The notes beneath the pieces are model-generated. The model was not told the origin of the DNA and ran no database searches. It was given only the letters and a program-made list of their open reading frames with translations. Source: Pseudopedobacter sp. (lineage in GTDB: Bacteria > Bacteroidota > Bacteroidia > Sphingobacteriales > Sphingobacteriaceae). From it: a DNA stretch of 45,100 nucleotides. Shown piece by piece: positions 1-45,100 of the stretch; positions within the stretch are counted from its first letter, which is position 1; each line of letters opens with the position of its first letter. A program made the position numbers and the translations under genes. Location: contig JACMOI010000009.1 in the NCBI GenBank assembly GCA_014378105.1, positions 1 to 45,100 on the forward strand, written 5' to 3'.

Positions 1-313
1 CAGGTTTGATAATTATTATTCTTTCATCATCAAATTTTAAATTTGTAATATCACACTTATCTGCAACAATGTAAATTAGAAAGGTTTGATAGCTTTGATT
101 AAGAATTGATTCTACAACCTGAGGAATGTGATAAGTTTCTTCATATGCAGTAATAATAACTGCAAAATCATTATCCACGTACGTATTGATTACTTTTATT
201 TTCTCACCTCCCTTAATCTTACTAAAAAGCAATAATACTAAGGGAAAAAATAAATTGTAACCAATCGCTATCTGAATACATAACCATATAATCTCAAGAT
301 ACTTATTAATCAT
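1..313 (-). CDS. Family 2 glycosyltransferase, N-terminal part (cut by window edge)
   Basis: Only the first 104 codons are in the window; the gene runs off the left edge. The ATG directly abuts the TAA stop of the preceding co-polymerase gene, so the two are surely co-transcribed. Residues about 4-28 are one hydrophobic membrane segment. From about residue 42 comes the start of a GT-A fold: FAVIITAYEET, then VVESILNQSYQ, then IYIVADKCD, which is the usual family 2 layout of a first beta strand, a helix and a strand ending near the nucleotide-sugar site. Family knowledge suggests an inverting enzyme adding sugars to an exopolysaccharide repeat unit at the inner membrane. The sugar specificity and the catalytic DXD lie outside the visible part. 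Confidence 0.8.
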   Translation of the reverse strand, partial: MINKYLEIIWLCIQIAIGYNLFFPLVLLLFSKIKGGEKIKVINTYVDNDFAVIITAYEETYHIPQVVESILNQSYQTFLIYIVADKCDITNLKFDDERIIIIKP

Positions 314-2515
314 TTATTCAATAAAATTGGCACTAATGGTTGCTTCGTTTTTATTATTAACAGTATCAACTGAAACCTTATTAATCACCCACCCTATAAA
401 TTGACCATTAAGACTCTTCAAGTAATTAACATGTTGATTTTTGTTTCCTGATATGGTTTGATTAGCTTCGAAAACGCCCATTACTTTATCTGCAATCAAA
501 TTCCATTCTTTAGCTTTACTCAAAGTCTCTAATGATGGTGTTTCTACTAAAATAATATCGAATTGAGTTCTCAGGGTTTCAAATCTTGCTCTAACAGTTT
601 TTTCATCTGTAATTTCAAACAAAGAAGTATCCTCACCTCTGTTTCCCATCACCATTATTCCAGCATTAAAGTCAGAAGAACCTAAATTTCCTGTTTTCAA
701 ATAATCCTCTAAATAAAATTTAGTATTAGAATTTTCTGTAATATTTGGATGATCAAAGTTTCCGTCAATTAACAAAATCTTTTTACTAATAACGACATAA
801 GAATAGGCGATACAAGCAATCAATAATGTCTTACCTTCAGAATTATTCATACTAGTAATGTTGAGTACTTGACCTTTTGTATCGATACGAGGAGCCATTT
901 CTCTACTGATCTCATATCTTGCTGATCTTAATTGTTTCTTTAGTTCTTGCATCTCTGGATTAGAGTGTAAATTACTCCAAATCTCTTTTAGAGCAAGGTT
1001 GGCGGAATTAACTCTATTTATTTTCCCTAATACTGGGATTTCTGTGATTTGTGCCAACTCTCTGGGTGATGTAATTCTATTATCAAAATAGAATATGATA
1101 AAGAAAATTAATAGACAAAAGATTGTACTGATAATACCACTAAGAATGATCAACAACATTTTCTTAGATGGTAGTTGAGCACCAGGCATAGCTACTTGCA
1201 CTTGTCTCAACTTAGAAGCTAAACTAGCTTCCAAACTAGCCGTATTATATCTATCTAAAATTTCAAGATATTCTTTACTCGAAATATCAACTTTTCTTTC
1301 TAATGATTGGATCACAGCCTCATGAGGAACTAAGCTTGACATTTTAGCATTAATCTGTGCTAAAGATTTTTTTAATGAATTTATACTATTTACAGCTAAA
1401 TCATATTGGACTTGAAGCGTCAGTTTTTGGGCTAATAAATTTATTTTGCTATTTAATGGGTTATCAATGTATTTTGAGTTCTGTTCAATTATTTGTTGAT
1501 TAATCACCTTATTTAAAGAATCGATGACAGAATTGTATTTGGGATCAAACTGATTTTGAATTTGCAATTCGCTAATCTTGTATAGTTTATCCTTAGTGCT
1601 TGATAATTTTCTGTTCATCTCTACCAAGGCCGCTTCTGAGTATTTTCTTACATTTGGATCGAACTGATTATCAATATTTTGAATAGTTTGTTTTAAAGAA
1701 ATGACATCTTTTTCAGCATCTTGAATCCTTGTTTCATACTCAGTTGTTAATTCATACATTCTTCTAGACTGTTCGGTTAGATTGAGAATGCCATTTTTAA
1801 TTTTATAGTCTTTTAGCGCAACAACAGCTTTTTGTAAAGTGTCATTTTTTACCTCCGCTAATTTTCCTAAAAACTTGACGGATTTTGTTTGATTTTCTTT
1901 TAATAATATGGTGTAATAACTTATAAACTCATTTGTAATAGTGTTAACAATAAAAGCAGATAGCTCAGGATCCTCTGATGTAAACCTTACAGATAAGAAA
2001 TCACTAATTTCTAAACGGTCAACATCAAGATTATTTCCAACATAATTCTCGCCATAACCCATCGAATTTAAAATCCTATTTAACTGTTTATCTTCATCTG
2101 TAAACTGATTTAATGTCTCTCTATTAGCGTATTTTCTTTTAAAGGCATTTAATATTTTTCTTCTTTCTACATCAGATAAATCCTTAATCTCACTACTTAA
2201 TTCTCTAAAAGGTTTTTCTGAAGTTAAATCGTGAATAATCAGTTGGTAAGATGTTAAATTAATAATCTTTTGTAATTTCATGATCTCAATAAGGTTACTA
2301 AACTCCCGATTGATACTCGCTTCTTGCTTATCAACTAAACTGACTAAGTTTTGTGTTTCATCAACAATACCTGTCGAAATTTGACCTTCTGCAACGTATT
2401 GATCTGGAAGATTTCTTACTAAAAAATAAGCAATAATCACTGTAATTAGTGGAACAGAAATTACAATAAATCTAAATCTGTACAACAGTTTGTAAAACTT
2501 CTTTAACTCTTCCAT
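314..2515 (-). CDS. Polysaccharide co-polymerase / BY-kinase-like chain-length regulator (Wzc-type), kinase motifs degenerate
   Basis: The 733-residue protein has the PCP-2a layout: a first membrane segment (about 15-34), a large periplasmic Wzz-type region rich in coiled coil (about 40-440), a second membrane segment (about 452-477) and a cytoplasmic P-loop domain (about 520-715). Such proteins control chain length and export of exopolysaccharide. The kinase motifs deviate. The Walker A region is SMNNSEGKT (555-563), without the usual first glycine. The Walker A' region reads LLIDGN, with Asn586 where the second Asp is expected. The Walker B position carries Glu658 (ILVETPS) in place of Asp. 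The C-terminus has no tyrosine cluster. I infer that the scaffold works while tyrosine kinase activity may be weak or lost. It sits between a TolC-like gene and a glycosyltransferase gene in one operon, with gaps of 3 and 0 bases. Confidence 0.88.
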   Translation of the reverse strand: MEELKKFYKLLYRFRFIVISVPLITVIIAYFLVRNLPDQYVAEGQISTGIVDETQNLVSLVDKQEASINREFSNLIEIMKLQKIINLTSYQLIIHDLTSEKPFRELSSEIKDLSDVERRKILNAFKRKYANRETLNQFTDEDKQLNRILNSMGYGENYVGNNLDVDRLEISDFLSVRFTSEDPELSAFIVNTITNEFISYYTILLKENQTKSVKFLGKLAEVKNDTLQKAVVALKDYKIKNGILNLTEQSRRMYELTTEYETRIQDAEKDVISLKQTIQNIDNQFDPNVRKYSEAALVEMNRKLSSTKDKLYKISELQIQNQFDPKYNSVIDSLNKVINQQIIEQNSKYIDNPLNSKINLLAQKLTLQVQYDLAVNSINSLKKSLAQINAKMSSLVPHEAVIQSLERKVDISSKEYLEILDRYNTASLEASLASKLRQVQVAMPGAQLPSKKMLLIILSGIISTIFCLLIFFIIFYFDNRITSPRELAQITEIPVLGKINRVNSANLALKEIWSNLHSNPEMQELKKQLRSARYEISREMAPRIDTKGQVLNITSMNNSEGKTLLIACIAYSYVVISKKILLIDGNFDHPNITENSNTKFYLEDYLKTGNLGSSDFNAGIMVMGNRGEDTSLFEITDEKTVRARFETLRTQFDIILVETPSLETLSKAKEWNLIADKVMGVFEANQTISGNKNQHVNYLKSLNGQFIGWVINKVSVDTVNNKNEATISANFIE

Positions 2516-2518
2516 GAT

Positions 2519-3214
2519 TTATTTAATGTCTTCGATTTTCGTAATTGTTAATTCTTCTATTGATGCTTTTGCAGTTAAAAATGCTGTCTCGGATTGTATC
2601 TTAGATTGGCCAATACTACTAAAACTTATTAGTCCTTGGCTATAAGTTGCAAATGTAACTTCCCCTCTTTCGTAACGTAATTTTAAGTCTTTTAATAATC
2701 CATCAGCATCTTGTAATGTTTTGGTGAAAAGCTTTACATTGTTAAGAGCTGCTATGTATGCGAAATAACGTCTTTTAACTTCGGCTTCTAAAACTATTGA
2801 ATATTCTTTAGCCTCAAAATCTGAAGATTGCATTTCAAGTTTACTTTGCTTCACATTATTTGGTTTCTGTAAAATGTTTCCAATGTTAACGTTTATCCCA
2901 AACTGATAACCTGAATAAAAACTGGGATCGATAAAATTTATCGTTTTATTTGGTGTAGAAACATATGATACAGATAAAGGATCAAGCCAATTTAATTTCT
3001 GCTTTTTAACATTTAAAGCAGCGATGTCTGTTTTTAGTTGATACTGTTTAACTTTTGGGTAATTCTGCTTAGCTGTGGCGACCAATTTCTCTAACAGCAA
3101 ATATGAAATATCAGGAATAATAGATTCCTGAGCTTTTAAATTATTTGTTGAAGCAATAAGCCCAACAAAAATTACAATTAATAGTCTTGGTATTTTAATC
3201 ATTAAGCGTTTCAT
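2519..3214 (-). CDS. TolC-family (OEP) outer-membrane protein, half length
   Basis: The 231-residue protein begins with a signal peptide (basic MKRLMIKIPR, a hydrophobic stretch, cleavage probably after KAQ near residue 28). The rest resembles one outer membrane efflux repeat: long helices with the KLRYERGEVTFATYSQG pattern near residues 178-195, where TolC-family proteins have LRYxxGxxs. Normal members run to about 420-500 residues with two repeats; this one ends after the first. It is the first gene of the exopolysaccharide operon, three bases before the co-polymerase, so it probably helps form the outer-membrane exit. Short versions of this kind may be normal in Bacteroidota exopolysaccharide operons, or this may be a truncation; the reading frame itself is clean. 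Confidence 0.78.
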   Translation of the reverse strand: MKRLMIKIPRLLIVIFVGLIASTNNLKAQESIIPDISYLLLEKLVATAKQNYPKVKQYQLKTDIAALNVKKQKLNWLDPLSVSYVSTPNKTINFIDPSFYSGYQFGINVNIGNILQKPNNVKQSKLEMQSSDFEAKEYSIVLEAEVKRRYFAYIAALNNVKLFTKTLQDADGLLKDLKLRYERGEVTFATYSQGLISFSSIGQSKIQSETAFLTAKASIEELTITKIEDIK

Positions 3215-3624
3215 TAGTTTTTATAAACAAAATCTAGGTCAAAATCTTTTTTTTAAATCTAGAAGTTATTAACACACAATGGTGCAAATCTATGCCAGAA
3301 TAAAGTTAGTAATATCAACAGGGAAATAAATGCTGTTTGAAACTAAAAGAGATGCTATTTTTTTAAAAATTAAATAGTTAAAGTTAAGCTTTACATTTTT
3401 AGTGGGGAAGAATAATTGTAGAAATAATTACCTATGTGTAGAAATATAACCTCTCTAATAGCAGTTTTTAATTGTGCTTAGAATTAGTAAATATTAGATA
3501 TTATGCTGTTGTACGTATGCATAGCTAATAAAGTTCAATTTTAAATAATATTTCTTATAATGGAGTGATATTTGGTTCAATAATAAAGTCTATATAGATA
3601 AAAGTTTATTAAGAAATCCTTAGT
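3215..3624. other. AT-rich divergent intergenic region
   Basis: These 410 bases separate the minus-strand exopolysaccharide operon from the plus-strand secretion-type cluster. Apart from the minus-strand promoter candidate I see no ORF, RNA or strong hairpin. For the plus strand the nearest -7 candidate is GATATTTG at 3567-3574, with no convincing -33 partner. Confidence 0.6.
3285..3318 (-). promoter_or_regulatory. Possible promoter of the exopolysaccharide operon
   Basis: Reading the minus strand, TAGATTTG (3292-3285) fits the Bacteroidota -7 box TAnnTTTG exactly. A TTG at 3318-3316 could be the -33 element, but the 23-base spacer is longer than the usual 19-20. It would give a leader of about 65 bases before the TolC-like gene. 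Confidence 0.4.
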
Positions 3625-6171
3625 ATGAAAATTAAATTAATACCCAGTTTAATATTTACTGTGTTTTTTATGTTGATAAGTTTTGTAAGTAAGGCCCAAT
3701 TCCCATACTTTGAGAGCTTTAGAAACGCCACCGCTAACAACGTAGTATTTGGTGGGGCTCCAAATGCTTTTTTAACTGCTTCACCCTCTGCAAGTATAGA
3801 TCCAGACGGAGATGGTTATTTGAGACTAACAAATAACAACTTTGATCAAAAGGGATTTATTTACAGCACAAGTAACTTTACTTCTCAAGACGGTTTAAGA
3901 ATGTCTTTCGAATATTATGTTTACGGAGGTAGTGGTGCAGATGGTATTTGTTTCTTCTTATTTGATGCAGCTGCAAACCCATTTAATATTGGAGGATTTG
4001 GAGGTTCTTTGGGTTATTCTCAGTTTACTTTAACAAATCCAACTTCCCCAGGTGTAAGTAAAGGATATTTAGGTATTGGTATAGATGAATATGGAAATTT
4101 CTCTAACCCCATAGAAGGTAGACAGGGAGGAATAGTTGGCCCAACTCCTCCTGGATTATCACCATTATCGGTAACATTAAGAGGTCAAGGAAACGGAGCA
4201 GCAACAACAGCTAATAATTATCCTTATTTAACAAGTGTTCAAACAAAGAGTTTAGGATTCGATTTAGTTTACAGCAGTAATGCTAGATTTCCCGACAGCA
4301 CTAAAATTGGTTATCGGAAAACATTTATTGATCTGAAGCCAAATCCTGCAGGCGGCTATAATATAACTGTTAAAATTACTGTTGGAGGTGATCCAATTAA
4401 AACTTACACGGCTATTGATAATTATTATTATCCTGTAAATGCTCCAACAGCTTTACGATATGGAATTTCTTCCTCAACAGGAAACTCAACTAATTTTCAT
4501 GAAATAAGAAATGTGTTTATTGATACTTATAACAGGGGAAATTTATTGCCTCCAACTGCTTTGGACGATAATATTACCGAATGCTCTGGTAGACCATCAG
4601 TAATCAATGTAACGCAAAATGATGTTTCTCCGAACCCAGGTGGTATTATAAATAAAGGTTCCATTGATTTAAACCCACAGCTTACCGGAGCACAGAAAAC
4701 CTTTGTCGTGGCTAATAAAGGAACGTTCACGGCAAATAACGACGGAACTGTTTCATACAATCCGTTTAATGCTTCAGTTTCAGGTCAGGTTTCAGTTAAA
4801 TATACGGTTAATGATAACTATGGAATTACTTCAAATGTAGCTACTGCGACAATAAAGGAGCCGATCACTACGAATCCGTCTAATGCAGGTCCCGACCAAT
4901 TAGTAAGCATTTCTACAACAACAGCATCAGTTACCTTAGCTGGAAATTCAACAAATAACTCAACAGGTCAATGGACTCAAATATCAGGACCATTAGGTGC
5001 AATTATTGTGAACCCTTCAAGTCCAAACACCACCGTAAACAACATGAATCTAGGTATTTATGTGTTCAGATGGACGCTAGATAATCCAGGGGAATGTGTA
5101 AGTTCCGACGATGTTCAGATTATAATTAATGCTATTCCCGTTGCAGTAAATGATAACGTAATTGGGGTATATAATCAACCTGTGCAAATAAATGTACTCA
5201 GCAACGACACTGATAGGGATGGCAATAATACCATAGATAAGAAAACTGTGGTGATTAAAAGTAACCCTTTACATGGTACTGTTAAAGTAGATCCAGTTAC
5301 GGGTATTGTAACCTATACACCAAACCCAGGATTTAGTGGGACAGATAGTTTCACCTATACAGTAAAAGATATTACCGGTTCAGAATCAAATGTAGGAACT
5401 GTTGAAATTATCATTCCAATTCCTCCTAAAATTGGTTTAGCAAAGTCCTTAACAAAAACTGATAAGTTATTAGATGGTTCTTTCAATGTCACATTTTTGT
5501 TTACAATGACAAATTACAGTGCTATAACGTTGGAGAAATTATCATTGAAAGACGATTTAGGTTTAAACTTTATCGAAGCAGATTTTAATGTAATTAGTTT
5601 GAAATCAGTTGCTCCAACAGCCTTTACCGTAAATAATGCATACAATGGTAAATCACAAATAGAAATGCTGCTGGGTAATAATCAGCTTTTAGGGCAACAA
5701 ACTGCCCAAATAGAATTGGTGGTTAACATGAAACCAAAAGTTGATGTTGTTGACTATTTAAATACAGCGTTTGTTCAGGCAAGTTCTTTACTTGATGGTG
5801 CAGTAGTGACAGATCAATCAACTGATGGCATTAAACCAGACCCATTAGTCCCTGCAGATGTTTCTCCTAAAGAGCCAACTCCTGTAAAACTTACTATAGT
5901 AAAATTATTTATACCAGATGGTTATTCTCCTAATGGAGATGGAATTAACGACTTTTTTGTAATTAATAATCCAACAGGATCGCCAATTTCATTTGAGGTT
6001 TACAATCGCTGGGGAAATGTAGTTTATAAATCAAGTGCTTATACAAATAACTGGAGTGGAAAATGTACGGAAGGTATTTATATCGGACAAGATTTACCTG
6101 CAGGAACTTATTATTATATCGTGAACTATAATTCTACCAAATACGTGGGATTTTTAACACTCAATAGATAG
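3625..6171 (+). CDS. Secreted multi-domain protein: lectin-like domain, Ig/PKD-like repeats, CHU_C (T9SS type B) sorting domain
   Basis: The 848-residue protein starts with a signal peptide ending near KAQ (residue 25). Residues about 27-300 resemble an L-type (legume) lectin or glucanase jelly roll: an opening FESF motif, then GADGICFFLFDA and YLGIGIDEYGNF, where such domains place the acidic carbohydrate or calcium site. Residues about 310-410 and 505-595 are Ig-like repeats of the tandem-95/cadherin type (NVLSNDTDRDG, GTVTYTPNPGFSGTDSFTYTV pattern). A PKD-like stretch lies between them, and a DUF11-like domain follows at about 600-720. The C-terminal 85 residues are a CHU_C domain (SPNGDGINDFF, YNRWGNVVY, W-x-G, LPAGTYYY), the recognition signal for type IX export, type B. 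PorP/SprF and OmpA-like genes follow at once, the usual partners of such substrates. Likely a cell-surface adhesin or glycan-binding protein. Confidence 0.85.
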   Translation: MKIKLIPSLIFTVFFMLISFVSKAQFPYFESFRNATANNVVFGGAPNAFLTASPSASIDPDGDGYLRLTNNNFDQKGFIYSTSNFTSQDGLRMSFEYYVYGGSGADGICFFLFDAAANPFNIGGFGGSLGYSQFTLTNPTSPGVSKGYLGIGIDEYGNFSNPIEGRQGGIVGPTPPGLSPLSVTLRGQGNGAATTANNYPYLTSVQTKSLGFDLVYSSNARFPDSTKIGYRKTFIDLKPNPAGGYNITVKITVGGDPIKTYTAIDNYYYPVNAPTALRYGISSSTGNSTNFHEIRNVFIDTYNRGNLLPPTALDDNITECSGRPSVINVTQNDVSPNPGGIINKGSIDLNPQLTGAQKTFVVANKGTFTANNDGTVSYNPFNASVSGQVSVKYTVNDNYGITSNVATATIKEPITTNPSNAGPDQLVSISTTTASVTLAGNSTNNSTGQWTQISGPLGAIIVNPSSPNTTVNNMNLGIYVFRWTLDNPGECVSSDDVQIIINAIPVAVNDNVIGVYNQPVQINVLSNDTDRDGNNTIDKKTVVIKSNPLHGTVKVDPVTGIVTYTPNPGFSGTDSFTYTVKDITGSESNVGTVEIIIPIPPKIGLAKSLTKTDKLLDGSFNVTFLFTMTNYSAITLEKLSLKDDLGLNFIEADFNVISLKSVAPTAFTVNNAYNGKSQIEMLLGNNQLLGQQTAQIELVVNMKPKVDVVDYLNTAFVQASSLLDGAVVTDQSTDGIKPDPLVPADVSPKEPTPVKLTIVKLFIPDGYSPNGDGINDFFVINNPTGSPISFEVYNRWGNVVYKSSAYTNNWSGKCTEGIYIGQDLPAGTYYYIVNYNSTKYVGFLTLNR

Positions 6172-6176
6172 AAATT

Positions 6177-7115
6177 ATGAAGAAAATTATTTACACAGTT
6201 TTTATACTGAGCTTCTTGATTCTTTCTTCAAAGGAGTCAAATGCACAGCAAGAGGCTATGTATAGCCAATATATGTTCAATTCATTGGCTATAAACCCTG
6301 CTTATGCAGGAAGTAGAAATGTTATTTCTGCCACAGCGCTATATAGAAATCAATGGTCGGGTATTAACGGGGCACCTAAAACAGGAACTTTCACCCTAGA
6401 TGCACCTACAAATAATAAAAAAATAGGTTTAGGGATGCAGGTTTATAATGATAAGCTTGGAATAACTAATACTACTGGGCTAGTATTAAGCTCTGCTTAT
6501 AGAATTAGAATGGATAAAGCAACGCTTTCATTTGGTTTGCAAGGGAGCGTAGAAAGTTATAAAGCTGATTATAGTAAAGTTTCATTAGATGAAAATAGAA
6601 ATTCTAATGATCCAGCTTTTTCAGAAAACGTAAATAGCACAAAGTTTAATTTCGGAACTGGGGTCTATTACAACTCTGATAAGTTTTATTTTGGTATTGC
6701 AGTTCCTAAATTATACCCCAATAGATTGTCAAGTAATTCAAATGCGGCCACTAATATTCCTTCAAAAGAAGAAATGCACCTTTTTATAACTACTGGTTTT
6801 CTTTTTAATTTGGATGAAAACTTTAAGTTAAGACCCTCATTTTTATTAAAAGCTGTTAGGGGAGCGCCAATAGAAGGCGATATTAATGCAATAATTTGGA
6901 TTAAAGATGTTTTGGGTATAGGTGCTCAATACAGAACTAATGCAGATGTTTCTGGAACCATCCAAATCCAAGCAACACAGCAAATCAGAATTGGATATGC
7001 TTATGATTATAGCACAACCAAGCTAAGAAACTTTAACACAGGTAGTCACGAGATTATGTTACGATATGAGTTTGGCTTTGAAAAAGATAAAGTAATATCA
7101 CCAAGATACTTCTAA
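6177..7115 (+). CDS. PorP/SprF family outer-membrane protein (type IX secretion-associated)
   Basis: The 312-residue protein has a signal peptide ending near SNAQ (about residue 24), then the PorP/SprF opening QEAMYSQYMFNSLAINPAYAG followed by RNQWSG and the GLGMQVYNDK region. The remainder alternates short amphipathic strands (AYRIRMDKATLSFGLQG and similar) as expected for a 12-14-stranded barrel, ending in an aromatic. Family members help anchor or export CHU_C (type B) substrates in Bacteroidota. The gene is five bases after the CHU_C gene and twelve before the OmpA-like gene, so the three form one unit. I infer that it is dedicated to the upstream substrate, since genomes of this group often carry many such pairs beside the core secretion apparatus. 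Confidence 0.9.
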   Translation: MKKIIYTVFILSFLILSSKESNAQQEAMYSQYMFNSLAINPAYAGSRNVISATALYRNQWSGINGAPKTGTFTLDAPTNNKKIGLGMQVYNDKLGITNTTGLVLSSAYRIRMDKATLSFGLQGSVESYKADYSKVSLDENRNSNDPAFSENVNSTKFNFGTGVYYNSDKFYFGIAVPKLYPNRLSSNSNAATNIPSKEEMHLFITTGFLFNLDENFKLRPSFLLKAVRGAPIEGDINAIIWIKDVLGIGAQYRTNADVSGTIQIQATQQIRIGYAYDYSTTKLRNFNTGSHEIMLRYEFGFEKDKVISPRYF

Positions 7116-7127
7116 GATTATACTTCG

Positions 7128-9245
7128 ATGAAAAAAACAATACAATCCTTAATAATACTATCATTCGTTGTTTTATTGATTAAGCCTGTTTGTGCTCAAA
7201 GTCAAAAAGATGATAAAAAATTATCTTCTGCAATTTCTGCCTATAATAGCCTGAAGTTTGTTGAAGCAATAGAAATATTGAAACCAATTTTGGCTAAGGA
7301 TCCAGATAATGTTGATGCCACAGAAATGATTGCAAATTCTTACCGTTTAACAAAACAGTATAAAGAATCCTTAAACTGGTACGAAAAATTATGTAAACAA
7401 AGTTATTTAAAACCAGACTGGCCTTTACGTTTTGCTGAGGCATTAGCAAATAATAAGCAGTACGAGAAATCAGAACAATGGTATCGTAAATATTTAAGTA
7501 TTGTTCCTTCAGATAGGAGAGCAGCTCTTTTTTCTGAAGCTGATTTTGATAAACTTGGAAAAGGAGTAAATTGGGATATTAATTATTTGAATATCAATAC
7601 TCCTTCCTCAGAATATGGACCAATGCTTTATAAAGAGGGTATGATTTTTTCTAGTAATAGGCTAGACAATAAAACGGTTAAATATGTTTTTGGATGGAAT
7701 AATACTCCATTCTCTGATTTATATATGGTTAAGGACAGAAAGAATATTAAGCCTATTATAGATACCCTTCAAGACTCTGTTAAAAATATTAATATAAGTA
7801 AAAAGCGTGTTAAGTATAATGATGATAATACAGCAGTTACTGCAAACGACTCCAAAATTATTGGTACTTACGCACTAAATTCAAAGGCTTCTGTAGAAGA
7901 AAGTGATAAACAAATTGGAATTACAAAATTAAACAATAAGATTAATAGCAAATATCATGAAGCTATAACAGCTTTATTACCAGATGGTTCATTGATGTTT
8001 ACCAGAAATAACTATTATAATAAGAGATCAAATAGTAGTTCCGAAGGAATTAATAAGTTGAAATTGTACACTGCAGAAGGTTTTAATTGGAAAAAAATTA
8101 AACCATTCGATTATAATGATGATGAGTATTCGGTTGGTCATCCAACCATTAGTAAAGATGGTAATATTTTAGTTTTCGCTTCTGATATGCCAGGAGGATT
8201 AGGGGGCGTCGATTTGTATTTTTCTATTCGTTTAAATGATAAAAGTCCGTGGAGTAGACCCGTTAATTTTGGCGGTAAAGTCAACTCTGAAGGTGATGAA
8301 GAATTTCCATATATCGATAATTTTAATCGTTTATATTTCTCATCTAATGGTTGGCCAGGCTTGGGAGGTTTAGATATTTTTTATGTAGATATAGATGATC
8401 TTAAGCCAATAACAAATCCAATTAATTTAGGCCCACCATTAAATTCTTCTTTTGATGATTTTGCAATTGCAAAAGAAAATGATAGTACAGGATATTTTAG
8501 CTCTAATCGAAGGGGCAATGATGATATTTATTCATATAAAAAGAGAGTATTCAAAATTAATCTCAAGGGAAGAGTAGTCGATGCAATTACTGGTAAAACA
8601 CTTTTTGATGCAACGGTTAATCTTAAAAATGGCGATAATGACGAAGTTTTAAAGTTAGATAAAGATGGTATTTTCAATAAAGAAATATCAAAAAATAATG
8701 GTTACGAGCTTGATGGTATTTTAAAAGATTATTTACCTGATCGAAGGTACGTGGGTACCGATGGAATAACGAAAGACACAACAATTTATGTCGATTTATT
8801 TTTAAAGAAAACCAATAAGATTCAGCAATATGTTATTGCCAATTGCGACTCTTTAAAAAGAAAGTTCTTTGTGGATAATATTTATTATGATTTGGATAAA
8901 TACTACATCAGACCAGATGCACATCAAAACCTAGATAAATTAGCAGATATGATGAGAAAATATCCTGATTTAAAGGTTGTAAGCAGAAGTCATTGCGATA
9001 GCAGAGCATCCGAAGGTTATAATAGAGTGTTATCATTAAATAGAGGACAATCCGCAAAAGCTTATCTAGTTGCCACGGGAATTAATAAAAATAGAATTAG
9101 TGTAGAATATTTTGGAAAGAGCAGATTGGTGAATGGTTGTTCGGATGGGGTGAATTGTAGTGAAGGACAACAACAGATGAATCGTAGGACAGAGTTTGAA
9201 ATTATTTATAACGGAATTAATTTATCTTTAATAGATTGTAAATAA
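7128..9245 (+). CDS. OmpA-family protein with TPR, PD40 beta-propeller and carboxypeptidase-regulatory-like domains
   Basis: The 705-residue protein has a signal peptide ending near CAQ (residue 24), TPR-like helices (about 30-140), and PD40/WD40-like blades (HPTISKDGNILVFASD, FPYIDNFNRLYFSSN, YFSSNRRG) at about 150-480. A carboxypeptidase-regulatory-like beta domain follows (about 485-560: LKGRVVDAITGKTLFDATV). The C-terminal OmpA domain (about 575-700) keeps the peptidoglycan-contacting Asp and Arg in HCDSRAS and NRRTEF; the first motif has Cys where Thr is commonest. The order of domains matches PorE-like proteins that tie type IX components to peptidoglycan. Being the third gene after the CHU_C and PorP/SprF genes supports a role in anchoring or gating that export route. 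Confidence 0.9.
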   Translation: MKKTIQSLIILSFVVLLIKPVCAQSQKDDKKLSSAISAYNSLKFVEAIEILKPILAKDPDNVDATEMIANSYRLTKQYKESLNWYEKLCKQSYLKPDWPLRFAEALANNKQYEKSEQWYRKYLSIVPSDRRAALFSEADFDKLGKGVNWDINYLNINTPSSEYGPMLYKEGMIFSSNRLDNKTVKYVFGWNNTPFSDLYMVKDRKNIKPIIDTLQDSVKNINISKKRVKYNDDNTAVTANDSKIIGTYALNSKASVEESDKQIGITKLNNKINSKYHEAITALLPDGSLMFTRNNYYNKRSNSSSEGINKLKLYTAEGFNWKKIKPFDYNDDEYSVGHPTISKDGNILVFASDMPGGLGGVDLYFSIRLNDKSPWSRPVNFGGKVNSEGDEEFPYIDNFNRLYFSSNGWPGLGGLDIFYVDIDDLKPITNPINLGPPLNSSFDDFAIAKENDSTGYFSSNRRGNDDIYSYKKRVFKINLKGRVVDAITGKTLFDATVNLKNGDNDEVLKLDKDGIFNKEISKNNGYELDGILKDYLPDRRYVGTDGITKDTTIYVDLFLKKTNKIQQYVIANCDSLKRKFFVDNIYYDLDKYYIRPDAHQNLDKLADMMRKYPDLKVVSRSHCDSRASEGYNRVLSLNRGQSAKAYLVATGINKNRISVEYFGKSRLVNGCSDGVNCSEGQQQMNRRTEFEIIYNGINLSLIDCK

Positions 9246-9273
9246 TATTAAGATAACGATTTTAGCAAAGAAA

Positions 9274-9305
9274 AACCCGTCACCTAATTAGTTGACGGGT
9301 TTCTT
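9274..9305. terminator. Bidirectional intrinsic terminator
   Basis: AACCCGTCA (9274-9282) pairs with TGACGGGTT (9293-9301) around a 10-base loop. It is followed by a T-rich run on the plus strand and preceded by an A-rich run that becomes a U-tract on the minus strand. It sits between the convergent OmpA-like and sugar-transferase genes and can end both. Confidence 0.85.
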
Positions 9306-9347
9306 TATTGAGTAGTTTTAAATATCTAAAATGCAATAAGAAAAAGT

Positions 9348-10433
9348 TTAAACCTTCTCCTTCTGTAACAAGGCAGGAATGGTTTTAAAGAGAATTTTTA
9401 TATCCAGCCAAATGGAATAATGCTTAGCATAAAAGTTATCTAATTTTTTTCGCTCAATCTCAGACATCACCTTTTTACCACGTTTGCTTATTTGCCACAA
9501 TCCTGTTAAACCAGATGGGCCTAAAAATCGCATAGACCATTCATTGGTAGTTAATTGTTCTGCCTCATAAAGTGGGAGAGGTCTGTTACCTACCAAAGAC
9601 ATATCTCCTTTTAAAACGTTTAATAGTTGGGGAAGCTCATCAATACTGCTACTCCTTAAAAACGATCCAAGCTTAGTTATTCTAGGGTCATTTTGAACTT
9701 TAAAAAAAGCAGAATCTCCATATTGGTTCTGGCTAGACAAAGACTCAATTTCTGTATCTGCACCAATTCTCATTGATCTAAACTTATAGAAATCAAATAT
9801 TTTATATCCCGTACCTACCCGTTTGCTGGTATAAAATACTGGTCCCTTAGAATCCATTTTAACCAAAGCCGCAACAATTAAAAAAATTGGAGATAAACAA
9901 ACTAAAGCAGCAGAAGATAGCATGACATCTAAAAACCTTTTTGCAAAAGGCATTTCATACTCAATTTGCGGAACTTGAGACAATTGATTAACCTGTGACC
10001 TTAAAACTTTATAAAAAGTCAAGAATTTCAGTCTCTCTTTTACATCGCTGTAAGGAATAGGAGCAGTGTAGCAATCAGAAACACCTAACCCAAGAGCCGT
10101 CTTTACAATGACTGAGTTTTTCTCGGTTAATAGAAAAATGGTAATTAAGTTTTTTGTGATGAAATTACCCTTTAAAAATTGAATGAAGTCGTTTATTTCT
10201 GGGAACTTTAAAGGGTTAACTTCTATCAGAATAATTGTATTCAGATCGTTGATAGAAAGTTTTTGAGTTGCAGATTTCAGTAAAGCAACGCTTTCTGATT
10301 TAGTTAAAGAAAAATCTGAATTTTGAAAGCCTGTTATTATTTCATTTTCTAATGAATCGGCGAAATAAAGAGCATTAACTTTAGCATCTGTAAAAATTTG
10401 AGAACCTGGTGCGTTAACATTCGAAAATTGCAT
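9348..10433 (-). CDS. Initiating undecaprenyl-phosphate sugar transferase with receiver-like N-terminal domain
   Basis: The C-terminal two thirds (about 164-361) is a bacterial sugar transferase (WcaJ/WbaP catalytic region): KRFLDVMLSS starts the membrane re-entrant helix (167-190), followed by GPVFYTSKRVG, FYKFRSM, the DELPQL motif, GDMSLVGNRP and GLTGLWQI. Such enzymes load the first sugar phosphate onto undecaprenyl phosphate for exopolysaccharide synthesis. Instead of the four N-terminal membrane helices and NAD-like domain of long WcaJ forms, residues about 60-140 look like a receiver fold that has lost its key residues (IILIEVNP where a phospho-Asp would be, and Ala-Pro in TAPIP where Lys-Pro would be). 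The gene lies three bases after a true single-domain response regulator, which suggests two-component control of polysaccharide initiation. Confidence 0.88.
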   Translation of the reverse strand: MQFSNVNAPGSQIFTDAKVNALYFADSLENEIITGFQNSDFSLTKSESVALLKSATQKLSINDLNTIILIEVNPLKFPEINDFIQFLKGNFITKNLITIFLLTEKNSVIVKTALGLGVSDCYTAPIPYSDVKERLKFLTFYKVLRSQVNQLSQVPQIEYEMPFAKRFLDVMLSSAALVCLSPIFLIVAALVKMDSKGPVFYTSKRVGTGYKIFDFYKFRSMRIGADTEIESLSSQNQYGDSAFFKVQNDPRITKLGSFLRSSSIDELPQLLNVLKGDMSLVGNRPLPLYEAEQLTTNEWSMRFLGPSGLTGLWQISKRGKKVMSEIERKKLDNFYAKHYSIWLDIKILFKTIPALLQKEKV

Positions 10434-10436
10434 CCG

Positions 10437-10832
10437 CTAATTTAGTATAATTTTTATTTTATCTTTTAAAATTGAAGGATTAAAAGGCTTAGACATCAAA
10501 CCATTAATTTCATAAGGAATTTTAGTTTTAATATTTTCTAAAGTTTCTGATCCTGAAAGAACAATTACCGGAACATCCCTGAAATATCCACTAACTTTTA
10601 ATGATTTCACAAATTCAGCACCATCAAAATAAGGCATTTCCATGTCAGAGATAATTAAATCAGGAATATTCCCGCTGTCTAACCAAGTTAAAGCATCAAA
10701 CCCATTATTTTTGATCACCAACTCATAATCTTTTTTAAGTATGAATTCAAGCAATTTTAAGATTGCAATTTCATCATCTACTAAAAGAATTCGCTTCTTT
10801 GGGTTCTCGGTATTTCTTTCTGTAACTATCAT
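10437..10832 (-). CDS. Single-domain response regulator (receiver only)
   Basis: The 131-residue protein is a stand-alone receiver. The acidic pair is Asp19-Asp20 (LLVDDE), the phospho-acceptor Asp63 lies in ISDMEMP, the switch Ser93 in VLSGSE and the conserved Lys115 in SKPF. No output domain follows. It is the first gene of a two-gene unit with the sugar transferase (three-base gap), whose N-terminus looks like an inactive receiver. Family knowledge says such proteins act by contact with a partner; context suggests that the partner is the transferase. No histidine kinase gene is adjacent. Confidence 0.9.
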   Translation of the reverse strand: MIVTERNTENPKKRILLVDDEIAILKLLEFILKKDYELVIKNNGFDALTWLDSGNIPDLIISDMEMPYFDGAEFVKSLKVSGYFRDVPVIVLSGSETLENIKTKIPYEINGLMSKPFNPSILKDKIKIILN

Positions 10833-11212
10833 AATTTTAATTATTAACTGAAATTAATAAGACAGAAAAAGTGCCGAAATCGCTGATAAATCACAGCTAA
10901 ACTTATTGCGCTTTGATGGTGACTATTTAATGATAAAGTTATTTTTTATAGTTTTCATTATTTAAAGCTAATGTATCAATTTTTTATTCTTAATGTATTG
11001 ATTATCAATTATATAATTTTATGATATTTCTACTAACAATAGGATCAACAAGGGATAATAGTTAACAAGTTTAAAGTATAAATAAAATGTTTTTTTTCTT
11101 GAGTAAATAATATATCTCATAATTGAAATTATTGGGCGTTTTTATTGTAGAATAAAATCCCGTTTTGAGAAATAAAATACCTAATAATTGAGATTTGGGA
11201 AGAATGCCAATC
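10833..11212. other. Gene-free AT-rich interval
   Basis: About 380 bases upstream of the response regulator and downstream of yidC. I see no ORF, tRNA or convincing promoter. A partly repeated ATAATTGA(A/G)ATT appears near 11120 and 11185, too short to interpret. Confidence 0.5.
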
Positions 11213-11250
11213 CAAAAAAAATCCCTTTTGATAAATATTCAAAAGGGATT
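11213..11250 (-). terminator. Intrinsic terminator of the pyrG-yidC operon
   Basis: On the minus strand AATCCCTTTTGA (11250-11239) pairs perfectly with TCAAAAGGGATT (11231-11220) around a 7-base loop, followed by seven U. It begins 15 bases past the yidC stop. Confidence 0.93.
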
Positions 11251-11265
11251 TTATGTTTAAAATAA

Positions 11266-13038
11266 TTATTTCTTTTTCTGTTGTTGACTTTGTCTCATCA
11301 TTTCTTCCATTTTCTTTTGGAAACCACCAGTCTTTTTCTTGCTTTCTGGTTTTTTCTTATTCTCTTGAATTTGGGCGTGAATCTTATCATCATCAACAAA
11401 CTTTCTGATAAAATACTGTTGTGAGAAAGTTAGAATATTAGCACAGAAATAGTAGTAATTTAAACCGGCAGGATAGCTATTCAAAACACCAAAGAAAATA
11501 ATTGGAGTAATGTATCCAATGTATTTCATTTGCCCCTGAGCGCCAGATACCTGATTATTAAAGTACGTATAAATTAATGTAGAAATGGTCATTAAAATAC
11601 ACATCAAACTAATATGACTTCCTATTACAGGTAAAGAAAAACCTAACTTAAAAAAATCATCATAAGTAGATAAATCATGCATCCACAAGAAACTTTCGTG
11701 TCTTAACTCAAATAAATTCGGGAAAAAATAGAAAAAGGCTAAGATAAATGGCATTTGGAATACCATTGGTAAACATCCACCTAAGGGATTTACACCGGCT
11801 TGTTTATATAATTTTAGATATTCTTGTTGTACTAATGCTTGATTTCCTTCACCAACTTTTTTCTTAATCTCATCCATTTCAGGTTTCAGAACCCTCATCT
11901 TAGCCATGGATAGATAAGATTTATAGGTAAACGGAAATAATACTGATTTTAAAATGATGGTTAATAAAAGGATAATTAATCCATAACCAAGGTTTAAGCT
12001 TTCAAAGAAATTGAAGATTGGCAATACCAAGAAGCGGTTAATCCACTTTAAAGGTCCCCAGCCCATTTTAACCATTTTCTCTAAATCATTTCCCTGATCC
12101 TTTAATTGGCTAAATTTATTTGAACCAAAATAGAACTGCATGTCATAGCTGTTGAGATCTTGATTTTTAAAAGGTAAAGTTAATTTGGTTGAATAAGCTT
12201 TAATTGCCGAGCTATCTGGAAGCGCCTCAATTTTAACAGTTGCTTTACTAAAACCTTCTTTTGAAATAATGGCGCCCGAAAAGAAATGTTCTTTAAAAGC
12301 CACCCATTTTACTTTTTGGCCTTCAAGAATCTTTTCACCATCTTTTCCTTCATTTAAATAATCAACACCGTCATTTGCTTGATTATAATAAGTAGTAGAG
12401 TACATCCTTTCATTTTTGATGTCTCTTTCTTGTTGTAATAGTTTAGTACTCCAATCTAAAACAAGGTTATTGGTGATCTTATTTTGAAAACCTTTAACAT
12501 CCATTTTAAAGTCGACCTTGTAAGAATCAGGTTGTAATGAATAGGTATAATTTACAAATGAACCATCAGGGTTTTGCATTTGCATCACTATGCTACGTCC
12601 ATCTTGACTAACCTTGTTAAATGGCCGAGAAGAAGTGTTACCTTCTTTATACGCTATTCCAAATTTAGTATCCGCATCATTAAAAAGTATCACTGGCTTA
12701 CCTTCATAAGTAGTTTCTTCTTTAATTTCTACGCTGGCAATCCTACCACCGATATTAGAAATACTCAATTTGATTAAGTTATTTTCTAAAGTGAAAATTT
12801 CATCTTTAATGTCTGCTGGATTTGTGATACCTGAATCTGATGCTAAGGTGGAATCTGCTTTGGCTGCAGTGGGCATTTGTGCCACTTTCTTTTGACTAAC
12901 CGAATTTTCTTTTAGCACTGCAATAGAATCTTGCATGGCTTTTTTCTTTAATTCTTCTGATGATGGCTTTAAAAGAAATGTTGATCCTACTAAAATTATT
13001 AAAATCAGGAATAATCCTGTAAACGTATTTCTATCCAT
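11266..13038 (-). CDS. yidC: Membrane protein insertase YidC
   Basis: At 590 residues this is a full-length Gram-negative YidC. An N-terminal membrane anchor (about 5-23, beginning MDRNTFTGLFLILIILVG) is followed by a low-complexity linker and the periplasmic beta-supersandwich domain (about 75-330). The five-helix Oxa1/YidC core (about 345-550) has the cytoplasmic KMRVLKPEMDEIKKK segment and NPLGGCLPMVFQMPF. The tail is very basic (KKKPESKKK, QQQKKK), typical of Bacteroidota and Oxa1-like ribosome contacts. YidC inserts inner-membrane proteins alone or with SecYEG. It lies 33 bases after pyrG in the same direction and ends at a strong terminator. Confidence 0.98.
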   Translation of the reverse strand: MDRNTFTGLFLILIILVGSTFLLKPSSEELKKKAMQDSIAVLKENSVSQKKVAQMPTAAKADSTLASDSGITNPADIKDEIFTLENNLIKLSISNIGGRIASVEIKEETTYEGKPVILFNDADTKFGIAYKEGNTSSRPFNKVSQDGRSIVMQMQNPDGSFVNYTYSLQPDSYKVDFKMDVKGFQNKITNNLVLDWSTKLLQQERDIKNERMYSTTYYNQANDGVDYLNEGKDGEKILEGQKVKWVAFKEHFFSGAIISKEGFSKATVKIEALPDSSAIKAYSTKLTLPFKNQDLNSYDMQFYFGSNKFSQLKDQGNDLEKMVKMGWGPLKWINRFLVLPIFNFFESLNLGYGLIILLLTIILKSVLFPFTYKSYLSMAKMRVLKPEMDEIKKKVGEGNQALVQQEYLKLYKQAGVNPLGGCLPMVFQMPFILAFFYFFPNLFELRHESFLWMHDLSTYDDFFKLGFSLPVIGSHISLMCILMTISTLIYTYFNNQVSGAQGQMKYIGYITPIIFFGVLNSYPAGLNYYYFCANILTFSQQYFIRKFVDDDKIHAQIQENKKKPESKKKTGGFQKKMEEMMRQSQQQKKK

Positions 13039-13071
13039 TATTGCTGTTTATATCCTCTGTAATCCTTTTTT

Positions 13072-14685
13072 TTAGTTCTTTTTCTTTGCGTACTCAAGTG
13101 AAGCGGCGACAAATCTAACAAAAAGTGGGTGAGGATTAGCAACAGTTGACTTTAATTCTGGGTGAAATTGTGCTGCCACAAAATAAGGATGGCTTTTGAG
13201 TTCAATCATTTCCACTAAATTATTTTCTGGATTAATACCCGATGCAACCATTCCTGCATCTTCATATTGCTTTAAATATTGGTTGTTAAACTCATATCTA
13301 TGACGATGACGTTCTGTAATTTTTGATTTCCCATAGATGCTGTATGCCTTGGTGCCCTTCTTTAGTTCACAGTTATAAGCTCCTAATCTCATCGTCCCAC
13401 CTTTTAGCGTTATTTTCTTTTGATCCTCCATCATAGAAATAACAGCTTCATTGGTGCTTTCGTCCATTTCGGTACTGTGTGCATCTTTTAATCCCAATAC
13501 ATTTCTGCCATATTCAATAACGGCACACTGCATTCCTAAACAAATTCCAAAAAACGGAATATTATTTTCTCTGATAAACTTGATGGCAATGATTTTTCCT
13601 TCGATACCCCTATTTCCAAAACCTGGGGCAACTAAAACACCATCTAAATGAGCAAGTTTAGCCTGTACATTTTCTTCAGTTATTCCTTCAGAATGGATAC
13701 TTTCTACTCTTACTTTACATTCGTTTTGTGCTCCAGCATGTATAAATGATTCGGTAATTGATTTATAAGCATCGGGTAATTCAACATATTTACCTACTAA
13801 ACCAATTCTAATTTCGGCTGTTGGATTTTTAAGTCTTCCTAAAAAGTCTTTCCAATTTTCTAGATCAGGATCATTTTTCAGTGGAAGTTTTAATTTTGAT
13901 AAAACTGTACGATCTAATTGCTCTTTTAGCATCAATAAAGGAACATCATAAATGGTTTTAGCATCGATTGATTCGATCACTGCATTCACATTTACATTAC
14001 AAAAAAGTGCAATTTTCTTTCTAATGTCTTGTGAAATATGATGTTCGGTTCTACAAACCAAAATATCAGGTTGAATGCCATATTCTAACAACATTTTAAC
14101 CGAGTGCTGGGTAGGTTTGGTTTTCAACTCACCGGCAGCAGCCAAAAATGGCACTAATGTTAAATGGATAACAATGGCATTGTTTGAACCCACTTCCCAC
14201 TTAAACTGACGAACCGCCTCTATATAAGGTAATGATTCAATATCACCTACGGTGCCACCAAGTTCAGTAATGACAATATCATAATCTCCACTTTCGCCCA
14301 ATAAGCTCATATTACGCTTAATTTCATCAGTTATATGAGGCACAACTTGTACGGTCTTACCTAAATAAGCACCTTCACGTTCTCTATTGATTACGTTTTG
14401 ATAAATTCTTCCGGTGGTAATATTGTTGGCTTGTGAGGTGTTCACGTTTAAAAAGCGCTCATAATGTCCTAAGTCTAAATCGGTTTCTGCGCCATCTTCT
14501 GTTACATAGCATTCGCCATGCTCATAAGGATTTAATGTGCCTGGATCAATATTAATATAAGGATCAAATTTCTGAATAGTTACGCGGTAACCTCTGGCCT
14601 GTAAGAGTTTAGCTAATGATGCGGAAATAATACCTTTTCCTAGAGACGATGTAACGCCGCCCGTAACAAAAATATACTTAGTCAT
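13072..14685 (-). CDS. pyrG: CTP synthase (glutamine-hydrolysing)
   Basis: The 537-residue protein makes CTP from UTP, ATP and glutamine, the last step of pyrimidine nucleotide synthesis. The ATG at 14685 is chosen because [19 protein letters not shown] is the family's N-terminus with its P-loop (about 8-20); an upstream ATG in frame would add 25 unrelated residues. The synthetase domain covers about 1-270 ([11 protein letters not shown] conserved) and the class I glutaminase about 295-535, with catalytic Cys382 (FGICLGMQ), His508 and Glu510 (QFHPE). All catalytic residues are present. It is the first gene of a pair with yidC. Confidence 0.98.
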
Positions 14686-14823
14686 GATGGATTTAGTGTT
14701 TTTGAGACTTAAAATAGAGGGCTGAATTGCCAAATTTAAATCTCTTTGTACGGGATTCAAAAGTAGATAAATTTTTCGATTCTGGGTTACTTGTGGAGAA
14801 AATAAACTTTTGTGGAAAAGCTT

Positions 14824-15738
14824 TTAGTGAGTATGATCATGGGTAGCTATTGACTCGTGAGAACAATCACAATGTAAATGAGCAGTGCTTTTTTCTATCT
14901 GAATGGTATTGTGAGAGATATTAAACTGTTTCTTAATGATTTTATTTAGTTCTTCTAGTAATTGATCTGGGCTATTTAAATCACTCACCACATGAACAGA
15001 TAATGCATTTTGCGAAGTACTTAAAGCCCAAACGTGTAAATCATGAATACGTAAAACATCAAGGTGTGAAAGAATTGCTTGTTCAATATTTTCTACATCA
15101 AATTTTTCGGGAGCGGCATCTAAGGCTAGAAAAACTGATTCTTTCAAAAGAGACCATGTGGTGTAAATAATGAAAGCAACAATGAGGATACCTAAAACAG
15201 GATCGATCCAATTTAATCCTGTATATAATATAATTGCCCCACCAATAGCTACACCTAATGATACCCCAGCATCAGCAGACATATGAAGAAATGCCCCTTT
15301 AATGTTTAGATCATCTTCTTGACCTTTCATAAATAGAAGAGCTGTGGCGGTATTTATGGCCACCCCAACTAGGGCAACAATAATGACGATAGAGCCTTCT
15401 ACAGATGCGCCATTGATGAGTTTATCAAATGCTTCATAGGCTATAAAGGCAGCACTTAACATTAAAAACAAACCATTTATCAATGATGATAATATGGTAC
15501 TTTTTCTGTAGCCGTAGGTGAAATTTCCATTTGGCTTCTTTGTGGCTAAATAAGTGGCTACCCAAGCTAAAATAAGGCTTAAAACATCTACCAAATTATG
15601 TCCTGCATCAGCTAATAAAGCTGATGAATTGGCTTTAAAGCCATAAATAACTTCAACAACTACAAAAAGTATATTGAGTATGATGCCAAATTTGAAAGCA
15701 TTATTGTGTTTTACTGAATGTTGATGCTGATGAGCCAT
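14824..15738 (-). CDS. Cation diffusion facilitator (zinc/cadmium efflux, CzcD-like)
   Basis: The 304-residue protein has six predicted membrane helices and a cytoplasmic C-terminal domain. Metal-site residues are visible: His47 and Asp51 in helix 2 (DAGHNLVD) and His152 and Asp156 in helix 5 (HMSAD), the HxxxD/HxxxD pattern of Zn/Cd members. Both ends are rich in His (MAHQHQHSVKH at the start, HLHCDCSHE and HDHTH at the end), probably cytoplasmic metal-binding tails. It exports divalent cations from the cytoplasm using the proton gradient. It is divergent from the small acidic gene at 15788 with a 49-base gap. Confidence 0.93.
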   Translation of the reverse strand: MAHQHQHSVKHNNAFKFGIILNILFVVVEVIYGFKANSSALLADAGHNLVDVLSLILAWVATYLATKKPNGNFTYGYRKSTILSSLINGLFLMLSAAFIAYEAFDKLINGASVEGSIVIIVALVGVAINTATALLFMKGQEDDLNIKGAFLHMSADAGVSLGVAIGGAIILYTGLNWIDPVLGILIVAFIIYTTWSLLKESVFLALDAAPEKFDVENIEQAILSHLDVLRIHDLHVWALSTSQNALSVHVVSDLNSPDQLLEELNKIIKKQFNISHNTIQIEKSTAHLHCDCSHESIATHDHTH

Positions 15739-15774
15739 TTAAAAAGCTTTTAAATCTTATTGACGTTTTTTATC

Positions 15775-15782
15775 TAATTTTG
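15775..15782 (+). promoter_or_regulatory. -7 promoter box just before the acidic small gene
   Basis: TAATTTTG fits TAnnTTTG exactly and ends five bases before the ATG at 15788, so the transcript would start at or next to the start codon. No clear -33 TTG is at the expected distance. Confidence 0.5.
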
Positions 15783-15787
15783 TTTCA

Positions 15788-16219
15788 ATGGGTCCAATTT
15801 ACAAAAGTTTGCTTTTACGTTATCAGAATTATTTGATTGAATTTTATCAATTGATAGAAGATAAGGAGATTATTTATCCAAAAGATTTGGCTAACGCGGC
15901 TATGATTAGAGATTTCTTAGAAAATCTACCAGAGTTATCTGATGAATTTGAAATAGAATTTACTATTAAAACCACATTGGATGAGCTGGAAAGCATTTGG
16001 CAAGCTCAATTTTCAGAAGATGGTTTTAGTATTCGCTCCTATACCTTAGAGGGTTTGGATGAATTAAATGAGTGGTATTTTCATTATCATGATGATTCGA
16101 AAGAATACGAAGGAAATTTATTTGCCGATGGTGACTGGGATTTGTTTTTAGAAGAAGTTGCGGAGATTGATAACCAGAGTGAAAAGAGGGTAGAAGCCTC
16201 TCTAATTTTTAACTATTAA
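15788..16219 (+). CDS. Conserved-looking acidic protein of unknown function
   Basis: I do not recognise this 143-residue protein. It is very acidic with many aromatic residues, has no signal peptide, no membrane segment and no cysteine, and looks like a compact soluble alpha/beta protein (helical first half, then strand-like SIRSYTLEGLD and WYFHYHDDSKEYEG). The frame is clean and codon use matches its neighbours. A TAnnTTTG box lies just before its ATG. It is divergent from the cation efflux gene and ends three bases from the convergent thioredoxin-fold gene, so context does not suggest a function. Confidence 0.75.
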   Translation: MGPIYKSLLLRYQNYLIEFYQLIEDKEIIYPKDLANAAMIRDFLENLPELSDEFEIEFTIKTTLDELESIWQAQFSEDGFSIRSYTLEGLDELNEWYFHYHDDSKEYEGNLFADGDWDLFLEEVAEIDNQSEKRVEASLIFNY

Positions 16220-16222
16220 TTC

Positions 16223-17590
16223 TCACAAAGTTTTATTCTGCATTTTTTCCAGTTCTTTCTGTATCATAGTCACATCTCTATTCTCTTTCTTAGCTAATGC
16301 TAAAGCCTTAAGCTGGGTATTTTCTGCTTCTAAATAAAAGCCCAAACGATAAAAAATGTGAGCAAGTGTATCATAATAACCATATATTGGATTTAAATCA
16401 ATTGATCTTTTACTCCAATTCATAGCCTTTATTAAGTAGCTCTGATTTTTTGTTCCTGTTAAATAAAAAGAAAAGGCAGCATTATTTAGTTCATTTGCAA
16501 AACTTGAGGTGTTAAAGGAAATGATATCGCGTCTTAAAACAACATCATTACCTTTTGAAATTGAATCAATGTTGAAAGGTTTTTTAGAATATAAGGAAGT
16601 ATTCAGTTTTTCTTGAATAGCACTTCTTTCTTTTTGATCTAATATTTTAATAGAATCAGCCGAGATTTGCATGTAATTTTGGTCGTAATATCTGCCAGCA
16701 GTCAACAAATAATTAGTAGTGTCCTTTACTGCTTGATAATATCTTAGCAAATTTAACGTCGAACTTTTGATGGCTTGTCGATAATTACCACCCCAACTGC
16801 TTCTCGTGAAGTTAGCAGTTGCATTCGCCCTAAAGTAATTTTTATCAGCAATAGCAGACATTAGTGAATTTGTGATAATGGCGTTATTGATTTCATTTCT
16901 TACGATTAGAGGTTCTTTTTTATAAATACTATCAATAATTTCTTTGTTTAAGTAAGCAGCCTTATAGGCTCTACCATCTACGAGCGGGCCGGCTTTTAAA
17001 ATAAAAAGAACTTCATCATAATTACTCAAATCCGAGACTTTTAAGAAATCGATATATTTCTCCATAATCTCTGCATTGTCTTTTAATCCAACCGAAATTC
17101 TTTTATTGACATAAGCCTTGATTTCTGGAATGGTCAGTTGGTTATTCTTAAACTCTTCATCATATGTGATTAACGATTTCTGTTTACTTAGGCTGAGTGC
17201 CTCATTAGCTATACCCAGAAGTTTGGAAGCCACAACATCTATACCCGATTTTTTTAACAGTAAACCTCCTTTGCTATCGAAAACCAAAATTGTTGGAAAG
17301 ATGGATAAGTGATACGTTTTGATAAATGCCAAAGCATTGGTATCCGCTCTATTAACCTTATAGGTTATAAAATGTGAATTTAATGATTCTACCAAACCTG
17401 TATTTGAAAATCCATCCGAATAATTGGCGACAGATGCGGGAGGTGTCACAGATATAAAAACAAAAAGTGGTTTATGCGTTTTCAATGAAAAGCTTTTTGC
17501 TGTTTCAAAAGTAGTCTCAAAATGGACGTTTTGTGCACATACCGCAAAAGAAATAGCTGATAGAATAATAAAAAGTAGATGTTTTTTCAT
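16223..17590 (-). CDS. Exported thioredoxin-fold protein lacking the CXXC, with TPR-like C-terminus
   Basis: The 455-residue protein has a signal peptide (MKKHLLFIILSAISFAVCAQ, cleaved near residue 20). Residues about 25-130 have a thioredoxin-like fold of the DUF255/thioredoxin_7 type: AKSFSLKTHKPLFVFIS, then FPTILVFDSKGGLLLKKSG with the cis-Pro region (IFPT). Where CXXC should follow the second strand the sequence is TPPASV, with no cysteine, so redox activity is not expected. The rest (about 140-455) is helical; the last 80 residues look like tetratricopeptide repeats (AMNWSKRSIDLNPIYGYYDTL). It is probably a periplasmic binding or scaffold protein. It is monocistronic as far as visible. 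Confidence 0.8.
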   Translation of the reverse strand: MKKHLLFIILSAISFAVCAQNVHFETTFETAKSFSLKTHKPLFVFISVTPPASVANYSDGFSNTGLVESLNSHFITYKVNRADTNALAFIKTYHLSIFPTILVFDSKGGLLLKKSGIDVVASKLLGIANEALSLSKQKSLITYDEEFKNNQLTIPEIKAYVNKRISVGLKDNAEIMEKYIDFLKVSDLSNYDEVLFILKAGPLVDGRAYKAAYLNKEIIDSIYKKEPLIVRNEINNAIITNSLMSAIADKNYFRANATANFTRSSWGGNYRQAIKSSTLNLLRYYQAVKDTTNYLLTAGRYYDQNYMQISADSIKILDQKERSAIQEKLNTSLYSKKPFNIDSISKGNDVVLRRDIISFNTSSFANELNNAAFSFYLTGTKNQSYLIKAMNWSKRSIDLNPIYGYYDTLAHIFYRLGFYLEAENTQLKALALAKKENRDVTMIQKELEKMQNKTL

Positions 17591-17733
17591 GGTTACTAAA
17601 TTAATTATAAAAATGAATACTGCAAATTTGATGTAAACAACGGGCAGTAAAATACTTTTTTATTGTAAACGTATTTCAGTATAGGACAGTCCATAGTTAT
17701 TAGAAGATGGAAAGGTCTTTATGCATACCTTTT

Positions 17734-17771
17734 TTCGCTCATCCTTCGTTTTTGAACGAAGGATGAGCGAA
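17734..17771. repeat. Perfect 17-bp inverted repeat with 4-base loop
   Basis: TTCGCTCATCCTTCGTT (17734-17750) and its exact reverse complement (17755-17771) flank TTTG. It lies 36 bases past the stop of the minus-strand epimerase gene, where a terminator would be, but neither strand has a following U-tract (on the minus strand the stem is followed by A's). It may be a processing or 3'-stability hairpin, or a dispersed palindrome. Confidence 0.9.
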
Positions 17772-17807
17772 GGAAAGCAAAAGAAGTTGCCTATTATTCC
17801 TAGATCA

Positions 17808-18695
17808 TTAAACCAGGTTAGCCTTTATATATTTATAACTTTGCGTAATGCTATCATAAGGGTCTCCAGGGCATTTATCCTGCTCAACAAAGAAATATTT
17901 AAGGCCAGCTTGGTCGGCATGTTTAAATATTTTCTTAAAGTCAATAATGCCATTGCCAACTTCAGTAAACATACGGTCAGCAGTTTTATCCATATCCTTC
18001 ACATGCCATAAGGGGAAACGTCCAGGGTGCTTATTGATCAAAGCAATAGGGTCCTGTTTTGCCTTGGTAATCCAATACAAATCCATTTCCATTTTAACAA
18101 GATTTTTATCAGTATTTGTTAGTAGGATTTCATAGGGATACTTACCATCCTCTTGAATGAACTCAAAATCATGATTGTGATAGCAAAGTTGAATGCCCGC
18201 TTTTTTACAGGTTTCGCCAGCTTTATTAAAATCTTCAGCTATTTTTTTGTAATGATCCAGGTTGCCACGTTCCGCTACTGATAAATAGGCGCAAACCATA
18301 TATTTAAGGCCAACTGTGGCAGCATCATCAACAGCTCGTTCCCAATCATTTAAAATAGTGCCTTTTTGTGAGGCTCCATTAACTTGTTCTTCGCCAAGCC
18401 GAAAGTGACTACTAGGCATTATCAAGCCATTTTGTTTTAAAAGAAAAGCAAATGCCTGAGGTGTCATGCCGTAAAACATTTCGTTTCCTGTGTAGGTAGC
18501 CCCTTCGACCGAGGTGTAACCAACCTGTGCAACTTTTGCTAGGGTTGATGCAGGGTCTTTTTGCATATAATCTCTAACCGTGTATAATTGCAGGCCGATG
18601 TGCTTTTTGTCATGGGCAAATAAATGAGGACTCAAAAGAACACCGGCAGAAAGCAAAGCCGAGTTTTTGAGAAATGTGCGTCTGGAGTTTATCAT
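17808..18695 (-). CDS. Tat-exported sugar phosphate isomerase/epimerase-like TIM-barrel protein
   Basis: The 295-residue protein has a twin-arginine signal (NSRRTFLKNSALLSAG, residues 3-18) followed by a xylose-isomerase-like TIM barrel. Likely metal ligands occur in the expected order: Glu in YTSVEGA, the HNHDFEF motif, Asp in MEMDLYWI, His in WHVKDMD, and Glu in FVEQD. The family covers isomerases, epimerases and 2-keto-myo-inositol dehydratases; the substrate cannot be told. The Tat signal implies a folded, probably metal-loaded enzyme in the periplasm. It is the last gene of a minus-strand group with a second paralogue (19229-20086) and a VOC protein between them, and a 17-bp hairpin follows it. 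Confidence 0.88.
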   Translation of the reverse strand: MINSRRTFLKNSALLSAGVLLSPHLFAHDKKHIGLQLYTVRDYMQKDPASTLAKVAQVGYTSVEGATYTGNEMFYGMTPQAFAFLLKQNGLIMPSSHFRLGEEQVNGASQKGTILNDWERAVDDAATVGLKYMVCAYLSVAERGNLDHYKKIAEDFNKAGETCKKAGIQLCYHNHDFEFIQEDGKYPYEILLTNTDKNLVKMEMDLYWITKAKQDPIALINKHPGRFPLWHVKDMDKTADRMFTEVGNGIIDFKKIFKHADQAGLKYFFVEQDKCPGDPYDSITQSYKYIKANLV

Positions 18696-18745
18696 GATTT
18701 TATAGTTAATTTAGGTTTAATTAGTATCATTAGCTGTTGACAGTT

Positions 18746-19195
18746 TTAAAATTTATCGTCGTTTACCTCAATCCAAACATTATCTGGGTCTTGGAGATAC
18801 ACTTGCTTAACACCATCAGGCCTTAATTGCGGTAATTTCGAATCTCCTTTCCAATTACCATATTTGATGCCCATTTTGTTAAGATGATCAATAAAAACAT
18901 CAAGAGTAGGCACAGAATAAGCGAAGTGAGAGTTGATGTCATGGGATAAAATTTCAACTGCACCTTGTATAATATGAAGTTGGCTGTGTTCACCTGTTTT
19001 GAACCATACATGTTTACCGTCATTAAATGGTTCGGGTATTTCTTCAAGTTGCATGACATCTTGGTAGAAAGCCTCGCTTACTTTAAGATCTTTAACATAA
19101 AGCGCAACATGGTCTGCATGGAGTGCGCTTTGGCCAAAAACGCAAACAGATGCGGTTAAAAGCAAGCACAGCATTGTTAATTTCATTCTCTTCAT
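18746..19195 (-). CDS. Exported VOC (glyoxalase/dioxygenase-fold) protein
   Basis: The 149-residue protein starts with a signal peptide (MKRMKLTMLCLLLTASVCVFGQ, cleavage near 22). One VOC module pair follows: ADHVALYVKDLKVSEAFYQDV opens the first beta-alpha unit and HFAYSVPTLDVFIDHL the second. Candidate metal ligands are His29, His74, His90 and Glu143 (WIEV), the usual four positions. VOC proteins include glyoxalase I, dioxygenases and epimerases. Lying between two exported epimerase-like genes in the same direction (gaps 33 and 50 bases), it is likely part of the same periplasmic carbohydrate pathway; the reaction is unknown. Confidence 0.87.
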   Translation of the reverse strand: MKRMKLTMLCLLLTASVCVFGQSALHADHVALYVKDLKVSEAFYQDVMQLEEIPEPFNDGKHVWFKTGEHSQLHIIQGAVEILSHDINSHFAYSVPTLDVFIDHLNKMGIKYGNWKGDSKLPQLRPDGVKQVYLQDPDNVWIEVNDDKF

Positions 19196-19228
19196 CTTTT
19201 GGAGTTTTATTATTTGTTTAAATCATCA

Positions 19229-20086
19229 TTAAGCGTAACCTAACTTTTTAAGGTATTCAAAATCATATTTAGCACTTTCTAATGCGGTATTGGTGTATTC
19301 TTCCTGCTCAACAAAAAAATGTTTTAAACCGGATTTTTTTGCGTTTTTAAATAAATCGGGAATGTTCACATCACCTTTGCCAAATTCCGTACTGCGTTTA
19401 ATTTTTTTATCCATATCCTTTAAATGCCATAATGGAAAACGTCCGGGATATTTATCAAAATAATATTGAGGATCAACGTTGGATGCAATCACCCACCCAA
19501 GGTCCATTTCCATTTTTACCAGTTCTGGGTCTGTATGATCCAATAATAGGTCATATAACGTTTGTCCATTATCTTTTTCAAACTCGGATGAATGATTATG
19601 ATAACCAAAAGCGATATTCACTTTTTTACAATCTTCGCCTGCTTTTAGAAAAATTGCAGCGCTACGTTTGTAATTTTCAACTGTTTGCCCATTTGAAGGT
19701 AAAACGGAACAAATAAGGTAAGGCTGTCCTGCTTCAGCAGCCTCATCAATCGATTTTTGCCAATTGGCATCGATCTGTACGTGACCACTTATCAACTTAA
19801 TCCCCAAATCGCCGCAAATATTTTTGATTTCTCTGGGCTTTAATCCATAATAATTGCCCTTTTCACTTTTTGCAGATTCAATTTCTGTATAACCGATTTT
19901 TGCTAGCATTTTTAATGTGCCGACAGCGTCGGCAAGCATTTCTTTCCTTACACTGTAAAGCTGGATACCTACTTTTTTTGATATTTTACCCTCCGCTTTT
20001 AACCAAGTAGGAAAAGCAACCGAACCGGCAGCCAATAAACCCATACTTTTGAGAAAACTGCGTCTTTTACTGTTTGATGTTATCAT
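19229..20086 (-). CDS. Second Tat-exported sugar phosphate isomerase/epimerase-like protein
   Basis: This 285-residue paralogue of the 17808-18695 protein shares its whole plan: a twin-arginine signal (SKRRSFLKSMGLLAAG), GIQLYSVRKEM opening the barrel, YTEIESAKS, then YHNHSSEF, MEMDLGWV, LWHLKDMD and HFFVEQEE as probable metal-site motifs. Both are a single TIM barrel of the AP endonuclease 2 superfamily. Divergence between the two is wide enough to suggest different substrates, not a recent duplication. It follows the internally deleted TolB-like gene by six bases and precedes the VOC gene by 33. Confidence 0.88.
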   Translation of the reverse strand: MITSNSKRRSFLKSMGLLAAGSVAFPTWLKAEGKISKKVGIQLYSVRKEMLADAVGTLKMLAKIGYTEIESAKSEKGNYYGLKPREIKNICGDLGIKLISGHVQIDANWQKSIDEAAEAGQPYLICSVLPSNGQTVENYKRSAAIFLKAGEDCKKVNIAFGYHNHSSEFEKDNGQTLYDLLLDHTDPELVKMEMDLGWVIASNVDPQYYFDKYPGRFPLWHLKDMDKKIKRSTEFGKGDVNIPDLFKNAKKSGLKHFFVEQEEYTNTALESAKYDFEYLKKLGYA

Positions 20087-20092
20087 TTTATT

Positions 20093-20524
20093 TTAGTTAA
20101 CTGTTTCAACTGGGTTGGTATTGCTGATTAAAGCAATATATTTGCTATTCGGCGACCCAAAGGGTGACTTCATAGAACCTTGCCTACTGTAAAAGGAGGC
20201 CAATACTTTCGGGATGTCCCAGGTTAGCGGTAGCAGATGAATGTAAGAATGCTTATATAGCGAATGGATACCTGGCTCGACCTTGGTCGTTAGGGAAGTT
20301 AAAAACACCATCCATTTATCATTTGTTGAAACAGGGGCAAACCAAACATTATACCTAACACCCGATATGACGTAATGTTGTGTTTTAGGTAAATAAACGC
20401 TTTGCCCAAGCTTTACATTTTTGCCTAAATCAACATGACCGTCAAAAATACCAATAGTCTTTTGCGGTGTCGGAGCAATCATCAACATCACGAGCAGACC
20501 TATAAATAATTTGCTTTTTGTCAT
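20093..20524 (-). pseudogene. Internally deleted TolB-like / biopolymer-type periplasmic protein
   Basis: The 143-codon frame is open with a weak signal peptide, but its two halves match opposite ends of a much longer Bacteroidota family as I remember it (TolB-like proteins of roughly 600 residues or more). Residues 24-62 (IGIFDGHVDLGK, then QHYVISGVRYNVWF) correspond to the opening of the lectin-like first domain. Residues 63-137 (PVSTNDKWMVFL, YKHSYIHLLPL, PKVLASFYSRQGSM, SPNSKYIALISN) correspond to the last beta-propeller blades. The centre is missing. The junction falls at YNVWF, and both family regions contain a Y-N-x-W-F motif there. Substitutions at usually fixed positions (FGSPNSK for SWSPDSK) suggest decay. 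It heads the epimerase/VOC group. Confidence 0.7.
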
Positions 20525-20811
20525 CGGGTATAAATAATTATAATTTCATTAAAGTTTCAGCTAAATTTTAGACATCAGATACAGCATAAACATTGATAAT
20601 TATTATAAACCATCTTATAAAATACAAATGAACAAGCTAGCTTTTAGGTTTACTTGAGGTAAATTAGGATTTTAATTTTAATAAATCCATTGTGCATGAT
20701 AAGTAAGGTTGATTATTCTAAAAAAAAATAATTCATTATATTGATTTACAATACATCATATATTCATTTATATGAAAATAAGAAGTTCTGATTAAGTAGA
20801 GCCTTTGTATT
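20525..20811. other. AT-rich upstream region of the epimerase/VOC group
   Basis: No gene seen. It contains a 7-bp inverted repeat (TCATATA, six bases, TATATGA) near 20758-20777 that may be regulatory. No good TAnnTTTG/TTG pair was found for the minus-strand group. Confidence 0.45.
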
Positions 20812-20836
20812 AGAAAAAAAAGGAAGCTGTTTCCTT
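20812..20836 (-). terminator. Intrinsic terminator downstream of the frameshifted small gene
   Basis: On the minus strand AAGGAA, loop ACAGC, TTCCTT is followed by a run of T. The stem is short (6 bp) but the U-tract is long. It lies about 95 bases past the stop of the 20931-21241 pseudogene. Confidence 0.6.
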
Positions 20837-20930
20837 ATAGCGAAGAACCGAGAAAGAAGCTGGCGATGAGGCTTAATGTTGGCTAAAAAATATATTTAAT
20901 TGTTGACTCGACGCCCTTCAATATTAGGTA

Positions 20931-21241
20931 TCAAACAGAATGATTTTTAGGATTTTGTGCGATATATTCCTTCAATAAAGCAGGGTATAAACTGCCATTC
21001 CTTATGATCAGTCGGATTTGTGCTTTACTTTTTTCTAGAGGGTTTGCTAAAATGCTTTTCGCGTAGTTTACTGCATCTTTAAATAAAGATATTTGTTCAT
21101 TTTGGGTTTCATTGGCTTTATCCAATTCATAGCTGGATAAGCAGTAAGGATGATACGGTCACCTGGATATTGTTTTACTACAATGGTTTTATCAATATGG
21201 CCTCTAAAGTCCTTTAGCAATGGATTTTTACTTGTTCCCAT
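20931..21241 (-). pseudogene. Small conserved Bacteroidota protein, broken by a one-base frameshift
   Basis: From ATG at 21241 the frame reads MGTSKNPLLKDFRGHIDKT, then IVVKQYPGDRIILTAYPAMN (residue 39), then drifts to a stop. The second half continues in the next frame from TTG at 21125: LDKANETQNEQISLFKDAV, NYAKSILANP, SLYPALLKEYIAQN, stop at 20931. Adding one T at the TT of AATTGG (about 21125-21126) rejoins them as one protein of about 103 residues. I recall small uncharacterised Bacteroidota proteins with this opening (KNPLLKxFRGHI, IVVKQY, TAYPDM) and this middle (LFKxAVxYAKxIL). No function is known to me. It could be a true inactivating deletion or a sequencing slip at a short T run. 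Confidence 0.75.
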
Positions 21242-21317
21242 AGGTATAAATATTTATCATAAAAATAGGTATTGAGTTTTAGATCATCAAGCAATAAGTC
21301 TTTCTTTTATGATAAAA

Positions 21318-21359
21318 TCAGTCTGATTTTTCTGACTGGAGTAGGTAAGTGTAGAACAC
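21318..21359 (-). pseudogene. 5' remnant of a second GIY-YIG gene
   Basis: Bases 21323-21387 match 21623-21687, the start and upstream part of the intact GIY-YIG gene, without gaps at an exact 300-base offset; the 36 bases nearest the start differ at only two positions. The remnant's start is GTG instead of ATG and encodes FYTYLLQSEKSD before TGA. It begins past the stop of the intact gene's own sequence order on the lower-coordinate side, so it is what remains of a tandem copy. Confidence 0.8.
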
Positions 21360-21413
21360 ATAAGAGAACAAATAGAAAAATCTCTCTATTTCATCGGGAT
21401 GTGTCTATCTATT

Positions 21414-21659
21414 CTAAATATTACTGATTAGCTTTTCGATATAAATCCGACTTTTCTTTGCTTTTATTTCAAGTTCTCTTCTGTTAGCTTCAATTTTTGT
21501 TTCGTAATTTTCAGAGTAAACTAATTTCCATGGATCTTTATTCTTGGTAGCGGTGACCATCCCTGAGTGATGCCTTGATAGTCTTGCCGGTAAATCTTGT
21601 GTATGGCCAATATAATATCGTCCTGATTTTTCTGATTGGAGTAGGTAAGTGTAGAACAT
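21414..21659 (-). CDS. GIY-YIG nuclease-superfamily protein
   Basis: The 81-residue protein is the single-domain form common in Bacteroidota. MFYTYLLQSEKSGRYYIGHT holds the two signature strands (YTY in place of GIY, then YYIG), DLPARLSRHHSG gives the catalytic Arg26 and following His, and WKLVYSENYETKIEANRRELEIKAKK gives the acidic residue and the basic C-terminal helix. The ATG at 21659 is chosen because the family starts exactly here; an upstream frame extends through the terminator hairpin and adds nothing recognisable. Biological roles of these short forms are largely unknown; DNA repair and mobility-associated roles are proposed. A broken copy lies beside it and a strong terminator precedes it. 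Confidence 0.88.
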   Translation of the reverse strand: MFYTYLLQSEKSGRYYIGHTQDLPARLSRHHSGMVTATKNKDPWKLVYSENYETKIEANRRELEIKAKKSRIYIEKLISNI

Positions 21660-21669
21660 ATAGGATAAT

Positions 21670-21705
21670 AAACAAAAAAACCTCTCACGGGCGTGTGAGA
21701 GGTTT
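21670..21705 (-). terminator. Intrinsic terminator upstream of the GIY-YIG gene
   Basis: On the minus strand AAACCTCTCAC (21705-21695) pairs with GTGAGAGGTTT (21688-21678) around six bases, followed by TTTT-rich sequence. It ends transcription coming from the SulP side, so the GIY-YIG gene needs its own promoter or read-through. Confidence 0.9.
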
Positions 21706-22043
21706 AGCACTCCAAAAGGTATCAATAACCGGACGCTTTTTAGAGGATATACAGACATTAGGGAGTTCAATCGCATAAAGAGCGATAGGTAGCGGGATGG
21801 ATATTCGGACGTTTTTTAATTCGATTTCCTACCAAAATCTTTTTGTGCTTAAAGTAGTATGCCAAAATCCATCAGGGTATTTTAATCCCGAACTGATAGC
21901 TCTGCCCATACTGGCGTGTGCGACCCAAATCATACCAGCCACTATTAGGTTTCGGTTTCCCATAGCAAAGCCGTATCAACCTCTGTAGATTGGGGATGCT
22001 TACCTTTATTGAATCTACTTTAGATGTTTCCGATAATTCGAGG
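21706..22043. other. Interval with no recognised gene, perhaps decayed
   Basis: No gene I can support. A 61-codon minus-strand frame (21872-22057) ends in GWYDLGRTRQYG, then FGIKIP, which has the look of an outer-membrane protein C-terminus, but it overlaps the SulP 3' end and has no clear start. A similar CGGACG(C/T)TTTTT occurs near 21730 and 21807. Confidence 0.4.
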
Positions 22044-23678
22044 TTAAGAAATGTCATTTGCTCGCTTTAAAGCGTTATCAAAGGTGTCTTTGATATTTCC
22101 TTTCCCGATTTGAAATAATAAACGCGCTTTCTTTAGTTCGCCCATGACTTGTTCGTTGGCCACTTCTGAAATGATCAATTTCGTTCCTTGCCTTTTCATT
22201 TCCTTATTTACTTCTCTTAATACCCTGATACCAGTGGCATCTATAACGGGCACATTCCTCATCCTGATGATCAATACCCTGGCAGGCCTCTCCAAAACTT
22301 TCATGGCATCCTTAAACTTATAAGCCGCACCAAAAAATAAAGGGCCATTGATCTCAAAAACGTCAACTCCTGTGGGAATATCTTCCGGCATAAGCACTTC
22401 GTCAGTATTATCTGCCGAAGAAACCGCTTGTTTTACAGAACTCGCCTGCATCATTTTTCGCATAAACAGGAAGGCTGCCATTATCATTCCTATTTCAATA
22501 GCTACCGTCAGGTCCACTAATACTGTCAGGGCAAAGGTGGTTATCAACACTGCTGCATCACTTTTTTCCCCTTTAAATACAGCAATAAAATTTTCTGTTT
22601 CACTCATATTCCAGGCCACTACGATGAGTATCCCCGCAAGCGTTGCCATCGGGATGAGCGCGGCCCACTTGCCAACAAAAAGTAAAATGATGAGTAAGGT
22701 AATTGCATGGACAATACCGGCAATAGGTGTTCTTCCCCCGTTTTTTATATTTGTAGCAGTCCTTGCAATGGCCCCGGTTGCCGGAATTCCACCAAAGATG
22801 GAAGAACAGATATTGGCAAATCCCTGGGCAATTAACTCTGTATTGGAGCGGTGATTTCCACCGATCATACCGTCTGCTACTACCGCGGATAATAACGATT
22901 CTATACTGCCGAGCAGCGCAATCGTAAATGCTGGCCGGATCAGCTGCTGTAAAGTGGCGAAGCTCACTCCGGGTATGACAGGCTTGGGTAGTGAGGTGGG
23001 AATAGCCCCAAACTGACTGCCGATGGTTTCTACCGGAATTTTAAAAAAATAAACAGCCAGCGTGGTTAGGACAATGGCAATTAATGATCCTGGAACCTTA
23101 TGGGTGATTTTGGGCCATAGAAAGGCAATCAATAAGGTAAACCCCCCTATGCCGGCTGCATATAGATTTACAGCAGACAGGTGCCGGCCATACGCTACCC
23201 ACTTGCTGATAAAATCAGCCGGGACGTTCCCCATTTTTAATCCCAACAAGTCCTTCACTTCGGATGAAAGTATGATGACTGCGATCCCGGTGGTAAAGCC
23301 AATAATCAGGGGATAAGGAATATACTTGATGGCACTCCCTAATTTGGTTAGCCCCATAATAATCAGCAATATGCCCGCAATAAAAGTGGCGATAATCAAA
23401 CCATTGATGCCGAATTGCTGGACAATGCCATATACCACCACGATAAAAGCCCCGGTTGGCCCACCGATCTGTACCCGGCTGCCTCCCAAAACCGATATAA
23501 CCAAGCCCGCAATGACGGCCGTAAAGATTCCCTTTTCAGGAGACACACCTGATGCAATAGCAAATGCAATAGCTAAGGGCAGCGCAACAATGCCGACAAT
23601 TACCCCAGCAATTACATCTTTAAAAAACTGATCCTGGTGATAGTTTTTTAAAGTATCAATTAACTTTGGTTTAAACAT
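22044..23678 (-). CDS. SulP family anion transporter with STAS domain
   Basis: The 544-residue protein has the SLC26/SulP membrane core (about 20-400, some 12-14 segments). It begins with DVIAGVIVGIVALPLAIAFAIASG, the conserved first signature of the family, and contains GGSRVQIGGPTGAF, where the anion site lies. A cytoplasmic STAS domain follows at about 435-540 (FEINGPLFFGAA, RNVPVIDATGIRVL). Members carry sulfate, bicarbonate or other anions, often with Na+ or H+; the substrate cannot be read here. It is the last gene of a minus-strand unit behind two methyltransferase-like genes (55-base gap) and shares their raised G+C and codon use, unlike flanking chromosomal genes. Confidence 0.93.
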   Translation of the reverse strand: MFKPKLIDTLKNYHQDQFFKDVIAGVIVGIVALPLAIAFAIASGVSPEKGIFTAVIAGLVISVLGGSRVQIGGPTGAFIVVVYGIVQQFGINGLIIATFIAGILLIIMGLTKLGSAIKYIPYPLIIGFTTGIAVIILSSEVKDLLGLKMGNVPADFISKWVAYGRHLSAVNLYAAGIGGFTLLIAFLWPKITHKVPGSLIAIVLTTLAVYFFKIPVETIGSQFGAIPTSLPKPVIPGVSFATLQQLIRPAFTIALLGSIESLLSAVVADGMIGGNHRSNTELIAQGFANICSSIFGGIPATGAIARTATNIKNGGRTPIAGIVHAITLLIILLFVGKWAALIPMATLAGILIVVAWNMSETENFIAVFKGEKSDAAVLITTFALTVLVDLTVAIEIGMIMAAFLFMRKMMQASSVKQAVSSADNTDEVLMPEDIPTGVDVFEINGPLFFGAAYKFKDAMKVLERPARVLIIRMRNVPVIDATGIRVLREVNKEMKRQGTKLIISEVANEQVMGELKKARLLFQIGKGNIKDTFDNALKRANDIS

Positions 23679-23733
23679 GGTTTTTATTTTAACTTATCAT
23701 TATTCCTATAACAGGGCATGAAACCACCCCGTC

Positions 23734-24393
23734 CTATTTCTTTATCCACATTTTCAATACCCTGCTATAGGAATTATTGACCAATTGGTAACCCGGAGGA
23801 ACTTGTGTATCCGGAGCATGAAAAGTTACCAGCCTCGTTTCAGGAGGTTTTTCCTCCAGCATTTGGAAAACAAACCTGCTATACAATTCATATAATTCAA
23901 ATGAAGTTCTTACCGTATAATCTATCCGGCTATCGGGCTCAATATTTTCATAGAAAGGATTGTAAAAATAAAAATGATCATAATTTTTAAAGTCCAGTTC
24001 TGTCAGGTTCCCGTGTATAAAATTCACATTAGGCAATTCAATTTCCGCTTTGGCTATTTCGGCGAAAGTATATAATTCTTCCCGCTGTTCAATTCCACAG
24101 AAAAATGTTTCGGGGTGAAAAAATCCTGCTGTAATACAGAATTTCCCTACACCGCTGCCAATATCCAAAACACTGGTATTGGGAATAGACAAAAAATCAC
24201 CTGCCTTTTTTGCGATGTCCACAGGTGTCCAATGCATCTGGGACAGTTCCTGGATATGTTCGGGGTACAGATCATCAAAAGCGGTATCATGACGGAATAG
24301 CGCAGGGTTTAATAGCTCATTAAGCATTCTTCTGTTTTTTCTTTGGATTTGAAAATTTCTAAATCGCGAACGTAAAAATTGTACGGTTTCCAT
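23734..24393 (-). CDS. Class I SAM-dependent methyltransferase-like protein (paralogue 2)
   Basis: The 219-residue protein carries the Rossmann motif I VLDIGSGVGKFCITAG near residues 95-110 and the acidic end of strand 2 in FFCGIEQRE. NFIHGNLTELDF follows (motif II/III region), then DHFYFYNPFYENI in the position where N-methyltransferases have [ND]PP[YF]. It lacks a signal peptide. It is clearly a paralogue of the gene upstream: both share LYPEHIQELSQMHWTP-like and motif I segments, the FYFYN motif and the ending KMWIKK. The substrate is unknown. The four-base gap to its paralogue and shared composition with SulP point to one operon. Confidence 0.85.
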   Translation of the reverse strand: METVQFLRSRFRNFQIQRKNRRMLNELLNPALFRHDTAFDDLYPEHIQELSQMHWTPVDIAKKAGDFLSIPNTSVLDIGSGVGKFCITAGFFHPETFFCGIEQREELYTFAEIAKAEIELPNVNFIHGNLTELDFKNYDHFYFYNPFYENIEPDSRIDYTVRTSFELYELYSRFVFQMLEEKPPETRLVTFHAPDTQVPPGYQLVNNSYSRVLKMWIKK

Positions 24394-24397
24394 TTGG

Positions 24398-25060
24398 TCA
24401 GGTTTTGATCCACATTTTCATCAAGCCATTACAGGAAATATCTACCAGTTTAAAACCGGGTGGTATTTCCTGCTCAAAACTATGAAAGGTAACCAGCCGG
24501 GTTCCTGAAGGCTTTTTATTCAGTGCAGCACAGAGATATTGATTATAGTAGTTATAAAGGCTTTCTGACAATTCTATGCTATCATCTATTTGATTTTCGG
24601 AGTCAATGTTCTCATGAAAAGAATTATAAAAGTAGAAATGATCGAACTCCTTAAAATTGACCTGGGTGATGTTGGCGTAAATAAAAGTTACATTGGATAG
24701 CTTTGTACACCCTTTAGCCTCTTCGGCCAGGTAAATTAATTCATGCCTTTGTTCAACACCGTAGAAAAAAGTTTCGGGAAAATGATGGCCCGCTGCCAAA
24801 CAAAACTTCCCAATACCGCTGCCAATGTCCAACACCCTCGCACCTGGTTCCGCCAGAAATTCAGCCGCTTTGCGGGCAATAGCCAGTGGTGTCCAATGTT
24901 TAAGGGACAGTAATTGGAAATGTTTTGGGTACAACCAGTCGAATGCAGCATCATTTGTAAATAAGGATGTATTTAAATTATCCTTCTTTAGTTTTATAAC
25001 AGGTCCGCCCTGATGGTCTTCTGGGACTGGCGGGAAATAAGAAAATGGGTAAGCTTTCAT
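24398..25060 (-). CDS. Class I SAM-dependent methyltransferase-like protein (paralogue 1)
   Basis: The 220-residue protein has motif I as VLDIGSGIGKFCLAAG, strand 2 ending in FYGVEQRHE, VTFIYANITQVNF and DHFYFYNSFHENI, and ends KMWIKT, matching its downstream paralogue throughout. The start is set at ATG 25060: a TTG nine bases upstream would lie inside a perfect TAnnTTTG promoter box. With that box the mRNA would be leaderless or nearly so. It is the first gene of the methyltransferase-methyltransferase-SulP unit, divergent from a Crp/Fnr-type regulator with a palindromic operator between them. The modified substrate is unknown; nothing shows whether it is a protein, a lipid or a small molecule. 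Confidence 0.85.
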   Translation of the reverse strand: MKAYPFSYFPPVPEDHQGGPVIKLKKDNLNTSLFTNDAAFDWLYPKHFQLLSLKHWTPLAIARKAAEFLAEPGARVLDIGSGIGKFCLAAGHHFPETFFYGVEQRHELIYLAEEAKGCTKLSNVTFIYANITQVNFKEFDHFYFYNSFHENIDSENQIDDSIELSESLYNYYNQYLCAALNKKPSGTRLVTFHSFEQEIPPGFKLVDISCNGLMKMWIKT

Positions 25061-25066
25061 GATCTG

Positions 25067-25074
25067 CAAATTTA
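25067..25074 (-). promoter_or_regulatory. -7 promoter box of the methyltransferase/SulP operon
   Basis: On the minus strand TAAATTTG matches TAnnTTTG exactly and ends six bases before ATG 25060. No TTG is at the normal -33 distance, which fits a promoter needing an activator; the palindrome at 25119-25132 is centred about 64 bases upstream of the expected start point. Confidence 0.6.
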
Positions 25075-25118
25075 GCCGTTGCAGGAAAGCGATTTACCGT
25101 AAGAAATCAATGCAGAAG

Positions 25119-25132
25119 CTGATATTTATCAG
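25119..25132. promoter_or_regulatory. Fnr/Crp-type operator candidate
   Basis: CTGATATTTATCAG: perfect 6-bp half-sites around TT, containing TGAT-N4-ATCA, the core of Fnr-type boxes (TTGAT-N4-ATCAA). It lies between the divergent regulator and methyltransferase/SulP operon: near -64 for the minus-strand unit (an activator position) and near -33 for the regulator gene (a repressor position). Confidence 0.65.
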
Positions 25133-25155
25133 TTTTAAAAAATTCGTACCTTTAT

Positions 25156-25866
25156 ATGATGAGTTTGTCTGGAATTTTCCCTATCGACCGATGGAATTTC
25201 ACTACGCAATCGATCCTTAATATCCTTTCCGAAGAAGAATATGCAGATTTGGTTGCTAATCAAAGTGACCAGAAATATCTGAAAGGTGATGTTGTTTTTA
25301 GAGAAGGTTCCGTACCCGCTGGTATTTTTTTAATAAGAAGCGGTAAAGTCAAAAAGTACAAAGTGGACAATTTGGCGAAAGAACAGATCATTTACGTGGC
25401 TAATCATGGAGAACTGATCGGTTATCATGCGGTTTTATCTGAGGAAAGATACCCTGATTCGGCGGCCGCTATAGAAGACAGTTTGATTAGTTTCATACCC
25501 AAAGAAGATTTTATAAGTATTTTACACCGCTCCCCTGCTTTTACACAGCGGTTATTAAAAGCTTTAAGCCATGAATTTACGGTATTAGCGAACAGTATTT
25601 CCGTGATCGCGCAACGAACAGCACTGGAACGGCTTGCTATTGCCTTGATCGTACTCCGGGAAAAATACAAAGAAGAAGGATTGGATGAAAAGGAAATTAT
25701 TTTAAATATCTCCAGAATGGACCTGGCTGGTATGGCGGGGATCGCCCAGGAAAATGTGATTCGGCTATTAAAGGAATTTAAAGCAGAGGGGATTTTGGAA
25801 ACGGATGGCCGGAAGATACGGATCAAGGACATCAAGTTGCTGATCAAAAAATCAAATTACAAATAA
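25156..25866 (+). CDS. Crp/Fnr-family transcription regulator without cysteines
   Basis: The 236-residue protein has a cyclic-nucleotide-binding-like beta roll (about 25-135; YLKGDVVFREGSVPAGIFLIRSGKVK), a long dimer helix (about 140-175) and a winged helix with recognition helix QENVIRLLKEF, keeping the Glu and Arg that contact operator bases in Crp and Fnr. It has no cysteine at all, so it is not an iron-sulfur FNR; the typical cAMP-binding RS/T motif of the roll is also not evident, so the signal is unknown. ATG 25159 is a possible alternative start because a -7-like box (TACCTTTA, 25147-25154) ends one base before 25156. It is divergent from the methyltransferase/SulP operon and shares its raised G+C, so it is probably the local regulator. 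Confidence 0.9.
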   Translation: MMSLSGIFPIDRWNFTTQSILNILSEEEYADLVANQSDQKYLKGDVVFREGSVPAGIFLIRSGKVKKYKVDNLAKEQIIYVANHGELIGYHAVLSEERYPDSAAAIEDSLISFIPKEDFISILHRSPAFTQRLLKALSHEFTVLANSISVIAQRTALERLAIALIVLREKYKEEGLDEKEIILNISRMDLAGMAGIAQENVIRLLKEFKAEGILETDGRKIRIKDIKLLIKKSNYK

Positions 25867-26023
25867 AAATACTGGTTACTTCTCAGTTAAGGTTCTTCAG
25901 AAAAGCCTTCTAAACATCATCCATGAAAAATGTTCGTCTGGTTGGCAACTGGAGGTGTTCAGTATATCCATTCATTAACCCGTTTTGAATAAAAGAAGAA
26001 TTTTGGCTAATTAAAAATATAAA

Positions 26024-26063
26024 TGAAAAACCCTCGCAAGTACGCCGGTAGTTGCGAGGGTTT
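26024..26063 (-). terminator. Terminator of the tRNA transcription unit
   Basis: On the minus strand AAACCCTCGCAA (26063-26052) pairs with TTGCGAGGGTTT (26039-26028) around 12 bases, followed by TTCATTT. It starts two bases after the tRNA-Leu 3' end. Confidence 0.9.
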
Positions 26064-26064
26064 G

Positions 26065-26149
26065 TACTCAGAGCGGGAATCGAACCCGCACTCCCTTAAC
26101 AGGAACAGGATTTTAAGTCCTGCGTGTCTACCAGTTCCACCATCTGAGC
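26065..26149 (-). tRNA. tRNA-Leu (anticodon TAA)
   Basis: This 85-base class II tRNA has acceptor arms GCTCAGA and TCTGAGT with discriminator A. The D-arm is GGAACTGGTAGAC and the anticodon stem-loop CAGGACTTAAAATCCTG carries TAA. A long variable arm and T-arm GCGGGTTCGATTCCCGC follow. CCA is not encoded. Confidence 0.97.
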
Positions 26150-26160
26150 ATTTTTAAGCA

Positions 26161-26237
26161 TGCTAAACTTTTTTCAATCCCTTAAGCGGGAATCCCGATA
26201 CAAATCGGGACGTGTCTACCAGTTCCGCCACTTCAGC
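26161..26237 (-). pseudogene. Degenerate tRNA-Leu-like sequence with palindromic insert
   Basis: The 5' 27 bases (GCTGAAGTGGCGGAACTGG, then TAGACACG) are a good tRNA-Leu acceptor and D-arm. The 3' end (TTTAGCA) can still pair with the 5' acceptor strand at six of seven positions with one G-U. Between them the anticodon, variable and T-arms are replaced by the palindrome TCCCGAT-TTGT-ATCGGGA and TTCCCGCTTAAGGG. No Leu anticodon is present. It sits between tRNA-Gly and tRNA-Leu and must be transcribed with them. Confidence 0.8.
26193..26210. repeat. Short palindrome, copy A
   Basis: TCCCGAT, four bases (ACAA), ATCGGGA: a perfect 7-bp hairpin inside the tRNA-Leu remnant. It has the same plan and size as the element at 26367-26384. 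Confidence 0.85.
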
Positions 26238-26276
26238 ATTTAAATAAATTTCTTACTGCTAGGAAAGAAATTATTG

Positions 26277-26349
26277 AGCGAAAGACGAGATTCGAACTCG
26301 CGACCCCAACCTTGGCAAGGTTGTGCTCTACCAACTGAGCTACTTTCGC
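26277..26349 (-). tRNA. tRNA-Gly (anticodon GCC)
   Basis: A 73-base cloverleaf: acceptor arms GCGAAAG and CTTTCGC, D-arm GCTCAGTTGGTAGAGC, anticodon stem-loop CAACCTTGCCAAGGTTG with GCC, T-arm GCGAGTTCGAATCTCGT, discriminator T. CCA is not encoded. It is the first RNA of the unit. Confidence 0.97.
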
Positions 26350-26366
26350 ATTTATTAAACTCTTTC

Positions 26367-26384
26367 TCCTGATAACAATCAGGA
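26367..26384. repeat. Short palindrome, copy B
   Basis: TCCTGAT, four bases (AACA), ATCAGGA: a perfect 7-bp hairpin between the tRNA promoter and tRNA-Gly. It differs from copy A by a compensated C-G to T-A pair change and in its loop, as expected of a dispersed hairpin family. Confidence 0.8.
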
Positions 26385-26431
26385 TGAGCTAATTAAAATA
26401 TTTAAAAGAACATTGTTTCCCTTGCGGGTTG

Positions 26432-26461
26432 CAAATATAGACAGAAAAAAATAGTTTGCAA
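26432..26461 (-). promoter_or_regulatory. Promoter of the tRNA unit
   Basis: On the minus strand TTG (26461-26459), a spacer of exactly 19 bases, and TATATTTG (26439-26432): a full match to the Bacteroidota vegetative promoter. The expected start near 26427 precedes tRNA-Gly, the tRNA-Leu remnant and tRNA-Leu. Confidence 0.82.
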
Positions 26462-26489
26462 GGGACTAATAAAAAAAAGTTAAAACAAA

Positions 26490-26969
26490 TTATAAGTCAT
26501 TATCTTTCAGTACAAAAAAAATCAAATCTTGTTCAAAACCTCTGCTTAAAGCATACTGAACAAGTTTGTATTTCTTTTTATAAGCAACCTTTTCTTTGAT
26601 GTCTTTCTCTTTTTTAATTAATATCTGTTTCAATTTTTCTAAGTATTCATCCCCATCTAAACTTTGCAAAGCTTTTTTTATCAACGGCGCAGATACTTGT
26701 TTGAATTTTAAACCTTGTGATATCTTGTTTTTGCCCCAGCTTTTTATCCTTAATTTTCCTTGGGCATATGCCTTTGCAAAGCGCTCCTCATTCAAATAAT
26801 TATTGACTATTAAATGTGAAACGACTTCTTCTAATTCTTCACCACGTAAACCCAGCTTCATCAACTTGCCTCGAACCTCGTACTGACTTCTTTCTTGATA
26901 AGCACAAAACGATTCGCCCTTGGCAATTCCAGTTTTCACGTCTGTAGAAATAAATTGATTTTGCTCCAT
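26490..26969 (-). CDS. recX: Regulatory protein RecX
   Basis: The 159-residue protein has the three-helix repeat plan of RecX: YQERSQYEVRGKLMKLGL (first repeat), VVSHLIVNNYLNEERFAKAYAQGKLRIKSWGKNKISQGL (second, with the strongest family signature NEERFAxAYxxxK), and a lysine-rich third. RecX binds RecA filaments and limits recombinase activity. recA is not adjacent here, unlike in many Proteobacteria. The gene is divergent from murF-alr across 49 bases holding overlapping promoters and a 12-bp palindrome. Confidence 0.92.
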   Translation of the reverse strand: MEQNQFISTDVKTGIAKGESFCAYQERSQYEVRGKLMKLGLRGEELEEVVSHLIVNNYLNEERFAKAYAQGKLRIKSWGKNKISQGLKFKQVSAPLIKKALQSLDGDEYLEKLKQILIKKEKDIKEKVAYKKKYKLVQYALSRGFEQDLIFFVLKDNDL

Positions 26970-26975
26970 CGGTTT

Positions 26976-27012
26976 TAAAATTAGTGATATTCGCGAATAA
27001 TCGTCAAATTTG
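26976..27012. promoter_or_regulatory. Overlapping divergent promoters and 12-bp palindrome between recX and murF-alr
   Basis: For recX (minus): TTTG (27008-27005), 21 bases, TAATTTTA (26983-26976), six bases before its ATG. For murF-alr (plus): CAAATTTG (27005-27012), six bases before its ATG. CAAATTTG reads the same on both strands, so it can serve as -33 one way and -7 the other. The perfect palindrome TATTCGCGAATA (26988-26999) lies between and is a candidate operator for both. Confidence 0.55.
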
Positions 27013-27018
27013 TTGCTG

Positions 27019-29475
27019 ATGTTTAAACAATCTTATACTGTTGAAGAACTAGCTGACCTAATTGCCCAAAAGGTATTGATTAATTTACCGCAACAGTTAA
27101 TTTCTCATTTATCAAGTGATAGCCGAAAAATCGCAACTCCCGAACATACTTTATTCTTCACCTTAAAGGGAAGAAGAGATGCACACCTGTTTATCTCTCA
27201 GCTATATCAACAAGGTGTAAGGAGTTTTGTAATCACAGATGAAAACTTTCAGACAAACCTTTATCCAGAGGCAAATTTTCTTTGGGTGAAAGATAGTTTG
27301 AAGGCTTTACAATTATTAGCCACTCAGCACCGTCAAAATTTTCATTATCCTGTAATTGGCATTACTGGAAGTAATGGAAAAACTATAGTAAAAGAATGGC
27401 TTTTTCAGTTATTGGTTCCCGATTATAAAATTGTTCGTAGCCCCAAAAGCTATAATTCCCAGATTGGTGTTCCGCTATCTGTTTGGCAAATGAATAAAAA
27501 TTATAATTTGGCGCTTTTTGAGGTTGGTATTTCTACCAAGTCAGAAATGGATCAACTAGAAAAAATTGTGAAGCCTGATATTGGTATTTTAACAAATATT
27601 GGCTCGGCACATGATGAAGGTTTTAAAAATAGAGAAGAGAAGCTAAAAGAGAAATTAAAGCTTTTTAAGGAAGCTGGAACTCTAATTATAAATGCAAACT
27701 TAGTCAGATCAAATATTCCTCAAAAGGATGTTTTTACTTGGAGTTTAAATGGCTCAGATGCTGATCTTAAAATTATTGCCATTCAAAAAGATGATGATCA
27801 AGCGCTGATTAGTTCGGTTTATCAATCAAAAGAAATAAGCATTAACATTCCATTTAATAGTCAATCACTAATTGAGGATGCTATTATTTGTTGGGCCACA
27901 CTTTTAAAACTAGGTGTAAAGCAAGAGATTATTCAACAAAGAATGTTAAAACTTTTGTCTGTTAAAATGCGATTAGAGTTAAAATCTGGGATTTATCAAT
28001 CCTCAATTATTGATGATTCTTATAACTCTGATTTTTCTTCTTTGGAGATTGCATTAGACTTTCTTAATCAACAAAAGCAACATTCTGATAAGACTTTAAT
28101 TTTATCAGATATTCATCAAACAGGTATTCCTCCAAAAGAGCTTTATCAAAATCTGATTCAATTATTAGAAACTAAAGGCATTCAACAATTTGTTGGCGTT
28201 GGAGAAGATCTTTACCAGTTTAAAGACGCATTTAAGATAAAAAGCTGGTTTTATAAAACAACCGATGATTTCTTAAATCAATTCGATACTTCTTTGATTA
28301 AAAACCAGATTGTGTTAATTAAAGGTGCAAGACATTTTGAGTTTGAGCGGATTAGTAAATTACTGACGCAAAAAGTTCACGATACGGTTTTAGAAATTAA
28401 TATGAATGCACTGGAATATAATCTAAATCATTATAAATCAAAGTTAAAACCAGGTGTAAAATTAATGGCCATGGTGAAAGCTTTTGCTTATGGAAGTGGG
28501 AGCGAGGAAGTAGCTAATTTATTGCAACATAACCGTGTTGATTATTTAGCTGTAGCCTATGCAGATGAAGGAATAACGTTAAGACAAGCTGGAGTTACTA
28601 TTCCAATTATGGTTTTGAGCCCAGAAGTTTCTTCTTTTGAAGCGATTGTTCAATATCAATTGGAACCAGAACTATACAATTTTAGAATTTTAAAGGCTTT
28701 CGCCGATTTTATTTCAGAGGCGGATCCTATTGAATACCCAGTTCATATTAAATTTGATACAGGCATGCATCGTTTGGGATTTGGAGCGGATGATTTTAAA
28801 GACTTATCGAATTTTTTATTGCAGAATTCACAATTGAAGGTTAAAAGTGTTTTATCGCATTTAGCGGCTAGTGATAGTGATTTGCATAGCGATTATACGG
28901 AATGTCAGATTCAATTATTTGATAAGCTTTCATCTAGTTTAAAAAGTGTTTTAGGATACGATTTTATCAGGCATATTTCCAATACCTCTGGTATTAGTAA
29001 ATGGCCCGAAGCTCAGTTTGATATGGTACGTTTAGGTATTGGGTTGTATGGCATTGAAAGTATTGAAAAGGAACGATCTGCTTTACATAACGTGGCCACA
29101 TTGAAAACCACCATCAGCCAAATTAAACATTTGAAAAAGGGTGATACCGTTGGATACGGCAGAAAAGGGGTGATGTTGGAAGACGGAAAAATAGCAACAG
29201 TTAAAATTGGTTATGCCGATGGATATCCTCGAGCTTTAGGGAATGGGGTTGGTAAAATGATGATTAACCATCATCAGGTACATACCATTGGGAGTATTTG
29301 TATGGATATGTGTATGTTGGACATTACGGGTTTAGCAATAAAAGAGGAAGATGAAGTGATTATTTTTGGAGAAAAAGCCTCTGTTTACGAAATGGCAAAT
29401 GATTTAAAAACTATTCCTTATGAAGTGATTACTAACATTTCGCAAAGGGTGAAAAGAGTTTATTTTTATGAGTAA
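27019..29475 (+). CDS. Bifunctional UDP-MurNAc-tripeptide:D-Ala-D-Ala ligase / alanine racemase (MurF-Alr fusion)
   Basis: The 818-residue protein joins two steps of cell-wall synthesis. The MurF half (about 1-450) has the Mur ligase P-loop GITGSNGKT (about 114-122), NIGSAHDEGF, and a C-terminal domain with DDSYNSDFSSLE. The Alr half (about 455-818) opens LEINMNALEYNLNHY, has the PLP lysine at about 487 in MVKAFAYGSG and the catalytic Tyr region DTVGYGRKG, then IKIGYADGYPR and GSICMDMCMLD. The racemase supplies D-Ala for the D-Ala-D-Ala that MurF attaches. The fusion is known across Bacteroidota. ATG 27019 is preferred over TTG/CTG codons just upstream, which lie within or next to the promoter box. 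The second racemase signature has Phe where VVKANAYG usually has Asn. Confidence 0.95.
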   Translation: MFKQSYTVEELADLIAQKVLINLPQQLISHLSSDSRKIATPEHTLFFTLKGRRDAHLFISQLYQQGVRSFVITDENFQTNLYPEANFLWVKDSLKALQLLATQHRQNFHYPVIGITGSNGKTIVKEWLFQLLVPDYKIVRSPKSYNSQIGVPLSVWQMNKNYNLALFEVGISTKSEMDQLEKIVKPDIGILTNIGSAHDEGFKNREEKLKEKLKLFKEAGTLIINANLVRSNIPQKDVFTWSLNGSDADLKIIAIQKDDDQALISSVYQSKEISINIPFNSQSLIEDAIICWATLLKLGVKQEIIQQRMLKLLSVKMRLELKSGIYQSSIIDDSYNSDFSSLEIALDFLNQQKQHSDKTLILSDIHQTGIPPKELYQNLIQLLETKGIQQFVGVGEDLYQFKDAFKIKSWFYKTTDDFLNQFDTSLIKNQIVLIKGARHFEFERISKLLTQKVHDTVLEINMNALEYNLNHYKSKLKPGVKLMAMVKAFAYGSGSEEVANLLQHNRVDYLAVAYADEGITLRQAGVTIPIMVLSPEVSSFEAIVQYQLEPELYNFRILKAFADFISEADPIEYPVHIKFDTGMHRLGFGADDFKDLSNFLLQNSQLKVKSVLSHLAASDSDLHSDYTECQIQLFDKLSSSLKSVLGYDFIRHISNTSGISKWPEAQFDMVRLGIGLYGIESIEKERSALHNVATLKTTISQIKHLKKGDTVGYGRKGVMLEDGKIATVKIGYADGYPRALGNGVGKMMINHHQVHTIGSICMDMCMLDITGLAIKEEDEVIIFGEKASVYEMANDLKTIPYEVITNISQRVKRVYFYE

Positions 29476-29487
29476 ATAATTAAGGAA

Positions 29488-30081
29488 ATGAAAAGGATAT
29501 TAAGTGCATTATTTAGATATTTTATAAAAGGTTTATTAGTAGTTATTCCTTTAGGAGCTGCTTTTTTTCTTCTTTTTTGGGCTTTCTCTTCAGTTGATGA
29601 TGCCCTTAATTTAAGTGATAAGTTATTTGTAAACCCACAAACTGGAGCACCGCTTTACATTCCAGGAATTGGAATTTTATCGGTTATTTTAGTGATTTTA
29701 GTAGCTGGATTTATTGCTACCTATTTAATTACTGAGCCTATTTATAATTGGTTTAGTAAATGGTTGAATAAGTTACCTTTATTTAAGTTTATTTATTCTT
29801 CCATAAAGGATTTAACAGAGGCTTTTGTTGGCGACGATAAGAAATTAAATGAACCCGTTTTGGTGGAAGACAAGGATGGCTTTAAAAGAATTGGCTTTTT
29901 AACTCAAAAAGATATGAGTGCTTTCGGTTTGAAGGGAGAAGTGGCAGTTTATTTTCCATGGTCCTATTCCTTTGCAGGGCAAGTTCTCATTGTTAAAGCA
30001 GATCAAATAAAACCTTTAAAAATATCATCGGCACAAGCCATGAAATTTATTATTTCTGGTGGAGTGAGTGCTATGCACTAA
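29488..30081 (+). CDS. DUF502 membrane protein
   Basis: The 197-residue protein has two membrane segments (about 10-32 and 57-80) and a conserved soluble part: IPGIGILSVILVILVAGFIATY, then LPLFKFIYSSIKDLTEAFV and KRIGFLTQKDM, and VYFPWSYSFAGQVLIV. These are the marks of DUF502, widespread in bacteria and plants (COV-like), with no firmly known function; a role in membrane trafficking is proposed for plants only. It follows murF-alr by twelve bases in the same direction and its stop codon overlaps that of the convergent gene. Confidence 0.88.
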   Translation: MKRILSALFRYFIKGLLVVIPLGAAFFLLFWAFSSVDDALNLSDKLFVNPQTGAPLYIPGIGILSVILVILVAGFIATYLITEPIYNWFSKWLNKLPLFKFIYSSIKDLTEAFVGDDKKLNEPVLVEDKDGFKRIGFLTQKDMSAFGLKGEVAVYFPWSYSFAGQVLIVKADQIKPLKISSAQAMKFIISGGVSAMH

Positions 30082-30974
30082 AGACTTCTCTTATATCTGC
30101 TAAAGCCAGTTGAAATTCCAAATCTGATAAACGAATATTGATCTTTAAAATAAATGTTATATGGATCTTCTCCATAGTAACCTAAGGTCGCCATTAGAAA
30201 GGTATTTCGCATAAAAGACAAACTATAATTACTAGTTAATTCCATATTTAACCTCTTTTTTAAATTTAAAAATGGGGTATTTTGGATTGGATTAATAGCA
30301 TAGGAAATATCGGTGTTGAGCCTTAAAAATTCCTTTTCATTTTTTGATTGATACTTGCGATAAGAAAAATTATATAACAAACGGGTGAAACCATAATCAC
30401 CTTCCAACGCAGTTTCATAAGAGAACCATTTGTGCCATTCTAAACCAATTCTATGGTTTAGAGAATAATTATCTTGACCGATCATCAAGTTATCTCCAAA
30501 ACGATAGGAGAGTGAGAGGTAATTGGTGCTAAAGTTCCCGCTATAGGTATTAATCGAGCCATCTGGATTTAAAGCATCGCCATCCTGTCCATTAGAATGG
30601 TGCGTGAAACCTAACTCTGCATATTTATAATGATTGATATCGTTATTTAAATGAAAGAATATACTTCCTCCTAATTTAAAACTGGGAGTTCTTACTCCAG
30701 CAGATTGTTCATTACGAACCCTAACTGTAAAATCTGGAATAATAGCAACCGCAATAGGTAATTTCTCAGTGGCTAGCAACATATATTGTGTAGTCACTCT
30801 ACCCGAGATAATATACTTTGAAGGTGCGCCTATCTCGCTGTATGGGGAGGTATAAGAGAAATCAGCATTTTCTTTATATTGATGGATATAGTTTTCGTTA
30901 ATAGAATCTTGAGTCTGCCCAAATCCTTGCAAAGAAATTAGAACAAAAAATAGGAGTGTTAGATGAATTCTCAT
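30078..30974 (-). CDS. Outer-membrane beta-barrel with phospholipase A1 (OMPLA)-like motif
   Basis: The 298-residue protein has a signal peptide (cleavage near GFGQ, residue 20) and alternating strands ending in GISTGFSRYKRSL. The segment LGFTHHSNGQ (about 121-130) matches the H-x-S-N-G motif of outer-membrane phospholipase A1, with His125 and Ser127 in the catalytic spacing. A downstream Asn in YSGNFSTNYLSLSYRF (Asn147 or Asn151) could complete the triad. The protein is close to the OMPLA length (about 290). If correct, it would hydrolyse phospholipids at the outer leaflet. Many Bacteroidota relatives are listed only as hypothetical, so this rests on the motif. It overlaps the DUF502 stop by four bases. 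Confidence 0.65.
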   Translation of the reverse strand: MRIHLTLLFFVLISLQGFGQTQDSINENYIHQYKENADFSYTSPYSEIGAPSKYIISGRVTTQYMLLATEKLPIAVAIIPDFTVRVRNEQSAGVRTPSFKLGGSIFFHLNNDINHYKYAELGFTHHSNGQDGDALNPDGSINTYSGNFSTNYLSLSYRFGDNLMIGQDNYSLNHRIGLEWHKWFSYETALEGDYGFTRLLYNFSYRKYQSKNEKEFLRLNTDISYAINPIQNTPFLNLKKRLNMELTSNYSLSFMRNTFLMATLGYYGEDPYNIYFKDQYSFIRFGISTGFSRYKRSL

Positions 30975-31017
30975 ATAACGATTAACGAGAGTTCTTGTTA
31001 GTAAGATTCATTTGATT

Positions 31018-33030
31018 TTATTTAATTGTGGAAGGCAGTTTAATGGAAACTATGGTGCCTTGATTAACTTCGCTTTCAAGACTAATTTCACCATCGTTTT
31101 TCTGAATCATTTCTTTGCAAATAGATAAGCCTAAGCCAGTACCCACCTCACCAAAAGTTCCTAAACTGCTTTCTACCAAGTAATTTTGATTTATTTTATT
31201 CATTAATTCATGCGTCATACCCACCCCATTATCTTCTATTTTAATGACTTCAAAATCACGAATTCCTGAAGTAGAAATACGAATTTTACCCAATCTAGGA
31301 GTAAATTTTATAGCATTATTAATAATATTTTGGATAACCACACCAACCTGATTTTTATCAACGGTTACCGCCCGATCTATATCAATATCTAAATCAATAG
31401 AAATATGCTTCTCTTCTGCTGCAATTTGCATCAAACTTAATTTCTCACGAATTAATTCTTCTAAATAAATACTTGTTTTTTTTGTGTTTGAGCCACCCAT
31501 TTGACTTTGAGCCCAAATAATCAAGTTTTGTATAGATAGATTTAAACCTTTTAATCGTAAACTTACGTGTCCTGCTAGGCTCTTAAATTCTTCAACACTT
31601 AAATCTCCAGCAATAAATAAATCAAACATAGCTTGTAAGGATGCTAAAGGACTACGTAAATCATGACCTATGATAGAGAAAATCTTGGTTTTTTCTTCGT
31701 TACTGCGCTTAAGTTTTTGATTAATGAGCTCCAATTCAGAAGTTCTTTCTATCACTGTATTTTCTAATTCTATATTCTTTTGTTGAATGATCTCCTGAAT
31801 TTCTTTAAGCTTTTGATCTTTTAAAATAGCGTTTTCATCAATTTGTTTACTCAATTCTATTCTTTGATCACGATATCTGTTTCCTAATGCAAATGAAAAA
31901 AGTAAAACTTCTAGCAACGTTCCGATTTTGAAAACCGTCGGTCCAATTTTCTGGGTTATATCAGCATCAATAATTAAAAACTCAACACCTAAAATTAGTC
32001 CTGAAATGATTAATGGGGTTTCTGCAATTAAAAATAAAATGGTAGCTCTGCTTTTACTAGAAAGATTACTTAAACTAAAAATCAGCACCGAGATGATGTT
32101 TCCAAGTGCTAGTATTGCTAAAACAGTATCTTCTGAGTGTAAGTAGTAGTTTTTATCATTGATGAGTTGAACAACAAGTGGAATGATATAAAGAAATTGA
32201 TAAATAAGAAAATATTTATACCATTTATCTTTTTTACTGGTTTGAAAATAGCTTAAAGCAAAGCTGATGTAAGCGATATTAAAGAAAATCAGAAAAACAT
32301 TATTGATATAATGTTGAATGTTATAAACACTTATTGGTAAATCAATCCAACGGCTAAGCCATAAATTTACCATCCAAAACCCTAAATTGATAAGGTATAA
32401 TAAATAATAGATATAAGTTTTATCTCTAAAAATTAAAAAAATTAAAAAGTTAAAAATAAAAAATGAGACGATAACAGATGAGATGCTAATGGCTTCAATT
32501 TCTGATCGCTTGTCATATTTATTTAATGTTGATCCAGGTGTTAACTTTAATATCACTTTTGAAATTGGCGGAAAACTGCCATTCATTTTTAGGAGCAGCT
32601 TTTTGTTTTCACCACTTAAAAAATAAATAGGTATAAATCCGGCTTGGATATTTCTGCTAATTTCGCCTATTTGGTAACCTAAGCCAGTTTTTCCAATTTG
32701 TTTTCCGGTTTCAAAATTATAAAGCGTAGTTGAGTCTGAAAAATTCGTCTCCAAATAATATAATTGACCTGATGGATTTTGATTAATAACACTGAAAACA
32801 ATCCAATTTTCTGTAGACTTATTTAGGTTCTTTTGGCTTTGAATTTCGGGCAGAGAGGCTTTGAAATTATTAAAATCTATTTTGTTTTTGGTTGGATAAA
32901 TGAGGGCATTTTTTAAAACATCAACAGTGCTTATACTATCTATTAAATAAACATTCTGACCAAAAGCTATATTAATTCCAATAAAGAATTGGAAGAATAT
33001 AAACATTATTAAGAGCAGGTTTATTTTCAT
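31018..33030 (-). CDS. Sensor histidine kinase with 7TMR-DISM sensory region
   Basis: The 670-residue protein has a signal peptide (to about 25), an extracytoplasmic beta-rich 7TMR-DISMED2-type domain (about 30-165, with NWIVFSVINQ), and seven membrane segments (about 178-385). A coiled coil follows (about 390-445), then HisKA with His456 in FSIIGHDLRSPLAS, and HATPase_c with NNAIKFTP (N box), IEDNGVGM (G1) and GTGLGLSICKEMI (G2). All kinase motifs are intact. Family members are thought to sense carbohydrate or other extracellular ligands. No response regulator lies beside it. It is monocistronic between two short gaps. Confidence 0.93.
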   Translation of the reverse strand: MKINLLLIMFIFFQFFIGINIAFGQNVYLIDSISTVDVLKNALIYPTKNKIDFNNFKASLPEIQSQKNLNKSTENWIVFSVINQNPSGQLYYLETNFSDSTTLYNFETGKQIGKTGLGYQIGEISRNIQAGFIPIYFLSGENKKLLLKMNGSFPPISKVILKLTPGSTLNKYDKRSEIEAISISSVIVSFFIFNFLIFLIFRDKTYIYYLLYLINLGFWMVNLWLSRWIDLPISVYNIQHYINNVFLIFFNIAYISFALSYFQTSKKDKWYKYFLIYQFLYIIPLVVQLINDKNYYLHSEDTVLAILALGNIISVLIFSLSNLSSKSRATILFLIAETPLIISGLILGVEFLIIDADITQKIGPTVFKIGTLLEVLLFSFALGNRYRDQRIELSKQIDENAILKDQKLKEIQEIIQQKNIELENTVIERTSELELINQKLKRSNEEKTKIFSIIGHDLRSPLASLQAMFDLFIAGDLSVEEFKSLAGHVSLRLKGLNLSIQNLIIWAQSQMGGSNTKKTSIYLEELIREKLSLMQIAAEEKHISIDLDIDIDRAVTVDKNQVGVVIQNIINNAIKFTPRLGKIRISTSGIRDFEVIKIEDNGVGMTHELMNKINQNYLVESSLGTFGEVGTGLGLSICKEMIQKNDGEISLESEVNQGTIVSIKLPSTIK

Positions 33031-33067
33031 TAAAGTATAAACATTTGCCTAATATAAAACATCTTAT

Positions 33068-33092
33068 AAAAAAAGCCAGATAATCTGGTTTT
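33068..33092 (-). terminator. Intrinsic terminator after the LOG-family gene
   Basis: On the minus strand AAAACCAGA (33092-33084), loop TTA, TCTGGCTTT (33080-33072), then a run of T. One G-U pair. It also has a T-run on the plus strand. Confidence 0.78.
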
Positions 33093-33098
33093 TTAATA

Positions 33099-33806
33099 TT
33101 AGAAATTTGGTTTTAAAACATACTTATCATAAAACCTAAAAATATGTTCTGCTGCTTCTTCGGCTGTATCAACCATTCTAAAAAGGTTTAGATCATCTGG
33201 ATTAATGTTATGCTCTACTTCTAGCATGGTATTTTTAATCCAATCGATTAAACCGCCCCAATATTCTTTTCCTATTAAGACGATCGGAAATTTAGCTATT
33301 TTTCCGGTTTGAATTAAGGTTAAAGCTTCAAAAAGCTCATCCATTGTCCCAAAACCGCCGGGTAAACCAATATATCCTTGCGAGTATTTCATAAACATCA
33401 CTTTACGGATAAAGAAATAATCAAACTCTAAAATCTTATCTCTATCAATGTATCGATTATGAAATTGCTCGAATGGTAATTCAATATTTAAGCCTACTGA
33501 TTTTCCGCCAGCCTCGTAAGCTCCTTTATTTCCAGCTTCCATAATTCCAGGGCCACCGCCTGTAATTACGCCATAGCCTCTTTCAGTCAAAAGTCTTCCA
33601 ACCTCTACCGCAATTTTATAATATTTACTATCTTGTTTTGTTCTTGCAGATCCAAATATGGAAACACAGGGACCAATTTTAGCCAATTTTTCAAACCCAT
33701 CCACAAACTCCGCCATGATTTTAAAAATCTGCCATGAGTCGGTTACTTTAATTTCTTGCCACGTTTTATTCTCAAACGCACTTCTTATTTTGTCTTCACT
33801 CGTCAT
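33099..33806 (-). CDS. LOG family protein (TIGR00730-type nucleotide 5'-monophosphate phosphoribohydrolase)
   Basis: The 235-residue protein has a Rossmann-like fold with FGSARTK near residue 52, GGGPGIMEAGNKGA and the catalytic PGGFGTMDELFE. LOG proteins release free base from cytokinin riboside or AMP 5'-monophosphates; many bacterial members are mis-called lysine decarboxylases. In a non-plant-associated context the role is nucleotide salvage or unknown. It follows the sodium:solute symporter gene by 15 bases and ends at a terminator, so the two form a unit. Confidence 0.93.
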   Translation of the reverse strand: MTSEDKIRSAFENKTWQEIKVTDSWQIFKIMAEFVDGFEKLAKIGPCVSIFGSARTKQDSKYYKIAVEVGRLLTERGYGVITGGGPGIMEAGNKGAYEAGGKSVGLNIELPFEQFHNRYIDRDKILEFDYFFIRKVMFMKYSQGYIGLPGGFGTMDELFEALTLIQTGKIAKFPIVLIGKEYWGGLIDWIKNTMLEVEHNINPDDLNLFRMVDTAEEAAEHIFRFYDKYVLKPNF

Positions 33807-33821
33807 CTTCTTTTATTTGTG

Positions 33822-35321
33822 TTATGCAATTTTAGCCTGTTTATTAGAAATTAATAAAAGGCCGGCAAATGTAATCATTCCGTTTATTAATATGAGTTCA
33901 TTATCAAAAACGTAGCCACCCAATAAAGTTTTAGAATTTTGATTCAAAAAGAAACAAATGGCTGGTGATAGCAAACAGACAATAGGAACTAATTTATCGT
34001 AAACACCTCGTTTTTTTAGGAACAACCCAAAAGCATAAAGACCAAGTAACGGACCATAAGTATAAGAAGCCACCGTGAAGATAGCGCTTACTACTGCTTT
34101 ATTGTTTACCTCATTAAAAAGAATCACCGTAAAAAACATCAAAACAGAGAATAAAACATGTACGCCATGTCTAGTTTTAATACTTTTTGCCGAGTTTATA
34201 TCTTCTTTTTTATTAAAGCCTAAAAAATCAACGCAAAAGGAAGTGGTTAACGCCGTAAGAGCCGAATCTGTAGTGGCAAATGTGGCTGCAGTTAAACCCA
34301 ACATAAATACAACAGCAGGAATTATTGATAAATGATTTAAAGCAATTTCAGGGAAAAGAAAATCCGTTCTAGGATTTCCAAGTTCATCTAAAGGAATAGA
34401 AATACCGTTTTTAGCCGCATAAACGTATAATAGTGCGCCAACGCTCAAGAAGAAAAGATTGATAATCACAAATATTCCTGTAAAGGTGAACATGTTTTTT
34501 TGTGCTTCGCCAATATTCTTACAACTCAAATTTTTCTGCATCAAATCCTGATCTAAACCAATCATGGCAATAGTGACAAACATACCACCCAAAAGCTGTT
34601 TGCTGACGTGGTATTTGTTGGTTAAGAAGTTTTCGTAAAAAAATATTTTTGAGTAGCCACTATTTTTAATGGTCTCGAAAGCCTCAGCAACCCCTAAATT
34701 TAAGCTATTGCAGATAAAGTAAATGGTTAGTATAACCGATAAAACCAGAAATGTAGTTTGTAAAGAATCAGTAATGATGATTGTTTTTAAGCCACCTTTA
34801 AAAGTATAAAGCCAAATTAAGGTGAGCGAAATTAACACAGTGGCCCAAAAAGGTATTCCGTAAGCATCAAATATAAATCGTTGTAAAACAATAACGACCA
34901 AATAAAGTCTAAATGCCGAGCCAATTGTTCTGCTCATCAAAAAAATACCTGCTGCGGTTTTATAACTTACTGTACCTAATCTTTTTTCTATGTAACCATA
35001 TATAGAAGTTAAATTCATTCGATAATAAAGTGGTAATAATACCGTAGCGACCACAATAAATCCAATGGCATTACCTAAAACAAATTGAAAATATTCAAAC
35101 TGATTACCGCCTAACGAACCAACTTGCCCAGGAACAGAGATGAAAGTAACACCGCTCAGCGCAGTTCCTATCATTCCAAAAGCTACCAAGTACCATTTTG
35201 AGTTTCTATTGGCTATAAAAAAAGTAGAATTGTCTGATGATTTTCTGGAGGTGATGAACGAAATGATAATTAAAATCAGAAAATAGCCAATGATAAAAGA
35301 CAATAGAATATTAGGCGACAT
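33822..35321 (-). CDS. Sodium:solute symporter (SSS family)
   Basis: The 499-residue membrane protein has about 13 segments and the SSS core: MIGTALSGVTFISVPGQVG in the first helices of the LeuT-like fold (the unwound Na+/substrate region), FKGGLKTIIITDSLQTTFL, GLDQDLMQKNLSCKN, and LTAATFATTDSALTALTTSF, which supplies Na+-site Ser/Thr residues. It imports an organic solute with sodium; the substrate is not readable. It is the first gene of a unit with the LOG-family gene and divergent from recR. Confidence 0.92.
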   Translation of the reverse strand: MSPNILLSFIIGYFLILIIISFITSRKSSDNSTFFIANRNSKWYLVAFGMIGTALSGVTFISVPGQVGSLGGNQFEYFQFVLGNAIGFIVVATVLLPLYYRMNLTSIYGYIEKRLGTVSYKTAAGIFLMSRTIGSAFRLYLVVIVLQRFIFDAYGIPFWATVLISLTLIWLYTFKGGLKTIIITDSLQTTFLVLSVILTIYFICNSLNLGVAEAFETIKNSGYSKIFFYENFLTNKYHVSKQLLGGMFVTIAMIGLDQDLMQKNLSCKNIGEAQKNMFTFTGIFVIINLFFLSVGALLYVYAAKNGISIPLDELGNPRTDFLFPEIALNHLSIIPAVVFMLGLTAATFATTDSALTALTTSFCVDFLGFNKKEDINSAKSIKTRHGVHVLFSVLMFFTVILFNEVNNKAVVSAIFTVASYTYGPLLGLYAFGLFLKKRGVYDKLVPIVCLLSPAICFFLNQNSKTLLGGYVFDNELILINGMITFAGLLLISNKQAKIA

Positions 35322-35395
35322 AGTTTAATTGGTTTACAACAATTGTAAGATATAAATTGAATCGCTAATTAGCATTAAATTTTTAATTTAGCAAA

Positions 35396-36013
35396 ATGAA
35401 TTTCTCCTCTAAATTATTAGAGAATGCCGTAAATGAATTTGGAAGGTTGCCCGGAATAGGACAAAAAACTGCTTTAAGATTGGTTTTACATTTATTAAAT
35501 CAAGACCAATCAACAGTTGAAAAATTCAGTGACTCTTTATTAATCCTAAAAAAGAACATTCGTTTTTGTAAAACCTGCCATAATATTTCAGATCATGATA
35601 TTTGTGAAATTTGTACTTCAGTGAAGAGAGATAAATCATTAATCTGTGTGGTGGAAGATAGCAGAGATGTAATGGCGATTGAAAATACGCATCAATATAA
35701 CGGTTTATATCATGTTTTAAATGGATTAATCTCTCCTATGGATGGAGTTGGGCCTTCAGATTTAACTGTTGATCAATTGGTTTCCAGAGTGAAGGAAACA
35801 ACAGTAAATGAAATTATTTTTGCTTTAAGTGCAACAATGGAAGGTGATACTACGATATTTTATCTGCATAAAAGATTAAAAGAAGAGCCTTTAAAAATTA
35901 GTACGTTAGCTCGTGGAATTGCTTTTGGTGGTGAAATTGAATATGCTGATGAATTGACTTTAGGTCGATCGATAACTACCCGTGTACCTTACGAAAACAC
36001 TTTTACAAAATAG
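35396..36013 (+). CDS. recR: Recombination mediator RecR
   Basis: The 205-residue protein has the helix-hairpin-helix opening [20 protein letters not shown], a zinc finger with Cys58, Cys61, Cys70 and Cys73, and a Toprim domain (about 80-175; [14 protein letters not shown]). The C-terminal Walker B-like part is TTFVPYEN-like (TRVPYENTF). With RecF/RecO it loads RecA at gaps. A -7-like box TAATTTAG (35384-35391) ends four bases before the ATG. It starts a plus-strand run with a glycosyltransferase, an SDR enzyme and an esterase at gaps of 1-4 bases. Confidence 0.96.
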
Positions 36014-36016
36014 CCT

Positions 36017-36793
36017 TTGGAACTATCAATAGTTATTGTGAGCTATAACGTAAGGGATTTATTGCAACAAGCTTTAGATTCTTTGATGGATGCAGCTGAA
36101 GATTTTAAGTATGAAATTTTTGTGGTAGATAATGCTTCCAAGGACCACACAGTAGAAATGGTTCAAGAAAAATATCCTCATATTCATTTGATAGTCAATC
36201 CTAAAAACATCGGATTTTCAAGAGCTAATAATCAAGCTATTTTGAAATCGAATGGTAAATATATTTTAGTCATCAATCCAGATACCATTACCAGTGTGGA
36301 TACGATTCATAAAGTTATCAAATTTATGAAACTACATGATGATGCTGGGGGGTTAGGAGTAAGGATGATCAACGGCCAAGGGAGATTTTTGAAAGAGTCT
36401 AAAAGGGGTTTACCAACTCCTTGGGCTGTGTTTAGTAAATTTGTAGGACTCTCTAAAATTTTCCCAACTTCTAAACTGTTTAACCGTTATCATTTAGGTT
36501 GGATAGATGAATATCGAACATCTGAAATAGAAGTTTTGGCAGGTGCTTTTATGTTGTTGAGAAAGAAGGCTTTAGATAAAGTAGGTTTATTTGATGAAAC
36601 ATTCTTTATGTATGGCGAGGATATAGATCTTTCTTATCGCTTATCTTTGGCTGGATACAAAAATTATTATTTCCCCGAAACTTATATTATCCATTTTAAA
36701 GGACAAAGTACTAAAAAATTAAGTTTGCGATATATTCAAAGTTTTTATGGTGCGATGTTCATATTTGTAAGAAAATATTTTTTAAAGTTTTGA
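36017..36793 (+). CDS. Family 2 glycosyltransferase (rhamnosyltransferase-like)
   Basis: The 258-residue protein begins ELSIVIVSYNVRDLLQQALDSL, the family 2 GT-A opening, then EIFVVDNASKDHTVEMV, NIGFSRANNQAI and LVINPDTI (the DXD-like site). GAFMLLRKKALDKVGLFDETFFMYGEDIDLSYRL gives the acceptor-side catalytic acidic residues. Such enzymes add sugars (often rhamnose) to surface polysaccharides. The start is TTG at 36017, three bases after the recR stop; the next ATG would remove the nucleotide-binding strand. One short hydrophobic stretch at the end (FYGAMFIFVRKYFLKF) may associate with the membrane. Confidence 0.92.
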   Translation: MELSIVIVSYNVRDLLQQALDSLMDAAEDFKYEIFVVDNASKDHTVEMVQEKYPHIHLIVNPKNIGFSRANNQAILKSNGKYILVINPDTITSVDTIHKVIKFMKLHDDAGGLGVRMINGQGRFLKESKRGLPTPWAVFSKFVGLSKIFPTSKLFNRYHLGWIDEYRTSEIEVLAGAFMLLRKKALDKVGLFDETFFMYGEDIDLSYRLSLAGYKNYYFPETYIIHFKGQSTKKLSLRYIQSFYGAMFIFVRKYFLKF

Positions 36794-36794
36794 T

Positions 36795-37610
36795 ATGAGC
36801 TTAAAAGATAAAATAGTTGTAATAACAGGAGCTTCTAGCGGCATTGGGAAAGCTTGCGCAGAAGAGTTTGCCAAACGAGGCGCTCATGTAGTTTTAGCTG
36901 CCAGGCAAGATGTGGTTCTTTGTGAAATTGCTCAGGAAATTCACGATAAATATCATGTGAGAACCTTAGCAGTCCAAACAGATGTAAGCAATGAAAACGA
37001 GTGTAAAGATTTAATGCAGCAATCCATTATAACAATGGGCAAAATTGATATTTTAGTGAATAATGCCGGAATCTCTATGCGGGCCTTATTTAAAGATTTA
37101 GATATGGATGTAATCAAAAAAGTAATGGATATCAATTTCTGGGGAACAGTTTATTGCACAAAATATGCCTTCGACGAAATTTTGAGTCAATCTGGTTCTA
37201 TTGTTGGTGTATCATCCATAGCAGGTTTTAAAGGTTTGCCTGGCAGAACTGGTTATTCAGCTTCTAAATTCGCAATGAATGGTTTTATGGAAGCCCTAAG
37301 GAACGAGAATTTAAATAATAACTTACATGTAATGGTGGCTTGTCCAGGTTTTACAGCTTCAAATATTAGAAACGTAGCTTTAAACAGTGAAGCCAAACCA
37401 CAAGGTGAAACTTCTATGATTGAAGAGAAGATGATGACAGCAGAAGAAGTAGCTACTAGAATTGTAAATGGTGTAGAAGCCAGAAAAAGAACATTAATAA
37501 TGACAGGTCAAGGAAAATTAACAGTAATACTTCAAAAAATTTTACCGAAGTTTTTAGATAATTTAGTTTATAATCATTTTAAAAAGGAAAAGGATCCGCT
37601 GATCAGTTAA
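36795..37610 (+). CDS. Short-chain dehydrogenase/reductase
   Basis: The 271-residue protein is a classical SDR: NAD(P)-binding ITGASSGIGKACA (about 10-22), NNAGIS, catalytic Ser in VGVSSIAGFKG, Tyr-x3-Lys in YSASKFA, and PGFTAS after strand 6. An Arg in AARQDV after strand 2 suggests NADP preference. The substrate is unknown; the C-terminal extension (RIVNGVEARKRTLIMTGQGK, LPKFLDNLV) resembles membrane-associated SDRs acting on lipids or retinol-like compounds. It starts one base after the glycosyltransferase stop. Confidence 0.92.
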   Translation: MSLKDKIVVITGASSGIGKACAEEFAKRGAHVVLAARQDVVLCEIAQEIHDKYHVRTLAVQTDVSNENECKDLMQQSIITMGKIDILVNNAGISMRALFKDLDMDVIKKVMDINFWGTVYCTKYAFDEILSQSGSIVGVSSIAGFKGLPGRTGYSASKFAMNGFMEALRNENLNNNLHVMVACPGFTASNIRNVALNSEAKPQGETSMIEEKMMTAEEVATRIVNGVEARKRTLIMTGQGKLTVILQKILPKFLDNLVYNHFKKEKDPLIS

Positions 37611-37614
37611 TATT

Positions 37615-38451
37615 TTGAAAAGTCTTCTTTTAATCCTTTTTTTAATAATGAATATTTTTGTTGCACTAGCCGGTGTCAAGAAAGAAAAAGATTTGGCTTA
37701 CGCCGATGCTGGAACATCGAATTTATTAGATATCTACCATTCAGATCAGTTTTCAAAACCTCAAGATGTTATTGTTTTTATTCACGGTGGTTCATGGAAT
37801 AGCGGTTCAAAAGATACTTATTGGTTTTTAGGAAGAAATTTTGCCCGAAAAGGTAAAATAGCCGTCATCATTAATTATCCATTATCTCCCAATGTTCAAT
37901 ATGACGCGATGGCTTATGATTGCGCAAAAGCACTCAAATGGGTTAAAAACCATATTCAAGAATATGGGGGAAACCCTAATCGAATTTTTGTGATGGGCCA
38001 TTCAGCAGGTGGGCATTTAGCAGCATTAATTAATCAAAATCCTAAATATTTTAATAAAACGGGTATTCAAAATCCTATTAAAGGAGTTATTTTAAATGAT
38101 CCTTTTGGCTTAAATATCTATCAATATATGAAACTACAAATCAATACTGATGATAAATATATACCTGGGTTTTTAAAAGTTTTTAGTGCGGATGAAACTG
38201 AATGGAAGAAAGCTTCTCCCTTCTTCACTGTCGATCAAATTCAAAATCCTTATCAACTGTTTTCCGGTTCAAAAACTTATCCATCAATTCAAATGCAAAC
38301 TCCTGCTTTTTATAAGGCTCTAAAAGAAAGTCATAAATCCGTTAGTTTTGAAATTATTAATGGGAGGAAACATATTGGAATGATTACACAAATGATTTTC
38401 GGTTGTAATAAGATGTATGATAAAATCATTGATTTTATAGATAAACACTAA
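37615..38451 (+). CDS. Alpha/beta-hydrolase esterase, exported
   Basis: The 278-residue protein has a signal-like N-terminus (MKSLLLILFLIMNIFVALAG), the oxyanion-hole motif HGGSWNSGSK near residues 56-65, the nucleophile elbow GHSAGGHLA (Ser about 130) and a C-terminal His in GRKHIGM, as in the BD-FAE/carboxylesterase group related to hormone-sensitive lipase. The start is TTG at 37615; an ATG at 37648 would cut into the signal peptide. The substrate may be a small ester or an acylated sugar. It ends a run beginning at recR, and its 3' end overlaps the convergent channel gene by four bases. Confidence 0.85.
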   Translation: MKSLLLILFLIMNIFVALAGVKKEKDLAYADAGTSNLLDIYHSDQFSKPQDVIVFIHGGSWNSGSKDTYWFLGRNFARKGKIAVIINYPLSPNVQYDAMAYDCAKALKWVKNHIQEYGGNPNRIFVMGHSAGGHLAALINQNPKYFNKTGIQNPIKGVILNDPFGLNIYQYMKLQINTDDKYIPGFLKVFSADETEWKKASPFFTVDQIQNPYQLFSGSKTYPSIQMQTPAFYKALKESHKSVSFEIINGRKHIGMITQMIFGCNKMYDKIIDFIDKH

Positions 38452-39389
38452 TTAAGCAGCGAATAATCGCTTACTTTTGAAATATCAATTGAGAAAATAC
38501 CATCTTCATCAGTTTTAATGATTTGGTCGAATTTTGCGTCAAAAATAATTTCGCTTGCCTGATAAGAGGTTCGAGAATGAACATTTTGAGAGAAGGCGTC
38601 ATCAAAAGCTTTCAAGAATACAACAAACTCAGCTTCGCTGTCTAATAAATCCTTTTTATTTAAGCCATAAAGTGGGCTTTCCTCCGTAATTGGATGAACT
38701 ATGGTCCACCCTAAAGTAAGTAACTGAATGGCTTTCCTTTCTAATTCTAGTTGGACAAATCTTCTAATGGGTTTCCCATTTTCCGATATATTGATACTCA
38801 ACATGACATTCATTTCTAGATCAATTAATTGATTACTTCTTAAATTGGCTAGTCTAAACATATATGCTTTTCCATCCTTATAAGGAGCTACAATTATTTT
38901 TTCGCTATAAACCATCTTAGCTGTTGGGCGAGAAAACCTTCCATATAATAAACCGGTGGCCAATGCAAAGGTTAATAAACCAATAAAAGATTCTAATGCG
39001 GCAACAATATTGGTAAAAAAACCAGAAGGACTTAAATGACCATACCCAACAGTAGCAATTGTTTGCGCAGAGAAAAAGAAGGCATCAGCAAATTTTGTAA
39101 GCGGTGTTGAACTCACCGAGCCATTTAAATGCTCCATTCCTAGTAAAAAGTAAATGGTTGCAAACAATAAATTGATGAGGACGTAAGAAATGGATACAGT
39201 AACCCAAAACCTATTCCAACTCATATAAATTAGTGAGTTGTAGGCTTCATGTGGCTTAAAAAAAGGAAGTCCTTTTCTTCTAACATTAGAACTGCCGTCT
39301 TTATTTAGCAAACGCTGATTATTAGTAGTTGGATTTTTTCCAAACCCCATATCCTCGTCTACCTTGGCTTTTCCTTTTAGTTTAATCAT
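38448..39389 (-). CDS. Inward-rectifier-type potassium channel (KirBac-like)
   Basis: The 313-residue protein has the Kir plan: a slide helix region (HEAYNSLIYMSWNRF), a first membrane segment (about 62-84), a pore helix and selectivity filter TVGYG (113-117), a second segment (about 122-148), and a cytoplasmic immunoglobulin-like C-terminal domain (about 155-305; MFRLANLRSNQLIDLEMNVML, GWTIVHPITEESPLYGL, both typical of Kir). It passes K+ across the inner membrane and is gated by lipids or ligands. It is divergent from the trp attenuator region. Confidence 0.95.
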   Translation of the reverse strand: MIKLKGKAKVDEDMGFGKNPTTNNQRLLNKDGSSNVRRKGLPFFKPHEAYNSLIYMSWNRFWVTVSISYVLINLLFATIYFLLGMEHLNGSVSSTPLTKFADAFFFSAQTIATVGYGHLSPSGFFTNIVAALESFIGLLTFALATGLLYGRFSRPTAKMVYSEKIIVAPYKDGKAYMFRLANLRSNQLIDLEMNVMLSINISENGKPIRRFVQLELERKAIQLLTLGWTIVHPITEESPLYGLNKKDLLDSEAEFVVFLKAFDDAFSQNVHSRTSYQASEIIFDAKFDQIIKTDEDGIFSIDISKVSDYSLLN

Positions 39390-39420
39390 GTAATAATTTC
39401 AGTTTTAATTGCCGTTAATT

Positions 39421-39450
39421 TTTGGAATATTCAAAATTTTACCATATTTG
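39421..39450 (+). promoter_or_regulatory. trp operon promoter
   Basis: TTTG (39421-39424), 18-base spacer, CATATTTG (39443-39450): one mismatch from the Bacteroidota consensus. The expected start is near 39455-39457, only about five bases before the leader-peptide ATG. Confidence 0.72.
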
Positions 39451-39460
39451 CGACGTAAAG

Positions 39461-39514
39461 ATGAAAAATTTAAATGTAAATACAATCTGGTGGTGGCATT
39501 ACGAAAATTCGTAA
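39461..39514 (+). CDS. trpL: trp operon leader peptide
   Basis: The 17-residue frame MKNLNVNTIWWWHYENS has three consecutive TGG codons at 39488-39496 and stops at 39512-39514, just before a sequence able to form an antiterminator. A Trp triplet in a 17-residue frame upstream of trp genes and an intrinsic terminator is the hallmark of ribosome-mediated attenuation. Plenty of charged tRNA-Trp lets the ribosome reach the stop and mask the antiterminator; shortage stalls it on the Trp codons and frees it. Confidence 0.87.
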   Translation: MKNLNVNTIWWWHYENS

Positions 39515-39578
39515 GGCTTAACCTGATTATTTACAAAATGAGATAATAGAGGGTTGCCGTTGGTAACCCTTTTTTTTT
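39515..39578 (+). promoter_or_regulatory. trp attenuator: antiterminator and terminator hairpins
   Basis: The terminator is GGGTTGCC (39551-39558), loop GTT, GGTAACCC (39562-39569), then nine T (39570-39578), ending 16 bases before the trpD ATG. The competing segment GGCTTAACC (39515-39523), starting right after the leader stop, can pair with GGTTGCC (39552-39558) with a two-base bulge, which breaks the terminator stem. TTACGAA-AA-TTCGTAA (39499-39514) may be the pause hairpin. Segments are in the order 1-2-3-4 expected of the enteric model. Confidence 0.87.
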
Positions 39579-39594
39579 GATTAAAAACAAAAAG

Positions 39595-40593
39595 ATGAAA
39601 GCGATTTTAAATCACTTATTTGAACAAAAAACTTTTAGCAGAGAACAGTCCAAAGAAATTTTAACCAATATTTCTTTAGGTAAATATAATGCCTCACAAA
39701 TGACCGCATTTATGACTGCCTATTGCATGAGAAACATCACTGTTGAGGAGTTACAAGGCTTTAGAGAGGCCATGATTGAGCTTTGTATCCCTGTAAATTT
39801 AACTAATGAGTTTAATCTTGTCGATTTATGCGGTACAGGTGGTGACGGTAAAGACACTTTTAATATCTCAACATTAGCATCTTTTGTTGTTGCGGGGGCG
39901 GGGTATCAAGTCGCGAAACATGGTAATTATGGTGTTTCTTCTAGCTGTGGTTCCTCAAACGTGATGGAGTATTTAGGCTATAAATTCACCAATGATGAAT
40001 CTGTTTTAAAGAAATCTTTACATGAAGCTGGGATATGTTTTTTACATGCACCACTTTTTCACCCAGCCATGAAAAACGTTGCGCCCATTAGAAGAGAACT
40101 AGGGGTGAAAACATTTTTTAATATGTTAGGGCCAATGGTAAATCCTGCTCAACCTCAAAATCAAATAGTTGGAGTTTTTAGTTTGGAGTTAGCTCGATTA
40201 TATGCCTACTTATATCAACAATCAAATAAAAACTATACTATTTTACATGCACTAGAAGGATATGACGAGGTCTCTTTAACTTGTGATTTTAAAACTTTTT
40301 CTAATAAAGGAGAACAAATTCATAGTATTGAGAGTTTGGGATTTGAACAGATTGATGCAGCAACCATAAGTGGTGGAAGCACAATTGAAGAATCTGCTGA
40401 AATATTTAAGAAAGTGTTATCAAATAAGGCTTCTCACCAACAAAGAGATGTTGTTTTATGCAATGCAGCATTAGCCATTCAAACGGTAGATCAGCAAAAA
40501 TCATTTGCCGATTGTTATTATTTAGCCGAACAATCTTTAGCAGGAGGTAAAGCTTTGCAATCTTTTCAAAAACTAATTGCAATCAGTAATTAA
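39595..40593 (+). CDS. trpD: Anthranilate phosphoribosyltransferase
   Basis: The 332-residue enzyme transfers phosphoribose from PRPP to anthranilate. Motifs: the PRPP-binding LCGTGGDGKDTFNIST, KHGNYGVSSSCGSSNVMEYLG, HPAMKNVAPIRRELGVKTFFNMLGPMVNP, and HALEGYDEVSL. The ATG at 39595 is chosen because an in-frame TTG at 39577 overlaps the last T of the attenuator. It is the first structural gene here; trpE and trpG, usually upstream, are absent, and a potassium channel gene lies on the other strand. Confidence 0.97.
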   Translation: MKAILNHLFEQKTFSREQSKEILTNISLGKYNASQMTAFMTAYCMRNITVEELQGFREAMIELCIPVNLTNEFNLVDLCGTGGDGKDTFNISTLASFVVAGAGYQVAKHGNYGVSSSCGSSNVMEYLGYKFTNDESVLKKSLHEAGICFLHAPLFHPAMKNVAPIRRELGVKTFFNMLGPMVNPAQPQNQIVGVFSLELARLYAYLYQQSNKNYTILHALEGYDEVSLTCDFKTFSNKGEQIHSIESLGFEQIDAATISGGSTIEESAEIFKKVLSNKASHQQRDVVLCNAALAIQTVDQQKSFADCYYLAEQSLAGGKALQSFQKLIAISN

Positions 40594-40595
40594 AA

Positions 40596-41228
40596 ATGGA
40601 CTTAAAGATAAAGGTTTGTGGGATGAGAAATGAAGCAAATGTGAACGCATTAGCGGCATTATGGCCAGATTTCATGGGGTTTATATTTTATCCGCCTTCA
40701 AAAAGATTTGTGGGATTAGAGTTTGATAAAAATCTTGTTTCAAAATTACCTGATCAAATTATAAAAACCGGTGTCTTCGTGAATGCGCAAGTTCATGAGG
40801 TGATTGAATTTAGTAAACTTTATGGTTTTAAAGCTGTTCAATTACATGGAGATGAAACACCAGAATTTTGCCAAAAAATTAAAGGTGAAGGCTTTATTGT
40901 TTTAAAAGCTTTTGGTTTGGATGATGATTTTGATTTCGATAGTTTAAAAGCTTACGAAGCGCATGTCGATTATTTTTTGTTTGACACAAAAGTTGACACT
41001 TATGGAGGATCTGGACAAACTTTCGATTGGACTATTTTAGATAGCTATCAGCTAGATCAACCTTTCTTTTTAAGTGGTGGTTTGAGTTTAGATAATTTAG
41101 AAAGTATTAAAGAAATCAATCACCAGAAGTTTTACGGTTTAGATTTAAATTCAAAGTTCGAGATTGAACCTGGATTAAAAAGTATAGAAAAATTAACAAT
41201 AGCATTTAGCTTGATTAAAAAATTATGA
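40596..41228 (+). CDS. trpF: Phosphoribosylanthranilate isomerase
   Basis: The 210-residue TIM barrel starts with the family signature [11 protein letters not shown] (catalytic Cys8), then [17 protein letters not shown]-like [33 protein letters not shown] (catalytic Asp region) and [10 protein letters not shown]. It follows trpD by two bases and overlaps trpB by four bases (ATGA). In most trp operons of the phylum as I know them, trpC sits between trpD and trpF; here it is missing and TrpF is not fused to a TrpC domain. Confidence 0.97.
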
Positions 41229-42412
41229 TCATGAATTATAGAGTGGACGATAGGGGTTATTATGGTGATTTTGGAGGAGCTTACATCCCAGAAATGCTTT
41301 ATCCTAATATCGAGAAGTTAAGAAATGAATATTTAAAAATTATAGCTCAACCTGATTTTCAAAAAGAATTCAAAAGCTTGTTGAAAGATTATGTGGGTCG
41401 GCCTTCTCCATTATTTCTGGCAAAAAGATTATCGGAGAAGTATGGTGCTCAGATTTATTTAAAAAGAGAAGATTTAAATCATACTGGAGCTCATAAAATT
41501 AATAATACAGTAGGTCAGATTATTTTGGCCCAAAAGCTAGGTAAGAAAAGGATCATTGCCGAAACAGGGGCTGGTCAGCATGGTGTGGCGACCGCGACAG
41601 TTTGTGCTTTAAAAGGCTTAGAATGCGTGATTTATATGGGTGAAGTTGACATTAAACGTCAAGCACCAAACGTTGCTCGTATGAAGATGATGGGTGCAAC
41701 TGTTATTCCTGCTACATCAGGAAGTAAAACCTTAAAGGACGCTACTAACGAAGCGATGAGAGACTGGATCAACAATCCAGTAGACACCCACTATATCATT
41801 GGCTCTGTTGTTGGGCCGCACCCTTACCCCGAGATGGTTTCCCTTTTTCAATCCATTATTTCTAAAGAAACTAAACAACAGTTAATCGAACAAACTGGTA
41901 ACGATCAGCCAGACTATGTATTGGCTTGTGTAGGTGGTGGAAGTAATGCTATGGGCATGTTTTATCATTTTTTAGATGATGATAAAGTAAGATTAATTGC
42001 AGCCGAAGCCGCTGGTTTAGGGATCAACACTGGTCATTCAGCGGCAACCTCTGTGCTTGGAAGAGAAGGTGTTTTGCATGGTTCAAGAACCATTTTAATG
42101 CAGACAGAGGATGGCCAGGTCACTGAACCTTATTCAATTTCTGCAGGTTTAGATTATCCAGGAATTGGTCCACAGCATGCGCATCTACATAAGGTAAAAA
42201 GGGTTGAATATGTAAGTATTACCGATGATGAAGCAATGGAAGCAAGTATGGAACTATCTAAATTAGAAGGGATCATTCCAGCTATTGAAACAGGACATGC
42301 TTTGGCGCAACTCAAAAAAATGACCTTCAAAAAGGAAGATGTTGTAGTGATTTGCCTTTCGGGAAGAGGGGATAAGGATTTAGAAACTTTTATGAAATAT
42401 TTTAACCTTTAA
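41225..42412 (+). CDS. trpB: Tryptophan synthase beta chain
   Basis: The 395-residue PLP enzyme joins indole and serine. [10 protein letters not shown] opens the N-terminus, the PLP lysine is Lys91 in HTGAHKINN, then [40 protein letters not shown] (phosphate loop) and [12 protein letters not shown]. All are typical TrpB1 motifs. ATG 41225 overlaps the trpF stop; ATG 41231 two codons later is equally possible and gives the more usual MNYRVDD start. It is separated from trpA by 90 non-coding bases. Confidence 0.98.
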
Positions 42413-42502
42413 TAGTAAAAAAAAGAAAGAGCAAGGAATAAAGATATTTCTCTTATTGATGATAATCCTTTTTCTTTGTTCATTCATCATTAATCAATAA
42501 TA

Positions 42503-43276
42503 ATGAACAGATTAACTCAACTCTTTGAAAAAAAGAAAAACGATATACTCTCTATCTACTTCACAGCAGGTTATCCCGAAATAGGAGCAACGCTTAAAAT
42601 TGCAGAAGCTTTAGAGAAGGCAGGTGCAGATTTTTTAGAAATAGGTTTTCCTTATTCTGATCCTTTAGCTGATGGGCCAGTGATTCAACATAGTTCACAA
42701 GTGGCGATAGAAAATGGGATGACTTTAAAAGTCCTGTTTGAACAATTGAAAGATTTAAGAAGTAGGGTTTCTATTCCAATATTATTAATGGGTTATGCTA
42801 ATCCAATGATTCAATACGGAGTGAGTAATTTTTGTAAAGTAGCCGCTGAAGTAGGAATGGATGGTGTAATTGTGCCTGATTTACCATTATATGAGTATGA
42901 AGAACTTTATAAAAATGATTTCATCGATAACGGATTAAGCAATATCTTTCTAGTAACGCCACAAACGTCTGAAGAACGGATCAGAAAGATAGATAGCCTC
43001 TCCAACGGATTTATCTATTTACTTTCTTCTTCATCAACCACAGGGAAAGATTTAAATGTATCGAAGGAGATTGGCGACTATTATAACAGGGTAAAAGCGA
43101 TGCATCTTAAAAATCCATTAATCATAGGATTTGGAATTTCAGATCATCAAAGTTTTTCCCGAGCAAATCAATATGCAAATGGCGCAATTGTAGGTACTGC
43201 TTTTGTAAAAGAATTAGGCGATCCAGAAAATTATTTGAGTCATATACCAGAATTTATCAGGAAAATTAAGGGTTAG
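42503..43276 (+). CDS. trpA: Tryptophan synthase alpha chain
   Basis: The 257-residue TIM barrel cleaves indole-3-glycerol phosphate to indole, channelled to TrpB. The catalytic Glu46 and Asp57 lie in FLEIGFPYSDPLADGPVIQ; FTAGYPE opens the barrel, and LLMGYANPM, DGVIVPDLPLYEYEEL and VGTAFVKEL follow. It ends the operon, one base from the convergent nhaA stop. No terminator is visible in that overlap zone. The 90-base gap from trpB is longer than other gaps in the operon and has only a bulged weak hairpin. Confidence 0.97.
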   Translation: MNRLTQLFEKKKNDILSIYFTAGYPEIGATLKIAEALEKAGADFLEIGFPYSDPLADGPVIQHSSQVAIENGMTLKVLFEQLKDLRSRVSIPILLMGYANPMIQYGVSNFCKVAAEVGMDGVIVPDLPLYEYEELYKNDFIDNGLSNIFLVTPQTSEERIRKIDSLSNGFIYLLSSSSTTGKDLNVSKEIGDYYNRVKAMHLKNPLIIGFGISDHQSFSRANQYANGAIVGTAFVKELGDPENYLSHIPEFIRKIKG

Positions 43277-43277
43277 G

Positions 43278-44522
43278 TTAAGCTAACTCTAATTTTTCTT
43301 TAGCATTATATATAGGTTCTCTTTCTGGTTTTGTGGATTTTACTTTTTCTGAATCAGCTTTTTTACTCAGGTAGTTTAAGAAAATATATCCTGTTGTAGC
43401 TGCCGAAATGGATGCCACCAATATGGAGAACTTTGCTTCTAATTGAAATAGTGGTGAAGCAAAAGATAATATCGATACAAAAATCGACATGGTAAATCCA
43501 ATTCCTCCTAAAATACCCACTCCCGAAAGTTGTTTCCAGCTAGCAGCCCTGGGTTTTTTAGCCACTTTAAATTTAATAGCCATCCATGAAGCTAAAGTTA
43601 TTCCGAGTGGTTTTCCAATAAATAAACCAGCTAAAATACCTAATCCTAATGGGTTAGTTAATCCTTTCATCATTTCAGATTCAAACCTAATATTCGTATT
43701 CGCCAATGCAAACAAAGGCATAATGATGTAGCTTACTGGATTACTTAATAAGCTTTCTAATTTTTCTAATGGAGAATGTTTTCTTTTTTCTGCATTGGCA
43801 GGAATTGCAATAGCAGTTAAAACGCCAGCTATCGTTGCATGAATACCACTATGGTGAATAAAGTACCATAAAACCATTCCTGGGATAATATAAAAGATCA
43901 ATTTCTTAACGCCGAAATAATTTAATGCCATTTGGAAGGCGAAAACACCAGCTGCATATAATAAGAATGTCGCATGAATGTCAGACGTGTAAAAAACAGC
44001 AATCACTAAAATGGCACCTAGATCATCCACAATTGCCAGCGCCGTTAAAAATACTTTTAACGAATTTGGAACTCGATTTCCCAATAGAGATAATATACCA
44101 ATAGCGAATGCAATATCTGTTGCCATTGGAATACCCCAACCTTTATGAGTTAGAGTGCCGATATTTACAAATGAAAAAAGTAAAGCTGGCACTAACATTC
44201 CCCCAATTGCGGCAATAATAGGTAATGAAGCTTGTTTAATTGATTTTAACTCGCCATCAATGATTTCTCTTTTAATTTCTAAACCAACATAAAGGAAGAA
44301 TACAGCCATTAAACCATCATTAATCCAGCTGAGAGAACTGAAATTAAGAGCTATACTTCCTAATTCGAAACCAAATTTAAAATTTAAAAAGTCGTTAAAA
44401 TAGTTTGCAATAGTGGAATTAGCAATTATGATAGATAATAAAACGCAGACTATAAGAAATATTCCAGCTTTTGATTCGTTTTTCTTGAATTTCTTGTAGA
44501 TATCAAGGCTTAATTTTCTCAT
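43278..44522 (-). CDS. nhaA: Na+/H+ antiporter NhaA
   Basis: The 414-residue protein has about 12 membrane segments and the NhaA signatures: WINDGLMAVFFLYVGLEIKREIIDGEL, GWGIPMATDIAFAIGILSLLG, and the ion-binding pair Asp166-Asp167 in TALAIVDDLGAILVIA. IFIGKPLGI-like (GLFIGKPLGIT) and GIGFTMSIF follow. It exchanges two protons for one sodium to keep internal pH and salt in balance. A second, related gene follows upstream at the right edge, so the genome carries at least two copies in tandem with the same direction. Confidence 0.96.
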   Translation of the reverse strand: MRKLSLDIYKKFKKNESKAGIFLIVCVLLSIIIANSTIANYFNDFLNFKFGFELGSIALNFSSLSWINDGLMAVFFLYVGLEIKREIIDGELKSIKQASLPIIAAIGGMLVPALLFSFVNIGTLTHKGWGIPMATDIAFAIGILSLLGNRVPNSLKVFLTALAIVDDLGAILVIAVFYTSDIHATFLLYAAGVFAFQMALNYFGVKKLIFYIIPGMVLWYFIHHSGIHATIAGVLTAIAIPANAEKRKHSPLEKLESLLSNPVSYIIMPLFALANTNIRFESEMMKGLTNPLGLGILAGLFIGKPLGITLASWMAIKFKVAKKPRAASWKQLSGVGILGGIGFTMSIFVSILSFASPLFQLEAKFSILVASISAATTGYIFLNYLSKKADSEKVKSTKPEREPIYNAKEKLELA

Positions 44523-44776
44523 TTAATTAAATAATTGATTTAATATGATGATAAAATTAACAAATTATTGAGTTTGTTGCAATTAAAAATATATAATAGC
44601 TATTTTTTATAATAAAATTTAAAAATAGGGCTATAATTTTGATTTAATTAAAATTTAATAACTCTGTAGACTACTAATTTATGAATTTTTTAAGATAGTT
44701 AACCATAAAATTACTCTTTTGAGTTTTTTTAAGACAAAAAAAGAATTTTATTTCAGTTTTATAGTAAGCTGGATTC

Positions 44777-45100
44777 TTAACTTTTTATTATCATTCTTTT
44801 TTTATTCTTTCCAAGGAATTTTAAAATAATGAAACCTAACATACCAGATGCGATAGAGGCAAGCAAAATGGAGAATTTAGCTTGTATATGAAATTCAGGA
44901 TCAGAGAAGGAGAGCAAAGCGATAAATATGGACATGGTGAAACCAATTCCACCCAGTAATCCTAATCCCGCTATGTGTGACCAATTTGCCTGATCTGGTA
45001 AAGAACTGGCCTTAAGTTTTACGGCTAACCAGCTAAAGGAAAATATCCCTAAAGGTTTTCCAATTAATAAACCAGCTATAATCGCCAGACTTAAGCCAGA
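44777..45100 (-). CDS. Second Na+/H+ antiporter NhaA, C-terminal 107 residues
   Basis: The frame enters from the right edge and stops at TAA 44777-44779. LAIIAGLLIGKPLGIFSFSWLAVKL, then WSHIAGLGLLGGIGFTMSIFIALLSF and KFSILLASIASGMLGFIILKFL are closely similar to the same region of the 43278-44522 protein, with divergence and a shorter basic tail (GKNKKRMIIKS). Charged-residue positions and the GIGFTMSI motif are kept, so it is likely a functional paralogue. The 5' part and ion-binding Asp pair are outside the window. A 254-base AT-rich gap without evident genes separates the two. Confidence 0.9.
   Translation of the reverse strand, partial: SGLSLAIIAGLLIGKPLGIFSFSWLAVKLKASSLPDQANWSHIAGLGLLGGIGFTMSIFIALLSFSDPEFHIQAKFSILLASIASGMLGFIILKFLGKNKKRMIIKS

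Follow-up and report, generated by a model that had tools for sequence, protein, structure and literature searches.

A putative ribosome-mediated tryptophan attenuator before trpDFBA in Sphingobacteriaceae, one of a pair on a split pathway

Four tryptophan biosynthesis genes lie head to tail in the window, by which is meant the whole 45,100-nucleotide stretch of Pseudopedobacter sp. DNA analysed here. A short open reading frame (ORF) with a run of Trp codons, and a hairpin ending in a run of T, stand immediately before them. Does this leader region set the expression of the genes behind it, and why does it precede trpD and not trpE? The genes concerned are as follows.

38448-39389, minus strand: inward-rectifier potassium channel (Kir family) gene, the upstream neighbour, divergent from the trp leader
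39595-40593, plus strand: trpD, anthranilate phosphoribosyltransferase, first gene of the putatively attenuated operon, ATG at 39595 (Pfam PF00591, 3.5e-67; PF02885)
40596-41228, plus strand: trpF, PRA isomerase (Pfam PF00697, 1.5e-36)
41225-42412, plus strand: trpB, tryptophan synthase beta chain (Pfam PF00291; the order D-F-B-A is found in relatives by tblastn)
42503-43276, plus strand: trpA, tryptophan synthase alpha chain (Pfam PF00290, 3.6e-72)

Further upstream in the window (27010-29475, plus strand), a single ORF of 821 aa fuses a Mur ligase domain with an alanine racemase.

The region between the two divergent genes can be resolved into the parts of an attenuator, read from the sequence, its predicted folds and its relatives:

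39421-39450, plus strand: promoter of Bacteroidota type, TTTG-N18-CATATTTG, with the TTTG box at 39421-39424, a spacer of 18 nt and CATATTTG at 39443-39450 (from sequence; transcription start predicted)
39461-39514, plus strand: leader peptide ORF MKNLNVNTIWWWHYENS, 17 codons, TAA included in the coordinates, with three TGG codons (Trp-Trp-Trp) at 39488-39496 and the stop at 39512-39514 (from sequence, the ORF also from relatives)
39475-39535, plus strand: 1:2 hairpin, in which the Trp codons pair with segment 2 (minimum free energy (MFE) and centroid folds; conserved)
39499-39504/39509-39514, plus strand: core of the 1:2 hairpin, GGC/GCU and GGU/ACC (MFE and centroid folds)
39515-39524, plus strand: segment 2, GGCUUAACCU, the antiterminator 5' arm (constrained folds; duplex energies in relatives)
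39548-39558, plus strand: segment 3, AGAGGGUUGCC, the antiterminator 3' arm and terminator 5' arm (folds, alignment)
39562-39578, plus strand: segment 4, GGUAACCC and nine U, completing the intrinsic terminator (terminator scan, folds, covariation)

A preliminary description of this DNA had named the promoter, a 17-residue leader with three adjacent Trp codons and a competing segment just past the leader stop, and all of these are present; segment 2, complementary to the terminator 5' arm, has its first nucleotide at 39515, immediately 3' of the stop codon. The same description had a perfect 8-bp terminator with nine T. The nine T stand at 39570-39578, but the 8-bp core GGGUUGCC/GGUAACCC contains one G-U pair, and the stem (39548-39558/39562-39572, loop GTT) reaches 11 bp when flanking A-U and G-U pairs are counted. 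This is the single site returned by a terminator scan of 38500-40500, in which 1.3 sites are expected by chance, so that the scan by itself proves nothing. The terminator at 39548-39578 serves no upstream gene, because the neighbour at 38448-39389 is divergent. The -7 box lies about 10 nt from the leader AUG, which suggests a start near 39451-39460 and a 5' UTR of a few nucleotides. In 54 of 55 sequences an AT.TTTG box stands within the 60 nt that precede the leader ATG, and its usual distance of 5-16 nt from that ATG supports a very short 5' UTR; where TTTG is found in relatives, the promoter spacer is mostly 19-20 nt.

The element is very probably a ribosome-mediated transcription attenuator that sets trpDFBA expression by Trp-tRNA supply. 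This reading, put forward in the preliminary description, agrees with the in-frame Trp run, the 1:2, 2:3 and 3:4 pairings, the modelled ribosome geometry and the position before trp genes. RNA polymerase would start a few nucleotides before the leader AUG, with a ribosome following. Under a shortage of charged tRNA-Trp, the ribosome would stall at 39488-39496 and cover segment 1, so that segment 2 (39515-39524) could pair with segment 3; no terminator would form and trpDFBA would be transcribed. With ample Trp-tRNA, the ribosome would reach the stop at 39512-39514 and cover segment 2, the 3:4 terminator would form and transcription would stop in the U run. If the leader is not translated at all, 1:2 and 3:4 would form together and transcription would likewise end.

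Folding calculations are consistent with this scheme. The leader RNA has an MFE of -35.9 against -20.6 ± 3.1 for shuffled sequences (z -4.9; 0/200 shuffles as good), and the pairings 1:2, 2:3 and 3:4 are all present and mutually exclusive, which bears out the alternative 2:3 and 3:4 structures proposed earlier. Constrained folds with no ribosome give 1:2 and 3:4. The stalled folds place W3 in the A site and let the ribosome cover the RNA as far as 11 nt beyond the first nucleotide of W3, a footprint assumed from general knowledge. With the ribosome on W3 and the nascent RNA extending up to the start of segment 4, the antiterminator forms at -9.9 to -11.1 kcal/mol, as a GGC...GCC helix plus CCU and AUUAUUU helices. 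With the ribosome on the leader stop, 2:3 is absent (-2.0 to -3.2 kcal/mol) and the terminator forms once segment 4 emerges; if the footprint at the stop is made 3 nt shorter, a partial CCU-AGG pairing persists (-5.7). The complete 3:4 hairpin is thermodynamically favoured over 2:3 in the constrained folds, and antitermination must therefore be kinetic, as in E. coli. The locus thus has three traits of the Trp attenuator class: (i) a short ORF, ahead of trp genes, in which Trp codons cluster, (ii) an intrinsic terminator between the leader and the first gene, (iii) a 2:3 pairing that in folding is accessible at the Trp-codon stall and masked at the stop, with weak covariation in the alignment.

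Is the arrangement conserved? The comparison covers 80 trpD loci, 58 of them from Sphingobacteriales (L004-L061); the nearest named relatives of the window are Sphingobacteriaceae (Pelobium, Pedobacter, Mucilaginibacter), and L004, whose protein is 99% identical to the window's, does not count as independent. A Trp-rich leader (WW or WWW) is found at 57 of the 58 Sphingobacteriales loci, L061 being the only one of the 58 to lack it. It lies no more than 360 nt from trpD in 54 loci, every one of which has a terminator after the leader (54/54), and further upstream in L026, L035 and L040. In these three loci, from some Pedobacter, an insertion with many short repeats, several hundred bases long, separates the attenuator from trpD. 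Differences in leader ORF length are mostly multiples of 3 and located at the start of the ORF.

Conservation extends to the pairings. In the terminator alignment, 95% of the pair cells are kept and 5 pairs are changed on both sides, and the inner stem core of 1:2 shows compensatory changes at two pairs in many sequences (UA/CG and AU/CG). For 2:3, 84% of cells are paired, against 13-52% in slid versions, and in relatives segments 2 and 3 form a stronger duplex than they do when segment 2 is shuffled (mean z about -3). Covariation of 2:3 in a fixed-column alignment is not above that of shuffles, one pair excepted, partly because bulges shift the register. When segments 2 and 3 are swapped between groups the native pairing is not consistently the best, because the GGGUUGCC arms are intrinsically sticky.

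A short, Trp-rich peptide could also act like TnaC, with nascent WWWHYENS stalling the ribosome by binding free tryptophan instead of the ribosome waiting for Trp-tRNA, and the residues after WWW (H/L/Q, N/Y) are indeed partly conserved within subfamilies. Across the relatives, however, the flanks of WWW vary widely (HYENS, HNAIA, LNE, RCINCGR, HKG) while WW or WWW persists, and stalling at high free tryptophan would open segment 2, the opposite of what a biosynthetic operon needs; such a mode of action is very improbable.

Comparison with curated RNA families places attenuation by Trp-tRNA supply in a known context. The best Rfam match of the leader region is RF01692 (40.9 bits, E 0.0018), Bacteroid-trp, the Bacteroidete tryptophan peptide leader RNA (Weinberg et al. 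2010, PMC2864571), which has been discussed as E. coli-like control of the Flavobacterium psychrophilum trp operon (PMC6414381); in the literature on Bacteroidota trp attenuators, only this source paper and this one mention proved relevant. The score falls short of the gathering score of 49 bits, and because it is below the cutoff a whole-genome search of the window's own genome with RF01692 at E 0.001 gives no match. In a test of 12 loci the cutoff was reached only at the trpE leaders of L070, L077 and L079, which are Flavobacteriaceae-type. Model R1, constructed from trpD leaders, recovers these same RF01692 matches with E values of 1.4e-8 to 9.6e-7, which indicates that the element is homologous to members scoring at or above the cutoff. 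The RF01692 consensus and the window element share a leader AUG, UGGUGGUGg with a hairpin after it, and a place ahead of trp genes, and both come from the same phylum; unlike the matches at the cutoff, the window element precedes trpD of a split operon. By sequence comparison, then, the element is homologous to RF01692 without falling inside the curated family, and for the phylum such a mechanism had already been proposed; the element therefore belongs to an already known kind. The preliminary view that such a leader is unusual for Bacteroidota is weakened accordingly, as these leaders occur class-wide and have had an Rfam entry since 2010. What is gained is that an attenuator type already recognised in Bacteroidota, though hardly tested, now extends to a family of organisms that Rfam misses.

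The classical E. coli trp attenuator is more distant: RF00513 (Trp_leader) scores 21.8 bits against a 41-bit cutoff. Both have Trp codons in a short leader, competition among 1:2, 2:3 and 3:4, and a stop just before segment 2. In contrast with E. coli, the window leader has three Trp codons, not two, stands before trpD, and has no Shine-Dalgarno sequence and almost no 5' UTR. It would thus offer a clean system for attenuation with a translation start that lacks Shine-Dalgarno pairing.

A terminator with alternative pairings might instead answer to a protein or ligand (TRAP-like, T-box or riboswitch), with the ORF incidental. No T-box or riboswitch is among the Rfam matches of the leader region, whose best match is itself a leader-peptide element; no G/UAG repeat array is seen in the leader, and the in-frame Trp run is conserved in nearly all relatives, all of which makes such control extremely improbable. 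Equally little can be expected of an additional action in trans by the leader transcript or peptide after termination, as is reportedly the case for trpL in Rhizobiales, although termination would set free an RNA of about 120 nt whenever Trp is sufficient.

That a constitutive promoter and an ordinary terminator merely flank a chance ORF is scarcely credible: a side genus keeps the terminator without the leader ORF, but random 600-nt stretches of related loci yield a WWW short ORF followed by a terminator in 0/1500 cases, against a leader in nearly every Sphingobacteriales locus. In the same control, a WW or WxW ORF with a terminator occurs in 5/1500. Loss of the leader with retention of the terminator is seen only in that genus, where L138 and L142 (genomes G044 and G002) have lost the trpD leader ORF and retain a promoter-like box and the terminator. 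Attenuation seems to be decaying there, judging by these sequences and by a trpE leader with only one Trp codon.

The position before trpD, correctly described at the outset, follows from a split of the trp operon in which each block has its own attenuator. In Sphingobacteriaceae the trp genes are divided into trpE(-G-C) and trpDFBA, with trpE and trpD on separate contigs or far apart wherever both are found. The window's own genome has trpE on contig C179 (L001), with its own leader MNKNINTNNSWWRSLKAASDNLFV and terminator AACCCGACG...CGTCGGGTT, and this leader shows the same stall and stop behaviour in folds as the trpD leader. Its trpG and trpC lie side by side on contig C83, in a fragment (L003) that starts inside trpG and has no leader between trpG and trpC; trpE, trpG and trpC probably form one block in this genome, interrupted by contig breaks. 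The second, sequence-distinct attenuator would act on trpE as the first does on trpDFBA, so that both halves of the pathway would answer the same signal.

Paired leaders are the rule in the family. With W.W leaders accepted, a Trp-rich leader precedes both trpE and trpD in 44 of 48 assessable genomes, the window's included. The exceptions are G008 and three members of a single genus (G002, G027 and G044); these three have lost the leader ORF before trpD, and their trpE leader has one Trp codon run at most. The trpE leaders of the window's genome and of other Sphingobacteriaceae resemble the trpD leader in having WW or WWW, a terminator and an antiterminator; they differ in the sequence of segments 2, 3 and 4 (CCCGACG...CGTCGGG) and often have a longer ORF. 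In the outgroups (Cyclobacteriaceae, Flavobacteriaceae, Spirosoma and relatives), trpEGDCFBA is intact and a WWW leader precedes trpE in 19 of 19 loci examined. The trpD-leader model scores these outgroup trpE leaders at 40-59 bits, as against 33-41 for the trpE leaders of Sphingobacteriaceae themselves, which would fit a trpDFBA leader that kept the ancestral form. Tentatively, then, the split in Sphingobacteriaceae may have been accompanied by a doubling of the attenuator, with the trpDFBA leader ancestral in form and the trpE leader diverged (another terminator; W.W, WW or WWW), and the tryptophan level at which each half opens might differ. A split operon with paired attenuators is a modestly new angle, a natural experiment in which one pathway is divided in two with a separate ribosome-read switch for each half.

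Across the class, the trpD-leader model picks up WWW leaders ahead of trpE and also ahead of trpB-trpE. The latter, in L194 and L199 from other Bacteroidia, combine another gene order with the same leader type. In L072 (Fulvivirga marina), two complete WWW leader-terminator attenuators, MKNNSLNNAWWWHYTKTW and MRTLIYINKVWWWHFSHIGE, lie in tandem before trpE at 2647-2779 and 2795-2918; a pattern search for this tandem spacing matched 1 of 60 genomes of the family.
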